Positions 1 through 51,512 of a stretch of 51,512 bases of DNA are shown here, piece after piece. The stretch is taken from positions 1-51,512 of the forward strand of contig JAPPAR010000020.1 of NCBI GenBank assembly GCA_026705445.1, given 5' to 3'. The notes beneath the pieces are model-generated. The model ran no database searches. It was not told where the DNA came from and saw only the letters and a program-made list of their open reading frames with translations. Source of the stretch: Candidatus Dadabacteria bacterium. Its GTDB lineage: Bacteria > Desulfobacterota_D > UBA1144 > Nemesobacterales > Nemesobacteraceae. A program made the translations under genes and the position numbers. Position 1 is the stretch's first letter. Each line of letters starts with the position of its first letter.

Positions 1-750
1 AGATGCTTACGTCACAACTTATCCCTTTTTGATTGAAAATCTGCCGAAGTCAGGAAACAGGAGATCGCTTCCCGGGTAAATCTCTCAGAGACTGCTTTTT
101 TACTCAAGAGAAAAGGCGTTTTTGAACTCAGATGGTTTACTCCCAAGATGGAAGTTGACCTTTGCGGGCATGCCACCCTTGCAAGCGCCCATATTCTTTT
201 CACTCTCGGCATCCTTCCCGATACGGAAGACGCCGTGTTTTCCACAAAAAGCGGGATTCTTACCGCGAGGAGAAAAAGCGATCTCATAGAAATGGATTTT
301 CCCTCGGAGGATCCTTGGGAAGTTGAGATGCCGGAGGACCTGCTTATGGCGATTTCCCAGAGGCCTCTTTACGTGGGCAGAAACCGCTTTGATTACATAG
401 CTCTTTACGAGAGCGAAGAGACGGTAAGAAGCGCTGTCCCGGAGTCCACCCGCATCAGAAGGCTTGATTCCAGGGGACTTATAATAACGAGCGTCTCGAG
501 TTCTCACCGCTACGATTTCGTATCGCGTTTTTTCGCTCCTAACGCCGGGATAGAGGAGGATCCGGTTACGGGCTCTGCTCACTGCTGCCTTTGTCCTTTC
601 TGGAGCCGCCGGCTCGGGAAAAAAGAACTCACGGGCTATCAGGCGTCAGAAAGAGGAGGGCTCGTTAATACAAGACTTTCTGAGAAAGGAGTCTTTCTGT
701 CGGGAAAAGCGATTATTGATGGAAGCTTCGAAATCAATCCGGAGTCATAA
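1..750 (+). pseudogene. PhzF-family isomerase/epimerase, 5' end damaged
   Basis: The readable part carries hallmark PhzF-fold motifs: SETAF (bases 85-99; its Glu is the catalytic acid/base of PhzF), RWFTP, VDLCGHATLA and, near the C-terminus, EEDPVTGSAHC followed by FWSRRLGK. Family members are usually 260-300 residues and isomerise small substrates. The frame containing these motifs is open only from base 37, because a TGA lies at 34-36, and it has no good start before the ATG at 148. That ATG lies downstream of the catalytic Glu. Bases 2-28, in the next frame, read DAYVTTYPF, which resembles the family's N-terminal VDAFT..PF. The GNPA motif that should follow is absent. A small deletion plus frameshift between about 29 and 58 is therefore likely. 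The true start lies outside the window. Family assignment is firm; loss of function is inferred. Confidence 0.75.
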
Positions 751-778
751 GGGAACTTGGATTTGTCGCTTGCCAAGA

Positions 779-806
779 TTCACAAAACTTTTTTTTTCGG
801 TAAAAT
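779..806 (+). promoter_or_regulatory. Putative sigma-70 promoter of the tRNA pair
   Basis: A TTCACA hexamer (779-784) and a TAAAAT hexamer (801-806) are separated by 16 bases. The second lies about 20 bases before the tRNA-Cys gene. Position and spacing fit a tRNA promoter; the -35 element is imperfect. Confidence 0.45.
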
Positions 807-826
807 TTAAAATCCCATGTTACAGG

Positions 827-901
827 GGCGGCGTAGCCAAGAGGTAAGGCAACGGTCTGCAAAACCGTCATACCCCGGTTCGATTCCGGGCGCCGCCTCC
901 A
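827..901 (+). tRNA. tRNA-Cys (anticodon GCA)
   Basis: The acceptor strand GGCGGCG (827-833) pairs with CGCCGCC (891-897). The anticodon stem ACGGT/ACCGT encloses the loop CTGCAAA with anticodon GCA at 859-861. The T arm carries GGTTCGATTCC. The discriminator is T (898), as expected for tRNA-Cys, and CCA is encoded at 899-901. All cloverleaf parts are present. Confidence 0.96.
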
Positions 902-925
902 GTTCTGAACTCCGTTCAGCGTAAT

Positions 926-1010
926 GCCCGGGTGGCGGAATTGGTAGACGCAAGGGACTTAAAATCCCTCGGGAGTATCTCCCGTGCCGGTTCGAGTCCG
1001 GCCCTGGGCA
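926..1010 (+). tRNA. tRNA-Leu (anticodon TAA)
   Basis: The acceptor GCCCGGG (926-932) pairs with 1003-1009, with one G-T pair. The anticodon stem AGGGA/TCCCT encloses CTTAAAA with anticodon TAA at 960-962. A long variable arm (CGGGAG...CTCCCG) marks a class II tRNA, and the T loop is GGTTCGAGTCC. CCA is not encoded: base A1010 is followed directly by seven T residues, which can also act as the terminator of the pair. Its neighbour tRNA-Cys does encode CCA. Confidence 0.96.
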
Positions 1011-1113
1011 TTTTTTTCTACCAAATTCCAAAACGAATGTGTTAAAATGTGAAATATTATGTAACAAGTAGAACTAGTTGGGACAAAGGGTTGATTTCAA
1101 GGAGGTTTTGGAG

Positions 1114-3525
1114 ATGAATTTTAGGACTCGGCTTAACGTAGCCATTTTTGCATTTGTTTTCTCGTTTGCGCTGGTTCTTTCGCTGAATGCTGTTGCCCAA
1201 GATGGGCAGAAAAGCCAGGATGAGCAGAAAGAAAATCTCAGTGCCGTGGAAGACAGCAGTTACACGCTCCGGAAAATGCTTGTAACCGCCACCAAGCGTG
1301 TTCAGCTTGCTCAGGACGTGCCTTTTTCCCTGAATGTGCAGTCAGAAGAGGATATAGAGCGCCTTAACACTACTAACTTGGAGGATCTTTCGCGCAACGT
1401 TGCCGGACTCTCCATACAGAACCTCGGGCCGGGCCAAAGCGTAGTCACAATCCGCGGCGTTTCTTCCGGGCAGATAGCGCGGGACCAGCCCGGCGTAAAG
1501 GAACAGGTTGGCGTGTATCTCGACGAAACCCCTATATCACTGTCGCTTTTCACTCCTGATATCGATCTTTTCGACCTTAACCGTGTGGAGACCCTCAGAG
1601 GACCGCAGGGCACGCTCTTCGGATCAGGCTCAATCGGCGGTACCGTTCGCTATATAACCAACCAGCCGCTTTTGGGTGTAAACGAGGTTAAAGTCGAGAT
1701 TGACGGAAATTATCTTGACGAAGGTTCTGCTGGAGGTCATCTGAAAACAGCCCTCAATGTTCCTTTAGGCGAAGATGCGGCCTTTCGCTTGGTTGCTTAC
1801 GGTACTAGATACGGCGGTTTCATCGATGCGCAAAAGGAAGGGGGTGCTGTGGATGAAGATGTAAACGATGGCACCCGTCACGGTGGGCGTATTTCCCTTT
1901 TATGGGAGCCAACCGAAAACTTGTCCATTACTCCGCGAGTTATATATCAGAACATTGATCTTGGAGGGTTTAACCGCGACGAGGTATTTAACCTTTTTGC
2001 AAACCCCTATACCGATCCCCCGACTCCGCTTGGTGATAGAGAGCAGCATCTGCTGCTTGACGAGGCTTTTGAAGATGAAACTCTGATTTTTGACACCGTG
2101 GTAAATTGGAGCATTGAAGACTTCTTTGACGTTACATACTCGGTAAGCTATATAAACCGCGACCTTCTTGTAAGTCGTGATGCGAGTGCTCTTACCGGTA
2201 GCGTGAGCGTGGACCTTGGATTTGCAGAGGATCAAGTGGCAAACCCATCCAATCTGCGTGACACTACCGACCTTGAACAGATGACCCATGAACTTCGCTT
2301 GAGTTCAAGCGATGACGGCGCATTTCAGTGGCTTGCGGGTGTTTTCTACTCCGACGTGGAGCGTGACTATTCTCAGCGTTTGCCGACTCCAGGGTATGAT
2401 GCGTTATTTATACCTTCGGCTGACACTAACTTCCCCGATGCAGTGGATTCGCCTTATAGTTCCGATCTGACATATGATTTAAGGCAGATTGCACTTTTCG
2501 GAGAAGCGACCTATAACCTGCTTGACCGTCTCGGCTTGACGGCGGGTTTGCGCTGGTATGACTGGGAAGAGGATAAGACTTTCAGATCCGGTGGAGGTTT
2601 CTCGAATGCTGATGCCCAGAACCAGGACATTACAGTTTCCTCCGACGGATTTACACCTCGGTTTATGGTGAGCTACGATGCTAACGATAACGTTACTGTG
2701 AATGCTCAGATTTCCCGAGGCTTTCGTCTCGGTGGAGTTAATGACCCCCTTAACCAGCTGCTTTGCGGAGATGCCTATGATACTTTTCGGGGATATCAGG
2801 AGTTTGAGGATGAGACCCTCTGGAACTACGAGGTTGGGTTTAAGTCCTCTTTTGAGAATGTTACATTCAACGGCTCGGTTTTTTATACCGACATTGAAAA
2901 TCTGGGTGTAAACGTTGATGCGGGACCCTGCTCTTCCAGGGTTACGATCAGCGTACCTGAATCTCACACTGCGGGAGCGGAGCTTGAACTGTCTATTCAA
3001 CCGACAAGATCTTTGCTACTCGCTTTTGCCGGAAGCTATTTAGAAGCAGAGTTTGATTCCACTATCAGGACGGCAGGTGGGGATGCGGTTGAGGGAATAG
3101 AGGAGGGTAACCGCATACCTTCTGTTCCAGACTGGCAGCTCGCAGGATCCGCCACTTATACTTTGCCGGGTATTCTGAGTGCCGGGGAAAGCTTTCTCTC
3201 GGCTTCATGGCAGTTTGTAGGCGACAGCATCACGCAGTCAGGCGATCAGATTCCCGGCAGGGGAGTTTTTGGACATGGATTGCCCTACAGGGGTGCCTCT
3301 GCCGACGAGGCGACGGAAGTTGATCTGCTGCTTGATTCATACCACCTGTTTAACCTTTCCGCGGGCTTGGTATATGACAATATCGAGTTCACGGCTTACG
3401 TAAAGAATATTACGGATGAAAACGTTAAGCTTTCGTTTGACCGCGAGCGGGGAGGACGGGCCCGTCTTGCCTACAGAGTGGGTCAGCCCCGTACTTTTGG
3501 TGTGGTTACGCGCATGCGCTTCTAA
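1114..3525 (+). CDS. TonB-dependent outer-membrane receptor
   Basis: An 803-residue protein beginning with a signal peptide (MNFRTRLNVAIFAFVFSFAL, cleaved near AVAQ). The N-terminal plug domain follows, with LVTATKR (TonB-box-like region), VTIRGVSS and VETLRGPQGTLFG. A 22-strand-type barrel ends in the aromatic terminus TRMRF. Such receptors import iron chelates, cobalamin or other large ligands across the outer membrane using TonB energy; the substrate cannot be read from the sequence. The ATG at 1114 is chosen because AAGGAGG (1099-1105) lies eight bases before it and the signal peptide starts there. A TTG at 1078 extends the frame but only adds residues before the ribosome site. No ExbB, ExbD or TonB gene is nearby. 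The gene stands alone after the tRNAs. Confidence 0.93.
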   Translation: MNFRTRLNVAIFAFVFSFALVLSLNAVAQDGQKSQDEQKENLSAVEDSSYTLRKMLVTATKRVQLAQDVPFSLNVQSEEDIERLNTTNLEDLSRNVAGLSIQNLGPGQSVVTIRGVSSGQIARDQPGVKEQVGVYLDETPISLSLFTPDIDLFDLNRVETLRGPQGTLFGSGSIGGTVRYITNQPLLGVNEVKVEIDGNYLDEGSAGGHLKTALNVPLGEDAAFRLVAYGTRYGGFIDAQKEGGAVDEDVNDGTRHGGRISLLWEPTENLSITPRVIYQNIDLGGFNRDEVFNLFANPYTDPPTPLGDREQHLLLDEAFEDETLIFDTVVNWSIEDFFDVTYSVSYINRDLLVSRDASALTGSVSVDLGFAEDQVANPSNLRDTTDLEQMTHELRLSSSDDGAFQWLAGVFYSDVERDYSQRLPTPGYDALFIPSADTNFPDAVDSPYSSDLTYDLRQIALFGEATYNLLDRLGLTAGLRWYDWEEDKTFRSGGGFSNADAQNQDITVSSDGFTPRFMVSYDANDNVTVNAQISRGFRLGGVNDPLNQLLCGDAYDTFRGYQEFEDETLWNYEVGFKSSFENVTFNGSVFYTDIENLGVNVDAGPCSSRVTISVPESHTAGAELELSIQPTRSLLLAFAGSYLEAEFDSTIRTAGGDAVEGIEEGNRIPSVPDWQLAGSATYTLPGILSAGESFLSASWQFVGDSITQSGDQIPGRGVFGHGLPYRGASADEATEVDLLLDSYHLFNLSAGLVYDNIEFTAYVKNITDENVKLSFDRERGGRARLAYRVGQPRTFGVVTRMRF

Positions 3526-3583
3526 TGAAATAATGGGGAAGGTGTACTAAAACTCATCTTCCTTGTTAAAAATGAGACTTGTA

Positions 3584-3619
3584 CCTTGCAATTGCGGTAT
3601 TAATGCCGTAATTGCAAGG
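3584..3619. repeat. Perfectly centred 16-bp-arm hairpin
   Basis: The arms CCTTGCAATTGCGGTA and TGCCGTAATTGCAAGG flank a TTAA loop. They are reverse complements except at two positions that would form G-U pairs in RNA. It lies about 60 bases after the TonB receptor stop. It lacks a T run, so it is not a classical terminator, though it could stabilise or end the transcript. I see no convincing gene in the surrounding 3526-3800. Confidence 0.6.
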
Positions 3620-3800
3620 ATGATTGCTGATAATATACAAGTAGATTTAGACCAACTTCCATACTTCCGGTTTGGAAATAGCACGCGAAATCTTAAACGC
3701 AAGCGTGGACTAGTTCTTAGTGAATCAGGTTTTAAGGGCCCGGTCCGGGGATATCTCCTGCCAAGGCAAGTCAATTTTACGTTGCAGGTTCGGCTTTCAC

Positions 3801-4001
3801 TCAGTGAAGCACTCTTTTTCTTCCCTCTTCCCCTGTAATATCCTCGGAATCGTCATCGTAATAAAGGTAATTCATTTCTTCAAAGAGTTCGTCGAACTCA
3901 TCTGCGAATTCATCCTCAAGCCCATCATCTTCGTCAAACGTGTCGGAGATGTCTAACGGGTAGTGAAAGTCTTCATCGTCTTTTTTGATAAATTTGAGCA
4001 T
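3801..4001 (-). CDS. Small acidic protein of unknown function
   Basis: A 66-residue protein with a basic start (MLKFIKKDDE) and then an extremely acidic body rich in Asp and Glu (DTFDEDDGLEDEFADEFDEL). The start codon is preceded at normal distance by GGAGG on the minus strand (complement of CCTCC at 4007-4011), which is strong support for translation. There is no signal peptide or membrane segment. It lies downstream of the HAD phosphatase gene in the same direction, 118 bases away, so it may have its own promoter. I do not recognise a family. The composition would suit a chaperone-like, DNA-mimic or metal-binding microprotein, but nothing proves this. Confidence 0.65.
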   Translation of the reverse strand: MLKFIKKDDEDFHYPLDISDTFDEDDGLEDEFADEFDELFEEMNYLYYDDDSEDITGEEGRKRVLH

Positions 4002-4119
4002 GATTACCTCCAGCGGGAAAAATCTTCAACCAAAAGCTACACCCCGGTTATCAAAAGTCAACATCCCGAGATTAAGTTTCGGTTAAGTGACACAATTGCT
4101 TTTACTCATGACCTTTCAA

Positions 4120-4920
4120 TCACAGCGGTTTTAAAAGAAAAAAGACATTCTTAAGGATGAAGTCGGGCTTTATTGCATTGCCCTCAAGATCGGTTTTTTT
4201 AGTAACTCCGGTCATTACAAGTGCCGTGCTGTACCCTGCTTTTTCCCCTCCGGCAATGTCGGTTCGGAGACTGTCTCCGACCAGAAGAGTTTTTTTCGTG
4301 TGTGCCACTCCACTTTTCTCCAGAATATCGAACATGTATTTTTCGGGTTTCCCAGATGTAACCGCTTTCTTCCCCGATGCGGCTTCCACCGATGCGAGGA
4401 GGGCTCCTGTAGCGGGGGCCCGGCCGTGTTCGCAAGGGTAGAAGAAGTCTCCGTTTGTTCCGATGAAGTCTGCGCCGTTTCCGATTGCTATGGAAGCGGT
4501 CTTTATTTCCTCAAGATTAAATCCCGGGTGACTTCCTATCACCACGAGGTCTGCGCCGAGAGAGTCATTTCCTGAAACTTCAACCAGTCCCGTCTCCCTG
4601 ACCTCGTTCTTTAGGTAATCGCTTCCGGCTATGAAGACCGTTTTCCATTTCTCTGATGAAAGTTTTTCCCTTATCATAGAAGCGGTTGCCATGGGGGAGG
4701 TTACGAACTCGCTATCGTGCGAGCGAATTCCGAGTCCTCTGAGTTTTTCGGCATAGTCAGAAGGAGACCGCGAGGGGTTGTTGGTTATAAAGCGTATCTC
4801 TTTTTTATTCTTTCTTAATGTCTCTAGCACCTCGGGGGAGTTGCCGATGGCCTTTTCGCCGGAATATATAACCCCGTCTAGGTCAAAGACAAAATGATCA
4901 AACGAATTTTGAAAATCCAT
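4120..4920 (-). CDS. NagD-like HAD-superfamily phosphatase (HAD-IIA)
   Basis: A 266-residue protein with the HAD motif I FDLDGVIYSG (nucleophile Asp near residue 13), motif II ITNNPSRS, the C2-type cap that follows it, the conserved GKP loop Lys (SGKPEKYMFD) and motif III/IV VGDSLRTDIAGG. This is the NagD/4-nitrophenyl-phosphatase/phosphoglycolate-phosphatase type IIA subfamily. Members dephosphorylate small cytoplasmic metabolites such as nucleotides, sugar phosphates or phosphoglycolate; the real substrate is unknown. It is the last gene of the rpoN operon, 33 bases after the preceding unknown gene, and has a usual length for the family. Confidence 0.88.
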   Translation of the reverse strand: MDFQNSFDHFVFDLDGVIYSGEKAIGNSPEVLETLRKNKKEIRFITNNPSRSPSDYAEKLRGLGIRSHDSEFVTSPMATASMIREKLSSEKWKTVFIAGSDYLKNEVRETGLVEVSGNDSLGADLVVIGSHPGFNLEEIKTASIAIGNGADFIGTNGDFFYPCEHGRAPATGALLASVEAASGKKAVTSGKPEKYMFDILEKSGVAHTKKTLLVGDSLRTDIAGGEKAGYSTALVMTGVTKKTDLEGNAIKPDFILKNVFFLLKPL

Positions 4921-4953
4921 AACAGGGGCCGGGAATTTACGGGAGAGGCAGTT

Positions 4954-5277
4954 CTATCCCCAGATACTCTTTTTAAGTTCTTCCTGAAGATCGGAGTCGT
5001 AATTAGACTTCATTATCCTGATCAGTTTGTTTTCCCTGTCTTCAAAAAACTCAACTCCCATGAAGGAAAGTATGTCAAACGCAGCCCTTTTGTATCCTTC
5101 GTAGAACTCTTCTATTTCTCCGGAAGCTCTGACGGTCTTTGAATCGAGGTAAAGGGCTATCGCTGCGATCTCATCCTTTATCTCGGGGGCTATCTCGATC
5201 TGAAACCCTTCAAGTTCACCCTGAAGGAGATGGTTCGTGTACATTTCGATTACGGCATCAAGTGTGTGTACGTCCAT
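4954..5277 (-). CDS. Conserved-looking hypothetical protein in the rpoN operon
   Basis: A 107-residue soluble, acidic, probably helical protein that starts MDVHTLDAVIEMYTNHL. It has no signal peptide, membrane segment or motif that I recognise. It lies between the EIIA(Man)-like gene (23-base gap) and the HAD phosphatase gene (33-base gap) on the same strand and is probably cotranscribed with both. The position suggests a link to PTS or nitrogen regulation, but the function is unknown. Confidence 0.7.
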   Translation of the reverse strand: MDVHTLDAVIEMYTNHLLQGELEGFQIEIAPEIKDEIAAIALYLDSKTVRASGEIEEFYEGYKRAAFDILSFMGVEFFEDRENKLIRIMKSNYDSDLQEELKKSIWG

Positions 5278-5300
5278 TTAAGCATCCTCTCCGGCGTATT

Positions 5301-5711
5301 CTAACCGTTTTTACTAAGAAGTTCACTTGCCACTATTATGTTGTCTCTTCCCGCCTTGGCCGCGAGCTGCACCGCTTCTTTGAGAGTGGTTTTTTCCTCA
5401 ACGGTGCCGAGTTTTAAAAGCATTGGCAGATTCACCCCTGAAATCACCTCCATTTCGCCGCTCTCAAGAAACATCAGGCTTATGTTGGAAGGAGTTCCCC
5501 CGAACATGTCCGTTACGAGCAGTATCCCATCTCCCTCGTCAACGCTATCGACTGAAGCCCTTATTTTTTTGTCAAAATCCTTGGAGTCTTTTGAGGCGTC
5601 TATTGAGACTGCGGTCATCTTGACCCTAGGTTTCTCGGGCAGAATGAAGTTCACTGCCGATATAAGCTCTTTTGCGAGCTCTCCGTGCGTGACCACCACT
5701 ATGGAAAACAT
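5301..5711 (-). CDS. PTS EIIA component, mannose (Man) family
   Basis: A 136-residue protein starting MFSIVVVTHGELAKELISAV, where His9 is the expected phosphorylation site. The second conserved segment, VTDMFGGTPSNIS, is typical of EIIA-Man. These proteins accept phosphate from HPr and normally pass it to EIIB-Man. No EIIB, EIIC or EIID partner is in the window, so a regulatory role within the PTS-Ntr network is more likely than sugar import. The gene starts seven bases after the rapZ stop. In deltaproteobacterial-type operons this position is often followed by HPr and EI, neither of which is present here. Confidence 0.9.
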   Translation of the reverse strand: MFSIVVVTHGELAKELISAVNFILPEKPRVKMTAVSIDASKDSKDFDKKIRASVDSVDEGDGILLVTDMFGGTPSNISLMFLESGEMEVISGVNLPMLLKLGTVEEKTTLKEAVQLAAKAGRDNIIVASELLSKNG

Positions 5712-5718
5712 AGCACTT

Positions 5719-6579
5719 TTATAGCTTATTTATATCCCTGTGTCTAATAATAGCGGAATATTCGGAAAGGCTTTCGCCGAGAGCATCGGCCATGACTACG
5801 GAGCGGTGCTTCCCTCCGGTGCAGCCTATCCCCAGGGTAAGATAGGACTTTCCTTCCTCTGAATATTTCGGGATTAAAAACCGCAGAAAAGAGCACAGCT
5901 TCTCCAGAAACTCCCGCGAAGCTTTATCCGACATGACAAAGTCCACGACTTCGCCGCTGGTTCCGTCAAAATCCCTCAGGGATTCTGTGAAGTGGGGATT
6001 TTTCAGAAACCGAACGTCGAAAACCAAGTCTGCGTCTTCGGGAACTCCGTACCTGTAGCCGAAAGAGAGAAGGGTGATAAGAGGGGTCTGCTTGTCGGTT
6101 GTCCCGGCAATCTTTGCTATGATCGCTTTCAGTTCGTGAACGCTGAGGGTGCTTGTGTCTATGCGCTTGTCCGAGAGTTCTCGTATATTTGCCAGGATTT
6201 GCTTTTCCTCTGATATTCCTTCTGCAAGCGTCTTCTCGCTTCCAAGCGGATGAATTCTCCTTGTCTCCTTGTATCTTTTAACGATTGTCTCTTCAGAGCA
6301 TTCAAGAAACACAAGATCGACCCTTTCAGCTGACTCTCTTATCTTTTCCAGCACTTTTTCGAAATCGTAAAGCGTATCTTTTACCGGTATCCGTATATCA
6401 ATGACTGCGACCGCTTTTTTTATCTGCGTAAGAGATTTCCCGCAAAGGTCGATAAAAGAGAAAAGAAGTTCCGGAGGGAGATTGTCGACGCAGAAAAACC
6501 CCAGATCTTCAAGGACTTTTGCCGCCGTGCTTTTTCCCGAACCGGAAAGCCCGCTCAGTATTATTATCTGTTCCATCAT
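5719..6579 (-). CDS. rapZ: RapZ/YvcJ-type nucleotide-binding adaptor
   Basis: A 286-residue protein with an N-terminal Walker A motif, GLSGSGKST (residues 9-17), and the conserved FFCVDNLPPELL. The C-terminal domain ends with GIGCTGGKHRSV, the RapZ signature. In Escherichia coli RapZ directs RNase E to a small RNA controlling GlmS and binds a cell-wall precursor; elsewhere these are GTP/ATP-binding regulators. The start ATG overlaps the hprK stop (ATGA), showing translational coupling. Length and domain order are normal. Confidence 0.95.
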   Translation of the reverse strand: MMEQIIILSGLSGSGKSTAAKVLEDLGFFCVDNLPPELLFSFIDLCGKSLTQIKKAVAVIDIRIPVKDTLYDFEKVLEKIRESAERVDLVFLECSEETIVKRYKETRRIHPLGSEKTLAEGISEEKQILANIRELSDKRIDTSTLSVHELKAIIAKIAGTTDKQTPLITLLSFGYRYGVPEDADLVFDVRFLKNPHFTESLRDFDGTSGEVVDFVMSDKASREFLEKLCSFLRFLIPKYSEEGKSYLTLGIGCTGGKHRSVVMADALGESLSEYSAIIRHRDINKL

Positions 6580-7514
6580 TCCCGGGCAGTTGAGGAGATC
6601 TCGATTTTCCTGCCGGTTTCCTTGAGTATCTGGTTCCGCACCGCCACGTCTATTACCGATGCCATATTTCTTCCCGGACTCACGGGCAGCACAATGTACG
6701 GCAGTTCCACGTCAAGTATCGAGTATGTTCTCGTGTCTATTCCCAGACGGTCGTATTCAGTTTCGGAGTCCCACTGGTGAAGCTCCACAACCATGTCTAT
6801 CTGCCTTTTTTCCATAACGCATGTGGTTCCGAAAAGATCCTCTATGTTCACTATGCCTATTCCCCGTACTTCCAGAAGGTACTTTATATTGTCGGGCCCC
6901 ACTCCTACAAGCGCATGAGAACCTATTTTGCGTATTTCAACCACGTCATCCGCTATAAGCTTGGAACCCTGTATTATGAGATCAATAGCGCATTCGCTTT
7001 TTCCGATTCCGCTTTTCCCGAGTATCAGAACTCCCCTGCGATGCACGTCAAGAAGCACTCCGTGAACTGTTATGCGAGTCGCGAATTCCTCAGCGAGCAG
7101 TTCATTGAGAATGGTTATGAATTTCCCCGTGCCGAGAGTTGTGGTAAAAAGCGGAACCTGTTTTTTTTCAAAATGTGCGGTAAAGGACGCATCCGGACGG
7201 GCATCTTTTGAGAGTATGAAGCATGGAATGTCGTTTGAGAGAAGGTTCGTTATTATTTTTTTCTGCGTTTTTCCGGGGAATCCGTTTATGTAGGAGATTT
7301 CCGTTCTGCCGAGCACTTGTACGTTTCCGTTCTCAAGCTCTATCTTCTTTTCTATCATCCGCAGTCCCGGCTTCTTGGCGCTTGGTGAAATTATGCGTCT
7401 TTCAAATCCGGCTTCCCCGCCTATCGGTTCAAGGCAGAGTATTTCACCGAATTCCCCGTAGAAGTCCCCGACCGAAAGGGAATAACTGTTCTCAGAGTCT
7501 CTCATCTTCTTCAA
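6576..7514 (-). CDS. hprK: HPr kinase/phosphorylase
   Basis: A 312-residue protein with an N-terminal HPrK domain, then ITVHGVLLDVHRRG, the Walker A loop LGKSGIGKSE (about residues 165-174), ADDVVEIR, and the signature EVRGIGIVNIEDLFG. The enzyme phosphorylates and dephosphorylates a serine on HPr in response to metabolites. In proteobacteria it belongs to the PTS-Ntr regulatory branch. The start overlaps the 3' end of ptsN by 23 bases and the stop overlaps rapZ, so the genes are tightly coupled. Its substrate HPr is not encoded in this window. Confidence 0.95.
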   Translation of the reverse strand: MKKMRDSENSYSLSVGDFYGEFGEILCLEPIGGEAGFERRIISPSAKKPGLRMIEKKIELENGNVQVLGRTEISYINGFPGKTQKKIITNLLSNDIPCFILSKDARPDASFTAHFEKKQVPLFTTTLGTGKFITILNELLAEEFATRITVHGVLLDVHRRGVLILGKSGIGKSECAIDLIIQGSKLIADDVVEIRKIGSHALVGVGPDNIKYLLEVRGIGIVNIEDLFGTTCVMEKRQIDMVVELHQWDSETEYDRLGIDTRTYSILDVELPYIVLPVSPGRNMASVIDVAVRNQILKETGRKIEISSTARE

Positions 7515-7956
7515 TCAGCAGGCTGTAAATATCAGAAGCCTCCTGTGACGCAATAAGCTTTGACCTTACGTCACCTTGTGCGAGTATCCTGCATATGCGT
7601 GCAAGCAGGGTTGTCCGGGTTTCCGCAGAGCAGCTCTCGGGGATTATTATCAGTGCGAAAAGATGGGTCTTCTCTCCGTCAAGAGAGTCGAAACGAACCC
7701 CCGTTTCGCTTCTGGCAAGAGCCATGGTCATATCAGGGATGTCGAGGAGTTTTACGTGCGGAATTGCCACTCCCGAGTCAATCGCGGTGCTGCACATTTC
7801 TTCCCGTTCAGCCAGTGTCTCGTTTAGCCTCTGCACGTTGATCCTGGGAAGAATCTCGCCGACTTTCTCCGAAAGCTCCCGCAGCAAATCCTGCTTTGTA
7901 GTCGAAACGAGCCGGGGAAACACGGAGTTCTTTTCAAGACATTCGGAAATCTTCAC
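7492..7956 (-). CDS. ptsN: PTS-Ntr EIIA(Ntr) protein
   Basis: A 154-residue EIIA-Fru/Ntr domain protein. The active-site His67 lies in SGVAIPHVKL. The C-terminal half has LFALIIIPE and LLARICRILAQ, as in PtsN. It receives phosphate from the PTS-Ntr chain and regulates potassium, nitrogen and stress functions rather than sugar uptake. It sits between hpf (11-base gap) and hprK (23-base overlap), the classical rpoN-operon position. Confidence 0.93.
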   Translation of the reverse strand: MKISECLEKNSVFPRLVSTTKQDLLRELSEKVGEILPRINVQRLNETLAEREEMCSTAIDSGVAIPHVKLLDIPDMTMALARSETGVRFDSLDGEKTHLFALIIIPESCSAETRTTLLARICRILAQGDVRSKLIASQEASDIYSLLIEEDERL

Positions 7957-7967
7957 TTTTTCCGCAC

Positions 7968-8510
7968 TCAGGGCGTAAGAAGCCCTGCCTTTTTCGAATC
8001 CGCTTTTTTGTAAACGACATTCATCTCAAGTGTTTCGCTGTTTCTGAAAGCCACGAAGTTCTCTTCGGACGCGTCAAGCTGCAGTAGCGCTTCCGTAACG
8101 CTCATGGGCTTGGGGCTGAGATGCTGGTGATCCACCCTGACGCTGCTTTCCCCTTGATATCTGTCTCTACGTGCGGCGGAGGGCTTTTTTGAGATACTTC
8201 TTCTTCTGAGCGCCAGTTGCTTGTCAGTTCTTCTTCTCAGCTGCTTTATGATCGTGTCGAAAAGCTTGTCTATGGCCGAGTGCATTTCATCTGTCTCTAC
8301 CGAAGCCGCCGCTTTCAGGGAACCCGAGCTGAGCGTTATTTCCGCGCTGTTTCTGAGTTTCTCCGCGGAGAGGACTATCCTTGCTTCCGAGGGATTTCTC
8401 TGCGGGTCTATGTATCTGTTTATCTTCGGCATTTTCTTCATCGCGTAACGTTTGAAATGTTCCGACCTTCTTTTGTCGGGAATGTTTTTCGTAATGATAT
8501 CGGTTTTCAT
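7968..8510 (-). CDS. hpf: Ribosome hibernation-promoting factor, long form
   Basis: A 180-residue protein. The N-terminal S30AE/YfiA domain (residues about 1-105) has RYIDPQRNPSEARIVLS and ETDEMHSAIDKLFDTIIKQL. A basic linker follows, then the C-terminal dimerisation domain with PKPMSVTEALLQLD, FVAFRNSETLEMNVVY and a final K-rich tail. The tail identifies the long HPF form that pairs 70S ribosomes into inactive 100S dimers. It follows rpoN by three bases and is cotranscribed with it. Confidence 0.93.
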   Translation of the reverse strand: MKTDIITKNIPDKRRSEHFKRYAMKKMPKINRYIDPQRNPSEARIVLSAEKLRNSAEITLSSGSLKAAASVETDEMHSAIDKLFDTIIKQLRRRTDKQLALRRRSISKKPSAARRDRYQGESSVRVDHQHLSPKPMSVTEALLQLDASEENFVAFRNSETLEMNVVYKKADSKKAGLLTP

Positions 8511-8513
8511 GGT

Positions 8514-9935
8514 TCAAACCTCCTTTGAGAGTCTTTTTGATGAACTGGGTATGCCAAGTATCTTTCTGTATTTCGCGACCGTTCTTCTCGCGACTTTTAC
8601 GTTTTTCATGGAGAGTATTCTGGATATATCTTCGTCCGAGAACGCACACTGGGCCGGTTCTTCATCAACTATTTCCCTGATCATTGATTTTATCCGCTCA
8701 ATCGAAACCTTTAGTCCGTTGGATGAGCGGACTCCTCTTGAGAAAAGCTTTTTAAGTTCTATAACTCCTTGGGGGCACTGTATGTATTTTCTGCTTGTTA
8801 TACGGCTTACGGTTGATTCGTGAATGCCCACTTTATCAGCTATGTCCTTTAGCTTCAGGGGTTTTATGTGAGCGCTGCCGTGGTCGAAAAACTCCCTTTG
8901 CTCATCGACGATTTTCTCCATGACTTTGCGTATTGTCATCTCCCGCTCTTCGATGCAGCGGACGATTCTCTGGGCTACCTCGATTTTTTCCCGCAGATAG
9001 TCCGTGGTTTCTCCTGTCAGGTTCGCGCGGTCGGCGAGAATTTTTCTGCAATAGGAACTTATCCTGAGTTTCGGAAAACTCCTGTTTGACTGCATCTGCA
9101 GTTCATCTCCCACCCTGTAAACATAGAAGTCGGGAACGATGTTTCTGGTTGTGTCCTTGGTGTAATAAGGTCGCCCGGGTTTTGGTTCAAGGGAAGTTAT
9201 TGCGGCTTCAATTTCCAGTATCTCTTCCCTGCTTATGTCAAGTTCGGCGCAGATATTGTCGTAGTTTTTTCTGCCGAGATCGTCGATATGACTCTCCACC
9301 ACCCGCATAATAACGCTTTCCCTTTCATACCCGAGATCAAGAGCCTGCGCGGCGAGACACTCGGAGAGGGAGCGGGAACCGACTCCGATGGGATCAAACG
9401 TGGTGCGTATATTCTCGGCTACCCGTGTTATCTCCCCCATGCGGTCACCGCCTGCCTCTGATGAGTCTCCTGCTTCAAGCAGTTCTGCTATCTCCTCAAG
9501 ACCGATCTCTAGATACCCGTCCTCGTTTATGTTGCCGATAACAAGCGAAGCTATCTGCCTTTGCCGTTTGCTGAAATCGGTCATTTCAAGCTGCCAGTGC
9601 AGGTGTTCGAACAGGGAATCCTGGTTGGGGATCTGGTTTTCCCATGTGGTTTCATCGCCTGTTTCCGCAGAGAACTCTCCAGGTGGCGGATAGTCGGTTT
9701 CCATCTGACCGAGCTCGTTTAGAAGGGATTCTCCCTGATCGTCTTTTTCCGTCTCCGGAGGTGAATCGGGGTCTTCTTCCAGGGCGGGGTTTTCTATTAA
9801 CTGTTCCTCAAGGTACTCTCTGAGTTCAACTGTGTTCATCTGTACCAGGCTCAGGAAAAGCCTGAGATGCTGGGTGAGTATGAACTTTTGCTTCTGTGCT
9901 GCATTAGGGGTCTGCGAAAGACCGAATCCGCTCAT
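8514..9935 (-). CDS. rpoN: RNA polymerase sigma-54 factor
   Basis: A 473-residue protein. Region I is glutamine- and leucine-rich (LSQTPNAAQKQKFILTQHLR, activator interaction). An acidic region II follows (DSPPETEKDDQGES). The core-binding domain and a helix-turn-helix come next (LKDIADKVGIHESTVSRIT), and the RpoN box ARRTVAKYRKILGIP recognises the -24 element. The start is preceded by AAAGGAGAAAG on the minus strand. It opens the operon with hpf, ptsN, hprK, rapZ and the EIIA(Man) gene. The lptA/lptB genes that often precede rpoN are absent. No bacterial enhancer-binding protein is encoded in the window. Confidence 0.96.
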   Translation of the reverse strand: MSGFGLSQTPNAAQKQKFILTQHLRLFLSLVQMNTVELREYLEEQLIENPALEEDPDSPPETEKDDQGESLLNELGQMETDYPPPGEFSAETGDETTWENQIPNQDSLFEHLHWQLEMTDFSKRQRQIASLVIGNINEDGYLEIGLEEIAELLEAGDSSEAGGDRMGEITRVAENIRTTFDPIGVGSRSLSECLAAQALDLGYERESVIMRVVESHIDDLGRKNYDNICAELDISREEILEIEAAITSLEPKPGRPYYTKDTTRNIVPDFYVYRVGDELQMQSNRSFPKLRISSYCRKILADRANLTGETTDYLREKIEVAQRIVRCIEEREMTIRKVMEKIVDEQREFFDHGSAHIKPLKLKDIADKVGIHESTVSRITSRKYIQCPQGVIELKKLFSRGVRSSNGLKVSIERIKSMIREIVDEEPAQCAFSDEDISRILSMKNVKVARRTVAKYRKILGIPSSSKRLSKEV

Positions 9936-9984
9936 TTAAATGACTTTCTCCTTTCCCTGTTTCCTGTAAAACCGACCCGTTTAA

Positions 9985-9990
9985 ATTATA
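9985..9990 (-). promoter_or_regulatory. Possible -10 element upstream of rpoN
   Basis: A minus-strand TATAAT hexamer lies about 50 bases before the rpoN start in an AT-rich stretch. No good -35 hexamer is visible at the right distance, so only the -10 is proposed. The rest of 9936-10138 shows no gene. Confidence 0.3.
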
Positions 9991-10138
9991 ACACCATTTG
10001 ATCTGTTATTTAATTTCAGGAATCTGTGGCAGAAGCGGCGGAGAGCTGTGCAAGGAGCGACCCTTGCCGTGGGACATGAGGAAACGGGCGGCAGAGAAGC
10101 GGCAGATTTTTTGTTCAGAATCCTGGAACCGGGCCGTA

Positions 10139-11878
10139 TTACTCGCGGTACCACTCGTGGATATTCCAGAGCTCGGAGTCCCAGTTGTTTGCCCGTACCC
10201 CCTTCAAGCTGTTGCTAAAAGCTGAGACTGAGGCGCGGTTAACCAGGGGAATAATCACGTGGTTCTGAACCAGCATGTCGTTCATCCGGATAACCAGGTT
10301 CTCACGGTCAGGACCGATAGGGGCACCCACAAGCTGCCGATAGAGATCATCGTACTGCCGAGAAGACCAGCGCGGTACGTTGCCGCCCATCCAGCCATTC
10401 TCGGCACTTGGAATTTCTTTGGTCTGCCAGTTTGAAAGATGGTTCTGCGGATCAACGGATGCTCCGCTGTCTGCATACATCTGAATGTCGGCATAGAATC
10501 TCCAGACATTGTCGGGATTGTCCGGACCGTCGCTGAAGAAGGTGCCCGGGTCAATGTTGTTCGCGATATCGGTCTCAACCCCTATATCCTTCCACCATTT
10601 CTGGATAAATTCCTGGGTGCTCTGGCGAACCGCGTTGTTGGCGGATGTACGGTAAAGAATTTCCAGGCGGATTCCGTCTTTTTCCCGGATGCCGTCTGCC
10701 CCGGGCATCCATCCTGCCTCATCAAGCAGAGATTTCGCTTTCTGAGTATTCGGGGTACGGCAGTCCTCGTTATTCCGAGAAGCGTACCGTACAGGTGCCG
10801 GAATAATGTTGCATGTAACCCTGCCCGCCGCTCCGTAAAGCTGCTCGACGATAGCTCGGCGGTCAATAGCCAGCGAGAGGGCCTCGCGCACGGCGGGGTC
10901 AGTCAGGAAGGGATGAGGGTTATTTCCGCCTGACCACTCGGAACGCCCGTCTCCGAGATCCGGGTCGGGATCAGTGAAGTTTATTACCAGGGACTCGACA
11001 AGAGACGCGAAGGCCGGGCTGACCATCCCCTTGCCGCCATCTTCCAGATTTCTAAGTGTCCCGGGCTCTACCTGCATGTTCCAGCCGTAGTCCGCTTCAC
11101 CCGTCTCAAGAACAGCCCGCGCCGCGGTAACGGCATCCCCGCCCCCCTTTACAACAACTCTGGAGAAAAGTTTCCCGGCTGCGCGGAAGTGTTCGTTTTT
11201 TTCATAAGCAAGAGAGGATGAGACAGCTCCCGATTCAGATTCATTGACCGTGAAGTCGGTGATTCTGTATGGTCCGGTGCCGACCGGGTGGAGGTTCTCC
11301 ATCTGGCATTCCCGGGCCGCTTGCTCACCGACGCAGTCTGCAAATTGCGCTTTCTGCAGAACGGGGGAGGATGTCCCTACAAAGAGAACATACGGATAGA
11401 TCACGGTTTCGGTGAAGGTAATTCTGACGCTGAGCGGGGAATCTTCTACAGGGCCTACATTCCCTAGGGGAACGGTATTACACACATCGTTCGCCGATGC
11501 CAGGCTGCACAGGTACCTGTGGGTAAATATAATATCTTCGACTGTAAGAGGAGTGCCGTCGGACCAGAGTACTCCTTCTTTAAGTTTCCAGGTTATCGTG
11601 GTCATATCCTCTGATACTCCGCCATTTTCCACAGTCGGAATTTCCTCGGCCAGGCGAGGAACCAGTTCCCCTTCCTCGTCGTAGTTTGCCAGAGGCTCAA
11701 GAACAAGAGCGCTGATATCAACATCCTTGGTCCCGCTTGCGAGATAAGGGTTGGAAATTGTAGGGGCCTGCCAGAAAAGTATGGTCAGGGCATCCTCATC
11801 GTCGTCATCTCCGCAGGAGGCTATGAAGAGTCCCGCGACTATCATTGCTAGGAACAGGAAAGTTTTTTTGTATTTCAT
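10139..11878 (-). CDS. ABC transporter family-5 solute-binding lipoprotein
   Basis: A 579-residue exported lipoprotein. The signal peptide MKYKKTFLFLAMIVAGLF ends in the lipobox IASC, and an acidic GDDDDED stretch follows the lipidated Cys. The mature part is an SBP_bac_5 (peptide/nickel/opine type) fold, with LTILFWQAPTISNPYLASG, LAEEIPTVEN, WKLKEGVLWSDGTPLTVEDI, HPVGTGPYRI and VREALSLAIDRRAIV. It would capture oligopeptides or similar ligands for an inner-membrane ABC importer. No permease or ATPase gene is adjacent, so it is an orphan in this window. The 250 bases before it contain no gene. Confidence 0.9.
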   Translation of the reverse strand: MKYKKTFLFLAMIVAGLFIASCGDDDDEDALTILFWQAPTISNPYLASGTKDVDISALVLEPLANYDEEGELVPRLAEEIPTVENGGVSEDMTTITWKLKEGVLWSDGTPLTVEDIIFTHRYLCSLASANDVCNTVPLGNVGPVEDSPLSVRITFTETVIYPYVLFVGTSSPVLQKAQFADCVGEQAARECQMENLHPVGTGPYRITDFTVNESESGAVSSSLAYEKNEHFRAAGKLFSRVVVKGGGDAVTAARAVLETGEADYGWNMQVEPGTLRNLEDGGKGMVSPAFASLVESLVINFTDPDPDLGDGRSEWSGGNNPHPFLTDPAVREALSLAIDRRAIVEQLYGAAGRVTCNIIPAPVRYASRNNEDCRTPNTQKAKSLLDEAGWMPGADGIREKDGIRLEILYRTSANNAVRQSTQEFIQKWWKDIGVETDIANNIDPGTFFSDGPDNPDNVWRFYADIQMYADSGASVDPQNHLSNWQTKEIPSAENGWMGGNVPRWSSRQYDDLYRQLVGAPIGPDRENLVIRMNDMLVQNHVIIPLVNRASVSAFSNSLKGVRANNWDSELWNIHEWYRE

Positions 11879-12129
11879 CTGAGTTTCTCCTGAAAAGTTT
11901 GAAAGGCTGTGAATATCCCTAATAAAATTCCCGAAAAGCAGTCGAAACGCAACCGCTGCACGGTTGAAAAATGTTTTAGGCAGAGTACATTGTTTTTGTT
12001 GGTAGCGAGATTTTCTTTTTGCAGGAGTTCTGATGTCAAGGAGATGTTATAGCACTGTGATGTTTGGGAAATCAAGTCAATTTGCCCGTCCCTATGTGAT
12101 AAGACGGGTTATAGTGGAGAGTATTAAAA

Positions 12130-12361
12130 ATGGTTTCTAAGTTGCATGTTGCCAGTTTGGGCAAGGGGCTTGCTATCCGCATTCCCAGGCCTGTAGCCGA
12201 ACAGTTGGGTATTCATGAAGGTTCTGCCGTAGAGATCGTATCGTCTGGAGGCCGTATGATTGTTCACCGGGAAAGTCGATGACTTGCTGGCCAAAATAAC
12301 AGAAAACAATCTTCATGTGGAACAGGATACCGGACCACCTCAGGGCAACGAACAATGGTAA
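12130..12361 (+). pseudogene. MazE-type antitoxin, frameshifted
   Basis: The reading from the ATG at 12130 gives a SpoVT/AbrB-fold MazE N-terminus (MVSKLHVASLGKGLAIRIPR, then EQLGIHEGSAVEI) but stops at 12280-12282. The normal MazE C-terminus (DDLLAKITENN, then QDTGPPQGNEQW) continues in another frame from 12278 to the TAA at 12359-12361. A single indel near 12270-12279 separates the two. The lost tail is the part that grips MazF. The 3' end overlaps the mazF start (ATGGTAA), the usual mazEF arrangement. Confidence 0.85.
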
Positions 12362-12714
12362 AACCGAAATATGTACCGGTCGCGGGCGATATAGTATGGG
12401 TTACCCTTAGTCCTCAATCCGGACATGAGCAGGCAGGATGACGTCCCGCTTTGGTGATTAGTCCGCGAAAATACAACGAGAAGACCAGACTGGCGTTGCT
12501 ATGTCCCATAGCCTCCAAAGTTAAGAATACCCTTTTGAGGTTGTGCTGCCGTCCGCGATTACGGTAAAAGGAGTCGTGTTGATTGACCAAGTCAAAAGCT
12601 TGGACTGGCAGGCAAGAAAAGCAAGCTTCGAGTGCAAGACACCGTCATACCTTATAGCGGAAGTATTAGGAAAGCTGAATATGCTTCTTGGGCCGGGTAT
12701 GGTGCAGGAATGAG
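12355..12714 (+). pseudogene. MazF-type mRNA interferase toxin, nonsense plus frameshift
   Basis: The MazF sequence starts MVKPKYVPVAGDIVWVTLSP and reaches HEQAG, then hits TGA at 12439-12441 where the family has a residue before RPALVISP; a CGA to TGA change would explain it. The sequence continues as RPALVISPRKYNEKT and LALLCPIASKVKN. A frameshift near 12525-12530 moves the remaining YPFEVVLPSAITVKGVVL, IDQVKSLDWQAR and LGKLNMLLG into another frame, ending at 12712-12714. The endoribonuclease is therefore dead by two independent lesions. Together with mazE this is a fully decayed addiction module. Confidence 0.87.
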
Positions 12715-12812
12715 ATGGTTAAAGAAATTTAAGTAACCGGTCTCCGTATCCCGCTTTTCCATATATCTGTGTAGCTGCTGGATGAATGCAGGACCGTCTG
12801 AAATAGTTCAAG

Positions 12813-15503
12813 ATGACAATCAAGCTTGGTATAACGCCGCATGGGCGTCTGCATTGCTACAGTTCTTCGGAAGACAAATCGGTCGAGGTCCAGGTGCCTT
12901 CTTCCGTCTTGAAAGCCTTTGAGAAAGGTATCGGCGACGGATTGTTTGCTCTTGCCGCCCGCAGGAACACCGCAGAGCTTTCTTCGGGCTTTCAGTTCTG
13001 GGGAGAGTTTGCGTGTATTTACCTGACAGTGCGATGCAATCTCTCCACATCTTCCGCGCGGTCCATGAAGCCTGTTGGATTTTCCCGTTCCCCGGAGCTT
13101 GACCAACTGCTCCGGAGCGCGCCGCCCATGAAGGGGGCGGAGTATCTCTCCCACGCGGTTTTCGAACATGCGTGGGCCACACTCGACCTCTGGCTCTGTG
13201 AATCGGTCAGCAGAACCGGAGGCGATTTTGCGGAATTTCTGAGAAAACGGGCTCCTCTCTGGCATCAAGTGGGCCGCGTCTGCTTTCATCTTGCGGAGAA
13301 CAAAAGAGATGAAGATTATCCTTTCGCCTTCATGGCAACCTACACCACGCGTCTTTCTGACCGGGGAGGGGTAAAGCACAAACCTCTGGGCGAAGCCCTG
13401 CGCCAGTACGCCGGGGACAATCGCAAGGAGGAACTGATTAATCTGCTCTCACCGGTTTATCTCGCTTCGGAAACCAGCTCTCTGGTCAGGGAACTGCTTG
13501 AATCGGGAGATATTTACTATCCGCTTGCCTGGACGCCTTCTGAAGCCTGCAAGTTTATAAGGGATCTTCCGGTTTATGAAAAGGCAGGTCTCTCGATCAG
13601 GTTGCCTGACTGGTGGAAAAAGCGCAGCCGTCCTCAGGTTACCGTGAGAATAGACAGTTCGGAGGAGAGAAAATTCACGGCCGGCACCCTGCTTGACTTC
13701 AACATTGCCCTGACTCTCGGCGGCTCTACCCTGAGCAGGGAGGAATGGGAGGAACTTACGGCATCAGGCGAGGGGCTTGTAATGTTCAAGGGGCAGTGGG
13801 TGGAAGTTGACGGAGAAAAACTGAACGAGGCGCTTGAGCACTGGAAAAAAGTCGAAGACAGTGTTGCCGAGGGCGGAATTTCGTTTATCGAGGGAATGCG
13901 GCTGCTTGCGGGTTCTCCCGCCGACCTGTCTGCGGTTAACGCAGGCGGTGCGGAAAAAGAGTGGTCGTCTGTACAGGCGGGCAAGGGTCTTCGCAGGATT
14001 CTCGACAACCTCGCCAACCCCGGTACGCGGGCTCTTGGGCTTGTGGGCGACACACTTGACGCGACTCTTCGTCCCTATCAGGAAAAAGGGCTTGGCTGGC
14101 TCTGGTATCTCTCGCAGCTGAAGCTGGGGGCCTGTCTTGCTGACGACATGGGGCTCGGGAAGACAATTCAGGTCATAGCCCTGCTTCTCGCTCTGAAGAA
14201 ACAGGGAGTCCGCAAACCGTCCCTGCTTGTGCTGCCCGCGTCCCTGCTTAGCAACTGGAAAAGCGAACTTGACAGGTTTGCTCCTTCGATAAGCTATCTT
14301 CTCGTTCATCCGTCCTATTCCCCGGAAAACGACGGGTGGGGGCCGGACGGGGAAGACAACTGCCTTGCCGGCAGGGATTTGGTTATTACCACCTACGGCA
14401 TGCTGTCCCGTCACGACTGGCTGCTCGGGGAGCAGTGGCATCTTGGCGTTATTGACGAAGCTCAGGCCATAAAAAATCCCGGCACACGGCAGAGCAGGTC
14501 CGTGAAAAAAATTAAAGCCGAATCCAGAATAGCTCTTACCGGCACCCCTGTGGAGAACCGTCTTGCGGACCTGTGGTCTCTGTTTGATTTTATCTGTCCG
14601 GGGCTTCTGGGCTCGGCGAAACGCTTCCATGCGTTTGTTAAATCACTGGACGGCAGCGACAGGGACCGTTACGCGCCGCTTAGAAATCTTGTGAGGCCGT
14701 ATATTCTGCGCCGCCTCAAGACAGACAAGACGATTATCGCCGACCTGCCGGACAAAACCGAAGTCTACGCCTACTGCGGTCTCAGCAAGAAACAGGCGGC
14801 CCTCTACGCAAAGTCCGTGGGCGAGCTGAAGACCGCTCTCAGTGCGGAGACGGAAGGCATGAAGAGAAGGGGGCTTGTGCTCTCCTACATAATGCGCTTC
14901 AAGCAGATATGTAACCATCCTTCCCAGTGGTTCGGGGACGGGAACTACACCGCGCGGGACAGCGGCAAGTTCTCCCGCCTCGGCGAGATATGCGAGGAGA
15001 TAGCTTCGCGCCAGGAAAAGGTTCTGGTATTCACGCAGTTCCGCGAGATGACAAGGCCTCTTGCAGAGTATCTTGCCGGATGTTTCGGGCAATCGGGACT
15101 GGTACTTCACGGCGCCACCCCGGTAGCGCGCCGAAAGGAGAGAGTCGAGCAGTTTCAGCGGGAAGACGGCCCGCCCTTCTTCGTGCTTTCCATAAAGGCC
15201 GGAGGTGTCGGACTCAATCTTACCCAGGCGTCTCACGTGATCCATTTTGACCGCTGGTGGAACCCGGCGGTGGAGAATCAGGCTACGGACCGTGCCTTTC
15301 GCATAGGGCAGAAGCGCAATGTTCTTGTGCACAAAATGGTCTGCCAAGGTACTATAGAAGACAAGATAGACAGGATGATAATGGATAAAAGTGCGCTGTC
15401 CGATGATATACTGAGCGGAGGCGGCGAAGCGATTCTGACGGAAATGAGCAATGACGAGCTCATAGACATTGTCAGTCTTGACGTTGACAGAGTGCTTACC
15501 TAG
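12813..15503 (+). CDS. SNF2/SWI2-family helicase-like ATPase
   Basis: An 896-residue protein. The first 400 residues are a bacterial SNF2-associated domain. The SNF2 motor then follows: RPYQEKGLGWLWYLSQLKLG, Walker A DDMGLGKTIQ (about residue 443), the DEAQ box VIDEAQAIKNP (about residue 547), TGTPVENRLADLWSLFDF, and the C-terminal helicase motifs FTQFREM, KAGGVGLNLTQASHVIHFD and QATDRAFRIGQ. Such proteins translocate on DNA and remodel protein-DNA complexes. The next gene, a SWIM-finger protein, begins 16 bases after the stop and is probably a functional partner. The chosen ATG has no strong ribosome site, so the exact start is uncertain. Confidence 0.92.
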   Translation: MTIKLGITPHGRLHCYSSSEDKSVEVQVPSSVLKAFEKGIGDGLFALAARRNTAELSSGFQFWGEFACIYLTVRCNLSTSSARSMKPVGFSRSPELDQLLRSAPPMKGAEYLSHAVFEHAWATLDLWLCESVSRTGGDFAEFLRKRAPLWHQVGRVCFHLAENKRDEDYPFAFMATYTTRLSDRGGVKHKPLGEALRQYAGDNRKEELINLLSPVYLASETSSLVRELLESGDIYYPLAWTPSEACKFIRDLPVYEKAGLSIRLPDWWKKRSRPQVTVRIDSSEERKFTAGTLLDFNIALTLGGSTLSREEWEELTASGEGLVMFKGQWVEVDGEKLNEALEHWKKVEDSVAEGGISFIEGMRLLAGSPADLSAVNAGGAEKEWSSVQAGKGLRRILDNLANPGTRALGLVGDTLDATLRPYQEKGLGWLWYLSQLKLGACLADDMGLGKTIQVIALLLALKKQGVRKPSLLVLPASLLSNWKSELDRFAPSISYLLVHPSYSPENDGWGPDGEDNCLAGRDLVITTYGMLSRHDWLLGEQWHLGVIDEAQAIKNPGTRQSRSVKKIKAESRIALTGTPVENRLADLWSLFDFICPGLLGSAKRFHAFVKSLDGSDRDRYAPLRNLVRPYILRRLKTDKTIIADLPDKTEVYAYCGLSKKQAALYAKSVGELKTALSAETEGMKRRGLVLSYIMRFKQICNHPSQWFGDGNYTARDSGKFSRLGEICEEIASRQEKVLVFTQFREMTRPLAEYLAGCFGQSGLVLHGATPVARRKERVEQFQREDGPPFFVLSIKAGGVGLNLTQASHVIHFDRWWNPAVENQATDRAFRIGQKRNVLVHKMVCQGTIEDKIDRMIMDKSALSDDILSGGGEAILTEMSNDELIDIVSLDVDRVLT

Positions 15504-15519
15504 AGAAGGAGTACGCGGT

Positions 15520-16530
15520 ATGGGTTATCGTTCATGGAAGCCTCAGGCTTCTGTTTCCGCGCGGCGCGCCAAGGCCCGCAGGGATGTGGCGAAGCTTCGA
15601 AAGCAGGGTATTGAACTCCATCCTGTTGAAATTGAGGGCAGAAAAATCGCCAGAACATTCTGGGGACGGGCGTGGTGCGATCATCTTGAGAAATTCAGCG
15701 ACTACTCAAACCGTCTGCCCAGGGGGAAAAGCTACCTGCGCAATGGTCTGGTGCTTAATATGGAAATAAGCGAAGGGGAAATAAGGGCCATTGTCAGCGG
15801 TTCGGACCTGTACATGGTCAACGTGTCAATCACTCCGCTTCCACCCCGGCGCTGGGATGATATAAAAAAGCGGTGCATGGGACAGATAGGATCAGTTCTG
15901 GAACTGCTTCAGGGAAGACTGTCCGATAATGTCATGGGGGTTGTTACGCATCCCAAAACCGGACTGTTTCCGCGTCCCGGGGAAATAGAACTTGACTGTG
16001 ACTGTCCTGACTGGTCGTCGCTTTGCAAACACCTCTCCGCCGTACTGTACGGCGTGGGGACAACGCTTGACAGGCAGCCCGAACTGCTTTTCAGGCTCCG
16101 TGGCGTAAACCACGAGGATATGGTAGGAGAGGATATCCCCATACCCGAAAATCAGGGCGGACACAGGCGCATAAAAGACGATGTCGGCGATGTGTTCGGG
16201 GTTGATCTAGACAGCGGCGAGGGAGAGGACAGTGGCGAAGCGGGGGACAGAACGCCCCGGTCGGCGCTCAAGAAAAAAAGCGAAAAGCCGACGGAACCTA
16301 CCCGGGTCGAGCCGTCTGTTTTCAGGGGAGAGGATGTTGTGAAGCTTCGCGGGCGGCTGGGTCTTAACGCAGCGCAGTTCGCACGGCTTGCGGGAGTAAG
16401 CGTCGGTTCGGTCAGACTGTGGGAAAGCAGAAAGGGCAGGCTTGATCTGAGGGGGAAATCGGTCCTGGCGCTTGAAAAAGCCTCTTCTCTCAAAAAGTCA
16501 GAAGCACGGAGAAAACTCGGTCTTGCGTAG
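15520..16530 (+). CDS. SWIM zinc-finger protein with C-terminal helix-turn-helix
   Basis: A 336-residue protein. A basic N-terminus and an ARTFWGRAWCDHLE motif are followed by the SWIM finger CDCPDWSSLCKH (C-x-C-x6-C-x-H, about residues 159-170). A charged low-complexity linker follows, then a C-terminal XRE-like helix-turn-helix (LNAAQFARLAGVSVGSVRLW, about residues 275-300). The start is the ATG at 15520, preceded by AGAAGGAG; an upstream in-frame ATG at 15469 lies inside the SNF2 gene and would make an unrelated leader. SWIM proteins paired with SNF2 ATPases are common in bacteria and are thought to act on DNA. The added DNA-binding tail is noteworthy. Confidence 0.85.
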   Translation: MGYRSWKPQASVSARRAKARRDVAKLRKQGIELHPVEIEGRKIARTFWGRAWCDHLEKFSDYSNRLPRGKSYLRNGLVLNMEISEGEIRAIVSGSDLYMVNVSITPLPPRRWDDIKKRCMGQIGSVLELLQGRLSDNVMGVVTHPKTGLFPRPGEIELDCDCPDWSSLCKHLSAVLYGVGTTLDRQPELLFRLRGVNHEDMVGEDIPIPENQGGHRRIKDDVGDVFGVDLDSGEGEDSGEAGDRTPRSALKKKSEKPTEPTRVEPSVFRGEDVVKLRGRLGLNAAQFARLAGVSVGSVRLWESRKGRLDLRGKSVLALEKASSLKKSEARRKLGLA

Positions 16531-16594
16531 CGCCGCGCGCGGACATCTGCGTCCGCGGTTTGCCTGTTGCTTTTCTGCGGTTAACGTTCCTTGT

Positions 16595-16724
16595 ATGAAC
16601 ATTACGGAAGCAGCGAGAGTTCTTATCATTCTGGGCGCGGGGCTCATAGCGCTCGGTGTGCTGCTTCCCTACGTGGCGAAGCTCGGTTTTCTCGGAAAAC
16701 TTCCAGGGGACATAAAAATCGAAA
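16595..16724 (+). pseudogene. DUF2905 membrane protein, 5' part split by transposon
   Basis: The ATG at 16595 opens MNITEAARVLIILGAGLIAL, then GVLLPYVAKLGFLGKLPGDI, the N-terminal half of the DUF2905 family (two membrane helices, about 70 residues). The frame runs into the inserted element at 16725 and ends at a TAA four bases later. The missing half is found intact after the element at 18878. Confidence 0.88.
16717..16724 (+). repeat. Target-site duplication, left copy
   Basis: AATCGAAA directly abuts the left terminal inverted repeat and is identical to 18878-18885. An 8-bp duplication is the size expected for the IS1595 family. Confidence 0.93.
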
Positions 16725-16748
16725 CGTAATTATGCATTTGACTAACTA
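16725..16748 (+). repeat. Left terminal inverted repeat
   Basis: 24 bases starting CGTAATTATGCATTTGAC. 23 of 24 positions match the complement of 18854-18877. Confidence 0.93.
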
Positions 16749-16775
16749 CAACACAAAATATAGAATACCCGCATT

Positions 16776-17162
16776 GTGGAAAATAAGACAGCACGAGATA
16801 TTGTTTCCCTCCTTTCGGCAATTATGGGTGGTGTCATAGTGGAAATACTAGATGCGGAAGGACAGAGGGTTCTGACGGTTATAGCTTTTGGTTTTATTTT
16901 GATTTTTGTAAGGCTTCTCTGGCCCGACAAAGAGCAAAAACGTTTAGAAGAAAAACTTGATTTGCTTATTCAGAAGGAAGGAGGGGGAAGCTATTCCAGC
17001 AAACCCGTTGTTGAAATTGTCAGGCAACAGACGGTAAATGAAATTCTCGCAGAAAAGCTTACGGAAGAGGAGCGGCTCGAAAAGAGAATAAAAAAAGCCG
17101 AGGAAATGTTTCCGGGTATTTTTACCCGCGATAATCCAAATCCTTTTGATGAGAAATCATAA
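16776..17162 (+). CDS. Passenger protein: membrane segment plus coiled coil
   Basis: A 128-residue protein starting at a GTG (MENKTARDIVSLLSAIMGGV). One hydrophobic segment lies at about residues 31-49 (VLTVIAFGFILIFVRLLW). A charged coiled-coil stretch follows (PDKEQKRLEEKLDLLIQKE and LTEEERLEKRIKKAEEMF). The tail ends FTRDNPNPFDEKS. The first hydrophobic stretch, LLSAIMGGVIVEI, may be a second short membrane pass. There is no recognisable ribosome site, so the start is uncertain. It is the only passenger reading away from the left end and converges with the other passenger genes. Family unknown. Confidence 0.6.
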   Translation: MENKTARDIVSLLSAIMGGVIVEILDAEGQRVLTVIAFGFILIFVRLLWPDKEQKRLEEKLDLLIQKEGGGSYSSKPVVEIVRQQTVNEILAEKLTEEERLEKRIKKAEEMFPGIFTRDNPNPFDEKS

Positions 17163-17167
17163 TCCCT

Positions 17168-17374
17168 TTAGTGATCTTGTTTTACTTGCCAATATAAGAC
17201 TAAAATTATCAAGATAAAGAAAAGCGGAGCCGCTACTACCCAGGGACCTTCTCTGTTTTGAAGATATGCCACTATGAGATATACCCCAAAGACATAGGCT
17301 CCCCAGCGCCCTTTTCCGTGGTGGATCAAGCACAAGGGGATAGCGATTAAGACAGCGAAAATTATAATTCCCAT
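17168..17374 (-). CDS. Passenger protein: two-helix small membrane protein
   Basis: A 68-residue protein that is almost entirely membrane: MGIIIFAVLIAIPLCLIHHG, then a short loop, YVFGVYLIVAYL, and a final helix WVVAAPLFFILIILVLYW, ending in a charged tail (QVKQDH). It begins six bases after the stop of the 130-residue passenger and is probably cotranscribed with it and the transposase. No family recognised. A small inner-membrane role is all the sequence supports. Confidence 0.55.
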   Translation of the reverse strand: MGIIIFAVLIAIPLCLIHHGKGRWGAYVFGVYLIVAYLQNREGPWVVAAPLFFILIILVLYWQVKQDH

Positions 17375-17380
17375 TGGCGG

Positions 17381-17773
17381 TTATTCTTCTGAAATATCGT
17401 AGGGGTTTACCTTAAACTTTTGACAAAGTTCCTCACATCGTTTTATGTGGGAATCTAAAACAGCTTCGCCAGATGTAATCTTTTCTTCTAAGTACCGGGG
17501 AAGCACTTTGTGTTTTATTATCAATTCAAAGGCTCTGGTTTCTACGTGTTTATCTAAACGTTCGATTTCTTTTATTAGGGGACTTAATCTGTCTTGCACG
17601 TTAAAAAGAGTTCTTAACACGTCGTCCTCTGGTTTTGAAAGAAAACCTCTATCGAAAGCACGAAGTGATTGCTGTTCCACCGGAAAAGCAAGTTCTAAAT
17701 GTGCCAATTTCAATAACTCACTGGCAACACCGATTAGTTCATCTAAGTTCATCTTGTCGGTTTTCGTTGACAT
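17381..17773 (-). CDS. Passenger protein of unknown function, coupled to the transposase
   Basis: A 130-residue soluble, helical, charged protein beginning MSTKTDKMNLDELIGVASEL. It has no membrane segment. Two cysteines lie near the end (RCEELCQKF), and a VNPYDISEE tail echoes the PNPFDEKS tail of the left passenger. Its ATG overlaps the transposase stop as TAATG on the minus strand, so it is translationally coupled to the transposase. That coupling suggests a role in, or regulation with, transposition. Not recognised. Confidence 0.65.
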   Translation of the reverse strand: MSTKTDKMNLDELIGVASELLKLAHLELAFPVEQQSLRAFDRGFLSKPEDDVLRTLFNVQDRLSPLIKEIERLDKHVETRAFELIIKHKVLPRYLEEKITSGEAVLDSHIKRCEELCQKFKVNPYDISEE

Positions 17774-18660
17774 TAAGCTACAAGCTCCTTATAAGTAAGA
17801 TTTTCGGTATTCATAATCCGCTTTAAAGTATCAATGAAGATATGCGGGTTATCTCGGTTGTTAAGCCGCCATTCAAGCTCCTCGATGTAGCGGTCCATGT
17901 GTTTAACGGACATCTTGTGAAACGCCCCGATAATTGAACGCTTGAACAGGCTCCACACGCCCTCGATGCTGTTGGTATGGACATCCCCCCGGACCCATTC
18001 TTCCTCGGAGTGGTTAACCGTTTCGTGGCGAGTGTCGGAATCTTCAACTCCGAGATAAGCTTTCCATTCGTCCGTGTAGACCGCTTCAGCTTCATCCTTC
18101 ACCGCCCGTTTGATAAACCCGTGAAGCGTTTCCCTTTTCGTGTTGGGGATTCTCTCGATGCGAACCTTCCCACCACGCTGGATGGCTCCAGCAATCCAAG
18201 TCTTATTTCCCGTGTAACGCCGACCCTTGCCCTTCGTTTTGCCTCCGATAAGGGTTTCATCTACCTCGACAACTCCGACAAGCGTAGGGCCCTCAAACGG
18301 TTCATTGCCCATTGCTTGGCGGATTCGGTGGCAAAGATACCACGCGGTTCTGTATTGTACCCCGAGGGTGCGTTTCATCTGGTTGGCCGAAATGCCTTTT
18401 TTCGATTCGCACATCAGGTAGATGGCAATAAACCACTTGCGGAGCGGGAGGTGGGAATCATGCATGATGGTTCCGCTCATTACCGAGAACTGGTAATTGC
18501 AACCGAGGCACTTCCAGCGGTTCTGTTTTTCAAGTTTCAGTACCTCTACGCATCCGCATCGGGTACAATGTATACCATGAGGCCAACGAATTTTCTCCAA
18601 AGCTTCGCGGCAATCGTCGTCGGTTTGAAATTTATCCATTAAGGAAACAAGGTTTAACAT
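17773..18660 (-). CDS. IS1595-family (ISXO2-like) DDE transposase
   Basis: A 295-residue transposase. An N-terminal zinc ribbon CTRCGC...WKCLGCNYQF (about residues 31-57) is followed by FSVMSGTIMHDSHLPLRKWF. The ISXO2-type catalytic core follows: VVEVDETLIGGKTKG (first Asp), AVYTDEWKAYLG (second Asp) and HTNSIEGVWSLFKRSIIGAF (Asn/Glu motif), with ELEWRLNNR after it. The length is normal and no frameshift is seen, so it looks active. Its ATG shares bases with the ATG of the divergent 57-residue gene. It cuts and rejoins the element's terminal repeats. Confidence 0.94.
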   Translation of the reverse strand: MLNLVSLMDKFQTDDDCREALEKIRWPHGIHCTRCGCVEVLKLEKQNRWKCLGCNYQFSVMSGTIMHDSHLPLRKWFIAIYLMCESKKGISANQMKRTLGVQYRTAWYLCHRIRQAMGNEPFEGPTLVGVVEVDETLIGGKTKGKGRRYTGNKTWIAGAIQRGGKVRIERIPNTKRETLHGFIKRAVKDEAEAVYTDEWKAYLGVEDSDTRHETVNHSEEEWVRGDVHTNSIEGVWSLFKRSIIGAFHKMSVKHMDRYIEELEWRLNNRDNPHIFIDTLKRIMNTENLTYKELVA

Positions 18661-18832
18661 GGTTCAAAAACCCCCTAAGAAAAGAAAAAAGCTCCCCAAA
18701 GACATACTCGAAAAAGACGACAGATACCTTATGGAATGTATTTTCGGCAAGCGAGTAATGAAGGAACTCGACAAAATTACCTCGGAAGAACCGAAGGAAA
18801 AGATTGAAATAACTGAATTCTTTAGCATGTAG
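18659..18832 (+). CDS. 57-residue basic/acidic small protein diverging from the transposase
   Basis: The plus-strand ATG at 18659-18661 overlaps the minus-strand transposase ATG (18658-18660), so the two genes diverge from shared bases. The product begins MVQKPPKKRKKLPKDILEKD, continues DRYLMECIFGKRVMKELDKI and ends in an acidic tail (ITEFFSM). The very basic start could bind nucleic acid. It lies inside the element, 21 bases before the right inverted repeat. Upstream AAGGAAAC is a weak ribosome site that overlaps transposase codons. Unknown function; a regulator or accessory factor of transposition is possible. Confidence 0.5.
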   Translation: MVQKPPKKRKKLPKDILEKDDRYLMECIFGKRVMKELDKITSEEPKEKIEITEFFSM

Positions 18833-18853
18833 ATAATTCTACATGTTGTGCAT

Positions 18854-18877
18854 TAGTTTGTCAAATGCATAATTACG
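18854..18877 (-). repeat. Right terminal inverted repeat
   Basis: Complementary to 16725-16748 with one mismatch. Ends at the 8-bp duplication. Confidence 0.93.
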
Positions 18878-18885
18878 AATCGAAA
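18878..18885 (+). repeat. Target-site duplication, right copy
   Basis: AATCGAAA, identical to 16717-16724. Confidence 0.93.
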
Positions 18886-18977
18886 GAGAGAACTTCAGTT
18901 TCTATTTTCCGATTGCGACCTGCGTGGTGCTGAGCATTCTGCTTACGCTTCTCGGCAATCTTTTCTTCAGAAAATAA
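18878..18977 (+). pseudogene. DUF2905 membrane protein, 3' part
   Basis: Read in the frame set by the 5' part, after removing one duplication copy, this segment gives RENFSFYFPIATCVV, then LSILLTLLGNLFFRK and a TAA at 18975-18977. This is the expected second helix and C-terminus of DUF2905. The gene was intact, 73 residues long, before the insertion. Confidence 0.88.
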
Positions 18978-18998
18978 AGGGGTAAGCCAAGGTGAGGG

Positions 18999-19625
18999 TC
19001 AGGGGTTCTTGCGCTCGTCGGGAAGAACCCACTGCCTTTCGCTCATAAAGAGTTTTTCATACCTCTCTATGCTTGTCTCCATCTCAAGGGTCTGCGATAT
19101 GTCGTCAAGCCCTTCAAGAAGCACTTTTCTCTTGAAATCGTCTATCTCGAATGAAAACTCTACCCCTTTCCCTGTTACGGACCTTTTGACAAGGTCAACC
19201 TCAAGGGAATAACCTTCGTTTTCCCGCACAAGGCCGAAAAGCTCATCCGTTTTGTTCTTGGAGATAACTATTGGAAGTATCGAGTTCTTAAAGCAGTTGT
19301 TGTAGAAAATATCCGCGAAGGAAGGGGCCAGAATGACACGGAATCCCGCTTCCCTTATAGCCCACGGCGCGTGTTCTCTTGAACTTCCACTTCCGAAATT
19401 GTCCCGGGCAAGAAGTACGCACGCCCCCGCGTATCTAGTCTGGTTGAGTTCAAAATCCTTGTTCAGGGTTCCGTCGTCGTTATACTTCCAGTCAAAGAAC
19501 AGGAATTCGCCGAAACCCGTTCTCTCGATGCGTTTTAAAAACTGTTTGGGAATTATCTGGTCGGTGTCGACGTTCATTCTGTCAAGAGCCGCCACTTTCC
19601 CCGATATTTTCTTTAGTTTTTCCAT
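18999..19625 (-). CDS. leuD: 3-isopropylmalate dehydratase small subunit
   Basis: A 208-residue aconitase swivel-domain protein with the motifs MNVDTDQIIPKQFLKRI, FGSGSSREHAPWAI and ILAPSFADIFYNNCFKNSILP. It pairs with LeuC to isomerise 2-isopropylmalate to 3-isopropylmalate in leucine biosynthesis. It starts three bases after the leuC stop and is the last gene of the eno-leuC-leuD group. Length and motifs are normal. No leuA or leuB is in the window. Confidence 0.95.
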   Translation of the reverse strand: MEKLKKISGKVAALDRMNVDTDQIIPKQFLKRIERTGFGEFLFFDWKYNDDGTLNKDFELNQTRYAGACVLLARDNFGSGSSREHAPWAIREAGFRVILAPSFADIFYNNCFKNSILPIVISKNKTDELFGLVRENEGYSLEVDLVKRSVTGKGVEFSFEIDDFKRKVLLEGLDDISQTLEMETSIERYEKLFMSERQWVLPDERKNP

Positions 19626-19628
19626 ATC

Positions 19629-21053
19629 TCAGATTCCCTTTTCTATATCCCAGTCCCTGACGTCCACGAAATGTCCCGAAAGCGCCGCCGCGGCCGCCAT
19701 TATGGGGCTCACAAGATGGGTCCTCCCGCCTTTTCCCTGGCGTCCCTCGAAGTTCCTGTTGGATGTGCTTGCGCACCTCTCCCCGGGGGCCAGTATGTCC
19801 GGGTTCATTCCAAGACACATGCTGCATCCCGATTCGCGCCATTCGAATCCTGCCTCGGTGAATATCCTGTGAAGCTCCATTTCCTCCGCTTTTTTCTTTA
19901 CGATCTGGGAGCCTGGAACCACCATGGCGTTTACACTGTCTGCGACCTTTCTGCCTTTTACGAGCTTCGCGACCGCCAGCAGGTCTTCCATTCTGGAATT
20001 CGTGCAGGAGCCTATGAACACCCTGTCGACGTTTATGTCCGTTATCGGGGTATTTGCCTTTAGGTCCATGTATTCAAGGGCCTGCTCCATTGATTTTCTC
20101 TCGCCCGGATCCTCGCAGTCCCTCGGGTCGGGCACTTTTGAAGTTACGTCCGTCACCATCCCGGGGTTGGTCCCCCAGCTTACCTGCGGAGCTATTTTGC
20201 GGGCGTCAAGAGTGACCGATTTGTCAAAGACGGCGTCGGGGTCCGTTCGGAGAGTCTGCCAGTGCTCAAGCGCTTTTTCGTAATTGTCGTTTTTCGGTGC
20301 GTACCGGCGGTCCTTTACGTACTCAAAGGTTTTCTGGTCCGGCGCTATCATTCCCGCCCTCGCTCCTCCCTCTATCGACATGTTGCACACCGTCATCCTC
20401 TCTTCCATGGAGAGGGCTTCTATAGCTTCCCCCCGGTACTCGACAACTGTCCCGGTGGCCCCCGCGGTTCCTATATGTCCGATTATCCCAAGGATTATGT
20501 CTTTCGCTGTGACCCCGTACTGGCGTTCGCCATCGACCCTTATTTCAAACACCTTCGGGCGGTTCTGTCTCAGGCACTGCGTCGCCAGAACGTGCTCAAC
20601 CTCGCTTGTTCCTATGCCGAAAGCGAGCGCTCCGAACGCCCCGTGGGTTGAGGTGTGGCTGTCTCCGCACACTATCGTCATCCCGGGTTTCGTGAGGCCG
20701 AGTTCCGGACCGATAACGTGTACTATGCCTTGGGAGTGGTTGTTGATTCTTATTCCGAAAAGCGTTACTCCGAAATCTGTGCAGTTCTGCCGCAGGGCTT
20801 CTATCTGTTTTGCGGATATGGGGTCCGAAATCGGTCCGCTACGGTCGGTGGTCGGCACGTTATGATCCATGGTGGCGAAAGTAAGATCCGGTCTCCTTAC
20901 TTCTCGTCCCGTAATTCTCAGCCCTTCAAACGCCTGGGGAGAGGTAACTTCGTGAACTAGGTGAAGATCTATGTAGAGAAGGGACGGTTTACCTTCTTCT
21001 TCGTGAACGAGGTGTGATTCCCAGATTTTGTCAAAAAGAGTTTTTCCTGCCAT
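19629..21053 (-). CDS. leuC: 3-isopropylmalate dehydratase large subunit
   Basis: A 474-residue aconitase-family catalytic subunit starting [16 protein letters not shown]. It contains [20 protein letters not shown], the first 4Fe-4S ligand segment FIGSCTNSR and the remaining two ligands in [10 protein letters not shown]. Substrate-contact residues are in [20 protein letters not shown]. It works with LeuD in leucine biosynthesis. The gene begins two bases after the enolase stop, so the three are probably cotranscribed. Confidence 0.96.
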
Positions 21054-21055
21054 CG

Positions 21056-22811
<1,756 letters not shown>

Positions 22812-24206
22812 ATGATCATCCATGACTTTCGGTTATTTAAGGGCTGTCGGAGTTCTGCCGCCTGGGTTGTGACTAGATTCGGCATTGTCGCAATGCTAAT
22901 GGTCTTGGTCTTGTCGCCCGTGTCCGCATGGGCCGCCATCGAGGGCGAGGCGCAGTTCGTCTTCAACACGTTTGGGTTTCTTGTGTGGGGTACCCTCGTG
23001 ATGTGGATGGCAGCAGGCTTTACAATGCTCGAGGCGGGTTCGGTACGGACGAAGAACGCTTCGGTCATTTGCCTGAAGAACATTGGTCTCTACTCCATTG
23101 CCGGACTGGCGTACTACCTGATCGGTTTCAACATCATGTATGTCGGTGTCGAGCCGGGCGGCTGGTTTGGTTCGTTCGAATTCCTGTACGGCACGACCAT
23201 CGATGAAGTGGCGTTGCTGGGTGGCGAGGAAACAGCCACCGCGGCCGTCGTCGAGAGCGGTTACTCGGCGATGTCGTATTGGTTCTTCCAGATGGTGTTC
23301 GTGGCGACCACGGCTTCGATTGTCTCGGGTACTCTGGCCGAGCGCGTGAAGCTGTGGCCTTTCTTTGTCTTCATCGCTGTACTGACCGCGGTCATCTATC
23401 CAATAGTTGGCGCATGGACTTGGGCCGGGGGCTGGTTGGCTGAATTGGGGTTCAAGGACTTTGCCGGTTCCACGGTGGTCCACTCCACAGGAGGCTGGGC
23501 GGCACTCGCGGGGGCCATAATGCTCGGACCGCGCTCGGGCAAGTTCCGGGCTGATGGCAGTGTCAAGCCGACCCCTCCATCCAATGTTCCGGTCGTCACT
23601 CTTGGTGTCTTTATCCTGTGGCTGGGCTGGTTCGGCTTCAATGGCGGTTCGCAGCTGGCCCTCAGCGGCGCATTCGATGCCGTGGCGGTGAGCAACATCT
23701 TCTCCAACACCAATCTAGCTGCGGGGTCTGGGGTCCTAGCGGCTCTGAGTCTCTCCCGGCCCGTACTCGGCCGTGTCGATCTGTTCGCCGGACTTAATGG
23801 CGCTCTGGCCGGTCTCGTCGCGATCACAGCGGCGCCGGATATCGTCCAGCATCACTGGGCAGTAGTGATCGGAGCAATCGGGGGCATGGTTTGCCTGTTG
23901 TCTATGAAGTCTTTGGAAATGGTAAAGATTGACGACGTCGTGGGTGCTGTCCCCGTTCATCTCTGCACTGGCATCTGGGGGACATTGGCGGTCTGCATCG
24001 CCGCCGGTGGAAGTCTCTCTGCTCAGATCATCGGCATTTTGGCCATCGGCGTGTTTGTGTTTGGGTCATCGATGCTGTTGTGGTTTGTCATCGACCGGAC
24101 CTTGGGATTGCGGGTTTCAAAGGATGTCGAGACCATCGGCCAAGACGTGGGCGAGCTGGGCATCGAAGCCTATCCAGAATTTGTGGTGATGCCGGAAGAG
24201 GACTGA
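22812..24206 (+). CDS. amt: Ammonium transporter, Amt family
   Basis: A 464-residue polytopic membrane protein. The N-terminal signal-like segment ends VLSPVSAWA and is followed by about eleven membrane helices. The family's two pore histidines lie in VVHSTGGWAALAGAIMLGPR and AVPVHLCTGIWGTLAV. It conducts ammonium across the inner membrane. No PII (glnB/glnK) gene is adjacent. Codon use is unlike that of neighbours: arginine is almost always CGN (AGA occurs near the start), whereas the surrounding genes use AGA and AGG heavily, and the base composition is richer in GC. This suggests acquisition from another lineage. The ATG at 22812 follows AGGAGGAGG by a usual distance. Confidence 0.94.
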   Translation: MIIHDFRLFKGCRSSAAWVVTRFGIVAMLMVLVLSPVSAWAAIEGEAQFVFNTFGFLVWGTLVMWMAAGFTMLEAGSVRTKNASVICLKNIGLYSIAGLAYYLIGFNIMYVGVEPGGWFGSFEFLYGTTIDEVALLGGEETATAAVVESGYSAMSYWFFQMVFVATTASIVSGTLAERVKLWPFFVFIAVLTAVIYPIVGAWTWAGGWLAELGFKDFAGSTVVHSTGGWAALAGAIMLGPRSGKFRADGSVKPTPPSNVPVVTLGVFILWLGWFGFNGGSQLALSGAFDAVAVSNIFSNTNLAAGSGVLAALSLSRPVLGRVDLFAGLNGALAGLVAITAAPDIVQHHWAVVIGAIGGMVCLLSMKSLEMVKIDDVVGAVPVHLCTGIWGTLAVCIAAGGSLSAQIIGILAIGVFVFGSSMLLWFVIDRTLGLRVSKDVETIGQDVGELGIEAYPEFVVMPEED

Positions 24207-24328
24207 TTAGAGTGTCAGGATAATCCTCCAGCCCGAACCGTGGGCGTCCAGAGGCAGGCTGCAACCCAGTTGTGTTCTCAGTTGGAATGTCCCGAACTGT
24301 GGTTCACGGCTTGCGAGGGTCGACAGAG

Positions 24329-25024
24329 TTAAATCGGGCCGCTCGGTCTGTCCTCGATGATCTCCCCGTCCTTCAGGCTTATTATTCTCTTTGAACGGGA
24401 AGCTATATCTTCTTCGTGCGTTATCATTATTATCGTTTTTCCCTGTTCGTTCAGTTCTTTGAATATCTTCATTATTTCATAACTCGTTGCCGTATCCAGG
24501 TTTCCGGTTGGTTCATCTGCCAGTATCATCCTCGGGTTGTTTACGACCGCCCTGGCTATTGCCACCCTCTGCTGCTGTCCCCCAGAGAGTTGGTTGGGAA
24601 GATGATCCTCTCTGTCTGCGAGTCCCACGAGGGAAAGTGAGGCCGATGCAAGTTTTTTTCTCTGGGTTCCAGACATGCCTGAGTAGACCAGCGGCAGTTC
24701 CACGTTTTCAAGTGCAGTGGTTCGCGGCAGCAGGTTAAAGCTCTGGAAGACAAAGCCAATCTTCGTGCTCCGTATTTCCGCCTTCTCATCGCTTCCGAGC
24801 TCCATTATGTCGGTACCGTCAAGCATGTAGTCTCCGCTGCTCTGCGTGTCTAGACAGCCGAGAATGTTCATAAGAGTGCTTTTGCCGGACCCCGAAGATC
24901 CCATGACGGCGACGAATTCTCCTTGTGCTATCTCAAGGTTTATGGATCGGAGTGCTTCAACCTCGACTTTTCCGTTCGAGTAGGTTTTGCCGATGTTCTT
25001 GAGCTTGATTACGGGCGGTGTCAT
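24329..25024 (-). CDS. ABC transporter ATP-binding protein, MacB/LolD type
   Basis: A 231-residue ATPase: Walker [10 protein letters not shown] (about residues 43-51), the Q loop [13 protein letters not shown], the signature [14 protein letters not shown], Walker [13 protein letters not shown] and the H loop ITHEED. It belongs to the MacB/LolD/FtsE subfamily, which powers efflux or lipoprotein release rather than import. Its start overlaps the adaptor gene stop by one base (TGATG). The expected FtsX/MacB-like permease is not downstream; the gene is followed by about 120 non-coding bases and then the convergent amt gene. Confidence 0.93.
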
Positions 25025-26160
25025 CAGAATCTTTTCGGCTGGGGAAGCGCAAAGCCCGGTCCTTTGTTGTTTCCGCCAGAAATCGTGTACTCAACCACTA
25101 TCGGGTCTCCTTCGGAAAGCGGACCGCTTAGAATTTCTGTGTGGAAGTCGTCGCTAATCCCGGTCTCTATTACTACTGGAGAGAGTTTTCCCTGCTTGAG
25201 GACCCAGACGTTTTCGCCTGCCTCAGCAGCGACGGCTGAAGATTTTGGGGGAATGAAGCGAAGTGCGGCGGTGGGAACCTTAAGCACGTCTTTTTTGGTT
25301 GATATGACTTTCTTTACTTCGGCGGTCATCCCGGGTTTAAGCTCGAGTTCCGGGTTCTGTACAAGACACTTTACGTCGTAGGTGACGACATCGTTTTTTA
25401 TGCTCGGAGAGTTTGCCACCTGTTTTATCTTCGCGCTGAAATTCTTGCCCGGAAATGCGTCAACTCTGAAGAGGACGTCCTGACCCTCTTTTATCTTTCC
25501 TATGTCCGCTTCGCTTACGTTTGAGACCAGGTGAAGAGTTCGAGGATTTTCAGCCAGTACGTACAGGGGTTCGGATTTGTTCGGGTGTATCTGTTCGCCG
25601 ATTATGATGTTCTTTTCAAGCACCATGCCGTCGAGCATGGAAGTGATTCGGGTCGCGTCAAGTTTTCTCTGCGCCGTTTCCAGGTCGGCTTGGGCTTTCT
25701 CACGTGCGGCAACTGCCGCGCTGTGTTCTGAGAGAGATAAGTTGAACTCCTCCCGGGAAATAAGCTCTTTTTCATAAAGTCTCTTATTTGCCCCGTGGGA
25801 GTTGGTTGAAATCTCAAGGTCGGTTGTGGTCTTCTTAAGTATCTCCTTGAAGTATTCGACGTCTCCTGAGAGCCCCTCCGGTTCTTCCATAAGGGCCAGC
25901 ACTTGGCCCTTTTTGACCTCGTCGTTTACCTCGGAGCGGACTTCTTTTATCGTTCCGTTTATTTGTGAATATATCCTTGCTTCCTTAGTCGGTTCTAAGG
26001 TTCCCGAAGCTCTTACAAGGGAAGTTATGTCTCCTCTCTCGATTTTCTGCGTTACGTACTCTACCTTGCCTTCCTTTCCTCCGAAAAAGATGAAGTATCC
26101 TGCGATGACTACTACGGCGGCGACGGCGTAGAGAAGGTTTGAGCGGGGGAAATTTTTCAT
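25024..26160 (-). CDS. Efflux periplasmic adaptor, MacA/HlyD family
   Basis: A 378-residue membrane-fusion protein. One N-terminal membrane helix (LLYAVAAVVVIAGYFIFFGG) is followed by a barrel/lipoyl segment with SLVRASGTLEPTKEARI and GQVLALME, a coiled-coil hairpin (residues about 90-180), a lipoyl return (MVLEKNIIIGEQIHPN) and a C-terminal beta domain (VLKVPTAALRFIP). It bridges an inner-membrane ABC pump and the TolC channel. The start overlaps the TolC-like gene stop (ATGA). Confidence 0.92.
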   Translation of the reverse strand: MKNFPRSNLLYAVAAVVVIAGYFIFFGGKEGKVEYVTQKIERGDITSLVRASGTLEPTKEARIYSQINGTIKEVRSEVNDEVKKGQVLALMEEPEGLSGDVEYFKEILKKTTTDLEISTNSHGANKRLYEKELISREEFNLSLSEHSAAVAAREKAQADLETAQRKLDATRITSMLDGMVLEKNIIIGEQIHPNKSEPLYVLAENPRTLHLVSNVSEADIGKIKEGQDVLFRVDAFPGKNFSAKIKQVANSPSIKNDVVTYDVKCLVQNPELELKPGMTAEVKKVISTKKDVLKVPTAALRFIPPKSSAVAAEAGENVWVLKQGKLSPVVIETGISDDFHTEILSGPLSEGDPIVVEYTISGGNNKGPGFALPQPKRF

Positions 26161-27386
26161 TGTATCTCTTTTCCGCAGAGGCTTAACAGCCTTAACCTTA
26201 CCATTTTATAGTCGTATATGGAGTTTTTGTAGTCCGCTACCGCCTCCTCGTAGAGCGCCTGCGCTTGGGCAAATTCTATTTTCGAAGCGCTTCGCGACTT
26301 GTACCTTTCCTTGACCAGAAGCAGGTTTTTCTCCGATATCGATTCTGAGTCCTCAAGTATTTTTATTTTTTTCTCGAGGTGCTTGAGTTCGAGATAGAGT
26401 TCCCCGACCGAGAGGATTATTCTGTTTTTGAGCAGCTCGGTCTGCGCCTCGTTTCTTGTGAGTTCAGCCTTTGACTGCGCCATCTGGCCAAACCTTGAGA
26501 ATCCCTCAAAGATGGGAATCTTAACGCCGAGTCCGGCTATAAAAGCTGGCGTCTCGGCGCCTTCTCCTTCAAATCTGTACGCTGCCCTGCCGAATATCGA
26601 CGGAAGAAATTTCCCCCTGTTCTCCGCAATCGAGGCCCTTATTCCATCATGGTCCGCCAGGAGGCTCTTTATCTCTGCGTTTTCAGAAAGGGCGAAGCTT
26701 ACAAGATCTTCTCTGGTTTCGTATACCTTCTCATAGGCAAGATCCTCACGGATGTCGAACTGTCCGAGCGAGGGGTCATTCATCAGGTGTCTTAGGCTAA
26801 GCATGGCGAGTTCGTAGGAGTTTTCTCTTGAGACCAGTTCGAGTTTTGCCTGCTGCAGGTCGATTTCCGCCTGGCTTAGCTGCTGGGCGGACTTTTTCCC
26901 GACGGCGAAAAGCTCTTCTGTTTTCTCAAGGAGCCATTCCCTGCGCTTGGTTTCTGTAGCTGCTCCATCGAGCCGGTTTTTCTCGGAAAGCGCCTGATAG
27001 TAGGTGATGCGCGTGTCGCGCACGAGCGTCGTTTCTGAGCCCGTGAACAAGTATCTTGCGGATTCCAGATGATGTTCTTTTGCCCTTATCCTGGCCTTTG
27101 TCTTTCCGAAGTCCCATATCATCTGGTCGACGTAGAAACCGGACTCTCTTCCCACAAACGGTACTACGAGTTTTCCGCTGAGCTGGGGATAAAGGGGAGC
27201 TTTTGCCTGCCTGAGTATTGACTTCGAGATGTCGACCTCGGAACGGGAAATCCGGAGTTCCGGGCTGTTAAGCAGTGCTATCTCGACGGCCCGTTCAATT
27301 GGGATTACTTGCTGCGTCCACGCGGTCTGGGAAAGCAGCAGTAGTGAACTGAGAAGAAAGAGGAAATTTTTCGGTATACTCATCAT
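26157..27386 (-). CDS. TolC-family outer-membrane efflux channel
   Basis: A 409-residue protein with signal peptide MMSIPKNFLFLLSSLLLLSQ, cleaved near TAWTQ. Two OEP repeats follow, starting with VIPIERAVEIALLNSPELRI and rich in long helices; SRSASKIEFAQAQALYEEAV is a typical second-half helix. It forms the outer-membrane exit duct for the adaptor and ATPase encoded directly downstream. The frame is open for 34 more codons upstream, but the signal peptide fixes the start at the paired ATGs (27386 or 27383). The gene diverges from hemW across about 30 bases, so the promoters overlap. Confidence 0.92.
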   Translation of the reverse strand: MMSIPKNFLFLLSSLLLLSQTAWTQQVIPIERAVEIALLNSPELRISRSEVDISKSILRQAKAPLYPQLSGKLVVPFVGRESGFYVDQMIWDFGKTKARIRAKEHHLESARYLFTGSETTLVRDTRITYYQALSEKNRLDGAATETKRREWLLEKTEELFAVGKKSAQQLSQAEIDLQQAKLELVSRENSYELAMLSLRHLMNDPSLGQFDIREDLAYEKVYETREDLVSFALSENAEIKSLLADHDGIRASIAENRGKFLPSIFGRAAYRFEGEGAETPAFIAGLGVKIPIFEGFSRFGQMAQSKAELTRNEAQTELLKNRIILSVGELYLELKHLEKKIKILEDSESISEKNLLLVKERYKSRSASKIEFAQAQALYEEAVADYKNSIYDYKMVRLRLLSLCGKEIQ

Positions 27387-27417
27387 GTGGCAACTGCGGT
27401 GTGTCGCTTGAGTGCGG

Positions 27418-28602
27418 ATGAAAGAGAATATCGATAAATACCAAGCGCCCCTTGGCGTATATGTCCATATTCCGTATTGTCTTACCAAATGTCCTTATTG
27501 TGATTTTAACTCTTATGGGACTAATGGCAACTTTCCGGAGGATGATTACGTCCGTGCTCTGGAGCGGGAAATTGAAAACTTCCGGGGCATTATTGAAGGC
27601 AGAGAGATAAGCACGGTGTTTTTCGGGGGAGGGACCCCGTCGCTTTTAAAGCCCAGAAGCGTAGGGATGGTAATGGAGAAACTCGCCTCGATTGCCTCCT
27701 TCTCGCCTAAGGTAGAAGTGAGCCTTGAGGTAAACCCGAGAACTGCTGACAGGGAAAAGCTCGTTTCACTGATGTGCGTTGGGGTAAACAGAATAAGCGT
27801 CGGCGTGCAGTCTTTTTCGCAGAGAAAGCTTGATTTCTACGGGAGATTCACCACTCCAGATGACTGTGTCCGCGCGCTTGTTGACGTCCGGGACGCCGGT
27901 TTTCACAACTACAATCTTGATCTTATATACGGAAGCTCTCAGGAAACCCGGGAAGAGTTTGAAGAAGATATCCGCACTGCCCTGAGATTCTCTCCGGCCC
28001 ATATATCCGCCTACTGCCTTACAATTGAGCCCGGCACCGAGTTTGCGACGCTTTGGCGCAAAGGGAAACTCTCTCTTCCCGATGACTCAGTTCTGGTTGA
28101 GTTCATGCGGAGCGCGCGGGAGATTCTCGAGGCAGAGGGGTACGGAAATTACGAAGTATCGAATTTTGCCCGGCCCGGCTACGAGTGCAGGCATAACCTT
28201 ATTTACTGGAACTGTCATGACTACCTAGGCGTGGGTGCCGGAGCCCATTCCCACATTAGCTGCGGTGGAGAAGAGGGCTGGGGAATAAGATGGTCAAACA
28301 TAAGGAATCCCGAGCTTTACATGAAGCGAGTTACGGGCGACGGAAATGCCGTCTGTGCCTCTTATGATCTCTCGCGGACCACAGCCCTTGAAGATAAGCT
28401 TCTTATGGGACTTCGGCTAAGCGACGGGGTAGGAATTGAAGGCCTGAAGAAGCGCTTCGGCTGCGAACCTGATGCCTCTGGCCTAGAATACCTTGAATCT
28501 GACGGTTTTATTCTCACCGACGGCGACCGTCTCAGGCTCACCGCCAAGGGAAGGGTATTCAACGATGAGTTGGTTGCAAGGGTGTGCGGGGTTTTTCACT
28601 GA
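27418..28602 (+). CDS. hemW: HemW-like radical SAM haem chaperone
   Basis: A 394-residue radical SAM protein. The 4Fe-4S motif CLTKCPYCDF (C-x3-C-x2-C) follows GVYVHIPY, and FFGGGTPSLL, SVGVQSFSQRKL and LIYGSSQETREEF are typical of HemN/HemW. The C-terminal HemN domain includes YWNCHDYLGVGAGAHSH. HemW proteins of this length lack the extra N-terminal part of true coproporphyrinogen dehydrogenase HemN and act as haem-binding chaperones. The start could also be the GTG at 27412; ATG 27418 is preferred. Confidence 0.9.
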   Translation: MKENIDKYQAPLGVYVHIPYCLTKCPYCDFNSYGTNGNFPEDDYVRALEREIENFRGIIEGREISTVFFGGGTPSLLKPRSVGMVMEKLASIASFSPKVEVSLEVNPRTADREKLVSLMCVGVNRISVGVQSFSQRKLDFYGRFTTPDDCVRALVDVRDAGFHNYNLDLIYGSSQETREEFEEDIRTALRFSPAHISAYCLTIEPGTEFATLWRKGKLSLPDDSVLVEFMRSAREILEAEGYGNYEVSNFARPGYECRHNLIYWNCHDYLGVGAGAHSHISCGGEEGWGIRWSNIRNPELYMKRVTGDGNAVCASYDLSRTTALEDKLLMGLRLSDGVGIEGLKKRFGCEPDASGLEYLESDGFILTDGDRLRLTAKGRVFNDELVARVCGVFH

Positions 28603-28604
28603 AG

Positions 28605-29285
28605 CTACGAAGATACAATCAGCAGACGGTCGTTGCACTTTTGTAACGGACGTGCATTGTGTCCGAACATCCGCTCAAAGTTTGCGACCTGTTCCGCGCT
28701 CACTTCAATTGCGTCCGGAAAAATGAACCAGTGTACTCCCTCACTACAGGGAGGAGTGGTGAGTGACCCCTTGTAATGGAAGTAGCTGGTGGTTGCCGTC
28801 GGCAGTATCGCAGATGCGTCCACTGTCGCGCCCGCAACATCAATTTCCACTCCTGCCTCGGTCGGTACGTTGTCAAACACCGCAGCCAGAGCATGGTTTC
28901 GTGTGCCTACTTCCATCATAACACCAACCACTGCCAGTACGCCTGCTGGATTTTTGTGTACGAAATGTGCCTCCATCGCCGCGTGCGAACCATCAAAGGC
29001 ATGCTCGCTCGGAACGTGAAAGTGAAACTGCAACAGTTCGTAAATTTCACCTGCTGCAGTCAATGTGCTGCCGGGTGCGTAATTTACCTGGAGGGTATGT
29101 CCGGTGTTTAGAATCTTCAGAGAAGAAGGCCTGTAATCGAATTTCAGTGCCGGTCCCTTGACGGGAAAGGCATCGGTGATGTCAATCGGTGACTGCATGC
29201 GTCCGATAGCGCAGGTTGCGTAATCCGGTGAGAGCGAGCCCCAGTTATCGGGACCTTCGGCCCCGGTATAACCCCAGCAAGTCAA
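28605..29285 (-). CDS. Alpha-class carbonic anhydrase, apparently without signal peptide
   Basis: A 226-residue alpha carbonic anhydrase: WGYTGAEGPDNWGSLSPDYA, QSPIDI, the zinc histidines in LQFHFHVPSEH and EAHFVH, and the proton/anion-binding SLTTPPCSEGVHWF. All catalytic residues are present. Bacterial members are normally exported with a signal peptide. The frame here begins at a TTG only a few residues before the conserved domain. The frame stays open about 47 further codons upstream but shows no start codon and no clear hydrophobic leader. The 5' end may be truncated or altered. It converges with hemW, with two bases between the stops. Confidence 0.88.
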   Translation of the reverse strand: MTCWGYTGAEGPDNWGSLSPDYATCAIGRMQSPIDITDAFPVKGPALKFDYRPSSLKILNTGHTLQVNYAPGSTLTAAGEIYELLQFHFHVPSEHAFDGSHAAMEAHFVHKNPAGVLAVVGVMMEVGTRNHALAAVFDNVPTEAGVEIDVAGATVDASAILPTATTSYFHYKGSLTTPPCSEGVHWFIFPDAIEVSAEQVANFERMFGHNARPLQKCNDRLLIVSS

Positions 29286-29581
29286 CCCAGTCCTCCATGA
29301 CGCATTCCCGCATGGGTTTTCGTGAGTGCGGATATCACTAGCATAATACGCATAGCCGTTGCCGAAACTGCAGGCATTAAAGACCTCGACTGTCCCGATT
29401 GCGACGAAACCGTAATAATTTCAATTTGCGGCATTTTCTCTCCAATCGCATTGCCAAAGCTGATGGCGATTTCAATACACGGTTTTATGGCCTGCACTGC
29501 AAAATCTGTTTTTTGAGCAGATGGAGCCGATAGTTTGCAAAGACAGTGTAACCTATGCCCCAACAGGTTTCACACAAATAA
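29286..29581. other. Stretch upstream of carbonic anhydrase without a convincing gene
   Basis: About 300 bases. Several frames are open for 60-90 codons on both strands, but none has a ribosome site, family motif or coherent composition that I recognise. The minus-strand carbonic-anhydrase frame is open back to a TGA about 140 bases upstream of its TTG. The stretch probably holds decayed coding sequence. Confidence 0.4.
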
Positions 29582-30043
29582 TTAGACGGTTCTTGAGTTG
29601 TGGTGCAGATAGGATCTGCTCCGTCCGGATTCCAGGTAAAAGCCTTTCTCGTCTTTTCCTGCGTATTTCATTAGTTCGTAGTAGGCCGCGCTAAGCAGCC
29701 TAGCCTCGAATTTCCCGTTCTTTACTCTTACGTAAGGTATGTTCTGCTCGGCTATGGTGAGAGTCGTCAAATCCAGTTCTTCCCCGGATTCGTCGTTTAA
29801 CCTTATGGAAAAACCGTTCTTCGTTTTGGTGACCATAGTAACAACAAAAGGGGTATCCTCGCACTCGACGTAAACCCTGCTCCCTTGTTCTTGAACAAAA
29901 AGCTTTCCGTCTGTGTCTATGTCGAGGTTTTTGTTGTTCTCAAGGTATGTCCACCTGTGGGTTATTCTGACCCCGTCGTGAAACCACCTGCCACGACTGT
30001 CTATGAATATCCTGGGCTTTTTGTTCTCTTGTCTGTTTTTCAT
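29582..30043 (-). CDS. DUF1285-family protein
   Basis: A 153-residue protein with the layout of DUF1285: [19 protein letters not shown], then [15 protein letters not shown], a beta-rich middle ([16 protein letters not shown]) and [20 protein letters not shown] followed by YELMKYA. The family is widespread and uncharacterised. The start overlaps the yjbQ-like stop (ATGA), so the two are coupled. Confidence 0.8.
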
Positions 30044-30453
30044 ATCCCGATAGCTTTCACGACCACCCTTTTTCTTCTCTTGCCGTCAAACTCCCCGTAG
30101 AAGATTTCTTGCCAGGGGCCGAGGTCAAGGTCTCCTTCCGTCACGGGAACCACCACTTGGTGGTGCATGAGGAGATTTTTCAGATGAGCGTCACCGTTAT
30201 CTTCTCCGGTGTGGTGATGTTTGTAATCTTCCCTGAAGGGGGAGATGCCTTCAAGCCACTCCCAAATGTCCTCAAAAAGCCCCTGCTCGAGGTCGTTTAC
30301 GAAGACAGAAGCCGTTATGTGCATCGCGGATACGAGGACAAAACCCTCTGTTATGCCGCTTTGCTGCACGATCTGTCTTACCGTCGGAGTTATATGAACG
30401 AACTCTCTTTTTTTGTCCGTGTTAAACCAAAGATACTCGGTATGAGATTTCAA
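30040..30453 (-). CDS. YjbQ/UPF0047 family protein
   Basis: A 137-residue single-domain protein with the family core: [40 protein letters not shown], the metal-binding-like [15 protein letters not shown] and [20 protein letters not shown], ending with [10 protein letters not shown]. Some members have weak thiamine-phosphate-synthase activity; the physiological role is unsettled. It is translationally coupled to the DUF1285 gene downstream. Confidence 0.9.
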
Positions 30454-30960
30454 GATGCACCTCCTTAAGCTTTTTCCCTGTAACTATACTTTGTCTATTG
30501 CGGGTTTTCCTCTGCGGTGACTGTATACGCAAGCAGCCTGACTGTAAGCGGACGGTTGTCATGAAAGATGCCACCTTCAAGGTTCTCGGATTTTACAATG
30601 GCAAGGAGAAAGAATGGAGTGCTGTAACGTTGGAAATGGATGTTTGAGGACGCGGCGAGATTCTTCTAAGAGATTTATAATGATTTCATGCTGCGGGGTG
30701 GCCGTTAATAGGCCGTGAGGGTTTAGAAAGCAGGTTAGAAATTTTATGAAATCTGGATTATAATCTATACTCTATAAGAGTGTTTGGTAATCATGTCAGT
30801 TCCTATGGTTATCTTGAGTAATTTCGCAGGGAAAAAGCTGTCAGCTTATCACGAAGGTTGTCTTCGTAAAAGAGCACAAGCTAGGTAGGGTTAGCCTGTA
30901 AGACTCTGTTTATAAGCTCTGGAGCATGCGAAGTTGTTCAGATTATTTAATTAGACAAGT
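30454..30960. other. Intergenic stretch before the restriction-modification genes
   Basis: About 500 AT-rich bases separating the minus-strand yjbQ-like gene from the plus-strand methyltransferase. Apart from a possible HicB-like stump (30561-30647) I see no gene. It must contain the promoter for the modification-restriction pair. Confidence 0.45.
30561..30647 (+). pseudogene. Possible HicB-like protein stump
   Basis: The frame gives MKDATFKVLGFYNGKEKEWS, then AVTLEMDV and a TGA. This resembles the opening of HicB-fold proteins in which an ALEMDLRGYG-type segment follows. After the stop the same frame reads GRGEILLRDL, close to the expected continuation, then more stops. A nonsense change plus small loss would explain it. 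The match is short and from memory of the family pattern, so confidence is low. Confidence 0.3.
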
Positions 30961-31926
30961 ATGGGAAAAAGCACTGGACAGTCTTTCAAACGGAAAGCCG
31001 ATTTAGATGAGTTCTTTGGCCGGAAGCAACTCAGAGGCAAGATTCTAGAGTTGCCCCAACAAGAAACTTTTTCCCCCCAAGTTTACTACATTCACCCAAA
31101 TGGAAAGTTTTATCTAGGGGACTGTGTGAACGTAATGAAAGACCTTGACGACGAATCTGTCGATCTGGTTTTTGCCGACCCTCCATATAATATCAAAAAA
31201 GCTGACTGGGACCACTTCAGTTCACAGAAAGAGTACATTGACTGGTCATGCGTCTGGATAGAACAGGCGGCCCGAATTCTCAAGCCAACAGGTTCGCTCT
31301 ACATTTGCGGTTTTTCGGAAATAGTGGCTGATATTAAATCTCCGGCGATGAACTTTTTTCACAAATGCCGTTGGATAATCTGGCACTATAAAAACAAAGC
31401 GAGCCTAGCGAATGACTGGGGGAGGTCACATGAGAGCATTTTGCATTTTCGAAAAACAAAAAAGCATAAGATCAATGTTGATGCTGTGAGAATACCTTAC
31501 TCGGAGCACACTTTGAAGTATCCCTCGCACCCACAAGCAGCTACAAGTCAATACGGAAACGGCAAACAGCACTACTGGGAACCCAATCCTGAAGGAGCCA
31601 AACCGAAAGATGTTCTGGAAATCCCGACGACTTGCAACGGAATGCACGAAAAAACCCCTCATCCTACGCAAAAGCCGGAGGAACTTCTACGTAAAATCAT
31701 TCTTGCTTCGTCTAAAGAAGACGATGTAGTATTCGACCCGTTCCTCGGTTCTGGAACTACAACCGTTTGCGCGGAGCAACTCAAACGGAAATGGATAGGA
31801 TGTGATTTGTCTCAGGAATATCTCGATTGGGCAGTAGAACGTGTTGAACTGGTTGAAGATTGGCCTATACAAAAATGGAGGCAATATGATTTCGAGAATC
31901 TTAAACGCAGAAATTCAATACGATGA
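30961..31926 (+). CDS. Type II DNA methyltransferase, beta class (N6-adenine or N4-cytosine)
   Basis: A 321-residue methyltransferase. The target-base motif FADPPYNIKKADWDHF (motif IV, about residues 77-92) comes before the AdoMet-binding motif VFDPFLGSGTTTVCAE (motif I) near the C-terminus, so the order is that of the beta class. HPTQKPEELLRKII precedes motif I as usual. It protects host DNA from the endonuclease encoded by the next gene, whose start overlaps this stop (ATGA). The recognition sequence cannot be read from the protein. The base composition is AT-richer than that of the housekeeping genes, consistent with acquisition. Confidence 0.92.
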   Translation: MGKSTGQSFKRKADLDEFFGRKQLRGKILELPQQETFSPQVYYIHPNGKFYLGDCVNVMKDLDDESVDLVFADPPYNIKKADWDHFSSQKEYIDWSCVWIEQAARILKPTGSLYICGFSEIVADIKSPAMNFFHKCRWIIWHYKNKASLANDWGRSHESILHFRKTKKHKINVDAVRIPYSEHTLKYPSHPQAATSQYGNGKQHYWEPNPEGAKPKDVLEIPTTCNGMHEKTPHPTQKPEELLRKIILASSKEDDVVFDPFLGSGTTTVCAEQLKRKWIGCDLSQEYLDWAVERVELVEDWPIQKWRQYDFENLKRRNSIR

Positions 31927-32810
31927 AAATTACCCAACTCTCTGATATCGCAACAGACAAAACAAAATTTAGCACGATTCCTGATTTCTTGGACTTCGCA
32001 GAGAAATACTTAGAATATGCTGCTACCAAACTTCAAGCAGTCATAGTTTCCCAGAACGAGAATCACTACCACTTTTATCAATACGGTTCAGACGGTGACT
32101 ATCAGATTACTCGTCCCATAAATTCAAAACTTATGTACAATGCATCTGAGTTTCCTGTTGCCAAAAAGTCTTTTGCTAAAATACTGAACAATGCTAAAGA
32201 TATAAGATCCAAGAAGAAAAGAGAGTCTATCAATAAGACAGTTTATACTTTGCAAATGGCCATCGGTTCAACCCTTGACGCTTTGGTAGGAGCTTCTAAT
32301 AAAGCAAGAAAGATCAACGGAGACCTTTTTGAACGCTTAATTCATCTTGTCATCAAGGAGACCGGTGTTGAGTGCAAATCCGGTGTAGTGAAAATCCCAT
32401 TTATGCTTCAGGGAGAAAAGCAGTTCCAAATGAGCTATCAGCACGATTTGATTATTGAACGCGATGAAGAGGTAAAACTTATTGGTTCAATAAAAACTTC
32501 CAGCAAAGATAGAATAGACAAGATTTTCATCGACAAGTTTTTGTACAGCAAGTTAACTGATACGAATATTCCACACGTTGCTGTGTTTTTAAATGATGTT
32601 CAGCGAAAGAAAACCAGCAAGAAAAACAAGTACGGTATCAGTTCAACTTTCCTGCCTGGACATTTCCGCGGTTACTCGGTCAAGCTTAATCCCCTTGATG
32701 GTGTTTATTACTGCGATATTCGCCCAAATATGCTTACAGAAGACATATTGAAAGACCACATCCAGAGTTTAGATCAACTACTCTGCAAGGATATTTGGAA
32801 ATTTATATGA
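31923..32810 (+). CDS. Putative type II restriction endonuclease
   Basis: A 295-residue protein coupled to the methyltransferase by a four-base overlap, the classical place for the cognate nuclease. A candidate PD-(D/E)xK-like core is YQHDLIIERDEEVKLIGSIK (about residues 171-191), with HDL supplying the Asp and SIK the Lys. NGDLFERLIHLVIKETG could be the preceding Glu helix. I do not recognise a named subfamily; assignment rests on position and this weak motif. The gene is AT-rich and lysine-rich, like the methyltransferase gene. Confidence 0.68.
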   Translation: MKITQLSDIATDKTKFSTIPDFLDFAEKYLEYAATKLQAVIVSQNENHYHFYQYGSDGDYQITRPINSKLMYNASEFPVAKKSFAKILNNAKDIRSKKKRESINKTVYTLQMAIGSTLDALVGASNKARKINGDLFERLIHLVIKETGVECKSGVVKIPFMLQGEKQFQMSYQHDLIIERDEEVKLIGSIKTSSKDRIDKIFIDKFLYSKLTDTNIPHVAVFLNDVQRKKTSKKNKYGISSTFLPGHFRGYSVKLNPLDGVYYCDIRPNMLTEDILKDHIQSLDQLLCKDIWKFI

Positions 32811-32811
32811 T

Positions 32812-32955
32812 ATGGCAATGCCAGAATCACAATTAGAAACATGGGCAAATCAGGGAAGTATTATTGAAGCCGAATCAACGGCGGACTCAGTTAAAAACGG
32901 ACTTAAATCACCTTTCTTTAGTCGGCTTGCTAATCTTTATTTTTATAGTCACTGA
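32812..32955 (+). pseudogene. N-terminal stump of a CD-NTase-fold nucleotidyltransferase
   Basis: One base after the endonuclease stop, an ATG opens a 47-residue frame. It starts MAMPESQLETWANQGSIIEA and continues ESTADSVKNGLKS, then diverges into PFFSRLANLYFYSH and a TGA. The first 33 residues match the opening typical of standalone nucleotidyltransferases of the CD-NTase/pol-beta fold (SQLETW..QGS....T...IK..L). The catalytic GS...DxD part is missing. I read it as a truncated remnant, not a working gene. Confidence 0.55.
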
Positions 32956-33079
32956 TAATATCAACTGCCAACTCGGTCTGTTTATTTTTTGAGGATTTGT
33001 TGTACCCTATCTTGTCTTTTAATTGGTTGAAAATTCCTGCGCGGGATTGTCCGTGTATTTATCCGAGGAAACTTGTCAG

Positions 33080-34375
33080 ATGAAAATAGCCGTTATAGGA
33101 ACGGGTTACGTGGGGCTTGTCACGGGGGCGTGTCTAGCGGGAAGCGGGAAGAGCGTTGTGTGCGTCGACATAGATGAAAGCAAAATCGAGAGCCTTCGGC
33201 GCGCCGAAGTTCCCTTTTTCGAGCCGGGTCTTGATGAGATGGTGCGCACCAATATAGATGAGAGAAGACTCTCATTTACAACCGATATAGCTTCGGCCGT
33301 CAGGGAATCTTTTCTCGTATTTATTGCGGTTGGAACTCCTCAGGCACAAGACGGCGAGGCGGATATCTCCTCCGTTCTCGACGTGGCGCGGTCGATAGGG
33401 AGCAACCTTAACGGATACAAAATAGTGGTAACCAAAAGCACGGTTCCCGTCGGCACTACCGAGGAGGTGCGCGACACTATAAAATCCCTCACGGATCAGG
33501 AATTCGGTGTGGCGTCGAATCCTGAATTTCTCAAGGAAGGAGCGGCGATTGAGGACTTCCTTAAGCCCGACAGGGTGGTAATAGGAGTTGAGGATGAATC
33601 AGTAGGCTCGGTTCTAAGGGAACTTTACTCTCCCTTTATGAGGTCTGCCGACAGGACGATAGTGGTTTCCATCCGATCTTCCGAAATGTCAAAGTACGCC
33701 TCAAACGCAATGCTTGCCACCAGGATATCGTTTATGAACGATATAGCCAATCTGTGCGAACTTCTGGGTGCGAACGTGTCCGAGGTCCGCTCGGTGGTAG
33801 GTTCTGATGCGAGGATAGGCAGATATTATCTCTATCCGGGAATCGGATACGGGGGATCGTGTTTCCCAAAGGACGTAAAAGCTCTTGAGAAAATGGCGCG
33901 CGGTGTAGGTTATGAACCTAGGGTTGTAGCCGCGGTTGACGGCGTGAATGCAGCTCAGAGGGAGAGGTTCTTTAATAAAATAGCCGGGTTTTTCTCTGAT
34001 CTTGGAGGAAAAAGAGTTGCCGTGTGGGGAATTTCGTTTAAGCCCAACACGGATGATATAAGAGAGGCCCCATCACTTTACGTGGTAGAAAGGCTTCTTG
34101 ATGCGGGATGTTCTGTTGCCGTCCACGATCCCGCCGCCATGGAAAACGCGAGAACCGTGTTAGGAGACAGCGTGGATTATTTCGAGTCCTACTACGATGC
34201 CTGCAGGGGGGCGGACGCCCTTGTGATTCACACCGAGTGGAGTCAGTACAGACAGCCCAATTTCGAGATGATAAAGGAGCTGATGAAGACCCCTGTGATA
34301 TTTGATGGAAGAAATATCTATGACCACATGAAACTTGAGGCCATGGGTATCAAGTATTTCGGAATCGGCAGGTAA
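33080..34375 (+). CDS. ugd: UDP-glucose 6-dehydrogenase
   Basis: A 431-residue nucleotide-sugar dehydrogenase. An N-terminal NAD-binding GTGYVGLVTGACLA is followed by VGTPQ, the central SNPEFLKEGAAIEDF, the catalytic Cys in GIGYGGSCFPKDVKAL and a C-terminal domain with WGISFKPNTDDIREAPS. It oxidises UDP-glucose to UDP-glucuronate in the cytoplasm. The start is the ATG at 33080, preceded by GAGGA at 33064-33068; 19 upstream in-frame codons are not part of the fold. The product is the substrate of the epimerase encoded 31 bases downstream. Confidence 0.95.
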   Translation: MKIAVIGTGYVGLVTGACLAGSGKSVVCVDIDESKIESLRRAEVPFFEPGLDEMVRTNIDERRLSFTTDIASAVRESFLVFIAVGTPQAQDGEADISSVLDVARSIGSNLNGYKIVVTKSTVPVGTTEEVRDTIKSLTDQEFGVASNPEFLKEGAAIEDFLKPDRVVIGVEDESVGSVLRELYSPFMRSADRTIVVSIRSSEMSKYASNAMLATRISFMNDIANLCELLGANVSEVRSVVGSDARIGRYYLYPGIGYGGSCFPKDVKALEKMARGVGYEPRVVAAVDGVNAAQRERFFNKIAGFFSDLGGKRVAVWGISFKPNTDDIREAPSLYVVERLLDAGCSVAVHDPAAMENARTVLGDSVDYFESYYDACRGADALVIHTEWSQYRQPNFEMIKELMKTPVIFDGRNIYDHMKLEAMGIKYFGIGR

Positions 34376-34406
34376 TGAGAACAGACTGGGAGCGGTCTTT
34401 ACCGTC

Positions 34407-35393
34407 ATGAACATAATCGTTTCGGGTTGCGCAGGATTTATAGGCGCCAAAGTGTGCGAGCTTCTTCTTGAGCGCGGAGATCTGGTTTTCGGGCTCGACA
34501 ACATGTCCGATGCTTATGACGTGAGGCTCAAGCATCACAGGCTTGAGACTCTCGGAGGGTTTGAGAGATTCAGTTTTTTCGAATGCGACATATCGGACAA
34601 TCCCGGACTTCTTTCCGTGTGCGAGGAAATAAAAGCTCTTTGCGGGGGCGGCCGAATTGGCTGCGTTATTAACCTCGCGGCCCGTGCCGGAGTTCGCCAG
34701 AGCATTGAGAATCCCTGGATATATTACTCTACCAACGTGACTGGGACTCTTAATCTCCTTGAGTTCTGTCGCTCAGAAGGAATAAGCAAGTTCGTGCTCG
34801 CTTCGACTTCGAGCGTTTACGGGGAAAACGGAATCCCCTTCAGGGAGGATATGAAGACCGATTATCAGCTTTCTCAATACGCATCCTCGAAGAAATCGGC
34901 CGAAGGCCTTTGCTCGGTTTACAACTCTCTTTACGGACTAGATATCTCGGTGCTTCGCTACTTTACGGTTTACGGTCCCGCGGGAAGGCCAGACATGAGC
35001 GTTTTTCGGTTCATAAAGTGGATAAATGAGGAAGAGGAAATAGTAATACTCGGCGACGGAGAACAGAAAAGGGATTTTACCTACGTTGACGATATCGCGG
35101 CGGGTACTGTCCTGGCGATAAAGAATCTGGGCTTTGAGATAATAAACCTCGGAAGCGCGGCCTCCGTATCCCTAAACGAAATCATAGACGTGATAGAACG
35201 CGGAACCGGCAAAAAAGCTAAAGTTACTTGCAGTGCCCCGCATCCTTCCGATATCAGGGTTACCTTGGCAAGTATAGACAAGGCGAAAAAGATTTTGGAC
35301 TGGGAGCCTTGCTTTGATATCGAGACCGGTATTGAAAACTCGCTTAGGTGGTATAATGCCAATAAGGCCCTTGTACGGAGTATAGAAATTTGA
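34407..35393 (+). CDS. NAD-dependent epimerase, probably UDP-glucuronate 4-epimerase
   Basis: A 328-residue short-chain dehydrogenase/epimerase: NAD-binding GCAGFIGAKVCELL, LDNMSDAYDVRLK, LAARAGVRQSIENPWIYYST, the catalytic YASSK (Tyr/Lys) and YFTVYGPAGRPDM. The motif set and the partner gene ugd point to conversion of UDP-glucuronate to UDP-galacturonate for surface polysaccharide. A UDP-glucose 4-epimerase is the main alternative. The start at ATG 34407 gives the standard N-terminus MNIIVSGCAG. Confidence 0.88.
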   Translation: MNIIVSGCAGFIGAKVCELLLERGDLVFGLDNMSDAYDVRLKHHRLETLGGFERFSFFECDISDNPGLLSVCEEIKALCGGGRIGCVINLAARAGVRQSIENPWIYYSTNVTGTLNLLEFCRSEGISKFVLASTSSVYGENGIPFREDMKTDYQLSQYASSKKSAEGLCSVYNSLYGLDISVLRYFTVYGPAGRPDMSVFRFIKWINEEEEIVILGDGEQKRDFTYVDDIAAGTVLAIKNLGFEIINLGSAASVSLNEIIDVIERGTGKKAKVTCSAPHPSDIRVTLASIDKAKKILDWEPCFDIETGIENSLRWYNANKALVRSIEI

Positions 35394-35432
35394 TACGCTG
35401 TGGATGCCTTGGGGGAATGGTCTAAATCGGTA

Positions 35433-35460
35433 TTGACAGATTCCGTGGGTTTTTTATAAG
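35433..35460 (+). promoter_or_regulatory. Sigma-70-type promoter of topA-recG
   Basis: A perfect TTGACA (35433-35438), 16 bases and TATAAG (35455-35460), ending 32 bases before the topA start. It is the best promoter match in the window. Confidence 0.75.
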
Positions 35461-35492
35461 ATTTAGATAGATTTTGCGGAACAACTATTCTT

Positions 35493-37742
35493 ATGGCTAA
35501 ATCCCTTGTCATAGTCGAATCTCCTTCAAAGGCGAGAACAATAAAGAAGTATCTCGGCCGGGATTTCCGCGTGGAAGCATCTTCAGGACATCTTGTAGAT
35601 CTTCCGAGCAGCAGTCTCGGGGTGGATATCCAAAACGATTTCAAGCCCAAATATAGCGTTATAAAGGGCAAAACCAAGTATCTTGAGAATCTGAAAAAAG
35701 CGTCGCGGGACGCGGAAAAAGTGTATCTTGCCTCCGACCCGGACAGGGAAGGGGAAGCGATCGCGTGGCACATCGCAAACCGCCTTAATCTCTGGGACAA
35801 GGTCCACAGGGTTCTTATACACGAAATAACGGAAGCGGGCGTAAGGGAATCGATGAGCAGACCCCTTGCTATTAACATAGACCGCTTCGAATCTCAGCAG
35901 GCAAGAAGAATTCTTGACAGAATCGTCGGCTACAAGGTGAGTCCTGTTCTCTGGAAGAAGGTTAAAAAGGGACTGAGCGCCGGAAGGGTTCAGAGCGTTG
36001 CTCTCAGATTCGTCGTTGACAGGGAAAGGGAGATTCAGAATTTCAAGCCGCGGGAATACTGGACCCTTGACGCGCTTGTTAAGAAGATTGCAGATCCCGA
36101 TGCGGATGCTTTCACGGCTTCGCTACACATGTTCCGGGGGAAAAAAGCCAAGATTGAAAATGCTCAGCAGTCAGAAGAAATAGTTTCTGCGCTTTCAGGA
36201 AAAGATTTTGTCATAGGGAAGATCGAAAAGAAAGAACGTAAAAGAAACCCCCTTCCCCCTTTCATAACAAGCACCCTTCAGCAGGATTCCTCGAAGAAAT
36301 ACCGCTTCTCCGTGAAAAAAACTATGCTGGTTGCCCAAGGGCTCTACGAGGGGGTTGAACTTGGAAGTAAGGGGCCCGTAGGACTTATAACTTACATGAG
36401 GACCGATTCGGTGAGGGCTTCTGATAACGCCGTAGCAGAAGCAAGGGGATTCATATCCGAGAACTACGGAGGGGATTACGTGCCAAGGCGTCCAAACACT
36501 TTTAAGGTAAAAAAATCCGCGCAGGACGCCCATGAATGCATAAGGCCCACTTTTCCCTCAAGGCGTCCGGAAGACCTGAGGAAGTTTCTCACAGAAGACC
36601 AGTACAAGCTTTATTCCCTTATATGGAAAAGGTTCATTGCTTCGCAGATGTCTCCGGCTGTGTACGACCAGACTCGTGTTGACATCACAGCGGGTGAAGC
36701 CGTTTTTAGGGCCACTGGCAACGTGATGAAGTTTCCGGGTTTTACAGCCGCCTACGAGGAGGCAACTGAAAAAGAAGAAACCAGCGATACTGATAAGAAC
36801 TCGAAAAGAGACCAGAACAAACGGCTTCCCGAGCTTTCTGAAAAAGATATTCTTTCTCTTTTAAAGCTTGACCCCAAGCAGCATTTCACTCAGCCGCCGC
36901 CCAGATATTCGGAAAGTTCGCTCGTGAAAGAGCTTGAGGAAAAAGGTATCGGACGACCCTCGACCTATGCTTCCATCCTTTCGACAATACAGGACAGGGG
37001 ATACGCCGAACGGCAGAAGGCAAGGTTCGTTCCGACTCCCTTGGGTTTCTCCGTGAACGATTTTCTGGTGGAGGGTTTCCCGGGAATAATGAACGAGGAG
37101 TTTACGGCCCGGATGGAAAGCGATCTTGACAGGGTGGAAGAAGGCGAAGTTCACTGGGTTGAACTCCTACGGGGTTTTTACGACGGGTTTTCAAAGAGCG
37201 TGACCAGAGCCGAGGAGGAAATCGAGGGGCGCAAGTTGGAAATTCCGACCGATATAGAATGCGACAAGTGCGAAGCTTCGATGGTTATAAGGGAAGGGCG
37301 CTACGGGCAATTTCTTTCCTGCTCTAGATATCCTGAATGCAAGAACGCGAAGGACTTTACAAGGGCGGAGGATGGAGAGATTGTCGTGGGCAAGAAAACC
37401 GACCCCGAGATCTGCGATGATATAGAATGCGACAAATGCGGGGCTCCCATGGTGATAAAAGAAGGGCGCTATGGGCAGTTTCTTTCTTGTTCAAAGTATC
37501 CCGATTGTAAAAATCCCAAGGAATTCACGAGGCAGGACGGCAGGATCGTCATAAAGCAGAAAGAACCTCCCGAGGTCCGTGAAGATATAAAATGCGAGAA
37601 ATGCGGTAAACCCATGGTTGTTCGCCGCAGCCGCCGCGGGCGCTTTCTCGGCTGCAGCGGTTATCCAAAGTGCAAAAGCACCCTCAACCTCGATAAAGAC
37701 GGCAATATAGTTAGAAAAGCCACTAAAGCGGAAGAAGTCTGA
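35493..37742 (+). CDS. topA: DNA topoisomerase I
   Basis: A 749-residue type IA topoisomerase. The N-terminal Toprim domain has SLVIVESPSKARTIKKYLG and SDPDREGEAIAWHI. The active-site Tyr301 lies in ITYMRTDSVRAS. After the catalytic core come three C-terminal zinc ribbons with CxxC pairs (about residues 588-735; CDKCEASM, CDKCGAPM, CEKCGKPM). The enzyme relaxes negative supercoils. It begins under a strong promoter and is followed six bases later by recG. Confidence 0.96.
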   Translation: MAKSLVIVESPSKARTIKKYLGRDFRVEASSGHLVDLPSSSLGVDIQNDFKPKYSVIKGKTKYLENLKKASRDAEKVYLASDPDREGEAIAWHIANRLNLWDKVHRVLIHEITEAGVRESMSRPLAINIDRFESQQARRILDRIVGYKVSPVLWKKVKKGLSAGRVQSVALRFVVDREREIQNFKPREYWTLDALVKKIADPDADAFTASLHMFRGKKAKIENAQQSEEIVSALSGKDFVIGKIEKKERKRNPLPPFITSTLQQDSSKKYRFSVKKTMLVAQGLYEGVELGSKGPVGLITYMRTDSVRASDNAVAEARGFISENYGGDYVPRRPNTFKVKKSAQDAHECIRPTFPSRRPEDLRKFLTEDQYKLYSLIWKRFIASQMSPAVYDQTRVDITAGEAVFRATGNVMKFPGFTAAYEEATEKEETSDTDKNSKRDQNKRLPELSEKDILSLLKLDPKQHFTQPPPRYSESSLVKELEEKGIGRPSTYASILSTIQDRGYAERQKARFVPTPLGFSVNDFLVEGFPGIMNEEFTARMESDLDRVEEGEVHWVELLRGFYDGFSKSVTRAEEEIEGRKLEIPTDIECDKCEASMVIREGRYGQFLSCSRYPECKNAKDFTRAEDGEIVVGKKTDPEICDDIECDKCGAPMVIKEGRYGQFLSCSKYPDCKNPKEFTRQDGRIVIKQKEPPEVREDIKCEKCGKPMVVRRSRRGRFLGCSGYPKCKSTLNLDKDGNIVRKATKAEEV

Positions 37743-37748
37743 TTCATT

Positions 37749-40229
37749 ATGCGGGGCGAGCTGGAAAAAATCCTGCGTTCTCTGCAAACTCCACTTCTTT
37801 TTGCCTCAAGGAATAATTTTTCAAATCTTGACAAGGTTCCCGAACTTGGAGAGGACATAAGGAAAATCTCGACGAAACTTCTTACGGGGAAGTTTCCCGA
37901 GGAAGTAAAAACTCCTGTAGCGTCACTGAGGAATTCTTTCTCTGACTTCAAAACCCTGACGCGTCCAGAAAAAGCCAAAAGAATATCTTCTGCGCTATCG
38001 GTCGTTCGCGAAACGATGAAGCTTGTTAGAAAAAGTGAACGCAAGGATATCTCCAGGAAAGCAGCCGTTTCCAGGAAAAAGCTTCCCCCAGGCGGGAGCC
38101 CATTTTCTGTAAGCGTCACGAATCTTAAGAGAATCGGACCGAGGATTGCGGGATTTCTCGCGAAAAAATCCATACGTACCGTCTCTGATCTTCTTTTCTA
38201 CTCTCCGAGAAAATATGACGACCGCAGGAAAATAGCGGACATATCGGAGGTCGTTCCCGGGGATTCCTGCACTGTTCGGGGCGAAGTTGTCTCCGTGGCG
38301 GACATAAGAAACAGAAAGAGAAGCTTTTTTCAGGTGGTGATTTACGATGGGACCGGCAGGCTCAGGCTCACTTGGTTTAATTACAATCCTTCCTACCTGA
38401 GGGGGATTTTTAAGAAGGGGTTGAGCTTCATAATTCACGGCAAGGTATCGGTTGCCCCTGGCGGCAGAGCTCTTCAGATAATTCATCCGCTTGCCCAGGA
38501 CATAGAGGTAGTAGAAGATGAAGAAGATGTCGGAAACCCTCTTCAGTTTGGAAGAATTGTTCCCGTCTACCCGCTTACAGAAGGTCTTACTCAGAAGAAA
38601 CTGAGAGAGGCGGTAAGAGGGGCTCTTGACAGCTACGCGCGGGACTTCAAGGGACTGATCCCGAAAGATATTCAGGAAAAGCACGACCTGATGGACTTGC
38701 CCAAGGCCCTTGAGCAGGTGCATTTCCCTCCTGGCGATGTACTTCCAGTTGATTTTGACGACCTTGGTTCGGTTGCAAGTTCGCGGCCTCACAGAACCGT
38801 TATATTTTTCGAGTTTTTCGTTCTCCAGCTTGGCCTTTTCTCCAAAAAACGAAAGGTGGACGAAAGTCGGGGCATATCTTTTAGTCCTGGCAGTTCTCTT
38901 TCGGAAAAACTTCTTCGTTCACTTTCCTTCAGCCTTACACATGCTCAGGAAAGGGCTATCTCGGAGATAGGGGCAGATATGGGTTCCTCCCAACCGATGA
39001 ACAGGCTTCTTCAGGGTGACGTGGGAAGCGGAAAGACTCTTGTCGCTCTTGTCTCGATGCTCCGGGCAGTTGAGTCAGGCTATCAGGCCGCACTTATGGT
39101 TCCGACGGAGATACTGGCCGAGCAGCATTTTCGAAATATTAGCCAGATGACCGAGAACACGGGAATAAGCGTAGTTCTTCTTAAAAGTGCGCTTTCGAAG
39201 GCGGAAAAATCCCGCGTCCACGAAGAGATAAAGACCGGGCAGGCTGATATCGTGGTCGGAACCCACGCTCTGATCTCAGAAGCGGTGGATTTTAAGGCTC
39301 TCGGATTCGTGGTAATAGATGAGCAGCACAGGTTCGGAGTTATTCAGAGGGCCAAGCTGGTACAGAAAGCGATGGTGCCCGACGTTCTTGTTATGACGGC
39401 TACTCCGATTCCGAGAACCCTGGCCATCACCGTGTACGGAGATCTTGAAGTTTCAGTGATTGACGAACTTCCTCCTTCAAGAAAAAAGGTGGAGACCTTT
39501 GTTCTCGGGGATACGCAGAAAAATCGAACATGGTTTTACACCCAGATAAGAAAAAAGCTTGAAGAGGGACGCCAGGCGTATTTCGTCTATCCCTTTATAG
39601 AGGAATCCGAGAATCAGGATTTCAAACGCGTAAGACACGTAACCAGAATGGTCGAGGAACTGCGCAGGGAATTCTCTGAGTTTCGTGTCTCTCTTCTCCA
39701 CGGCAGGATGAAAAGCGATGAAAGGGACGTGGTGATGGATGATTTTCTTGCGAAGCGATGTGATATTCTTGTCTCCACGACTGTGATAGAGGTGGGAGTC
39801 GATGTTCCCAACGCCACAGTAATGGTTATAGAAAACGCGGAGCGTTTCGGGCTCTCACAACTTCACCAGATGAGGGGAAGAGTGGGGAGGGGAGAACATG
39901 AATCAACCTGCTATATAGTATATTCGTTCATATCGGGAGAGGAGTCGGGAGAAAGGCTTAAAATAATGGGCGAGACCTCAGATGGGTTCAGAATCTCTGA
40001 GTTTGATCTTGCCAACAGGGGCCCTGGAGAATTCATGGGCACGAAGCAGTCTGGAGTTCCCGGTTTCAGTTTTGCCAATCTTATAAGAGATTCCGCGTTG
40101 CTTAACGAATCAAGAGACTGTGCCCGCCAACTGATGGACAGGGTGGATAATTACGCGGAATACGAAAAACTCTTTGCGCATGTAACGGAGAAATGGGGCG
40201 AAATGCTTGAACTGGATACTAGTTCATAG
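37749..40229 (+). CDS. recG: ATP-dependent DNA helicase RecG
   Basis: An 826-residue helicase. After an N-terminal extension, the wedge/OB domain includes IGPRIAGFLAKKSIRTVSDL and VVIYDGTGRLRLTWFN. The motor has Walker A LLQGDVGSGKTLVAL (about residue 422), IDEQHRFGV (about residue 523), TATPIPRTLAITVYGD, and the C-terminal HGRMKSDERD, STTVIEVGVDVPNATVM and QMRGRVGRGEHESTC. RecG reverses stalled forks and processes Holliday junctions. It is cotranscribed with topA (gap of six bases). Confidence 0.95.
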   Translation: MRGELEKILRSLQTPLLFASRNNFSNLDKVPELGEDIRKISTKLLTGKFPEEVKTPVASLRNSFSDFKTLTRPEKAKRISSALSVVRETMKLVRKSERKDISRKAAVSRKKLPPGGSPFSVSVTNLKRIGPRIAGFLAKKSIRTVSDLLFYSPRKYDDRRKIADISEVVPGDSCTVRGEVVSVADIRNRKRSFFQVVIYDGTGRLRLTWFNYNPSYLRGIFKKGLSFIIHGKVSVAPGGRALQIIHPLAQDIEVVEDEEDVGNPLQFGRIVPVYPLTEGLTQKKLREAVRGALDSYARDFKGLIPKDIQEKHDLMDLPKALEQVHFPPGDVLPVDFDDLGSVASSRPHRTVIFFEFFVLQLGLFSKKRKVDESRGISFSPGSSLSEKLLRSLSFSLTHAQERAISEIGADMGSSQPMNRLLQGDVGSGKTLVALVSMLRAVESGYQAALMVPTEILAEQHFRNISQMTENTGISVVLLKSALSKAEKSRVHEEIKTGQADIVVGTHALISEAVDFKALGFVVIDEQHRFGVIQRAKLVQKAMVPDVLVMTATPIPRTLAITVYGDLEVSVIDELPPSRKKVETFVLGDTQKNRTWFYTQIRKKLEEGRQAYFVYPFIEESENQDFKRVRHVTRMVEELRREFSEFRVSLLHGRMKSDERDVVMDDFLAKRCDILVSTTVIEVGVDVPNATVMVIENAERFGLSQLHQMRGRVGRGEHESTCYIVYSFISGEESGERLKIMGETSDGFRISEFDLANRGPGEFMGTKQSGVPGFSFANLIRDSALLNESRDCARQLMDRVDNYAEYEKLFAHVTEKWGEMLELDTSS

Positions 40230-40260
40230 CATTGAGCGGTTGTTAATTCGATCTTAGGGC

Positions 40261-41535
40261 TTAACCTTCGATAAGAAGAGTTTCAGGATCTTCAATCAGT
40301 TCCTTTACCTTTACGAGGAACTGCACGGCTTCCTTTCCATCAACTATCCTGTGGTCGTAGCTGAGTGCCGTGTACATCATCGGTTTTATCACTATGTCTC
40401 CGTTAACCGCCACGGGCCTTTCCTCTATCTTGTGAAGTCCAAGTATCGCGACTTGGGGCGGATTCAGTATTGGGGTGCTCATCAGCGAACCGTACACTCC
40501 TCCGTTTGTTATGGTGAAAGTCCCGCCGAAGATTTCATCGAGTGAAAGTGTGTTTGTGTTTGCCTTTTCGGCAAGTTCCCTGACTTCTTTTTCTATCTGT
40601 GCGAAGGTTTTTCTGTCAGCCTCCCTTATGACGGGAACGACAAGTCCTCCCTCGGCCCCTACGGCTATTCCGATGTCATAGTAATCCTTATAGACTATTT
40701 CATCTTCCTGGATCTCGGCATTTATCTCAGGAAACAGCCTGAGCGCTCCAATAGAGGCTTTTATGAAAAAGGAGGAAAAACCGAGACTCACTCCGTATTT
40801 TTCCCGGAAAGCGTCTTTTTTTCTCGATCGAAGCTCCATTACGTTAGACATGTCGATTTCATTAAAAGTGGAAAGTATGGCGGCTGTCTGCTGAGCTTCC
40901 ACGAGACGTCTTGCTATGGTCCTGCGACGTCTCGACATTTTCATTCTCCTCTCCCTGTTTGCGGTAAGCTGTGAGAGGGACGGGAAAATATCCGGCGATA
41001 CCGGGGTTTCGGAAATTTCCTCCTCCGGGGGGGCTTCTTGCGGGATTTCCCCTCCGGTTCTCTGTGACTCAAGGTGCCTTTCCACATCTTCTTTCGTGAT
41101 TCTGTTTCCCTCGGGTACGATCTGGGAGAGGTCGACTTCGTTCTGCTCGGCGATATTTCTCGCGACGGGAGTCACTCTGGTCTCGGGTTCTTCTTCAGGC
41201 TGCTTTTCTTGGGGAGTTCCTTCGGTTGGTGGTTGGGGTGAGGCTTCAGTTTTCTTAGGAGATTCTTCTGCACCGCTTCTTGTATCCTTTTTGCTTTCGG
41301 ATACTTCAATGGTTCCTAGGATGTCTCCTACTTCGACATCCTCATCTGCTTTTTTCGCTATTGACGCCAAGATTCCCGTTGCTTCGGCGGCGACTTCGAA
41401 GTTAGCTTTCTCGGTCTCAAGCTCAACAACGGTTTCCCCGAGTCTTACCGTGTCTCCCTGTTGCTTGGTCCACTTGATTATTGTTGCTTCTATTACGGAA
41501 TCCCCCAAGTGGGGAACGACGATGTTCTTGGCCAT
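40261..41535 (-). CDS. sucB: 2-oxoglutarate dehydrogenase E2, dihydrolipoamide succinyltransferase
   Basis: A 424-residue E2 protein. A lipoyl domain carries Lys43 in [10 protein letters not shown] long Pro/Glu-rich linker follows ([20 protein letters not shown]), then the peripheral subunit-binding domain ([19 protein letters not shown]) and the catalytic core ending in [13 protein letters not shown] (His395 and Asp399). It passes succinyl groups to CoA in the citric-acid cycle. It begins 25 bases after the sucA stop. No E3 (lpd) gene is adjacent. The gene converges with recG. Confidence 0.94.
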
Positions 41536-41560
41536 TTTCTCCCTCGCTTGCGCCTTTGTC

Positions 41561-44419
41561 TCAGATATTTCTGTGCCAGGTTATCCCGCTTTCCTCATTT
41601 CCTTCCACTACTTTGTCTATGCTGAACGCCTGCTTTATAAGCAACCCCTGATTGTATTTGTGCATGGAGGAAAGTCCTTCGGACGGGCTTGAGTAGCGCT
41701 TTCTTCCTATATAGCTGAGTGGAAACCGTTTCTTGATGATTTTTCTTTTGAAAAAAGGCAGCATGTATTTCCAGGCTCCCGCGTTCTGAGGTTCTTCCTG
41801 TACCCAGACCACCTCTTCAAGTTTACCATACCTCTCCAAAACGGCGCTTACCTCTTCCTTGGGTCTCGGGTAAAGCTGCTCGATTCTGGCTATGGCAACA
41901 TCAGGCGATTTGGCTCTGAGTTCACTTGAGATGAGGTCAACGTATACCTTGCCGCTGCAGAATATCAGCCTTCTTACTTTTTTCGTCTGTCTGGTGGTCA
42001 TCGGATCGTCGATTACGGGAAGCCATTTTCCCTCGGATAGATCCTTAAGGGACGAGTTTATCATCGGGCTTCGTAGAAGTCCCTTGGGCGTCATGACGAT
42101 CAGGGGAAGGGGATCTTTTTCAAGCAGCAGGGCCTGGCGGCGAAGTACGTGGAAAAACTGCGCTGAAGTGGTGCAGTTTACTATCCTTATATTGTATTCG
42201 GCGGCCGACATGAGGAATCTTTCAAGCCTCCCGCTCGAGTGGTCAGGGCCCTGTCCTTCATAAGCGTGAGGGAGCAGGAGAACCAGGGAAGGGGTCTGTC
42301 CCCATTTCGCCCTTGCCGATACAAGATACTCGTCCACTATGGTCTGAGCCCCGTTTATGAAATCTCCGTACTGGGCTTCCCATATTACAAGGCAGTTTGT
42401 TCTCTCGATACAGTATCCGTACTCAAAACCCAGGCAGGCGTTTTCGCTGAGCGGGCTGTTTTTTATCTCGAATGCAGCTTTTGCCTGCGGGATCCTCTCC
42501 AGAGGAGTATGAATTGCGCCGTTCTCAGAGTCGTGGAGCACTGCGTGACGATGGCTGAAAGTACCCCTCTCGCAATCCTGTCCGGTTATCCTGATGGGAA
42601 TGCCTTGTGCGATTATGGAAGCGTAGGCTAGTTCTTCCGCCATGGCCCAGTCAATTGTCTTTTCTTTCGGGTCGTCGAGAGTGTTTTTTCTTCTGTCGCG
42701 TATTCTGGCGATTTTCGAATTTACCGTGAATCCTTCGGGAACCGAGAGAAGGGAGTCGTTTAGTCCGCGCAGGGTTTCGTCGGGAACCTTGGTAACCGTT
42801 CTTTTCGCTATCTCGCGTTCTGGGGAGGGCGCCGTTGATTCCTCGGGGGAGTCGTCAGGGGAAATCGATTCGAATTCCTCGGCAATCTTCTTGATATATT
42901 CTTCCTGTAGCTGTTCTACCTGCTTTTCCGAGACGGTGCCTTTTTCTATCAGTTTCTTTGCCCAGATGTCCATCACCCGGGGATGACTGTCTATCTTTTT
43001 GTATATCATGGGCTGAGTGAATCCCGGTTCGTCCGCCTCGTTGTGTCCGTACCTTCTGTAGCCGACAAGGTCTATGAGGAAATGTTTTTCGAATCTCGAT
43101 GTGTAGCCGAAGGCCAGGCGTATTGACTCTATGCAGGCGACCGGGTCATCCGCATTTACGTGGACAATCGGTATTTCGAATCCCTTTGCGAGATCGCTTG
43201 CGTAAAGAGTGCTTCTGCTGTCGCAGGGAAGCGTGGTGTAGCCCAGCTGGTTGTTGGTGATTATGTGTATGGTTCCGCCGGCGCGGTAGCCCGGAAGGGA
43301 TGAGAGATTAAGCGTTTCCGCGTTTATCCCCTGTCCCATGAATGCCGAATCTCCATGAATCTGTACCGGGATTACCGTTGAGGGGTCGAATTGCGGAGAA
43401 CCAGGCACATCATCGCTTATCCCGCATGCCCTCGACATTCCCTGCACTACGGGATTTACCGATTCCAAGTGGCTGGGATTGGGAACCATGGTGATCCTCA
43501 TGTTGCGATCAAGCATGCCTCCCGTCGGGATATCGCGTTTTACGGCCTCGTGGTACTTTACGTCCCCGGTCCATCCCATGTCGTCGGCGAAGTCCCTTAC
43601 CAGAACAGGGTCCTTGAACTTAAGCAGCGTGTACTTGTAGTTTTTCTCCATCACGTGGTGCATCACGTTCAGCCTTCCGCGATGGGCCATTCCGAGAATT
43701 ATCTGGTGTATGTCGGCTTTGATGGCGAGGAGTATTAGTTCATTCAGCATCGGCACCAGCATGTCGACGCCTTCTATTGAGAACCTGAATTTCCCGGGAA
43801 AGATGCTGTGGAGGAAGTTTTCGAATACCTCCACTTTGGTGAGGGTATCGAGAAGTTCCACTTCGTTAACGGGATTTAGGGGAGGGCGGTAAACACCCGA
43901 CTCTATGGCGCCTCTCATCCACCTTCTCTCTTCAGCTTCGTAGATGTGGTCATAGTTATACCCCGTGGTGGAAGAGTAGATTTTTCTCAGCTTTCTTATT
44001 CCGTCAAGGGCGTCAAGTGAGTTCTGCGAAAGAGGCCATCCTACAAGTGTCGAGGGAAAGTCTCTTAGTTCCTCCTCGTCAAGTCCGAAGGTTTCGGCGT
44101 GCAGGGTGAGGTCTCCGTGAACTGGACCCCCGAGGGGGTCTATTCTGCTTGCCAGGTGACCGTGCCTCCTGATTGCCTGAGCCATATTGGCGATCGCAAC
44201 GGCCTTGTTTACATCTCTTACGGATGACTGCTTGAAACCGTTCTTCTCGATCTCGGGTTCTATCTCGACCCTGAGAGACGAGTATTTGCTATCGGGTTTC
44301 CATCCCTTAAAGATGGTTTTCGTGGCGGGATCTACTGAAGAGGAGTCTCTTACGTAACGTTCGTAGAGATCCATTACGTAACCTGAGTTGAGCCCGTGAA
44401 AGTTTTTCCAGATGTCCAT
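41561..44419 (-). CDS. sucA: 2-oxoglutarate dehydrogenase E1
   Basis: A 952-residue thiamine-diphosphate E1 enzyme. The N-terminus is [67 protein letters not shown] and [17 protein letters not shown] cover the cofactor and substrate sites; [20 protein letters not shown] and [16 protein letters not shown] are in the second half. It decarboxylates 2-oxoglutarate and succinylates the E2 lipoyl group. Length and motif order are normal. It is the first gene of the sucA-sucB pair, with an upstream promoter candidate. Confidence 0.95.
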
Positions 44420-44519
44420 GCACCTTCCTGGGAATTACGCAGATATGAGGATTTCAACTGACTGAAAGCCTGATCCACGCTATTCACAATTCCGCCTGCT
44501 CTAACGGTAACCGCATAGA

Positions 44520-44547
44520 ATCATAGCATAAAATATAAAGCAAACAA
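44520..44547 (-). promoter_or_regulatory. Possible promoter upstream of sucA
   Basis: On the minus strand TTGTTT (44542-44547) and TATGAT (44520-44525) are separated by 16 bases, about 100 bases before the sucA start. Moderately good hexamers in an AT-rich patch. Confidence 0.4.
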
Positions 44548-44617
44548 GGATTTTTTGCTCTCGTTAAAATGATGCGGTAACAGTCCTAGGTGGCGTATGA
44601 AAAGGGCTCTGGGAAGG

Positions 44618-46414
44618 TCAGTCTTCTGATTTTTTTGCGATAGTGTTTATTCCGGTTTCAAGGAGCTGTTCTGGAGAGACCTCCGAGGGAGCTTCCGTCA
44701 GAGGACAGGATCCCTTCTGCGTTTTTGGAAAAGCTATTACGTCTCTTATCGATTCTCCGCCCGAGAGAAGCATCAAAAGCCTGTCAAGACCGAGCGCTAT
44801 CCCTCCGTGCGGAGGGGCTCCGAATTCAAGAGCCTCAAGGAGAAAACCGAATTTTTCCCTTGCCTCATCCTCTCCGATTCCTATAGCGTCAAATATTTTC
44901 TGCTGTATGTCTTTTCTGTGAATCCTTATGCTTCCCCCGCCTATCTCCACTCCGTTTAAGACTATGTCGTAAGATTTTGAAGCCGCATCGTCCGGGGAAT
45001 CCTCAATTTTCTCCACGTCCTCATCTTTGGGGGCGGTAAAAGGGTGGTGGACGGCGACGTATCTTTTGTCTCTGGGGCTGTACTTAAGAAGCGGAAAATC
45101 CACTACCCAGAGAAATTCAAGTTTTTCTTCGTCAATGAGAGAGAGGGTCCGACCGAGACTGAGCCTTACGTTTGACATCACCTGGTTTACCATATCAACC
45201 GAGTCGGCACCGAAAAACACTATGTCTCCTTTCTCCATCGAAAGGGTCTCGGCCAGAAGCTCGCGCTCCCCTTCACTTAGAAACTTGACTATGGGAGAGT
45301 TCCACCCGTCCTCGCCGACCCTTATCCACGCAAGCCCTTTTGCTCCGAGCGAGATTGCGTACTCGGTAAGATCGTCTATTTCCTTTCTTGTAAGCTTCTC
45401 GGCTCCTCCTTTGAGGTTAAGGGCCTTTATCGCTCCGCCCTTCTCAAGGGCTCCGCGAAAGACTTTGAACTGCGAGTCACGGAATATGGATGAAATGTCC
45501 TTTAATTCAAGGCCGAACCTCGTATCGGGGCAGTCGGTCCCGTACCTCTCCATGGCTTCTTCGTAAGGCATTCTAGAAAAAGGAATGCTTACGTCAATTC
45601 CTTTTGTTTCCCGAAGAACTGTTTTTATCATGCCTTCGACGATTGAGATCACGTCGTCTTCTGAGACAAACGACATCTCCATGTCTATCTGGGTGAATTC
45701 GGGCTGGCGGTCCGCTCTTAAGTCCTCATCCCTGAAGCATTTAACTATCTGGTAGTATCTGTCAAAACCCGAGATCATAAGGGTCTGTTTCAATGTCTGG
45801 GGCGACTGAGGAAGCGCGTAGAACTGACCTTCGTTAAGCCGGCTCGGAACGAGAAAGTCTCTTGCCCCTTCAGGCGTCGATTTCGTGAAATAGGGGGTTT
45901 CGATCTCGAGAAACCCGTTTTCGTTGAGGTAACTTCGCACCGCGGCGGCGACTTTGTGGCGAAAGATTATGTTGTCCCGCATTGGGGGTCTTCTGAGGTC
46001 GAGGTAGCGGTACTTAAGCCTGAGAAGCTCATCGGCGTTCACTTCGTTCTCTATGAGAAACGGTATTACCTTTGACGTGTTAAGAATTCTTACCTGCTCG
46101 GCTACCACCTCGATCTCGCCGGTTTTGAGGCTCGGGTTCACAGTTTCCTCGGTCCGGGGGGTTACAGTTCCTTTTACCGCGATTACCCATTCATCCCGCA
46201 GCTGTTCAGCGGTCTTATGGATCTTCGGGTCGTGCTGCGGGTTAAAAACAATCTGGCAAAGCCCTTCCTTGTCGCGCAGATCAACAAAAATTACCCCGCC
46301 ATGGTCTCTTCGTGACTGTACCCAGCCCATGAGAGTAACGGAGCGGTCAACGTGTTTTTTCCCAAGCTCTCCGCAGAAATTCGATCTTTTCCACTCTCCC
46401 ATAAGTTCAAGCAT
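44618..46414 (-). CDS. aspS: Aspartyl-tRNA synthetase, bacterial type
   Basis: A 598-residue class II synthetase. The anticodon-binding OB domain includes MGWVQSRRDHGGVIFVDLRD. The catalytic core has motif 2 IVKCFRDEDLRADRQPEFTQ, the flipping-loop region YALPQSPQTLKQTLMISG and motif 3 GGIALGLDRLLMLLSGG, with the bacterial GAD insert in between. It charges tRNA-Asp. The His in RRDHGG is the residue seen in some non-discriminating enzymes that also charge tRNA-Asn. The first in-frame ATG, with GGGAG upstream, is preferred as start. Confidence 0.95.
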   Translation of the reverse strand: MLELMGEWKRSNFCGELGKKHVDRSVTLMGWVQSRRDHGGVIFVDLRDKEGLCQIVFNPQHDPKIHKTAEQLRDEWVIAVKGTVTPRTEETVNPSLKTGEIEVVAEQVRILNTSKVIPFLIENEVNADELLRLKYRYLDLRRPPMRDNIIFRHKVAAAVRSYLNENGFLEIETPYFTKSTPEGARDFLVPSRLNEGQFYALPQSPQTLKQTLMISGFDRYYQIVKCFRDEDLRADRQPEFTQIDMEMSFVSEDDVISIVEGMIKTVLRETKGIDVSIPFSRMPYEEAMERYGTDCPDTRFGLELKDISSIFRDSQFKVFRGALEKGGAIKALNLKGGAEKLTRKEIDDLTEYAISLGAKGLAWIRVGEDGWNSPIVKFLSEGERELLAETLSMEKGDIVFFGADSVDMVNQVMSNVRLSLGRTLSLIDEEKLEFLWVVDFPLLKYSPRDKRYVAVHHPFTAPKDEDVEKIEDSPDDAASKSYDIVLNGVEIGGGSIRIHRKDIQQKIFDAIGIGEDEAREKFGFLLEALEFGAPPHGGIALGLDRLLMLLSGGESIRDVIAFPKTQKGSCPLTEAPSEVSPEQLLETGINTIAKKSED

Positions 46415-46668
46415 TAAAACGCAGTTCTCCCGGCAAAGAAGGATTGGCTAATCATACTAGATTGATTTACGTTGGCAAGGTCACGGTGATGTCTTAATGA
46501 GGAGTATACGGCGTGATTTTTGTCTTGTATTTCTAACTGATAAAGATGTGAGTACGGAGGTTTTCCACGCGTTCTTTCTACTTGTTTTTTCCCTTTTTTT
46601 ACATACCATTCTAATCTGGAAGGTCGGGAATTTTTCTCCGGCAATAAAATCCCGAGGAGTTTTGATGA

Positions 46669-47442
46669 ATGAGAAAATATCTTGTCTGTAAAAGGAACCT
46701 GTTTTTTGCTGTATTTATATGTCTTCTTTTTATCGTGAACGGTTGCGCGGCGACCAGGACCCTTATCGAGAAAAGAGAGCTCAGGGTTGAGACCAAGATG
46801 TCGGAGACGATTTTTCTTGAGCCGGTGTCGCCCAAGGAGAGGGTTGTTTACGTCGACATAAAGAATACGACCGACAAGGAACTGTCCGGAATTGAATACG
46901 GAATCAAGGGCAGGATAGCTTCTAACGGTTACAGGATCACGGAAGATCCGGCCGAGGCGACTTTCATTCTCCAGGCCAATATTCTTAAGGTCGGTAGATC
47001 TGATCTTGAAGAGACAAACGCCATGTTCGGAGAAGGTTACCAAGGCGTGGTTGAGGGGGCGGTTATCGGCGGAGTTATAGGAGGCGCCATAGGCGGGGAT
47101 ATTGACGAGATCAACAAGGGCACCGTTGCGGGCGCTATTGCAGGCGGAGTTGCGGGCTTTCTTTTTGACGCTCTCGTAACGGATGATCTCTTCACGATGG
47201 TAACAGATATTCAAATAAGCGGGCGTGTTCAGAAGGGAGAACTTGTTTATCGGACTGAAGATACCGATGCGTCACAGGGTACCGCGACGCGGACCAAGCA
47301 GACTTCACATACTGATGACGTGAAGTGGAAAATCTACAGGACCAGGATTGTGAGCGTTGCCAACAAGGCTAATCTTGACTTTGAAGAGGCAAAACCACAT
47401 CTTCAGGCAGGTCTTGAAAGATCCATAGGCGGGATTTTCTGA
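46669..47442 (+). CDS. TraT-like outer-membrane lipoprotein
   Basis: A 257-residue lipoprotein: signal peptide MRKYLVCKRNLFFAVFICLL, lipobox VNGC, then the TraT/complement-resistance fold. VYVDIKNTTDKELSGIE, a glycine-rich hydrophobic hairpin (VVEGAVIGGVIGGAIGGDID and VAGAIAGGVAGFLFDAL) and the C-terminal RSIGGIF are typical. F-plasmid TraT blocks entry of related plasmids and serum killing; chromosomal homologues are of unknown role. GAGGAG (46654-46659) precedes the start. There are no conjugation genes nearby. Confidence 0.88.
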   Translation: MRKYLVCKRNLFFAVFICLLFIVNGCAATRTLIEKRELRVETKMSETIFLEPVSPKERVVYVDIKNTTDKELSGIEYGIKGRIASNGYRITEDPAEATFILQANILKVGRSDLEETNAMFGEGYQGVVEGAVIGGVIGGAIGGDIDEINKGTVAGAIAGGVAGFLFDALVTDDLFTMVTDIQISGRVQKGELVYRTEDTDASQGTATRTKQTSHTDDVKWKIYRTRIVSVANKANLDFEEAKPHLQAGLERSIGGIF

Positions 47443-47562
47443 CGTGTTAAGTACAGATTGGAGGACCAGTGCAAATAGAGTGAACTAAAAGACTTAAGCA
47501 GTTTTTGGTTGTTGATATAATTACTTAGAGGAATAATATTGATATAGTTCAGAGGTTTGAAG

Positions 47563-47877
47563 ATGGGAATACGTATTTCAATACCGAAAAAAGAAACCGT
47601 CGCTTTTTGCGAGCGCTGGAATATTGCAGAGCTTGCGTTTTTCGGTTCTGTCTTGCGGGATGACTTTAGTTCAGAAAGCGACATAGATGTGCTTGTAAAC
47701 CCACATCCCGGAATTAGTCACAGTATTTCCAATATATTACGCATGGAGAGGGAATTGGGCGACATTCTAGGGAGGGAGGTCGATTTAGTCTTTCGACCCG
47801 ATGTTGAGCGCAGCCGAAACTATATCCGGCGTGAAGCCATTCTAAAATCCGCTGAGGTTTTTTATGAAGCGCGATGA
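47563..47877 (+). CDS. mntA: MntA-type antitoxin (minimal nucleotidyltransferase)
   Basis: A 104-residue MNT-fold protein. The active-site motif FFGSVLRDDFSSESDIDVLV carries the G-S and D-x-D residues needed for nucleotide transfer. MntA proteins neutralise the HepT toxin by attaching AMP to it. AGAGG (47551-47555) lies seven bases before the ATG at 47563, which fixes the start; a TTG six bases earlier is less likely. Its 3' end overlaps hepT by 14 bases, as usual for these pairs. Confidence 0.92.
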   Translation: MGIRISIPKKETVAFCERWNIAELAFFGSVLRDDFSSESDIDVLVNPHPGISHSISNILRMERELGDILGREVDLVFRPDVERSRNYIRREAILKSAEVFYEAR

Positions 47878-48208
47878 AGCCGCTTATTTGCTTGACATGC
47901 TACTGGCCGCTCAAGACGCTTTGGAATTTTCATCCAGTTTAACCTTTCAGCAGTTTGCCCAAGACCGGTTACGTCAGAATGCCGTCTTCAAGTGCATTGA
48001 AATCATCGGGGAGGCCGCAACTCATGTTGAGGAGAAAACCAAGCGGAAGAATCCTAAAGTTCCATGGCAAAATATTATAGGCACTCGAAATCGTCTAGCG
48101 CATGGCTATTTCCAGATAAGCTTGGAAGTTGTATGGGATATTGTAAAGAATGATATTCCTCAGCTAATTGACCTTCTTAAAACACTTGTGCCGCCGGAAG
48201 CAAAATGA
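47864..48208 (+). CDS. hepT: HepT-type toxin (HEPN/DUF86)
   Basis: A 114-residue all-helical HEPN protein. The catalytic motif RNRLAHGY (R-x4-H-x-Y) is intact; the Tyr is the residue AMPylated by MntA. Unmodified toxins of this family act as RNases or otherwise inhibit translation. The reading frame is complete. With mntA it forms an apparently functional type VII toxin-antitoxin pair at the edge of the CRISPR region. Confidence 0.92.
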   Translation: MKRDEAAYLLDMLLAAQDALEFSSSLTFQQFAQDRLRQNAVFKCIEIIGEAATHVEEKTKRKNPKVPWQNIIGTRNRLAHGYFQISLEVVWDIVKNDIPQLIDLLKTLVPPEAK

Positions 48209-48327
48209 TATTCTGAACCCATTTACGATAGGATAATGTTGAGAATAGCGGGTATTTTTCAGTCAGTTGGTTGTTGATAGCAAGATGTCTAGCTATCAAT
48301 AATAGTTCCTAATCTATCTTAGAACCA

Positions 48328-48351
48328 AGCCCTTGCAATCGAGGGCTTTTT
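48328..48351 (+). terminator. Rho-independent terminator after hepT
   Basis: AAGCCCT and AGGGCTT pair around the loop TGCAATCG, and five T residues follow (48347-48351). It lies about 120 bases after hepT. The inverted-repeat copy A starts at the next base. Confidence 0.75.
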
Positions 48352-48507
48352 GTTTGACTTCACTCTCTTTTGCTGTAGATTCTTTGTCAAGGATATGCGG
48401 CAAATTCTGCTTACGATTGTTGAGGGGAATCCTGGACCCCAAAAGTTCCGTAGGAGGTGGAAGCAGCCCTCCTCGCGTATCCCTGAGGCGACCAGGCGAC
48501 GCCTCAT
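48352..48507 (-). repeat. Long inverted repeat, copy A
   Basis: Read on the minus strand this 156-base segment aligns with copy B (49274-49426). They share CGTCGCCTGGTCGCCTC, TACGGAAC, TTTGCCGCA, TCTACAG and a final GAGAGTGAAGTCAAAC, with scattered substitutions and small gaps. The repeat starts at the stop codon of a nuclease-like gene in both copies. Its first 23 bases also form a hairpin (TGAGGCG/CGCCTCA). Confidence 0.8.
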
Positions 48508-48793
48508 TTTATCTTCTTCTTTTTGATGCTTCTGGCCGCCCGGTCATTCACCGTATACGTCGAGAGAAGGTACAGTTCTCTTTTGTCCCGCGTGGTCTTT
48601 ATGACCGTGAAACGCTGCTCTCCCTTTTCCGTCGTCAAATACCCGGTTCGGTTATCCGGCAGACACATAGGGTCGGCGGAGTCGATGTTCTTCTGAATAT
48701 TCTGGTATTGCTTGAGAGTGATTCTCGGGTGATTCTCGGGTGATTGTTTCTCTGCTGGTCTGACAGCAGGATGGCCCGTGACTTGGTGCCCAT
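48504..48793 (-). pseudogene. Phage-type nuclease-domain gene fragment, broken by an 11-bp duplication
   Basis: The minus-strand C-terminal part reads ITLKQYQNIQKNIDSADPM, then GYLTTEKGEQRFTVIKTTRD and ELYLLSTYTVND, ending in a lysine-rich tail. The 5' part, from an ATG at 48793, reads MGTKSRAILLSDQQRNNHPR in another frame. A tandem repeat of the 11 bases AATCACCCGAG separates them; removing one copy joins both parts into one continuous 92-residue product. The pattern LLSDQQ...NHPRITLKQY resembles nuclease domains fused to or following phage head-morphogenesis proteins (Barnase/EndoU/ColicinE5/RelE-like). Family assignment is an inference. The 5' end may also be truncated. Confidence 0.5.
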
Positions 48794-49277
48794 GTTTCAG
48801 CCGGACCTTGAAGAGTACGATTACGATATCGCACGCAAATATGTTGAGGATGCGGTTACGGGACCGGTGCTCAAGAGGTTCGTTGAAAAGGAGAGAATTC
48901 GCGGAAAAAACGAGAAGTTTCCAGTCGCGGTACTCAACGCCGAAACAAAAAGACTCACTGGGCAGGCAAAATTCCAGGCAGTCAGAATGAGACATGGGGT
49001 CATGAGGAAAATCACGGGCAAGCATAGCGACATTACGATAGAGGATATGCTCCGGGCGCAGGAAGCGGTGGACGACGGAATGGTTATACAGCCCAAAAAA
49101 AACCCCCTCAAGCGCGAATTTTTCCTCGAGGTGGGCGAGGTTCTTTACGTCTTCCCGCACGTGCCGACGAAAACCGGGTTGCAGGTGAAGACGTTTTTCA
49201 AGAAAACGGAGGGAAAGGAAGATTTCCTGAAAGCAAAAAAGGCAGAAGGAAAGGTGTTGAGAAAGCAGAAAAGATGA
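48771..49277 (+). CDS. Phage-type nuclease-domain protein, complete C-terminus
   Basis: A 168-residue protein from the ATG at 48771 (MARDLVPMFQPDLEEYDYDI). Its core, GKHSDITIEDMLRAQEAVDD followed by FFLEVGEVLYVFPHVPTKTG and LQVKTFFKK, aligns with the NHPRITLKQYQNIQKNIDSA part of the minus-strand fragment. The two are therefore related domains in opposite orientation. A lysine-rich tail (KAKKAEGKVLRKQKR) ends at the first bases of repeat copy B. There is no good ribosome site, so the start is uncertain and the gene may be a 5'-truncated piece of a phage head-associated toxin or nuclease. Confidence 0.5.
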   Translation: MARDLVPMFQPDLEEYDYDIARKYVEDAVTGPVLKRFVEKERIRGKNEKFPVAVLNAETKRLTGQAKFQAVRMRHGVMRKITGKHSDITIEDMLRAQEAVDDGMVIQPKKNPLKREFFLEVGEVLYVFPHVPTKTGLQVKTFFKKTEGKEDFLKAKKAEGKVLRKQKR

Positions 49278-49426
49278 GACGTCGCCTGGTCGCCTCCGGA
49301 TGTGCGAGAGGGGCTCCTTCTCCCTCTACGGAACCTATTGGACCCAGAGGTTCCTCAGCATTGAGCACGGAGATTTTGCCGCACACCTTAACGAAAAGTC
49401 TACAGGAAGGGAGAGTGAAGTCAAAC
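49274..49426 (+). repeat. Long inverted repeat, copy B
   Basis: Plus-strand partner of copy A (48352-48507). It begins ATGAGACGTCGCCTGGTCGC and ends GAGAGTGAAGTCAAAC. The two copies enclose the back-to-back nuclease-domain genes. Confidence 0.8.
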
Positions 49427-49437
49427 GGAGGGAGCTA

Positions 49438-49581
49438 TTACCCGTTCTGCCGAGTCTCTACAAAAGTCTTCATAAGAACTTCCATCATCCCCTCAAGCTT
49501 CGCCATTCTTTCTCGAAGCAGACCTATGTCCTGAGAAACTTTCCATTGAAATGCCAGGACCGCCACGAAACCACCTATCAT
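49438..49581 (-). CDS. 47-residue hydrophobic/coiled-coil small protein
   Basis: A minus-strand frame beginning six bases inside the outer edge of the CRISPR array. It reads MIGGFVAVLAFQWKVSQDIG, then LLRERMAKLEGMMEVLMKTF and VETRQNG, ending with TAA. A short hydrophobic N-terminus is followed by a regular coiled coil. Small proteins of this layout are frequent in phage-like and defence regions. The ribosome site (TTAGG) is weak and lies close to the ATG, next to the terminal CRISPR repeat. It fills part of the gap between repeat copy B and the array. Unknown function. Confidence 0.5.
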   Translation of the reverse strand: MIGGFVAVLAFQWKVSQDIGLLRERMAKLEGMMEVLMKTFVETRQNG

Positions 49582-49587
49582 TACCTA

Positions 49588-50439
49588 ACTTCAATGAGGC
49601 CGAGGCAAAGTTGCCTCGGAAAACGAGGAAGATCACGAGGGAATGCGAGCCCTGCTTTACGCTTCAATGAGGCCGAGGCAAAGTTGCCTCGGAAAACGAT
49701 AACGCGGAAGATGTGTTCTTCGAGACTGTAACATGCTTCAATGAGGCCGAGGCAAAGTTGCCTCGGAAAACTTGCTTATCACGACGAGACAAAAGCGTAC
49801 CAGCGACAGCTTCAATGAGGCCGAGGCAAAGTTGCCTCGGAAAACCCTCGAACACCGCGGACATGTCCTCCGCGTATTCCTGGCTTCAATGAGGCCGAGG
49901 CAAAGTTGCCTCGGAAAACCATACCGAGCTCCAGACAACGTTTGGCACAATCGCCGCTTCAATGAGGCCGAGGCAAAGTTGCCTCGGAAAACCCGATCCG
50001 AGGTTGGAAAACATGGATTTCCACGTTGCGCTTCAATGAGGCCGAGGCAAAGTTGCCTCGGAAAACACAGCTACAGCGAGCGACTCGTACCGACACCAAA
50101 ATGCTTCAATGAGGCCGAGGCAAAGTTGCCTCGGAAAACGGGATACCACGGTCAAGGTAACTGTCCGGGTTAACTTTGCTTCAATGAGGCCGAGGCAAAG
50201 TTGCCTCGGAAAACCATGTCAGAGACTCAAAACGACGAGAAGGTTCGGACTCGCTTCAATGAGGCCGAGGCAAAGTTGCCTCGGAAAACCATGTCAGAGA
50301 CTCAAAACGACGAGAAGGTTCGGACTCGCTTCAATGAGGCCGAGGCAAAGTTGCCTCGGAAAACCATGTCAGAGACTCAAAACGACGAGAAGGTTCGGAC
50401 TCGCTTCAATGAGGCCGAGGCAAAGTTGCCTCGGAAAAC
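49588..50439 (-). CRISPR. CRISPR array, 12 repeats and 11 spacers
   Basis: There are twelve 37-base repeats, starting at 49588, 49661, 49735, 49809, 49883, 49956, 50030, 50103, 50178, 50253, 50328 and 50403. Spacers are 36-38 bases. Each repeat contains a strong 9-bp hairpin (CCGAGGCAA/TTGCCTCGG). On the minus strand the repeat runs from GTTTTCCGAGGC to CATTGAAGC; the ATTGAAGC end is a typical crRNA 5' handle. The only variant repeat is the first (A instead of G at 49588), which marks the old end, so transcription runs on the minus strand from a leader near cas2. The last three spacers (50215-50252, 50290-50327, 50365-50402) are identical. Confidence 0.97.
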
Positions 50440-50664
50440 AGCCCCCTTCATAACTTGCTACGGAGATTAAATTATTCTTATTTACTGCGAGTGCTGCTAT
50501 CCGTTTGATTATAAGAGCTAAAACTTCCCGAAAAAGATTTGCTGTGGTGTTGTATATCTCCCTCGAATATAAGGAAAAACTGAGATGCGAGTGCTCCCCA
50601 TTATTATTTTTCCATTGAAGCTCTCGTGACAGGTCCGGCACTCTTCCCTTACCATGAATCATAC
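50440..50664 (-). promoter_or_regulatory. CRISPR leader
   Basis: An AT-rich stretch between cas2 and the newest repeat. A minus-strand TATAAT at 50508-50513, about 70 bases before the array, is a plausible -10 element. No gene is visible. Confidence 0.6.
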
Positions 50665-50958
50665 CTATATGATTATAGCCTCTCTTGTCGGCATTTTATA
50701 GTTTTTTCCCAAACTTTCGACATTAGGATTGACTTGATCAGCGTCACCTAGATCAAGGATCAGCACATGGTCTTCAGTTGAATGTATTAATTCTTCCAAG
50801 CGTGCGCACATTTGCGCATGGCGTTTAGAAGTTAGTCTGCATTGAAATACCGATAACTGTAACCAATAGCCGTACCCTTTCATCAGCTTGAACACTTTTC
50901 TCCACCGCTTAGGTTCTGAGATGTCGTAAGTAACTATGTAAAGCTTTTGCTTTGCCAT
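50665..50958 (-). CDS. cas2: CRISPR-associated protein Cas2
   Basis: A 97-residue Cas2 with the ferredoxin-like start KLYIVTYDISEPKRWRKVFK (conserved Asp12), YWLQLSVFQCRLTSKRHAQM and HVLILDLGDADQ. It forms the core of the spacer-integration complex with Cas1. It starts two bases after the cas1 stop and is the last cas gene before the leader. Length is normal. Confidence 0.94.
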   Translation of the reverse strand: MAKQKLYIVTYDISEPKRWRKVFKLMKGYGYWLQLSVFQCRLTSKRHAQMCARLEELIHSTEDHVLILDLGDADQVNPNVESLGKNYKMPTREAIII

Positions 50959-50960
50959 TG

Positions 50961-51464
50961 TTAGCGGGGTAGATAGTTAGGGTAAACGGGAATTTCACCT
51001 TGTAAGTGCCTAGCCATTAATCGCGCCTGAACATTTATTAGCCGTCGCATGGAAACCTGATAACCGAAAAGCGGATGGGTGGTTTCCTGATCCATGCGAC
51101 GTTCGAAAGCCGAAATAAGCGCCCTGCGGCCGCCAGCTTTCAGCGAGCAGGCTGGTCCGTTGAAAATGAAATCTTTCGGTTTAACTTCTCCGTTGTTTAT
51201 GGCCTGTATTACGCAGGAATCAGCTACGATGGGTCGAAACGGTTCCATCAAGTCAAGAGCTAATGCTGGGCGACCGTGTCTGGGACGGTGGTAGAAGCCC
51301 ATATAAGGGTCTAATCCGACTGCCGAAATTATTGTAGTGAAAGTCCTTGTAAGCAATGCGTAGGCTAAAGACAACATGGCGTTTACGGGGTCGGTTGGTG
51401 GACGGCGATTGCGTGTGGAGAAGGAAAAGGTTGGCAAATTACTTCCTGGGTGTTTAGCCCGCAT
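50961..51464 (-). CDS. cas1: Cas1 C-terminal domain, 5' end incomplete
   Basis: A 167-residue frame matching the C-terminal helical domain of Cas1: TRNRRPPTDPVNAMLSLAYA, GLDPYMGFYHRPRHGRPALA (metal-ligand His59), LDLMEPFRPIVADS (Asp71) and THPLFGYQVSMRRL. The last parts resemble Cas1 moieties of Cas4-Cas1 fusions found in type I-G and V-B systems. The N-terminal lobe and the first catalytic Glu are not in this frame: TGA lies just before the ATG, and further stops (TAA, TGA) occur in frame up to the window end. Either a frameshift splits the gene or it is truncated. About 48 bases remain, too few to decide. Confidence 0.85.
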   Translation of the reverse strand: MRAKHPGSNLPTFSFSTRNRRPPTDPVNAMLSLAYALLTRTFTTIISAVGLDPYMGFYHRPRHGRPALALDLMEPFRPIVADSCVIQAINNGEVKPKDFIFNGPACSLKAGGRRALISAFERRMDQETTHPLFGYQVSMRRLINVQARLMARHLQGEIPVYPNYLPR

Positions 51465-51512
51465 TTCTCACCGCATAGGGATATGGAAGGGTTTTTAGGG
51501 TCAGCAGCCATG

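Follow-up and report, generated by a model that had tools for sequence, protein, structure and literature searches.

An IS1595-family element with passenger genes and a clade-specific small gene splits a DUF2905 gene

What is the DNA that separates the two parts of a DUF2905 gene at this locus, how recently did it arrive, and what are the genes that travel with it? The window, a stretch of 51,512 nucleotides that makes up the whole of contig C20 in an assembly of 1.78 Mb (97.6% complete), contains at positions 16725-18877 a complete IS1595-family element of 2153 bp (~2.15 kb). Its left end starts at 16725 with CGTAATTATGCATTTGACTAACTA, an inverse copy of which with one mismatch (23/24) ends at 18877, and the similarity of the two ends is ~83% across 48 bp. 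Both flanks carry AATCGAAA, an exact 8-bp target site duplication (TSD; 16717-16724 and 18878-18885) that leaves no room for a slip. When the entire window was scanned for inverted pairs matching in at least 21 of 24 positions, this was the single case combined with an 8-bp duplication, at a chance expectation of ~1.5e-9. The 24-bp terminal inverted repeats (TIRs) with one mismatch and the perfect duplication noted in the initial annotation are thus borne out; its coordinates, 16595-18977, hold for the interrupted gene but not for the element. The features of the locus are the following.

16595-16724, forward strand: 5' part of the interrupted DUF2905 gene, the last 8 bp being one TSD copy (PF11146 on the joined protein; 12 intact same-genus orthologues)
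16717-16724, no strand: left TSD AATCGAAA, exact copy at 18878-18885
16725-16748, forward strand: left (transposase-distal) TIR, 24 bp, 23/24 against the right end; relatives share the end consensus
16738-16766, forward strand: predicted inward sigma70-type promoter of the distal end, TTGACT-N17-TAGAAT (10/12 consensus matches)
16776-17162, forward strand: ORF128, passenger, two membrane segments at the N terminus followed by a cytoplasmic tail (no family above the cut-off)
17168-17374, reverse strand: ORF68, passenger, hydrophobic protein of 68 aa with two membrane segments, 6 bp behind ORF130 (no homologue)
17381-17773, reverse strand: ORF130, passenger, soluble, predicted helical (no homologue found)
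17773-18660, reverse strand: IS1595-family transposase, 295 aa, zinc ribbon and DDE-type domain (PF12762, PF12760, NF033547)
18659-18832, forward strand: sORF57, conserved gene of a small basic protein, oriented divergently to the transposase (24 clade sequences; pN/pS; single clade)
18836-18864, reverse strand: predicted inward sigma70-type promoter of the transposase-proximal end, TTGACA-N17-TAGAAT (11/12 consensus matches)
18854-18877, reverse strand: right (transposase-proximal) TIR, 24 bp, 23/24 against the left end
18878-18885, no strand: right TSD AATCGAAA, exact copy of the left TSD
18886-18977, forward strand: 3' part of the interrupted DUF2905 gene, to the stop codon (joined-flank protein; orthologue comparison)

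Joining the flanks with one TSD copy removed restores, as had been claimed, a protein of 73 amino acids, and the joined halves match a single family, DUF2905 (PF11146, E 2e-25). A search of close relatives for the empty site found the gene uninterrupted in 12 of 13 same-genus genomes, the thirteenth (G004) giving no match, and the joined flank gives one continuous alignment of 645 bp to G002 at 82%. The split gene differs from its orthologues by 19-33 synonymous and 7-20 amino-acid-changing substitutions, with a pN/pS of ~0.12-0.2 that is the same as between intact orthologues, and since it has kept the substitution pattern of an intact gene there has been little time for decay. Together with the open transposase frame, the perfect TSD and the empty sites of close relatives, this supports the earlier suggestion that the insertion is recent. 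A genome-wide search for a second copy in the same assembly found none, the element being single-copy; the TSD and the empty sites point to one transposition event of the unit.

The transposase carries the zinc-ribbon cysteines C32, C35, C51 and C54 and a DDE-type motif (D134, D197, HTN230..K240). It matches DDE_Tnp_IS1595 (PF12762, 3.1e-38) and, over residues 13-57, Zn_ribbon_IS1595 (PF12760, 1.6e-11) in Pfam as well as transpos_IS1595 (NF033547, 1.9e-62) in NCBIfam, and these matches together with the TIRs and the 8-bp TSD confirm the IS1595-type assignment made at the outset. No solved structure related to the transposase was found. The nearest transposase, at 88% identity, is from the same genus (L056/L087), and relatives with 53-72% identity in the longer matches occur in metagenome-assembled genomes (MAGs) labelled as several phyla: Gammaproteobacteria, Gemmatimonadota, Acidobacteriota (Terriglobia), Deltaproteobacteria/Myxococcota and Rhodothermales. 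Comparison of transposase and ends with related genomes identified relatives with the same end consensus, GGTGATTATGCACTTGAC, and exact 8-bp TSDs flank the clade elements L004, L005, L006, L011, L014, L087, L090, L116, L118 and L122. In three further cases (L007, L008, L009) the contig is exactly one element from end to end, so that one cannot safely assign these three to a host. Among the genome groups searched, few genomes have relatives (10/295, 2/148 and 1/295); none were found in viral contigs, and those on plasmids are all below 60% identity, with ~39-41% among the best matches listed. Several relatives very likely originate from sponges, judging from names: the MAG isolate prefixes APA, COS and RHO fit Aplysina, Coscinoderma and Rhopaloeides, which are among the sponges sampled in PMC8163846. 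It is names only that would suggest a sponge habitat for the window organism itself.

The start codons of sORF57 and the transposase overlap on opposite strands (CATG). This small gene is present in 23 of 23 relatives examined of the transposase clade and thus, with the window, in 24 sequences, whose near-gapless alignment shows a core made up of a basic tail, LP.DI, and then D.EIME..FGKRVM.E.D. Its pN/pS lies at 0.2-0.5 in most close pairs; between the window and L087 the differences by codon position number 7, 6 and 16 (pS 0.54, pN 0.11, pN/pS 0.2), showing that sORF57 is under selection at the protein level. When L089 and L090 were left out of the profile, it still recovered both (4e-5 and 2e-5, respectively), and a profile search of other IS1595 loci gave nothing above background. 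The carriers form one clade in the tree with 100/99 support and a single origin in 200 of 200 bootstrap trees. No family for sORF57 was found in Pfam, NCBIfam and the further databases searched, nor was the clade sORF found in plasmids. Its AlphaFold model, of moderate confidence (pLDDT 70), consists of two short helices behind the basic tail, and no DNA- or RNA-binding fold was identified in it. Because of its conservation across the clade, we take sORF57 to be a conserved part of the IS and exclude it from the cargo. Hence, of the four cargo genes originally counted, three stand as passengers, whereas the fourth (18659-18832) is this clade-wide gene.

An inward-facing TTGACW-N17-TAGAAT is found in both ends, and no other site of the region looks more like a promoter than these two. 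The -35 box occupies position 14 of the end in most relatives, and at the transposase end most of them also keep the -10 box (mean 3.6 of 6 against a null of 2.1). Distal -10 boxes are weak in many relatives; they score 3.25 where an inward gene is present versus 1.5 where it is not (p = 0.013, small sample). By its position, the predicted promoter of the proximal end should drive transposase, ORF130 and ORF68, with a predicted transposase leader of ~170 nt that is antisense to sORF57. These three genes look like one operon, as the start of ORF130 overlaps the transposase stop (TAATG) and a gap of 6 bp separates it from ORF68, and ORF130 is probably translationally coupled to the transposase. 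At the distal end ORF128 begins with a GTG 52 bp from the element end and 10 bp behind the -10 box, and the promoter predicted there probably starts it as a leaderless mRNA.

What the three passengers do is less readily read from their sequences. No convincing homologues were found in Pfam, NCBIfam, PADLOC, PHROGs, viral contigs, 119 relatives or any of the elements retrieved, and the structure model of ORF130 is poor (pLDDT 44). Weak matches of passengers in the ~520-aa proteins of family f8, as well as a CARF-2TM match in PADLOC, were put down to similarity of helices or membrane segments and not counted. Likewise, the PADLOC defence models gave no match beyond membrane-segment similarity (best E 0.008), and Rfam no real RNA family in the element.

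The placement of ORF128 recurs among its relatives. In nearly all cargo-bearing elements of the sORF clade the gene at the far end encodes N-terminal membrane segments. An automatic test took the longest ORF near the end and asked, as a crude threshold, for a hydropathy of 1.6 or more across its first 100 residues; it was passed by 11 elements (the window element, L004, L006, L007, L008, L011, L014, L017, L116, L118 and L123), and with a hand-chosen start codon L009 and L087 pass as well, which makes 13 of 14. The sole element below the threshold, L122, has two weaker segments, and among small background ORFs 2 of 43 pass. In L090, an outer-branch member of the clade, the far-end gene is a DUF3800 gene instead, and for L016 no far-end gene was called. 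Eleven inward genes were examined for the position of their start codon, and in 8 of them it is 48-54 bp away from the end of the element, a geometry that ORF128 fits; this position is that of the predicted transcription start and thus suggests leaderless mRNAs. Two elements from other IS1595 subgroups have a membrane-protein gene in a like position (L137 at 49 bp, L142 at 50 bp). The idea that all far-end membrane proteins form one homologous family was rejected, as most score no higher than shuffled decoys: they are mostly unrelated, with one clear family (L007, L009, L014) to which L122 is marginal. Otherwise the cargo of sORF-clade elements comprises GmrSD_C/HNH, DUF3800 or orphan genes and no clear restriction systems. 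Finally, L005 is a bare element of 1159 bp with transposase, sORF and an exact TSD, which shows that cargo is dispensable for movement.

Within the genus, the ends of 18 IS1595 elements were located, 17 of them with exact duplications; six further IS1595 loci stand outside this count. All 18 carry cargo, the shortest measuring 1,788 bp, and in seven (L091, L092, L139, L141, L143, L151, L153) it includes methyltransferase or restriction genes. Thus L091, on another contig of the window genome, encodes an N6/N4 methylase with HNH, L092 a type IIG-like protein (1e-150) and L139 a restriction enzyme (7e-135) together with a methylase (1e-164), and L141 additionally encodes a trypsin-like protein that weakly resembles defence proteases. 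L087, L137 and L149 share small secreted proteins that look related by eye.

An element of this kind is already known as an IS1595-family transporter IS (PMC3129680, PMC8101967). Transporter ISs (tIS) are ISs with passenger genes unrelated to transposition (PMC3129680, citing Siguier 2009), and here ORF130, ORF68 and ORF128 sit between the TIRs of a single IS and are absent from relatives, a category into which the initial description as a small transposon rather than a bare IS fits well. Different from the tIS as described, however, cargo is the rule in the window genus, methyltransferase or restriction genes recur there, and the sORF clade holds a far-end membrane gene at a near-fixed distance from the end. 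As a rule, members of the IS1595 family (Siguier, Gagnevin and Chandler 2009, as summarised in PMC8101967) have one gene, that of the transposase, with a zinc ribbon in all groups except IS1016 (PMC8101967); the subgroups listed in ISfinder are ISPna2, ISH4, IS1016, IS1595, ISSod11, ISNwi1 and ISNha5. The window element shares with them the Zn-ribbon and DDE_Tnp_IS1595 transposase, the TIRs and the 8-bp TSD, but adds a divergent sORF, predicted inward promoters at both ends and three passengers. ISApl4 of the IS1016 subgroup, which also has 8-bp target repeats (AT-rich in its case), is 712 bp long with a transposase only and 14-bp TIRs and moves cargo solely as a pair of IS copies, that is as a pseudo-compound transposon (PMC12561309), whereas the window element holds its own cargo inside one IS with TIRs of 24 bp. 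Neither a clade-specific sORF nor promoters placed in the ends next to far-end membrane genes, nor cargo as a genus rule, were found in the literature searched, which did not extend to ISfinder or the 2009 family paper, and no priority is claimed.

How, then, is the locus best explained? Complete ends, an 8-bp TSD, an open transposase frame and a filled site facing empty ones are all observed, and the likely reading, in our view, is a functional transporter IS of the IS1595 family with a recent insertion into the DUF2905 gene. Its transposase would bind the two 24-bp ends, move the 2153-bp unit and duplicate 8 bp of the target. From the proximal-end promoter the antisense leader and then the transposase-ORF130-ORF68 operon would be transcribed, and the sORF57 protein along with the transcript antisense to it may control expression or activity of the transposase; we infer that sORF57 is a regulator or co-factor of the transposase. 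From the distal promoter the membrane protein ORF128 would be expressed, with transcription beginning at its start codon. More speculatively, the passengers could constitute a conflict module for exclusion of, or defence against, phages or rival elements. We propose this because sister elements of the genus carry restriction and methyltransferase genes and relatives carry membrane proteins at the same place, and regard a conflict role for the window cargo as plausible, albeit short of probable. Against it count the failure to find homologues of the three passengers in the databases and relatives searched and the lack of clear restriction systems in the other sORF-clade elements; the weak distal -10 boxes of many relatives and the moderate confidence of the sORF57 model also tell against the wider explanation.

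The main alternative, an ordinary transporter IS whose passengers are random host or phage fragments with no selected function, we take seriously, though we would not expect it to hold. Cargo does differ in every element, that of the window has no homologues, and transporter ISs with unrelated passengers have been described (PMC3129680). Then again, random capture predicts none of the three patterns that recur here, namely membrane segments encoded at the far end of almost every sORF-clade element with cargo (2 of 43 small ORFs in the background), a far-end start codon kept at 48-54 bp in 8 of 11 genes, and methyltransferase or restriction genes in 7 of 18 genus elements. That ORF68 and ORF130 form an addiction or toxin-antitoxin-like pair which penalises loss of the element would agree with their tight operon behind the transposase and with the small size and two membrane segments of ORF68; yet Pfam, NCBIfam and PADLOC hold no toxin or antitoxin family match and the pair was not found in other elements, and we judge this unlikely.

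A separate question is whether sORF57 is a gene at all. It lies wholly inside the predicted transposase leader, on the opposite strand, and is without a database family, so the frame might be spurious and the conserved stretch an RNA leader or antisense RNA of the transposase gene. However, the substitutions between the window and L087 favour third codon positions, the protein core is near-gapless over 24 sequences, other DNA lies between sORF and transposase in L009, L014 and L015, and Rfam gives no match, all of which renders such an explanation quite improbable. Still less credible is a dead relic fixed in the lineage: the single copy in the assembly would suit it, but the perfect TSD, the open transposase, the undecayed split gene and the empty sites of 12 relatives leave it hardly any likelihood.

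Extending the preferred reading, a functional and recently inserted transporter IS, beyond this locus, we tentatively suggest, as a rather doubtful proposition, that IS1595-type elements of this sort form a small, promoter-equipped cassette system of bacteria in several phyla, probably mostly sponge symbionts, with a dedicated sORF in control of the transposase and with the promoter of the end as a fixed plug-in site from which fast-changing membrane-anchored or restriction-type conflict genes are expressed. Genomes of sponge symbionts are enriched in restriction-modification genes, with lateral transfer of them, in an account of that transfer that does not mention a transposase (PMC8163846). 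In our analysis, many members of the genus have elements with one transposase and proven ends whose cargo is methyltransferase or restriction, membrane-protein and secreted-protein genes, and close relatives occur in several phyla. If the cassette reading is true, these units would be a physical vehicle for the lateral transfer of defence genes between symbiont phyla. sORF57, for its part, is an unnamed candidate regulator in an IS family usually described with a transposase gene alone.

Cargo, that is, passenger genes other than the transposase, was present in every resolved IS1595 element of the genus (loci L092, L135-L137, L139, L141-L143, L145-L149, L151 and L153), and comprised restriction-modification genes, genes for lipoproteins and secreted proteins, an aspartyl-protease-like gene and a trypsin-like gene. 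The genome from which the window derives itself contains a second IS1595 element, distant (42%) from that in the window and located on contig C21 (L091, 3312-6119), with ends GGGAATTATAAA.., a target-site duplication of AAACTTTT and, as cargo, a gene coding for an HNH domain fused to an N6/N4 DNA methylase. A decayed IS1595 transposase interrupted by two TAA stops (L053, L054) was observed elsewhere in this genome (G000, contig C11, 30376-30763).

Other features were seen towards the end of the window's contig. At 49600-51500, CCGAGGCAAAGTTGCCTCGG recurs about every 74 bp in a CRISPR-like array. Two nested inverted repeats of 41 and 37 bp (83-86% complementary) flank an ORF (48744-49277), and this region (48352-49426) is possibly another small element. 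Genes lying side by side at 47557-48208 resemble, as judged by eye only, a nucleotidyltransferase (MNT) and HEPN-type pair.

The contigs of three further transposase loci, L007, L008 and L009 (3559, 3850 and 6088 bp), each consist of exactly one element, end to end, and two of them carry coverage values of 275-323 in their titles, which suggests that these are multi-copy elements collapsed by the assembler. Finally, the elements sharing the conserved 57-aa ORF divergent from the transposase show a weak target preference: their duplicated target sequences have T at position 3 in 7 of 11 cases and A at position 6 in 8 of 11.
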